A stretch of DNA of 15,728 nucleotides, taken from Bacteroidota bacterium. Lineage in GTDB: Bacteria; Bacteroidota; Bacteroidia; Bacteroidales; B39-G9. The stretch covers positions 1 through 15,728 of the forward strand of contig QMPG01000039.1 of assembly GCA_003648455.1 (NCBI GenBank). Reading direction: 5' to 3'. The notes under the pieces are model-generated. The model worked only from the letters and a program-made list of their open reading frames with translations, did no database searches and was not told where the DNA came from. Of this stretch, positions 1 to 15,728 are shown piece after piece. Both the position numbers and the translations under genes were made by a program. How positions within the stretch are numbered: position 1 is the first letter of the stretch; each line of letters starts with the position of its first letter.

Positions 1-884
1 GGTTCGGTTATTGTAGCACTATCAACAATTGTACATGAAGTAGCGCCATCATCGGTAACTGTAACAGTGTATGCTCCGGGAGATAAACTGCTTATTGAAG
101 CATTTGTTGAACCTGTGTTCCATAAATATGAATATGTTGGACCTGTTCCTCCTCCGGCAGTTGCAGTTATTGTTCCATCATCTTCTCCATTACAGCTTAC
201 ATCTGCCTTTGCCAAACTTAGTGTTAATGCAGGTGGTTCATTAATATTAAAGCTGTCTGCAACAAAACATCCATTATAATCAGTTGCTGTTATATAATAT
301 TTTCCTGCCTGAAGTGTATTTATATTTTGTGAAGTAGATGAATATAAATCGGGTCCTGTCCATTCATAAGATATTGGTGTTGTTCCGCTTACATCTAAAT
401 TAATTGTTCCATCGTAGTTGCCGTTACAACTAACATCTGTTGTTGTGGTTGTTCCTGATACCTGAGTGTGACCTTGCCATGCCATTGAAAAACCTACGCT
501 GTTGACAGGTCCTCCATCTGATGTAAATTTTATTGTAACACTCGGTTTGGTAGATGTCCAATCTGCAGGACTAGACTCCCCTTCTGAAACATCGAATATT
601 GGAGTTGTAATTGTATTGTCTCCATCATAAACATAAAGATGGTCATTATGTCCAATATCAAAGCCATCAAAAAAAGAAATAGAAACTTTAGAAGCATTTA
701 CAGGACTTATTGTTATTGTATAATCTTCATTTTTTGAATAGTTTCCTAAAGAGCCACCAGAATCGTAAAGAGTATCGACACAGGAAGAAACAGTTTCTTC
801 TTGGTCAATTGTAACTTCTTGAGAATATAAATTATTTATACAAATAAATAATAATGATATTGATAAGATAATTAACTTTTTCAT
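1..884 (-). CDS. Secreted CUB/SprB-repeat protein, 5' part only (runs off left edge)
   Basis: The reading frame starts at the ATG at 884 and stays open to base 1, giving 294 codons, so the C-terminus is missing. Residues 1-21 look like a signal peptide (basic MKK, hydrophobic core, cut near LYS-Q). Residues about 35-137 resemble a CUB domain: Cys35, a G-rich strand, DHLYVYDG at 81-88 and GFSMAWQ at 131-137. Two SprB-type repeats follow (about 149-218 and 228-295), each starting DVSCNG and carrying a YxWT/N strand and a GxYxxTxTD motif. SprB repeats occur in large Bacteroidota cell-surface proteins such as the gliding adhesin SprB, which are exported by the type IX secretion system. A type IX sorting domain at the missing C-terminus is therefore expected but cannot be seen. 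The gene is separate from the operon upstream of it on the same strand. Adhesin or surface-structural function is an inference. Confidence 0.85.
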   Translation of the reverse strand, partial: MKKLIILSISLLFICINNLYSQEVTIDQEETVSSCVDTLYDSGGSLGNYSKNEDYTITISPVNASKVSISFFDGFDIGHNDHLYVYDGDNTITTPIFDVSEGESSPADWTSTKPSVTIKFTSDGGPVNSVGFSMAWQGHTQVSGTTTTTDVSCNGNYDGTINLDVSGTTPISYEWTGPDLYSSTSQNINTLQAGKYYITATDYNGCFVADSFNINEPPALTLSLAKADVSCNGEDDGTITATAGGGTGPTYSYLWNTGSTNASISSLSPGAYTVTVTDDGATSCTIVDSATITE

Positions 885-891
885 GATGGCG

Positions 892-955
892 ATATTTTGA
901 TAAACTTTATAAGTTACGAAGTAATTTATTATGCTAAAATATATTTTGATAAACT
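892..955. repeat. 15-bp direct repeat upstream of the SprB-repeat gene
   Basis: ATATTTTGATAAACT occurs perfectly at 892-906 and again at 941-955, 49 bp apart. Both copies lie just upstream of the minus-strand start at 884; the nearer copy is 7 bases from the ATG. No exact TAnnTTTG element was found on the minus strand here. The copies could be regulator-binding sites or a small duplication. In such AT-rich DNA a chance match cannot be excluded. Confidence 0.45.
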
Positions 956-1003
956 ATATTAATATATTGATTAATAAATGAATCTACTTCGAAAAGTATT
1001 TTT

Positions 1004-1041
1004 CGTCATTGCGATCCGCCAACTGGCGGAGAAACAATCCC
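1004..1041. repeat. Palindromic repeat-like element (CGTCATTGCGA...CAATCCC)
   Basis: This element is distinctly more GC-rich than its surroundings. It has a 6-bp hairpin, TCCGCC (1015-1020) and GGCGGA (1025-1030) around AACT, flanked by CGTCATTGCGA on the left and GAAACAATCCC on the right, in which ATTG and CAAT can pair as an outer stem. The flanks resemble the CGTCATTGCGAG...GAAGCAATC type of small dispersed palindromic repeat that I recall from many bacterial genomes. That likeness is from memory, and only one copy is in this window. Confidence 0.5.
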
Positions 1042-1069
1042 TTTGTGATAATTATAAACATATTGCTTT

Positions 1070-1080
1070 GGGCTTCGCCC
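1070..1080. repeat. Small GC-rich hairpin
   Basis: GGGCTTCGCCC forms a 4-bp stem (GGGC/GCCC) with a TTC loop. It sits between the element at 1004-1041 and the hairpins at 1104-1138. It may belong to the same cluster of small repeat elements or be part of the transcript end of the minus-strand operon. No other role can be seen. Confidence 0.35.
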
Positions 1081-1091
1081 TCGTATTCTAA

Positions 1092-1138
1092 GACAAAAAC
1101 AAATCTTTCGGATTTGTAATCCGAAAGAGCTATGCTCT
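1092..1138 (-). terminator. Double hairpin, probable terminator of the six-gene operon
   Basis: TCTTTCGGATT (1104-1114) and AATCCGAAAGA (1118-1128) form a perfect 11-bp stem with a 3-base loop. It overlaps a second 5-bp stem, AGAGC/GCTCT (1126-1138). Read on the minus strand, the larger hairpin comes about 27 bases after the lipoprotein stop codon and is followed by TTTGTTTTTGTCT (1091-1103 region), as in a rho-independent terminator. The perfect palindrome also resembles REP-type dispersed repeats of Bacteroidota, so it may be a repeat element used as a terminator. Confidence 0.6.
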
Positions 1139-1154
1139 GGTATTATATGTTAAA

Positions 1155-2339
1155 CTAATTCAAATTGCCCAGTTCATCTACTTTTACCAGACAAATCATT
1201 TTATTTCCTTCCACTTCACTTGAGCCAATAATAATAAAACCATTATTTAATGTGTTGCAAATATTGTTTCCTTCCTCAATACCGGCTCCACCAAAAGTTT
1301 GTGTAACAATCTCATTTCCGGCATTATCGGTTTTAATAAAAAACATATCTTTTGAACCGTCATTATAGCTTTCTGTAGTGCCAATAATTGCAATTTCGTT
1401 ATCGTTAGTAATTTGCAATGCATTACCAATATCATCGGCAGAACCGCCAAAATCTTTTTTCCACTCTAAGTTGGATATGTTACTATTAATTTTTGCAAGA
1501 AAAACATCCTTTTTTCCATTCTCACCAATTAACATTGTTCCTGTTAACATATATCCCGAACCATCGGGCAAAGCTTTAATATTTTGCCCTTCGGCTCCTT
1601 CCAGTTGTGAATATTGAGGAGCATTGCTAATAATACCATTTGCATTAGTTTCAAGAACAATTACATTATTGTTTTGCGATAAGGTTGGAAAACTTTTTGT
1701 GCTTCCAATAACGATAAATCCGTCATCACTTTTTTGTAAAACATCATTAGCTACATCGTCATAAATACCACCAAATTTTTTTGTCCATAAAGTGTCTCCT
1801 GCTTGGTCTGTTCTTATCAAAAAAACATCAGTGTTATTATTTGCTGTTGTGCTTCCTACAATAATATATCCGCCATCGTTTGATTGCTTAATGCACTTAC
1901 CTATTTGATTATTAGTTATGCTAATTTGCTTTTCCCATTGTTTATCGCCATTGTTACTTACTTTTGCAATAAACAAATCTTCTAACAATGAATTATTATC
2001 AACAGTTTTTGTTCCTAATAAAGTATAAGAACCATCTGTGTTTACCACAATACTATTTGCATAGTCGTTTAAAGTATTGCCATAAGTAATTGACCATTGC
2101 TCATTACCGTATTCATTTGTTTTAATAAGCAATATGTCTGTTCCATTATTAACAGTTGTGGTTGTTGAGAGCAAAACATAACCATCGTTGGTTTGCTTAA
2201 GGTCAACACCATAATCGAGGCTTGAGCTGCCGAAAAGTTTTATAAAAAAATCTTTCTGCTCGGGTTTTAAATTAGTTTTGTTGCAGGCACTTACAAAAAC
2301 TATGATTGTAAGAATTATTAATGGTAAAATTCGTTTCAT
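1155..2339 (-). CDS. Lipoprotein, predicted seven-bladed beta-propeller
   Basis: The 394-residue product starts with a lipoprotein signal peptide: MKR, a hydrophobic stretch, then the lipobox VSAC with Cys19 as the lipidated residue. The residues after Cys19 (NKTNLK) do not match the acidic surface-export signal known from Bacteroides lipoproteins, so a periplasm-facing position is more likely. The rest is seven repeats of about 50-55 residues, with the G[YSF]xxxGTT-like strand near residues 53, 103, 158, 207, 263, 315 and 368. Each is followed by a D(I/V/M)(L/F)LIKT strand, a GNxxW strand, and often FGGxxDD. This pattern fits a propeller; no enzymatic motif is visible. The ATG overlaps the TAA of the upstream barrel gene (TAATG), which suggests translational coupling. 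It is the last gene of the operon. A binding or scaffold role next to the barrel protein is an inference. Confidence 0.85.
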   Translation of the reverse strand: MKRILPLIILTIIVFVSACNKTNLKPEQKDFFIKLFGSSSLDYGVDLKQTNDGYVLLSTTTTVNNGTDILLIKTNEYGNEQWSITYGNTLNDYANSIVVNTDGSYTLLGTKTVDNNSLLEDLFIAKVSNNGDKQWEKQISITNNQIGKCIKQSNDGGYIIVGSTTANNNTDVFLIRTDQAGDTLWTKKFGGIYDDVANDVLQKSDDGFIVIGSTKSFPTLSQNNNVIVLETNANGIISNAPQYSQLEGAEGQNIKALPDGSGYMLTGTMLIGENGKKDVFLAKINSNISNLEWKKDFGGSADDIGNALQITNDNEIAIIGTTESYNDGSKDMFFIKTDNAGNEIVTQTFGGAGIEEGNNICNTLNNGFIIIGSSEVEGNKMICLVKVDELGNLN

Positions 2340-3379
2340 TATTTAATTTTTTTGTGATTAAATATTGAATAAAGATAACCAACAGATATGGTTAAGTTAT
2401 TAATATTAAAATTACTATCGTAAGAATAATATCTTGAAATAAAATCAAAATCAGACAATCGATTATCAGCATTCACTTGATTTAACAAATCAAGACTATA
2501 TTTTAAATTAAAAAATATGTTCCCATGAGGAATTTTGTATCGAGCACCGGCACCTACAACAAATGAAACATTATTTTTTCGTCTGAAGTCTTTTAGTGAA
2601 AAATCGGAACCTGATACATCGTTGCGAGAATTATCGGTATATTGTCTCACCGGTTTATACGAAGCATCAAAAAGATATGAGTAGGCAAGACCCGATAAAA
2701 CATAAGGTTTAATTTTTTCGCTAAACTCGAGTTTATAATAAGCCACAATAGGAACGTGAATTAATTGTTGTGTTTCGATAAGCGAAGTTTTCGAGAAATC
2801 GGATAAAGCACTTGTGAATTCAAATTTTTTTTGAGAATAAACAACTTGCGTTCCAATATCATATTTATCAGAAATATGATAAATGAATTTTGGTCCTATC
2901 TGAAATCCCATTCCCGAAGGTTTATATTTACTTTCATTGTCGGCAACATTGCCCGGGCCATATAGTTTGGTAATAAAAGGAAATGAATAATTTAAAGCCG
3001 TAGTAACACCAATTTCAAAAATAGGTTTTGTGTTATATGAATTAAAAAGAAAAATAAACTCCGCCGGATCAATAGCAGGGTTAACTTTATATTCCGGGTT
3101 TGTTTTTAAAAATTTCAGCATTGTTTCTTCTGCCAAATCCTTATTATCGTCAAACAAATAAGTTAAAATTAACAGTTTATAAGCCTGAATTTTATCTTCG
3201 GTATTAAACCCCTCCTCTATACATGGGTTTAGCAAACCGGGAATTTCCTCAATAACACCTTGCGTATATAACTTTTGTGCTTCTTTTAAATTTAAAGCAC
3301 AATCATTTTGAGCACTTACATTAGCCGTTATCAATAAAAAAAATATTACTAAAATAATATTATTAAAAATGAACTTCAT
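2339..3379 (-). CDS. PorT-like outer-membrane beta-barrel protein with TPR-like N-terminal domain
   Basis: The 346-residue product has a signal peptide (1-23, cut near VSA-Q). Next comes a periplasmic helical region of about 95 residues (25-119) resembling a TPR pair: EAQKLYTQGVIEEIPGLL, then QAYKLLILTYLFDDNKDLAEE, ending NPEY and DPAEFIFLFNSY. This region holds Cys27 and Cys53, a possible disulfide. From about 120 to the end, alternating strands (FEIGVTTALNYSF, GFQIGPKFIYHI, GTQVVYSQKKFEF, VPIVAYYKLEF, FVVGAGARYKI, FFNLKYSLDLL, LTISVGYLYSIF) fit an 8-10-strand barrel of the OMP_b-brl_2/PorT type. I recall this TPR-like plus barrel arrangement near STAND-WD40 genes in other Bacteroidota, but could not check. 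It lies 11 nt after the STAND gene and overlaps the lipoprotein start by one base. A sensor or anchor role is an inference. Confidence 0.85.
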   Translation of the reverse strand: MKFIFNNIILVIFFLLITANVSAQNDCALNLKEAQKLYTQGVIEEIPGLLNPCIEEGFNTEDKIQAYKLLILTYLFDDNKDLAEETMLKFLKTNPEYKVNPAIDPAEFIFLFNSYNTKPIFEIGVTTALNYSFPFITKLYGPGNVADNESKYKPSGMGFQIGPKFIYHISDKYDIGTQVVYSQKKFEFTSALSDFSKTSLIETQQLIHVPIVAYYKLEFSEKIKPYVLSGLAYSYLFDASYKPVRQYTDNSRNDVSGSDFSLKDFRRKNNVSFVVGAGARYKIPHGNIFFNLKYSLDLLNQVNADNRLSDFDFISRYYSYDSNFNINNLTISVGYLYSIFNHKKIK

Positions 3380-3390
3380 ATTTAATAGTT

Positions 3391-6300
3391 TTAAGGTAAA
3401 TCTAATTTAATTTTTTCATACTCAATATCAGCACCTACATATTTATTCCACTCATCATGTGTCATATTTCGTTCAATTTTAGACACAACTTCATCAGCAA
3501 TAATAATAGGTTTTGTAGCCCATCTCTGAATTAATCCATCTGAATAAGCGGTATATAAATATTTTGAATCACTAGTGAAAGCTAATTTCAAAATCCATGC
3601 ATCGTTGTCTTTAAGCACAATGGGTTGATTGTTAAGATTATCCATTTCCCAAAGCTGAGTTGTTCCATCAGAACTTGCTGTAGCAATAAATTTATTATCA
3701 GGACTAAACTGAATATCGTTAATACGTGCATTTTGTCCTTGTAAAACAGTTATTGTGTTTGAAGCCACATCAAGCAAAAACACTTTCCCTTTAATATCTC
3801 CCATTGCCAATTTTGTTCCGTTTTCATTATATCTTACAACATTTAGATTATCATGGGAAATATCAGTTTTTAAGTTTACAGAATCTGAAGTATTAATAAG
3901 CGACACAGTATTATCTTTATTTGTAACAGCAACAAATTTTTCATACGAATAGTTTTTACGTTTATCCCAAATAATTAATTCGCCTTTATTAGTAAATCCT
4001 GCTATTGATTTTTCTGTGTTATTAGTTGTCAATCCCTTAACCATTATATCGTTAGCAATGGTTGTGCTTTTTTGTGTAGATAAATTTGTGATAATTACGG
4101 ATTTATCGCTACTCGATGAAACAATTGAATTATTATCTTTTGTGAAAAACAACGACAAAACAGCTCCCTTATGATTGTTTATAACAACAAAATTTGTATC
4201 GTTTTTATTTGCGGTATTAAATATTTGAATTTGTGCATCATTAGTACCGCATGCAAGAGTTTTACCATCGTGGCTAATTGCCAGACTTCTATTTATTGTA
4301 TTATTTTGATGAATAATAATAAAGCTTGATGTATCAGTTGTTTCATATGAAATAATTTTTCCATCGGTTGAAGTGCTATATAAAGTATTATTAAAATTAT
4401 TATAAACAAGTCCTTTTATAGGATTATTATGTTTGTTAAAAACATTAATATTGTTTGAAGCAAATGCTTTAGAAGCCAAATAGAGACCATTATAAACATC
4501 GGGATTTTGCTCAATGCCTTTATATTTTTTGTTTAATAAGTACGCTTTGTATGCAACAAGTGCTTTAAGGTTATTATCGTTATCAATTTGTGCTGATTTA
4601 ACCGACATTGATTGAGAAATAGATAACATACGAAGAGAGAAAGCCTTTTTACTTGCTTCTTCAGCAATTGTTTTTTGTTTAAGAGCAACCTTCTCACTTT
4701 CAAGAGCAAGTTTTCTTTGTTTATCGGCTTCAATTGATTTTCTATTTGCAATCTCTTTTTGATATAAAGCATATTTTGCACTTCTTTTTGCTTCTTTTTC
4801 TTTAAGTTGAGCAATAGATTTTTGTTTTATAGCCTCTTTTTCTTTATCTTGAGCAATAGCCTTTTGTTGTTTAGCTTCTTTAAAATTTTTATTAGCTAAA
4901 ACAGTTTGTTTCTCAGCAAGAACTCTATTCGTATCAGATTCCTGTTTCATCACAACCGAATAAAGCATAAAACCTAAAGATATAATTGAAGCAATGCCAA
5001 GCACTAATGCAAAAACACGAGTACGACGAAGTTGTCTTTTTTGTAATTTAATTTTATTTTCTTCTTCTGCTTCGTAATCTTTCTTGCTTGTTTGAAGATA
5101 AACCATTGTTCTTTCAAAAGCAGGATTATATCTTTGTGCCCAGGCAAGTGTTGGTTTTTGCTTTTCTTTCCAGTTAAGAGCTAATTGTAAATCGGGCGGA
5201 CGCCACAAACCTGTTTTCCCTTCTTGATATTTTTCCGCAGCATCAGCAAGTCTTCTATACATCTGTATTGATTCGTTTTCTTCTTTTACCCAAATTGTGA
5301 GTTTATCCCAAATTCTCATTAAACTCTCGTGAGAAATATCAATAATAGAATCTTCATTAATTTGATATTCAATAGAAGGATAAATAAAAGACCTGCCACG
5401 CCCTCTAAAATGATCGATTACCGTAATAGTATCTTTAACTGATGCATTTGCAATTGCTGCAATTTCTCTAACGCTTGATGGTCGGCGCACTCCTCTGTTA
5501 TCGGAACCTTTCTCTGTTAAAGTTTTAAATAAACTCTGACAAATTTGTTTTTGATCAATATTAAGCTCATCGAAAGCTTCATTGGCATGAAGAGAGAGAG
5601 CTTTCTCCATACGACCAATAGAGTTATAGTCTTCAATATCAATTGATGTGTCATTGTTGTGATTGTTTAACCAATAATCCCAGGTTCGCATAAGTGCATG
5701 CTGAAGAATTGGTAGTTGATCGGGATTATCGCCAATATCGTTTAATAATTGTTGCTCTAAAAAAGGTGTAATTTTAGCACCACCAACAGCTATTGGTCCT
5801 AATATTGCTTGACGAAGGTCGTTTCGTGTCATCTGGGGAACCAAATAATTACTTTGATTAATTAGCCGAGTAAAAGACTGAAACTGAGAACATTCCCCAA
5901 TGAAATCAGATCGCATGGTAATAACCACATATATTGGCACATCTGATTGATTAATTGCTTCAATTAGCAAATTAACAAAAGCTATCGATTCGTTTATTGA
6001 ATTTGCATTTCCAGCACTGTTTTTAAATCGGAAAAGTTCTTCAAACTGGTCAATAATAAGTAGTACGTTCTCGTCTTTTTCGCTTTTATATTGTTTAATT
6101 GCTTCAACAAGACCTAAAGAGCTTGAGTTAAGAAAAGTTGATATAATGTATTTTTTATCGGAAGCTTCCGAATCGTTATTAAGATTAAAAGAATCAATTA
6201 TTGCTTCTGAAAGATTAAAAACAGGAGAGTTACCCGGTTTTGATTTAATGATTTTCCATTTTGAGCCGGCGTCAGTTATAAATCCACCATAAAGAATTGG

Positions 6301-6513
6301 TATTACTCCACAATAAATAAGAGAAGATTTTCCACTTCCTGAGGCACCTATAACGGCAATAAATTTATTTTCAGATAATTTTTGTAATATCTCATCGCTT
6401 TGCCCGTCGCGCCCAAAAAACAAATGACTTTCGTTTATGTTAAATGGTCTTAATCCGGGAAATGGATTAAAATAAGCATTATTGTTATTTTTTGATGATA
6501 TTGAGTTATCCAT
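3391..6513 (-). CDS. nSTAND1 NTPase with membrane segment, coiled coil and WD40 propeller
   Basis: The 1040-residue product opens with NPFPGLRPF (16-24), typical of nSTAND1 NTPases. Walker A is GASGSGKS (56-63) and Walker B LLIIDQFEEL (151-160, Asp155). An RSDF motif (201-204) and the helical HESLMRIWDKL (395-405) follow. A hydrophobic segment at about 499-521 is preceded by QKRQLRRTR, which by the positive-inside rule puts the NTPase in the cytoplasm and the rest in the periplasm. Residues about 525-620 are an Ala/Lys/Glu/Gln-rich coiled coil. About 690-1010 is a WD40 propeller with clear blades such as INDIQFSPDNKFIATASSDG, and the C-terminus has MTHDEWNKYVG, a tail I recall from STAND-WD40 proteins. 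STAND proteins are ATP-driven switches that oligomerise on sensing a signal. Older automated annotation may label relatives 'Hat/HatR'; that gives no function. It starts one base after the TIR-like gene, so the two are probably made together. Confidence 0.9.
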   Translation of the reverse strand: MDNSISSKNNNNAYFNPFPGLRPFNINESHLFFGRDGQSDEILQKLSENKFIAVIGASGSGKSSLIYCGVIPILYGGFITDAGSKWKIIKSKPGNSPVFNLSEAIIDSFNLNNDSEASDKKYIISTFLNSSSLGLVEAIKQYKSEKDENVLLIIDQFEELFRFKNSAGNANSINESIAFVNLLIEAINQSDVPIYVVITMRSDFIGECSQFQSFTRLINQSNYLVPQMTRNDLRQAILGPIAVGGAKITPFLEQQLLNDIGDNPDQLPILQHALMRTWDYWLNNHNNDTSIDIEDYNSIGRMEKALSLHANEAFDELNIDQKQICQSLFKTLTEKGSDNRGVRRPSSVREIAAIANASVKDTITVIDHFRGRGRSFIYPSIEYQINEDSIIDISHESLMRIWDKLTIWVKEENESIQMYRRLADAAEKYQEGKTGLWRPPDLQLALNWKEKQKPTLAWAQRYNPAFERTMVYLQTSKKDYEAEEENKIKLQKRQLRRTRVFALVLGIASIISLGFMLYSVVMKQESDTNRVLAEKQTVLANKNFKEAKQQKAIAQDKEKEAIKQKSIAQLKEKEAKRSAKYALYQKEIANRKSIEADKQRKLALESEKVALKQKTIAEEASKKAFSLRMLSISQSMSVKSAQIDNDNNLKALVAYKAYLLNKKYKGIEQNPDVYNGLYLASKAFASNNINVFNKHNNPIKGLVYNNFNNTLYSTSTDGKIISYETTDTSSFIIIHQNNTINRSLAISHDGKTLACGTNDAQIQIFNTANKNDTNFVVINNHKGAVLSLFFTKDNNSIVSSSSDKSVIITNLSTQKSTTIANDIMVKGLTTNNTEKSIAGFTNKGELIIWDKRKNYSYEKFVAVTNKDNTVSLINTSDSVNLKTDISHDNLNVVRYNENGTKLAMGDIKGKVFLLDVASNTITVLQGQNARINDIQFSPDNKFIATASSDGTTQLWEMDNLNNQPIVLKDNDAWILKLAFTSDSKYLYTAYSDGLIQRWATKPIIIADEVVSKIERNMTHDEWNKYVGADIEYEKIKLDLP
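4792..4875. repeat. 42-bp tandem repeat inside the STAND coiled-coil region
   Basis: Two adjacent 42-bp units (4792-4833 and 4834-4875) match at about 35 of 42 bases. They encode 14-residue units of the type KEAxxQKxIAQxKE. Weaker copies of the 14-residue period continue on both sides through the coiled coil (about residues 545-620). The period equals two heptads, so expansion by whole units keeps the coiled coil in register. Confidence 0.7.
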
Positions 6514-6514
6514 T

Positions 6515-7966
6515 TTATTTTTTGAGTTTAGTTAAAACAGAAGATAAACTCTCCGGTTTAAACTGTTTTTGTTTATCAATAATTAGAAAATCTTCATCAA
6601 GTAAAATACTGTCATTATATTCTATATCTGAATAAAAAACTTTAGCAAGAAATTTATTTCTCTTTCCAAATCCCGGTGTTTTTTTTATGTCTTTTACTTT
6701 GCTTTTAATCCACTGCAAATTATTATTTGAGTAAATAAAAACTGCATCACATTTGACTAAATTTTCTCTGTGATTATTTAAAACATCGATATGTTTGCCT
6801 GTATATGAAGATTTTATTACTTCAACATTATTTTTTTCAAAATGCTTTATTATTTCTTCTACTTTATCGTTATCCCTTTTATCGTTAATTATATATATTC
6901 TGGTTTTATTGTTTGATTCTTCATTTTGTGAATCATTGTAATTTTTAGTATTTATTTGTTCTATTTTCGACAATACAATTTGTTTAAGTACTTCGATTGG
7001 TGTTTGAACAATTTCTGCCCCCTTAACAGCATTAATATTTTGAATAAGTTGCTTAACATATAGTTCCTGTTTTTTGTTTTTAAATTCAATTTTTTGAGGC
7101 ATCCAGATAATTCTGGAGAATTGCGTGTTTTCTTCACTGATTTCATCAAAAAAGTCAGCAGCAATTTTATTCTGAAAAGTCATAATTGATTCTTCCGAAT
7201 TATCGAGTAAATCGCCAAAATCTCCGCCAATAATATGAATAGACAAAAGAGAATGCTTTAAATTATTAACTATTTCGGGTTTTAACTTTTGCGGATCACT
7301 TGATAAATAATTTCGTGGAATAACATTTAATTTATGATGCAAAAATTCGCGTTTTAATCTATTGTAATTATCAATTTGATCAGAACTTGTTTTAGATAAA
7401 TATATTGTTTTGCTTTTATCTAGTAACTCTATGTCTTTATTTTTTTCCATAATAATAGAGTTCTGAATATCGTAAGTTAAATCAATTAATTTTAACCATA
7501 GAGTTTTTTCTACTAGTTCTCCTTTTAAAGAATTAAAATCAATAATTCGTCCTTCTTTCTTATCAATTTCGAAAAAGCTGTAATTAATAAAATTTTGCAA
7601 TAAGCTTGGTTGTTTTTCCAGTGTTACATTATTATCAATAATTTTAAAAATTCTGTTTTCATGATTTAATCCTTGCTCGTTTAAAACCTTAAAAATTAAA
7701 TCAAGTTCTGCAATACTTTCTTTTGAGTTAAGATAATTATCAGTCAGAACAATAACAAACACTAATGTTTTAGAAAAAATATCTGACTTATCTTTTCCGG
7801 ATTTATTAAGCTCTGAGCTGTTAAGAATATTTGGTTTCTTGCCAGATGATTGCTCTAAAATGAATGGCAAATAATGGCAAATATTATTTGCCAACAAATT
7901 GTTCTTATCAGAAGATATATCTTTCTGTGATAAGCTTATAAAAATATCATAGTCAAATTTTATCAT
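6515..7966 (-). CDS. Three-domain TIR-like protein, probable partner of the STAND NTPase
   Basis: The 483-residue product has no signal peptide or membrane segment, so it is cytoplasmic. Residues 1-105 resemble a TIR domain: FDYDIFISLSQKD (4-16), a strand LVFVIVLTDNYLNS (68-81), then SKESIAEL, where Glu87 falls at the position of the catalytic Glu of TIR NADases. The usual Trp-Cys before it is absent, and activity is uncertain. Residues about 186-335 form a second alpha/beta domain (KTIYLSKTSSDQ, LNVIPRNYL, LLSIHIIGGDFG, SRIIWMPQ) like the TIR/DUF4062-type domains found with STAND proteins. Residues about 354-483 form a third (RIYIINDKRD, VEVIKSSYTG, ENLVKCDAVFIYSN, KTPGFGKRNK), also familiar from STAND-associated TIR proteins. 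It ends one base before the STAND start (TAA-A-ATG), which favours a shared complex. Enzyme or adaptor is undecided. Confidence 0.8.
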   Translation of the reverse strand: MIKFDYDIFISLSQKDISSDKNNLLANNICHYLPFILEQSSGKKPNILNSSELNKSGKDKSDIFSKTLVFVIVLTDNYLNSKESIAELDLIFKVLNEQGLNHENRIFKIIDNNVTLEKQPSLLQNFINYSFFEIDKKEGRIIDFNSLKGELVEKTLWLKLIDLTYDIQNSIIMEKNKDIELLDKSKTIYLSKTSSDQIDNYNRLKREFLHHKLNVIPRNYLSSDPQKLKPEIVNNLKHSLLSIHIIGGDFGDLLDNSEESIMTFQNKIAADFFDEISEENTQFSRIIWMPQKIEFKNKKQELYVKQLIQNINAVKGAEIVQTPIEVLKQIVLSKIEQINTKNYNDSQNEESNNKTRIYIINDKRDNDKVEEIIKHFEKNNVEVIKSSYTGKHIDVLNNHRENLVKCDAVFIYSNNNLQWIKSKVKDIKKTPGFGKRNKFLAKVFYSDIEYNDSILLDEDFLIIDKQKQFKPESLSSVLTKLKK

Positions 7967-7999
7967 TATTATAATTTATTGCTATTTAATATTTATCAA

Positions 8000-9958
8000 T
8001 TATATTCTAATTCCAATTACTATTATATCGTCAATCTGTTCAATGTCACCTCTCCAATCGTTAATTGTTTTGTCTAAGATTTCTTTTTGCTTATCCATTG
8101 GATAATGGCTAATGTCGATTAATAAATTTCTGAATGCTTTATACATAAATTTTTTACCTCTTGGGCCTCCAAACTGGTCGGCATAACCATCAGAGAATAT
8201 GTATAACATATCTCCTTTTTTTAAATCTATTTCGTTATTTGTATATTTTCGAACTTCGTCGCGTCCTGTTTGACCAATTGGGAATTTGTCTCCTTTATAC
8301 TGAATTATTTCTTTATCACGAACTAAATATAAAGGATTGTTAGCGCCAGCAAAATCCAATTTATTGTTTTTATAATCAATAGAACATAAGGCTAAATCCA
8401 TTCCGTCTTTTACGGAAGAATCACCTTTTTCTCTCAGTGTATCGGTAACACCTTGATTTAACGCATCTAAAATATCTGAAGGTTTTCGTGCATTTTTAAC
8501 ATTAACAGAATAGTTTAACTGATTGCTTCCCACAATTGACATAAATGCTCCGGGGACTCCATGTCCGGTACAGTCTACTGCTGCTACAACAACTTTATGG
8601 TCAAGCTCAGTAATCCAATAAAAATCACCACTTACAATATCTTTTGGTCTGTATAAAATAAATGAGTTTGGTATTAAACTCTCAATATAACTGTCGGGGG
8701 GTAAAATGGCATTTTGAATTCTTTTTGCATATCTTATACTATCGGTAATATGCTTATTTTGTTCTTCAATCTGTTCTTTTTGTTTAGATATTTTAGCTGT
8801 TCTGACTCTTACCTTCTCTTCCAATTCATAGTAGTAACTTTCCAATTCGGAAATCATCATATTAAACTTTTGTGATAAAGTAGCAATTTCGTTATTTCCG
8901 ATTACCTCAGCTCTTTCGTTTAAGTGGCCATTTGTGATTCTGTTTACATTGGTTACCAAATGTTTTATTGGGTCGGTAATAACTCGTGTTTTACTATAGA
9001 TTAAAAATATTACTACAATTAATGTTATTCCAAAAATTATAAAAAATTTAATAAGCTCATTTCTCAGACGTATAATTTCGCTTGTTTTATCAGATACAAT
9101 TCTAATTACTGCGTTTTTATATAATTCAGTATTTCTTCTATACATATAAATGTACTCATAGTTAAGGGTAAGATTATCTTCTTTTTCAATCAAAGTAATT
9201 GTATCTTTGTTTTGAAAGGCATCAGATAATACTTTTTTATGCGTTTCTTTAACTTTAGTACTCTTATCTAAAGAAAAGGGCTTGCCTGCTTCAATAAACA
9301 AATCAACAGAATTAATACTTTCTTGATTTTTAGCGATATCTTTTAAGGTAGCTCTTATGAAATTAATTATTTCATCTGCTTTTTGTGAATATATACCTAT
9401 TTCAATAATATATTTCCCATCATTTGTAGCCTGATAAGTATATTTTTTTAATCTTCGTGTTGATGCTTCAATTGCAAATCTTTCGCTTTTAAATTTTTTG
9501 TTTTTTAAAATTCCTAAAAGCATATTTTTGTGTTCTTCTCCAAATTTAAAGAAATTGAGATTCAAATCTTTTTTGTAAGTAGTATTAATTACAATGCCTT
9601 TGCTGTTTATAACATAAATATCATATAACTCAGGGTTCATGCCAAGTTTTTTTCTCACTTTATAAAGGTCAACTTTGTCGATATTTTTTGTGTTTTTAAG
9701 ATATTTATTAACAACAATGTCGCTGTAATTCTCTATCTTTTTATCTAAATTTTGTTCCAAAACGCCAAGAGCAACATCCTGAAATTCAAGAACTTTTATT
9801 ATCTCGTCTGATATTATATGATTCTTTGCCACGCTAGATTCTACAAGAATCTTTTTGGTGTTTCGGTAATTAATTACTCCAAGAATTAGTAATGCAACAA
9901 CTACAGGTAATACAATATTTAAAATAAGTTGTCGAAAGATTGTTGTTTTTTTATTCAT
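8000..9958 (-). CDS. Membrane-bound HAMP-SpoIIE (PP2C-type) serine phosphatase
   Basis: The 652-residue product has a first membrane segment at about 10-30, a periplasmic sensor region of about 270 residues (resembling a Cache-type domain: LYDIYVINSKGIVINTT at 111-127), a second membrane segment at about 304-321, HAMP (about 322-378, with DPIKHLV), and a coiled linker. The SpoIIE phosphatase domain (about 408-652) starts SIRYAKRIQNAILPP, common in Bacteroidota. Metal-binding Asp residues are seen in SGDFYW (Asp445), AVDCTGHG (Asp462), FSDGYADQ (Asp590) and QIDDIIV (Asp643/644), so the enzyme looks active. Such phosphatases usually remove phosphate from anti-sigma-antagonist (STAS) proteins. 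No STAS or anti-sigma kinase gene is in the window, so the substrate is unknown. It lies 24 nt after the MFS-HEAT gene and 33 nt before the TIR-like gene, which makes it the likely environmental input or output of the operon. Confidence 0.9.
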   Translation of the reverse strand: MNKKTTIFRQLILNIVLPVVVALLILGVINYRNTKKILVESSVAKNHIISDEIIKVLEFQDVALGVLEQNLDKKIENYSDIVVNKYLKNTKNIDKVDLYKVRKKLGMNPELYDIYVINSKGIVINTTYKKDLNLNFFKFGEEHKNMLLGILKNKKFKSERFAIEASTRRLKKYTYQATNDGKYIIEIGIYSQKADEIINFIRATLKDIAKNQESINSVDLFIEAGKPFSLDKSTKVKETHKKVLSDAFQNKDTITLIEKEDNLTLNYEYIYMYRRNTELYKNAVIRIVSDKTSEIIRLRNELIKFFIIFGITLIVVIFLIYSKTRVITDPIKHLVTNVNRITNGHLNERAEVIGNNEIATLSQKFNMMISELESYYYELEEKVRVRTAKISKQKEQIEEQNKHITDSIRYAKRIQNAILPPDSYIESLIPNSFILYRPKDIVSGDFYWITELDHKVVVAAVDCTGHGVPGAFMSIVGSNQLNYSVNVKNARKPSDILDALNQGVTDTLREKGDSSVKDGMDLALCSIDYKNNKLDFAGANNPLYLVRDKEIIQYKGDKFPIGQTGRDEVRKYTNNEIDLKKGDMLYIFSDGYADQFGGPRGKKFMYKAFRNLLIDISHYPMDKQKEILDKTINDWRGDIEQIDDIIVIGIRI

Positions 9959-9982
9959 AATTATTCTCTTAATAATATAAAG

Positions 9983-12900
9983 CTATAAATTTAAAAATGA
10001 TGTAATAATTTCGTTATTGTTAAAGATTAATTCATTAATTTTCTGTCTTTCTATTTGAAACAACAACGAATCTTCTTGAACTGTGAATTCATTTTTTATA
10101 CCTGTTGAAAAATTATTCCATAGAATACTATTCTCAATAAATTCTTTTTTGTTGCTTTTTAATGCAATTTTTCCTTTAATTATAATATTAAAATCGTGGC
10201 GATTAATATTAATTATCTCACCTTTATTTAGATGCTTTTCAGTAATATTTTCGACCACTTCTGATAAAAGTTCTGTAGAAAAATTCTTAAATTGAGCAAT
10301 TTGTTTAAGGCTTAAAATTTTATCATACAACAAAATAAATTCTTCTTTGGTACCTATATCTAAAAATTTATTAAATCTGCTTCTAATATTTTCATCAACC
10401 CTGTCAATACAATTATTAAAAGCGTCTTTATCTTTTTGGTATATTAATTTTGCTGAAGTTTCGCTTAATAGTCTGTCGGAGTTAAAAAGTTGTGCTATTA
10501 AATCGTCGCTAATTTTAAAGTCTTCAAATTTAAAAAAGCTTTTTATTGCACATGCCTTAGTCCAGCGACTAATATAATTTGGGTTTCGGTTAATTATTGC
10601 TGTTAACAATTCTTTAGTTGGTAAAATATTTACCGGAAAAAAGTTTTGGAGTTTTTTTATTTTCTCAACATTTGAAGAATCGTCAATTATAGGGAAAAGT
10701 GTTGGTTTTAATTCTTCGGCAACAAACAAATCCATTAACTCAAGTGCAAAACCAATTCCTTCGTTTGTTCCGCTTTCTAAATTTTCTTTAACGTGCATTA
10801 CCGATTTTGCATCGTAAGCAAGCGAAAGTAAATTGAACAATGTTTCATAATTGTCTTTTAATTCTTCGTTTAGAGATTGTTTTAAATCGTCGGTTTTATT
10901 ATTATCTTTAAGACTGGTTATTGCAGCCAAATCCCAAGCAATATTGCGAATATTTAACTCTATTATCTGTTGAATTTTATGCTCGCTTTGCTCATCTGCT
11001 TGATAGTTACACAATTGCAAAGAATTAATCGATTCTAGTAAAATATCGTGGTTTGTATTTTCAAATTTATTTAATAATAATTTTTCTATTTTACTGCCAC
11101 CAATAAATCCATATAATTTTATAATATCTATTAATATATTATTTTCAATATTCGATTTATTAAAAACCTGTTCAAGATAATCTACTGCAACTTTTCCATA
11201 ATTAAATACCGAAGCAAAAACACAAACGTGATAATCTTGAATTGTAAATAAATCAACAAGCATTGGTAGCAACTGTTCATCTTTTACATAACCGCAGGCT
11301 TTTATTGCTTCTTTTTTAACAACAGGGTCGTTATTCTTTAGCAATAGTACCAATAATTGACGATATTCTTCTTTATATAAAACACTTATAATTTTTGAAG
11401 CTAAAACTTTGTCGTGTACATCGCTCGTTTTAATAAGTGTTGAAAGAGAACTTAATGATGAATATTTATCAAGTAGCTTAGTGGTCTCTTTTTCAAAGTC
11501 TATTAACAAATCTTTTATCTTACTGTTCTTTTCTGTTTTTATTCGCTTTTTTACATTTTTATAAGCAGGTAATATTTTTTGTTCTTTAATTTTATTTATT
11601 GAAAATAGCCTGACCTCATCAGATTCGTGTTTTAATAGTTTTATTAAAACAGATTCGTATAAAATTGGATTAATAATATTAACAAAATCAGTAATATTTT
11701 CAATTTTCTCGCTATCAGCATTATTAATTTTTTCAATAATTTGATTTATTATATTTTTTCGGTCACTGTGTGTTTTTGTATCTGTTGATTTTGAAACAGC
11801 CAATGACTTTTCTAATGATTTTCGATATTGCTTATATAGCTGAATTGTTATAAATATCCAAATGACAAGAATTATTACTAATGTGTATGAAAAATGAATT
11901 AATTTAAAAAAACTCAGCAATCCTAAAGCCGAGAGCAATATTCCCGAGAACAAAGCTGAAAACTCATTAACCGTTCCGTCAACTCTTGATTGCACATCAA
12001 ACCTTATGCTTTTATCAAGCGATTGATAAAGGAGTTTGAAAGCAGGATATTCGATAGAATCTTTAATTGATTTTGAAAATAGTTTGCTCAGAGAAATAAG
12101 CAAAAAGAACAACAAAAATCCACCCGAAGCTGCTTCAAACCCAAAATAATATCCCGAAACAGATGCTAATACTGTTAAAAGAAGCATTAAAACAGGAAGA
12201 ATCAGTAAACAAATTTTCAAACCATAGGTTTTCATTAGCTTACTGTAAACAAACATCTTAATTATGATTGAAAAAATCATCATTGTACCTGTAAAAACTC
12301 CAAGATATTTTGCTAAATCGGCTTCTGCAGGATATTTATTATTGGTTACAACAAGAAAAGAATATGTAACAAAAAATGCCACAATCATCGAAAATATAAC
12401 AAATAGTGACATATATAAAACATACTTGTCTTTTAATAATTTAAAAAAACCAACATTCTTTTTTTTCCCCTTTCCCTCAATTTCTTCTTTTTCTTCAAGC
12501 TCACCTTCTTCTTGAGAAACATTAAGATTAAAATAAATTTGAATAATGAATTGAAATAAAAAAGCAACAACAATGCTTATTGCACTAATCAACAATATAC
12601 CTTTTGTACTTTGTAAATAATTTAAAATTAATGGAATTGAATAACTTACAGCAATAATTCCTATTATCTGCCCCATGTCAATTATTCCGTAAATTCGTTT
12701 CCCCTGACGAAGAGTAAAAATTCTACTCACTGTCCCCCAAAAACCCAGAAGGGCAACAATGTTTAAAGGACCTAACATTAAAAAAATGACAAATACAACG
12801 ACCTTAGTACTTAAAAATTCAAAACCAAAAAACAACGAGGCTGTTATTAGCGATATGGTAAAGAGATTTAATAAAGTTAGCTTTGAAAATGAAATACGTT

Positions 12901-13126
12901 TTTGAAACTCTGAAAAAATTGATGTCATAATAATTCCAATAATCCCAGAAACAAGATAAGCATTTGGAATAAAAGAAGAATCAAATGTTTTTAAAAATAA
13001 AGTATTTGCAACTACTTCAAAAGAACCATAAAAAATACCAAGAAATACAGATTGTGTGATTAATAAAATTACAGATTTTTCTTCATTTTTTTCAATATTT
13101 AATGCACTATAAAAAAATCTGCTCAT
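9983..13126 (-). CDS. MFS-like membrane protein with HEAT repeats and degenerate cyclic-nucleotide-binding-like domain
   Basis: The 1047-residue product has about 12 hydrophobic segments in residues 16-430. They are split by a charged cytoplasmic loop (EEGELEEKEEIEGKGKKK, about 206-223), as in MFS and the related ATP/ADP translocase (Npt/Tlc-like) proteins. The segment around DSIEYPAFKLLYQSL (356-370) and SRVDGTVNEFSALFSG (380-395) is typical of MFS-HEAT proteins. Residues about 480-930 are helical pairs that fit HEAT repeats, for example DPVVKKEAIKACGYVKDEQLLPMLVDLF. Residues about 946-1047 resemble a cyclic-nucleotide-binding fold (LNKGEIININ, FNIIIKGKIAL, DSLLFQIE) but lack the FGE and Arg of the phosphate-binding cassette, so ligand binding is doubtful. 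Nucleotide transport is possible from the family likeness but not shown; a scaffold or sensor role is equally possible. It is the first gene of the operon, and no clear promoter was found in front of it. Confidence 0.8.
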   Translation of the reverse strand: MSRFFYSALNIEKNEEKSVILLITQSVFLGIFYGSFEVVANTLFLKTFDSSFIPNAYLVSGIIGIIMTSIFSEFQKRISFSKLTLLNLFTISLITASLFFGFEFLSTKVVVFVIFLMLGPLNIVALLGFWGTVSRIFTLRQGKRIYGIIDMGQIIGIIAVSYSIPLILNYLQSTKGILLISAISIVVAFLFQFIIQIYFNLNVSQEEGELEEKEEIEGKGKKKNVGFFKLLKDKYVLYMSLFVIFSMIVAFFVTYSFLVVTNNKYPAEADLAKYLGVFTGTMMIFSIIIKMFVYSKLMKTYGLKICLLILPVLMLLLTVLASVSGYYFGFEAASGGFLLFFLLISLSKLFSKSIKDSIEYPAFKLLYQSLDKSIRFDVQSRVDGTVNEFSALFSGILLSALGLLSFFKLIHFSYTLVIILVIWIFITIQLYKQYRKSLEKSLAVSKSTDTKTHSDRKNIINQIIEKINNADSEKIENITDFVNIINPILYESVLIKLLKHESDEVRLFSINKIKEQKILPAYKNVKKRIKTEKNSKIKDLLIDFEKETTKLLDKYSSLSSLSTLIKTSDVHDKVLASKIISVLYKEEYRQLLVLLLKNNDPVVKKEAIKACGYVKDEQLLPMLVDLFTIQDYHVCVFASVFNYGKVAVDYLEQVFNKSNIENNILIDIIKLYGFIGGSKIEKLLLNKFENTNHDILLESINSLQLCNYQADEQSEHKIQQIIELNIRNIAWDLAAITSLKDNNKTDDLKQSLNEELKDNYETLFNLLSLAYDAKSVMHVKENLESGTNEGIGFALELMDLFVAEELKPTLFPIIDDSSNVEKIKKLQNFFPVNILPTKELLTAIINRNPNYISRWTKACAIKSFFKFEDFKISDDLIAQLFNSDRLLSETSAKLIYQKDKDAFNNCIDRVDENIRSRFNKFLDIGTKEEFILLYDKILSLKQIAQFKNFSTELLSEVVENITEKHLNKGEIININRHDFNIIIKGKIALKSNKKEFIENSILWNNFSTGIKNEFTVQEDSLLFQIERQKINELIFNNNEIITSFLNL

Positions 13127-13247
13127 CCTTTAATTATATGTTTTTTAAAAAATTATAATGCAATATATGGATATTTATTTTTAAAAAAAATTTTATTTTC
13201 AATAGAAAATGAAATACATTTGATAGATTATTAGTCAATAAAAAAAT
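13127..13247. other. Divergent intergenic region between operon and queuosine-precursor transporter gene
   Basis: This very AT-rich spacer must hold the promoters of both divergent genes. On the plus strand an exact TAnnTTTG match lies at 13215-13222. On the minus strand, toward the operon, no exact match was found; TATAATTTT-like stretches are present but are expected by chance here. No ORF or RNA structure stands out. Confidence 0.5.
13215..13222 (+). promoter_or_regulatory. Bacteroidota-type -7 element for the transporter gene
   Basis: TACATTTG matches the Bacteroidota -7 consensus TAnnTTTG and lies 25 bases before the ATG at 13248. No clear TTG element was found about 19-21 bases further upstream, so the call rests on the -7 element and its position. 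Confidence 0.45.
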
Positions 13248-14018
13248 ATGTTTAAAGGCTCTGATGATATTTATTCTCGAAGAAGAGAATTCGTTTTCTT
13301 AATTTTAACAGGATTGTTTTTAGGGTCTTTAACAATGCTTAACATACTTGGTCTGACTAAACTTATTGACCTCTCTTTTACAATTTTCAATTTTAAAGTC
13401 CCGTTTATTGTTTTTATCGGTGTTTTACCTTACCCAATTACTTTTTTATGTACCGATTTTATTAGTGAGCTATACGGCAAACGAAGAGCAAACACTGTTG
13501 TTTGGGTCGGTTTATTATTAAATATTTGGGTTATTTTTATTCTATGGATAGGTGGCTTCCTGCCTCCTCAATCAACTATTGTCCCAAGCACAGGACTTCC
13601 CCCTTTAAGCGATCATAACAGAGTGTTTTACGAAATTCAACGATTAACTTTTGGTGCGGTTGGTGCATCAATGATTGCATACCTGACAGCACAATTTGTT
13701 GATGTGCAAATTTTTCATTTGTTAAGACGATTGACTAAGGGTAAAAAATTATGGCTCAGAAATAACGGCTCTACACTAACAAGTCAAATGGTTGATTCCT
13801 TAGCTGTAATTTTAATAACTTATTATTATGCTAAAGCAATACATATTCCGGAAGGGCAAACAGTTTTTCATCATTTAAGAATACTTATTTTATCCAACTA
13901 TATATATAAAATGATTACTGCTTTACTCGACACAATACCTTTTTATATTGGTGTTAAACTGCTGTCAAAATATTTAAACATTGACACTACTTACCACGAA
14001 ACAAAATCGAAATATTAA
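13248..14018 (+). CDS. yhhQ: Queuosine-precursor transporter (YhhQ/COG1738 family)
   Basis: This 256-residue inner-membrane protein has about six hydrophobic segments and the family's hallmark motifs: PYPITFLCTDFISELYGKRR (61-80), LTAQFVDVQIFHLLRR (146-161), LTSQMVDSLAVILI (177-190) and YIYKMITALLDTIPFY (218-233). The acidic and polar residues within these membrane segments are the usual signature. E. coli YhhQ takes up preQ0 and preQ1, precursors of the modified tRNA base queuosine; which precursor this protein carries cannot be told from sequence. The length is normal and the start at 13248 leaves a plausible short cytoplasmic N-terminus (SRRREFVF). The gene is monocistronic: a promoter-like element precedes it and a strong hairpin with T-tract follows. 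No queuosine biosynthesis or preQ1 riboswitch sequence was recognised nearby. Confidence 0.9.
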   Translation: MFKGSDDIYSRRREFVFLILTGLFLGSLTMLNILGLTKLIDLSFTIFNFKVPFIVFIGVLPYPITFLCTDFISELYGKRRANTVVWVGLLLNIWVIFILWIGGFLPPQSTIVPSTGLPPLSDHNRVFYEIQRLTFGAVGASMIAYLTAQFVDVQIFHLLRRLTKGKKLWLRNNGSTLTSQMVDSLAVILITYYYAKAIHIPEGQTVFHHLRILILSNYIYKMITALLDTIPFYIGVKLLSKYLNIDTTYHETKSKY

Positions 14019-14046
14019 TCCTACAAACAAAATAATTTTCATAAAT

Positions 14047-14076
14047 GGTGCAAGCGTCTTCGCTTGTACCTTTTTT
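14047..14076 (+). terminator. Rho-independent terminator of the transporter gene
   Basis: GGTGCAAGCG (14047-14056) pairs with CGCTTGTACC (14061-14070) over 10 bp, with one G-U wobble and loop TCTT. TTTTTT (14071-14076) follows. It lies 28 bases past the transporter stop. Confidence 0.85.
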
Positions 14077-14086
14077 CGCTTATTCG

Positions 14087-14118
14087 TTTTATAAAAGCAC
14101 AAGCGAGGACGCTTGCGC
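14087..14118 (-). terminator. Rho-independent terminator of kdsA
   Basis: On the minus strand GCGCAAGCG (14118-14110) pairs with CGCTTGTGC (14105-14097) around a TCCT loop, with one mismatch. TTTTATAAAA (14096-14087) follows. The hairpin begins 12 bases past the kdsA stop at 14131. Its core is an inverted, near-identical copy of the hairpin at 14047-14070. Confidence 0.8.
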
Positions 14119-14130
14119 TAGTTGTCCTCA

Positions 14131-14949
14131 TTATAAGGAAACAACTGTTTGTCTTATTTTAACAAGTTTTGTTAGCAAATTGTCAAGATAATTTAAATTG
14201 AGCATGTTAGCTCCGTCAGATTTTGCAATTGCAGGATTTGGATGTGTCTCAATAAAAATTCCATCAACGCCAACAGCAATACCCGCTTTCGCAATTGTCT
14301 CAATTAACTCGGGTTTGCCCCCGGTTACACCTGAACTTTGATTTGGTTGCTGCAACGAGTGAGTAATATCCAATATAACAGGATAACCAATCTCCTGCAT
14401 CTCAGGTATTCCCCTGTAATCAATAATTAAATCTTGATAACCGAACATTGTGCCACGGTCGGTAAACATTACTTTTTCGTTTCCTGACTGAACAACTTTA
14501 TCTGCGGCAAATTTCATTGCAGAAGGTGAAAGAAACTGACCTTTTTTTATGTTTATTATTTTACCTGTTTTGGCTGCTGCAACAAGCAAATTTGTTTGTC
14601 GACACAAAAAAGCGGGTATCTGTAAAATATCAACATATTTAGCTGCCATTGCAGCTTCTTCTTCGGTGTGAATATCGGTAACTATAGGAATTTGCAATTT
14701 TTCTTTTACATTTTTTAAGATGTTTAATGCTTTTTCGTCGCCAATGCCTGCAAAAGAATCGAGTCGCGAACGATTGGCTTTTCTGTATGATGCCTTAAAA
14801 ATAAACGGAATTTTTAGTCTGTCGGTTATCTCTTTAATTCTTTGAGCAGTCTCAAAAACTATTTCTTCACTCTCTACCACACACGGACCGGATAGAAGAA
14901 AAAAATTTTTAGAATCTAAATTTTTGATATAAGGTAATGTGTTAAGCAT
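14131..14949 (-). CDS. kdsA: 3-deoxy-8-phosphooctulonate synthase (KDO-8-phosphate synthase)
   Basis: This 272-residue cytoplasmic enzyme condenses arabinose-5-phosphate and phosphoenolpyruvate to KDO-8-phosphate, the precursor of the KDO sugar of lipopolysaccharide. Family motifs are clear: KASYRKANRS (52-61), TDIHTEEEA (91-99), QIPAFLCRQTN (110-120), KKGQFLSP (135-142), GNEKVMFTDRG (156-166) and FIETHPNP (232-239). The N-terminal SGPCVVES has Cys23 where the metal-independent E. coli enzyme has Asn, and His197, Glu234 and Asp245 fit the other metal ligands, so this is predicted to be the metal-dependent class. The length is normal for the family. It stands alone, with a TAnnTTTG element 38 bases upstream and its own terminator; no kdsB, kdsC or kdsD is next to it. 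Confidence 0.97.
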   Translation of the reverse strand: MLNTLPYIKNLDSKNFFLLSGPCVVESEEIVFETAQRIKEITDRLKIPFIFKASYRKANRSRLDSFAGIGDEKALNILKNVKEKLQIPIVTDIHTEEEAAMAAKYVDILQIPAFLCRQTNLLVAAAKTGKIINIKKGQFLSPSAMKFAADKVVQSGNEKVMFTDRGTMFGYQDLIIDYRGIPEMQEIGYPVILDITHSLQQPNQSSGVTGGKPELIETIAKAGIAVGVDGIFIETHPNPAIAKSDGANMLNLNYLDNLLTKLVKIRQTVVSL

Positions 14950-14986
14950 CTTTTTATAATTTATTTGGTTTATAATCGTTTTGCGA

Positions 14987-14994
14987 CAAAGTTA
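14987..14994 (-). promoter_or_regulatory. Bacteroidota-type -7 element for kdsA
   Basis: On the minus strand the bases read TAACTTTG, an exact TAnnTTTG match 37 bases before the kdsA ATG. A TTG at the usual distance upstream was not found, which is common for weak or variable -33 elements. Confidence 0.55.
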
Positions 14995-15162
14995 TTAATT
15001 TTATTTAAGAACTTAATGTATTTGTAATTTTTGTGTTTTTTAATGAGAAATATTGCTGATTTTCTCAAAATTAGTCAACAAATTTTTAATATCTTTTAAT
15101 TTCTTAGAACAATTTTAAAAATAATAGAATTACTGTTTTTTATCTTTTTTGCTTTTTTTTGT

Positions 15163-15170
15163 TAACTTTG
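15163..15170 (+). promoter_or_regulatory. Bacteroidota-type -7 element for the TPR-protein gene
   Basis: TAACTTTG is an exact TAnnTTTG match, identical to the one before kdsA. A start of transcription about 7 bases downstream would give a leader of roughly 95 bases that includes the hairpin at 15218-15229. No well-placed TTG was found upstream. Confidence 0.5.
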
Positions 15171-15270
15171 ATATTAAATATATAGTGGGGATAAGACGCA
15201 GTGGTGTGTTTTATTAAGGTGTTAGCACCAATTATGATGTACCTTTTTGATACAGATATAAATTTTAAAA

Positions 15271-15728
15271 ATGTATATGAAATATTTTTTGTTTCTTTTG
15301 CTTTGTTTTTCAATATTCATCAATTCGGCATTTGCAGATAATAATATTGATAGCCTGAAAAGACAGTTATCCCTTGAGGATGAGTTAAGTAAGATAGATG
15401 TATTGCTTGCATTAAGCAAAGCATACTGGTCTGTATCACCAACAAAAGGCTTATTGTATTCAGATGAAGCTGTTATATTGGCTAAAAAAAATAATAGTAA
15501 ATATAAAGAAGCAAAAGCATTATTATACGGAGGTGTAAATGCTTATTATTTAGGGGACTATGAAAAAAGTATCAAGTATTATCAAAAATCGTTAATAATT
15601 GCAAAAGAAATTCATAATACAAGACTCTTAGCCTACAATTTGAATAATTTGGGAATGGTAAATTCTTATTTAAAAAATTATAAAAAGGCAATCAATAATT
15701 ATTCAGAATCTTCCCTTATTATGAAAGA
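15271..15728 (+). CDS. Secreted or membrane-anchored TPR protein, 5' part only (runs off right edge)
   Basis: The frame starts at ATG 15271 and is still open at the window end (152 codons); an in-frame ATG at 15277 (MKYFLFLL) is an equally good start. Residues 1-22 are a signal peptide (cut near AFA-D). From about residue 40 come tetratricopeptide repeats: VLLALSKAYWSVSPTKGLLYSDEA, then ALLYGGVNAYYLGDYEKSIKYYQKS (83-107) and AYNLNNLGMVNSYLKNYKKAINNY (121-144), with the usual small and aromatic positions. In Bacteroidota this N-terminal layout is often followed by a membrane segment and a histidine kinase, SpoIIE phosphatase or LuxR-type output domain. The deciding C-terminus is outside the window, so the output is unknown. 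Confidence 0.8.
   Translation, partial: MYMKYFLFLLLCFSIFINSAFADNNIDSLKRQLSLEDELSKIDVLLALSKAYWSVSPTKGLLYSDEAVILAKKNNSKYKEAKALLYGGVNAYYLGDYEKSIKYYQKSLIIAKEIHNTRLLAYNLNNLGMVNSYLKNYKKAINNYSESSLIMK

Follow-up and report, generated by a model that had tools for sequence, protein, structure and literature searches.

A conserved gene block of Bacteroidota encoding a putative trans-envelope STAND module with a TIR-like protein and a linked giant surface protein

A block of five core genes, encoding an MFS-HEAT protein (gene 1), a TIR-like protein (gene 3), a STAND-WD40 protein (gene 4), an outer membrane (OM) barrel (gene 5) and a lipoprotein (gene 6), was found to be a real unit, beyond chance adjacency, in a 15,728 nt stretch of DNA from a Bacteroidota bacterium (the whole stretch is termed the window) and in its relatives. 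We give about an even chance (probability roughly 0.5) to the block being a trans-envelope STAND switch module that reports on an extracellular partner. Its function is best read as signalling, and the gene adjacency (64/80 loci), the linkage to a giant surface protein and the link to genes of extracellular contractile injection systems (eCIS) were counted in support.

As the main conservation sample, 80 Bacteroidota loci were collected via the TIR-like gene. In 64 of them the five core genes lie side by side in one orientation, while the other 16 comprise 12 loci at contig ends and four (L022, L025, L076 and L080) where a frame is split or one small ORF is added. The MFS gene is located directly upstream of the TIR gene, or with the phosphatase (PP2C) gene in between, in 77/80 loci, and STAND adjoins TIR in 28 of 30 further short loci. 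The proposal of the first-pass annotation that the genes belong together is thereby borne out, and a search for the same gene order in Bacteroidota refuted that they are rarely adjacent. The HAMP-SpoIIE phosphatase (gene 2), which had been counted in, is found between MFS and TIR in only five of the 80 loci and was ruled out as a core part; it is an optional add-on. The core order is kept in other neighbourhoods, with gene-3 proteins down to ~25% identity and also beside eCIS, and the block occurs in named, cultured genera (e.g. Fulvivirga and Chryseolinea); in many Cytophagales loci its place on the chromosome is conserved. Of the 59 loci with enough upstream sequence, 43 also contain a QueA gene, many of these loci being kin. 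Across the phylum the gene-3 family is rare (11/395 genomes at E<=1e-15, strong in four). Incomplete forms also exist, namely TIR-STAND without upstream MFS (L165-L168, L187-L190, L194, L164, L178, L192 and L195), a locus with the MFS gene located elsewhere (L150) and two eCIS-linked loci with MFS-TIR and no STAND (L182 and L183). In 46 of 82 strong MFS places there is no TIR gene within 7 kb, and the MFS family therefore has other roles. TIR-STAND fusion was rejected as Rosetta-stone evidence; when both open frames were examined, one case (L132) proved to be separate genes and the other (L119) is cut and shows TIR only.

In the window all six genes are on the minus strand with gaps of 24, 33, 1, 11 and -1 nt, as given by the ORF coordinates, which confirms the earlier description, and a profile scan upheld the domain assignments made at the same time, with several matches below cut-off. 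Gene 1 (9983..13126) encodes a nucleotide-transporter-like (ATP:ADP antiporter-like) MFS protein with HEAT repeats (MFS_1 30.8 bits, cut-off 33.4; HEAT_2 27.7 bits, cut-off 27.7), 12 hydrophobic segments and a degenerate C-terminal cNMP-binding-like region; a cNMP phosphate-cassette Arg pattern was found in 0 of 74 relatives. Gene 2 (8000..9958) encodes a membrane sensor phosphatase with SpoIIE (76.2 bits, cut-off 25) and HAMP (36.9 bits) domains, both over cut-off, and hydrophobic segments at residues 11-29 and 302-320 that enclose a periplasmic part of ~270 aa. It resembles SiaA in combining HAMP with a C-terminal SpoIIE domain, the alignment covering residues 301-652 with 260.2 bits where the SiaA cut-off is 700, and no SiaB, SiaC or SiaD was named among the scanned proteins. 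No tRNA and no Rfam family at gathering score were found, promoter-like sites (TANNTTTG) were not enriched (20 found vs 30.4 expected), and a viral origin was discarded when one close-relative scan gave no relative among viral contigs.

Gene 4 (3391..6513) encodes an nSTAND1 NTPase (316.5 bits vs cut-off 27.1, residues 17-432) followed by one transmembrane (TM) helix (hydrophobic, residues 500-518), a linker and a WD40 propeller (84.6 bits). Among 109 distinct STAND sequences, 108 have one central TM helix and 108 a Walker A pattern, and the N-terminal side of the helix is the more positive one in 94 of 108. Because of this single central helix, the NTPase is predicted to be cytoplasmic and the WD40 propeller periplasmic. 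Gene 5 (2339..3379) encodes a signal peptide, a helical periplasmic domain (residues 27-112) with two conserved Cys (C-x23-29-C in 101/114) and an OM beta-barrel (OMP_b-brl_2, 52.9 bits vs cut-off 27); the AF2 model has eight strands with mean pLDDT 90.1, and OmpA was the best match (E 1.2e-9). Gene 6 (1155..2339) encodes a lipoprotein with delta-60/SBBP-like propeller repeats, for which the profile matches are below cut-off (LipL53-family 39.5 bits vs 400; delta-60 21.8 bits vs 76.5) and the lipobox VSAC is present in the translation. A surface-export pattern proved too crude to use (lipobox-like site in 85/102; at least two acidic residues after it in 21/85). The claim that the products span every compartment of the envelope agrees with these data, as they are predicted in the cytoplasm, inner membrane, periplasm and outer membrane.

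A giant T9SS-type surface protein is encoded by a linked seventh gene that had gone unnoticed. Gene 7 (3..884, minus strand) begins at 884 and extends past the window edge, leaving the N-terminal 294 aa of a secreted protein with CUB (27.7 bits) and SprB repeats (59.2 bits), which matches the giants of the loci L001-L003 with 408-497 bits. Immediately downstream of the lipoprotein in the 80 loci there is an ORF of at least 900 aa in 57, an ORF truncated where the contig stops in 7, a contig end in 2 and a short ORF in 2, with 12 not assessable. The window copy is cut by the edge, and in full-length relatives Por_Secre_tail is over cut-off in 4 of the 4 scanned; in 11 of the 12 giants whose stop codon lies in the available DNA a T9SS sorting domain is indicated by its (Y/A)PNP start, and the twelfth (L143) has a Por_Secre_tail match. 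SprA_N was found in all 27 module-bearing genomes chosen. Between gene 6 and the giant gene a terminator-like hairpin (1104..1128, minus strand; 11 pairs, loop of 3, T-rich tail) was identified, with a folding z of -3.25 for region 1075-1160. A similar hairpin is present in L001-L003, and none was found by the same pattern in L149, L154, L143 and L145. Since the hairpin separates the two genes, their co-transcription is doubtful in the clade of the window.

A distinct (sister) clade of the module is located beside genes of an eCIS, an injection machine resembling a phage tail. Within 40 kb of Pvc16, 9 TIR places were found vs 0.39 expected and 13 MFS places vs 0.6 expected, in a random-placement test that assumes independent genomes, each taken as a single circle. 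Several of these genomes are probably near kin (G138/G107/G145/G169, G057/G106 and G130/G180/G085/G096), and the 13 MFS-Pvc16 cases therefore amount to about seven arrangement types, kinship being judged from the arrangement itself in six of ten genomes and from match scores and distances in the others. In two genomes STAND, OMP and MFS homologues are located inside an eCIS operon. The 890-aa gene that adjoins STAND in an eCIS operon gave no TIR match. Hitch-hiking was considered as an explanation for the link; against it, the arrangements vary across lineages and are all still linked. No eCIS sheath, tube or baseplate gene was found among the nine window proteins scanned and Pvc16 gave 0 matches in the close relatives G001 and G002.

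Gene 3 (6515..7966) encodes a cytoplasmic protein of three domains (residues ~1-175, 187-345 and 353-483) with TIR/NDT-like folds. Its profile matches, to DUF4062 (19.1 bits vs 24.7) and TIR_2, are below cut-off, and a search of PDB sequences gave one match (E 0.98). Structural comparison matched the domains with nucleotide-handling folds (TIR, CMP N-glycosidase and DNPH1), the top match of domain 1 being SPARTA TIR-APAZ. Presumed catalytic positions were assigned from motifs and secondary structure rather than from superposed structures, and no single catalytic Glu is conserved in the family of 135 sequences. In domain 1 the window protein has E87, a Glu in 25/135; in domain 2 it has Q265, a Gln in 120/135 and a Glu in 14/135, with eCIS-linked proteins among the 14; in domain 3 the position is Lys in 128/135. 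In the preferred reading gene 3 would serve as an adaptor or as an output that binds nucleotides, not as a conserved NAD hydrolase.

In the preferred reading the OM barrel and the lipoprotein propeller would report at the outer membrane the state of the extracellular partner, which would be the giant T9SS-exported protein here and the eCIS in the sister clade. Their periplasmic domains may contact the STAND WD40 propeller, which the one TM helix of the STAND protein would keep in the periplasm. Upon engagement the cytoplasmic NTPase would take up NTP and form oligomers in the manner of APAF-1-type STANDs. The resulting ring could cluster the three-domain TIR-like protein, with the HEAT platform of the MFS protein docking the assembly at the inner membrane and, in the lineage of the window, the SpoIIE phosphatase acting as a second, periplasm-sensing arm. 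We tentatively extend this to an exchangeable OM-to-cytoplasm trigger, APAF-1/NWD1-like, that may couple a contact-sensing device (giant or eCIS) to a pseudo-enzymatic triple-TIR adaptor, a proposal that must be regarded as rather speculative.

An immune or abortive infection system, with a TIR-like NADase triggered by a STAND sensor upon phage or toxin attack on the envelope, seems unlikely. The combination of TIR/DUF4062 with STAND and WD40 does recall architectures of defence and cell death, DUF4062 proteins act as NADases in Swarozyc according to PMC13174449, the window protein keeps E87 while some relatives, including eCIS-linked ones, have Glu in domain 2, and part of the gene 4 WD40 region matches a HEAT-ARM model of PADLOC (47.8 bits). 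However, a defence NADase as conserved function is not favoured because the catalytic Glu is not conserved and the block mostly seems to occupy a fixed housekeeping locus, together with QueA. Apart from the partial HEAT-ARM match, PADLOC, run on the six window proteins, gave only two weak ones; on all these counts immunity or cell death by NAD depletion is not favoured. Of the first-pass interpretation, the phosphatase as core member is given up, while the gene unit and its predicted compartments are supported. A nucleotide relay, where gene 1 moves NAD, ATP or a derivative over the inner membrane, gene 3 senses or processes it and STAND serves as scaffold, appears comparably improbable. Among 432 homologues of gene 1 several carry PF03219 or PF00027 and are named AAA family ATP:ADP antiporter, the folds of gene 3 fit nucleotide handling and the MFS gene nearly always precedes TIR (77/80), but the catalytic residues of gene 3 are not conserved, PF03219, assigned to some homologues, gave no match in the window gene 1 at E<=0.1 and some loci lack the MFS gene.

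The signalling direction could also be the reverse, with the module as an export or assembly station where the STAND ATPase powers the display, anchoring or release of the extracellular partner and the barrel and lipoprotein form its docking site at the outer membrane, and this we regard as possible. Both partners are very large extracellular objects, and in several eCIS loci the module is separated from the structural genes by a gene for a GH18 or M23 hydrolase, as expected for release; against this, characterised STAND proteins are to our knowledge signal switches, not motors, and the giant comes with a T9SS signal of its own. A Streptomyces CIS depends on the membrane protein CisA to function and to fire (PMC12237407), which fits the export reading, whereas AlgoCIS was never observed anchored to the membrane (PMC8894135), which speaks against it. 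That the gene order is conserved by housekeeping co-localisation without joint function fits the fixed position in many Cytophagales loci but is very improbable given that the order persists in other neighbourhoods, at ~25% gene-3 identity and beside eCIS.

When comparing the trans-envelope module with known systems, TIR/DUF4062, STAND and WD40 come in the domain order of NWD1/TEP1, as described in PMC13174449. With NWD1/TEP1 and APAF-1, which are eukaryotic STAND sensors, the block shares the order TIR/DUF4062-like, STAND/NACHT, WD40, but here it is split over two genes with a 1-nt gap, the WD40 part is beyond a TM helix and predicted periplasmic, the TIR-like part has no conserved catalytic Glu and the operon encodes envelope proteins. 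Swarozyc and other DUF4062 NADases and SPARTA have TIR superfamily folds in common with gene 3, yet here the presumed catalytic positions are degenerate, the neighbourhood is mostly housekeeping and the partners are membrane and OM proteins. AlgoCIS-like eCIS loci adjoin the sister clade and, in two genomes, enclose its homologues, unlike the window. Giant T9SS adhesins with partner OM proteins are known as the SprB/SprF type, which is alike in its giant protein with SprB/PKD-type repeats and T9SS C-terminus and its linked OM barrel gene; here the sorting domain is Por_Secre_tail, the barrel resembles OmpA/PorT and carries a helical domain in the periplasm, and a STAND-TIR module comes first. 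No description of the module was found in the open-licence literature.

STAND-TIR systems are familiar as alarm and cell-death devices of the cytoplasm, and a conserved form with a predicted periplasmic sensor, tied to an OM barrel, a lipoprotein and a surface protein of huge size, would, if real, be an inside-out use of the same logic. We know of no envelope control unit for contractile particles in Bacteroidota, and if the exchangeable trigger is true, the form in the eCIS clade would be this missing unit, deciding on the firing or release of injection particles. The eCIS-adjacent sister form is thus a testable candidate for control of contractile particles by the cell, and the presence of the block in cultured genera (Fulvivirga, Chryseolinea) makes both questions directly testable.

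Reading of the ORFs in the window bore out six genes, all on the minus strand, with the gaps described in the first-pass annotation. Pfam searches matched gene 1 to MFS_1 (30.8 bits, under the cut-off) and HEAT_2, gene 2 to HAMP and SpoIIE (a PP2C phosphatase), gene 3 to DUF4062 and TIR_2 (both sub-threshold), gene 4 to nSTAND1 (316.5 bits) and WD40, gene 5, the outer membrane barrel (OMP), to OMP_b-brl_2, and the lipoprotein gene 6 to SBBP/delta-60 propellers at sub-threshold level only. On the upstream side lie the genes for KDO8P synthase and, on the opposite strand, a queuosine precursor transporter; downstream, on the strand of the module, is a truncated CUB/SprB-repeat gene (gene 7). The queuosine-transporter and KDO8P-synthase genes converge on a strong terminator-like hairpin (14047–14070, plus strand; 10 pairs, 6 G-C, T-rich tail).

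Used as a protein query, gene 3 retrieved 54 proteins, and a 17-row alignment scanned against GTDB-representative contigs gave 141 relatives, the best 80 of which were taken as loci; their ORFs were compared with the six window proteins and adjacency was then counted. Since the scan is anchored on gene 3 this gene is present by construction but its neighbours are not, and many of the 80 loci are from Cytophagales and mutually kin. The gene order proposed for the window recurs in these relatives for the five core genes (MFS, TIR, STAND, OMP and lipoprotein), adjacent in 64/80 loci, but not for PP2C, which joins them, between MFS and TIR, in only 5/80 and in the gene-3 tree requires at least five gains or losses. 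The remaining 16 loci reach contig ends (12) or have a split frame or extra ORF (L022, L025, L076 and L080). MFS is located immediately upstream of TIR, or with PP2C alone intervening, in 77 of the 80 loci (the exceptions being two contig ends and L025, with a 137-aa ORF between), and STAND immediately downstream of TIR in 79 (one contig end); 67 loci have OMP next in line (in 10 of the others the contig ends, in three OMP comes after split frames) and 68 the lipoprotein (the contig ends in the other 12). One core gene in two frames, or the 137-aa ORF between MFS and TIR, was seen in L022, L025, L076, L080 and L081, for which sequencing error, decay or a split gene are the options.

At E<=1e-15 gene 3 occurs in 42/192 genomes from the order that includes Chryseolinea serpens, in 16/149 from that of G001, which is closely related to the window, and in 11/395 genomes of the phylum, four of them strong. 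It is single-copy in 13/13 genomes of one set examined, and two matches were found in nine of the 42 positive genomes, in G098 apparently from one gene cut by contig ends. In 30 short loci of the Chryseolinea serpens order, TIR has STAND as its neighbour in 28 and MFS in 23, one of the latter with a 137-aa ORF intervening; PP2C holds the MFS position in two of the other seven. In the reverse check a TIR gene was found within 7 kb of only 36/82 strong MFS places (genomic match positions), which means that the MFS family extends beyond the module. Gene-1 homologues away from the module were seen in L213, L216, L218, L211 and L212, and others (L208, L210, L219 and L203) lie near a GH18 gene resembling that of loci with an extracellular contractile injection system (eCIS), further eCIS genes appearing in the fetched stretch only in L203. 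A second, different TIR-like gene is present in addition to the main module in genomes G031, G073 and G086 (L174, L120–L122), followed in L174 by STAND-like genes, with a similar block in L176 (G512), and five proteins of ~820 aa (P0046, P0047, P0049, P0050 and P0054) join a gene-3-like region to Ser/Thr protein kinase domains.

Directly 3' of the lipoprotein gene, on the same strand, 57/80 loci carry an ORF of 900 aa or more; in the others the contig end truncates an ORF (7), the contig stops there (2), a shorter ORF follows (2) or the locus was not assessable (12). The shorter ORFs are one of 416 aa in L031 and a second PP2C in L004, where the HAMP-PP2C-like gene in the giant's place scores 655 bits to gene 2. 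The giant spans 1,525 to >2,700 aa in the longer loci and is absent from some, e.g. L152, L162 and L169. All four full-length giants scanned with Pfam carry a C-terminal Por_Secre_tail, three of them also have PKD domains and three have Omp28 (above cut-off in two). The (Y/A)PNP start of Por_Secre_tail is present in 11 of 12 giants whose stop codon was reached; the twelfth, L143, belongs to the four Pfam-matched giants. SprA_N of the T9SS translocon was identified in 27/27 hand-chosen module-bearing genomes versus 0/14 controls. Gene 7 matches the giants of L001–L003 at 408–497 bits and, judged by sequence, is evidently the 5' part of such a gene. A terminator-like hairpin (z -3.25) separates genes 6 and 7 in the window's clade, with a like hairpin between the lipoprotein and giant genes in L001, L002 and L003; the pattern was not matched in L149, L154, L143 and L145. 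The same gap of the window (~1010–1100) contains inverted-repeat DNA around gatccgccaactggcggag, by eye resembling an interspersed repeat.

In distant relatives an eCIS takes the giant's place, with genes for sheath, two gp19-type tubes, CIS_tube, a baseplate OB protein and the marker Pvc16 next to the module. In L170, L172, L180 and L181 (the last with split frames) MFS-TIR-STAND-OMP is followed by an opposite-strand ORF of 179–180 aa, GH18 and the eCIS; L171, continuing in L186, reads MFS-TIR-STAND-OMP-lipoprotein-M23-eCIS; in L182 and L183 MFS-TIR, without STAND, is convergent with the eCIS; in L164 Pvc16 is divergent from GH18-TIR-STAND-OMP, the MFS gene of this genome being found close to CIS_tube on a separate contig (L215); and in L206 and L207 the eCIS has both a lipoprotein gene and MFS-TIR-STAND-OMP nearby. 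In two genomes (L200-L201 and L204-L205) homologues of STAND (nSTAND1 264 bits, plus WD40), OMP and MFS (homology by hhalign, E 1.9e-45) are interspersed, on one strand, among genes for sheath, tube, tape measure and baseplate, together with a lipoprotein-like gene (probability 93%); no TIR match was found in these operons.

Pvc16_N has 71 places in 60 of the 192 genomes, with a TIR place within 40 kb of nine and an MFS place within 40 kb of 13, versus 0.39 and 0.6 expected by random placement, a linkage reached in 0 of 100,000 simulations; most eCIS of the order are thus without the module. All nine TIR proteins linked to an eCIS group in a single clade (SH-aLRT 98, in a quick tree with long branches and one unassigned row inside), for which one ancient split of partners, giant versus eCIS, would be the simplest reading. 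Both forms are present in genomes G017 and G066. Pvc16 is missing in 17/27 genomes with the giant-linked form, including the window's close relatives G001 and G002, so this form can occur without an eCIS; none of the nine Pvc16 genomes in the G001 order is among the 16 with gene 3.

Of 59 loci, many of them kin, whose sequence reaches 4.5 kb or more upstream of MFS, 43 have a QueA gene and 32 a PD40-OmpA gene, which points to a fixed chromosomal position of the module, unlike a mobile defence island. Run on the six window proteins, PADLOC partially matched the WD40 region of gene 4 to HEAT-ARM_XIII (47.8 bits) and gave two weak hits besides.

The module shares the order TIR/DUF4062-like, STAND, WD40 with NWD1 and TEP1, and STAND-WD40 with APAF-1, whose effector domain is another one and whose NTPase is restrained by the WD40 part until the ligand arrives (PMC13174449, in part). 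Signalling by the module would extend this restraint across the inner membrane: the WD40 propeller, predicted to be periplasmic, would sense the state of the barrel and lipoprotein, which would face the giant protein or the eCIS, and the NTPase ring would gather the TIR-like protein into a cluster; direction, ligand and output of the signal are what we infer here. The chief alternative is a station that acts outward in export or release; a membrane protein is required for firing of a Streptomyces CIS (PMC12237407, in part), but no membrane location was observed for AlgoCIS in the portion consulted of PMC8894135.

A description of the module was not found in open-licence full-text literature, most subscription papers being outside this scope, nor in the sections seen of PMC7159879, PMC8213781 and PMC11297309. 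Its parts are known families and their assembly is, as far as could be found, undescribed.
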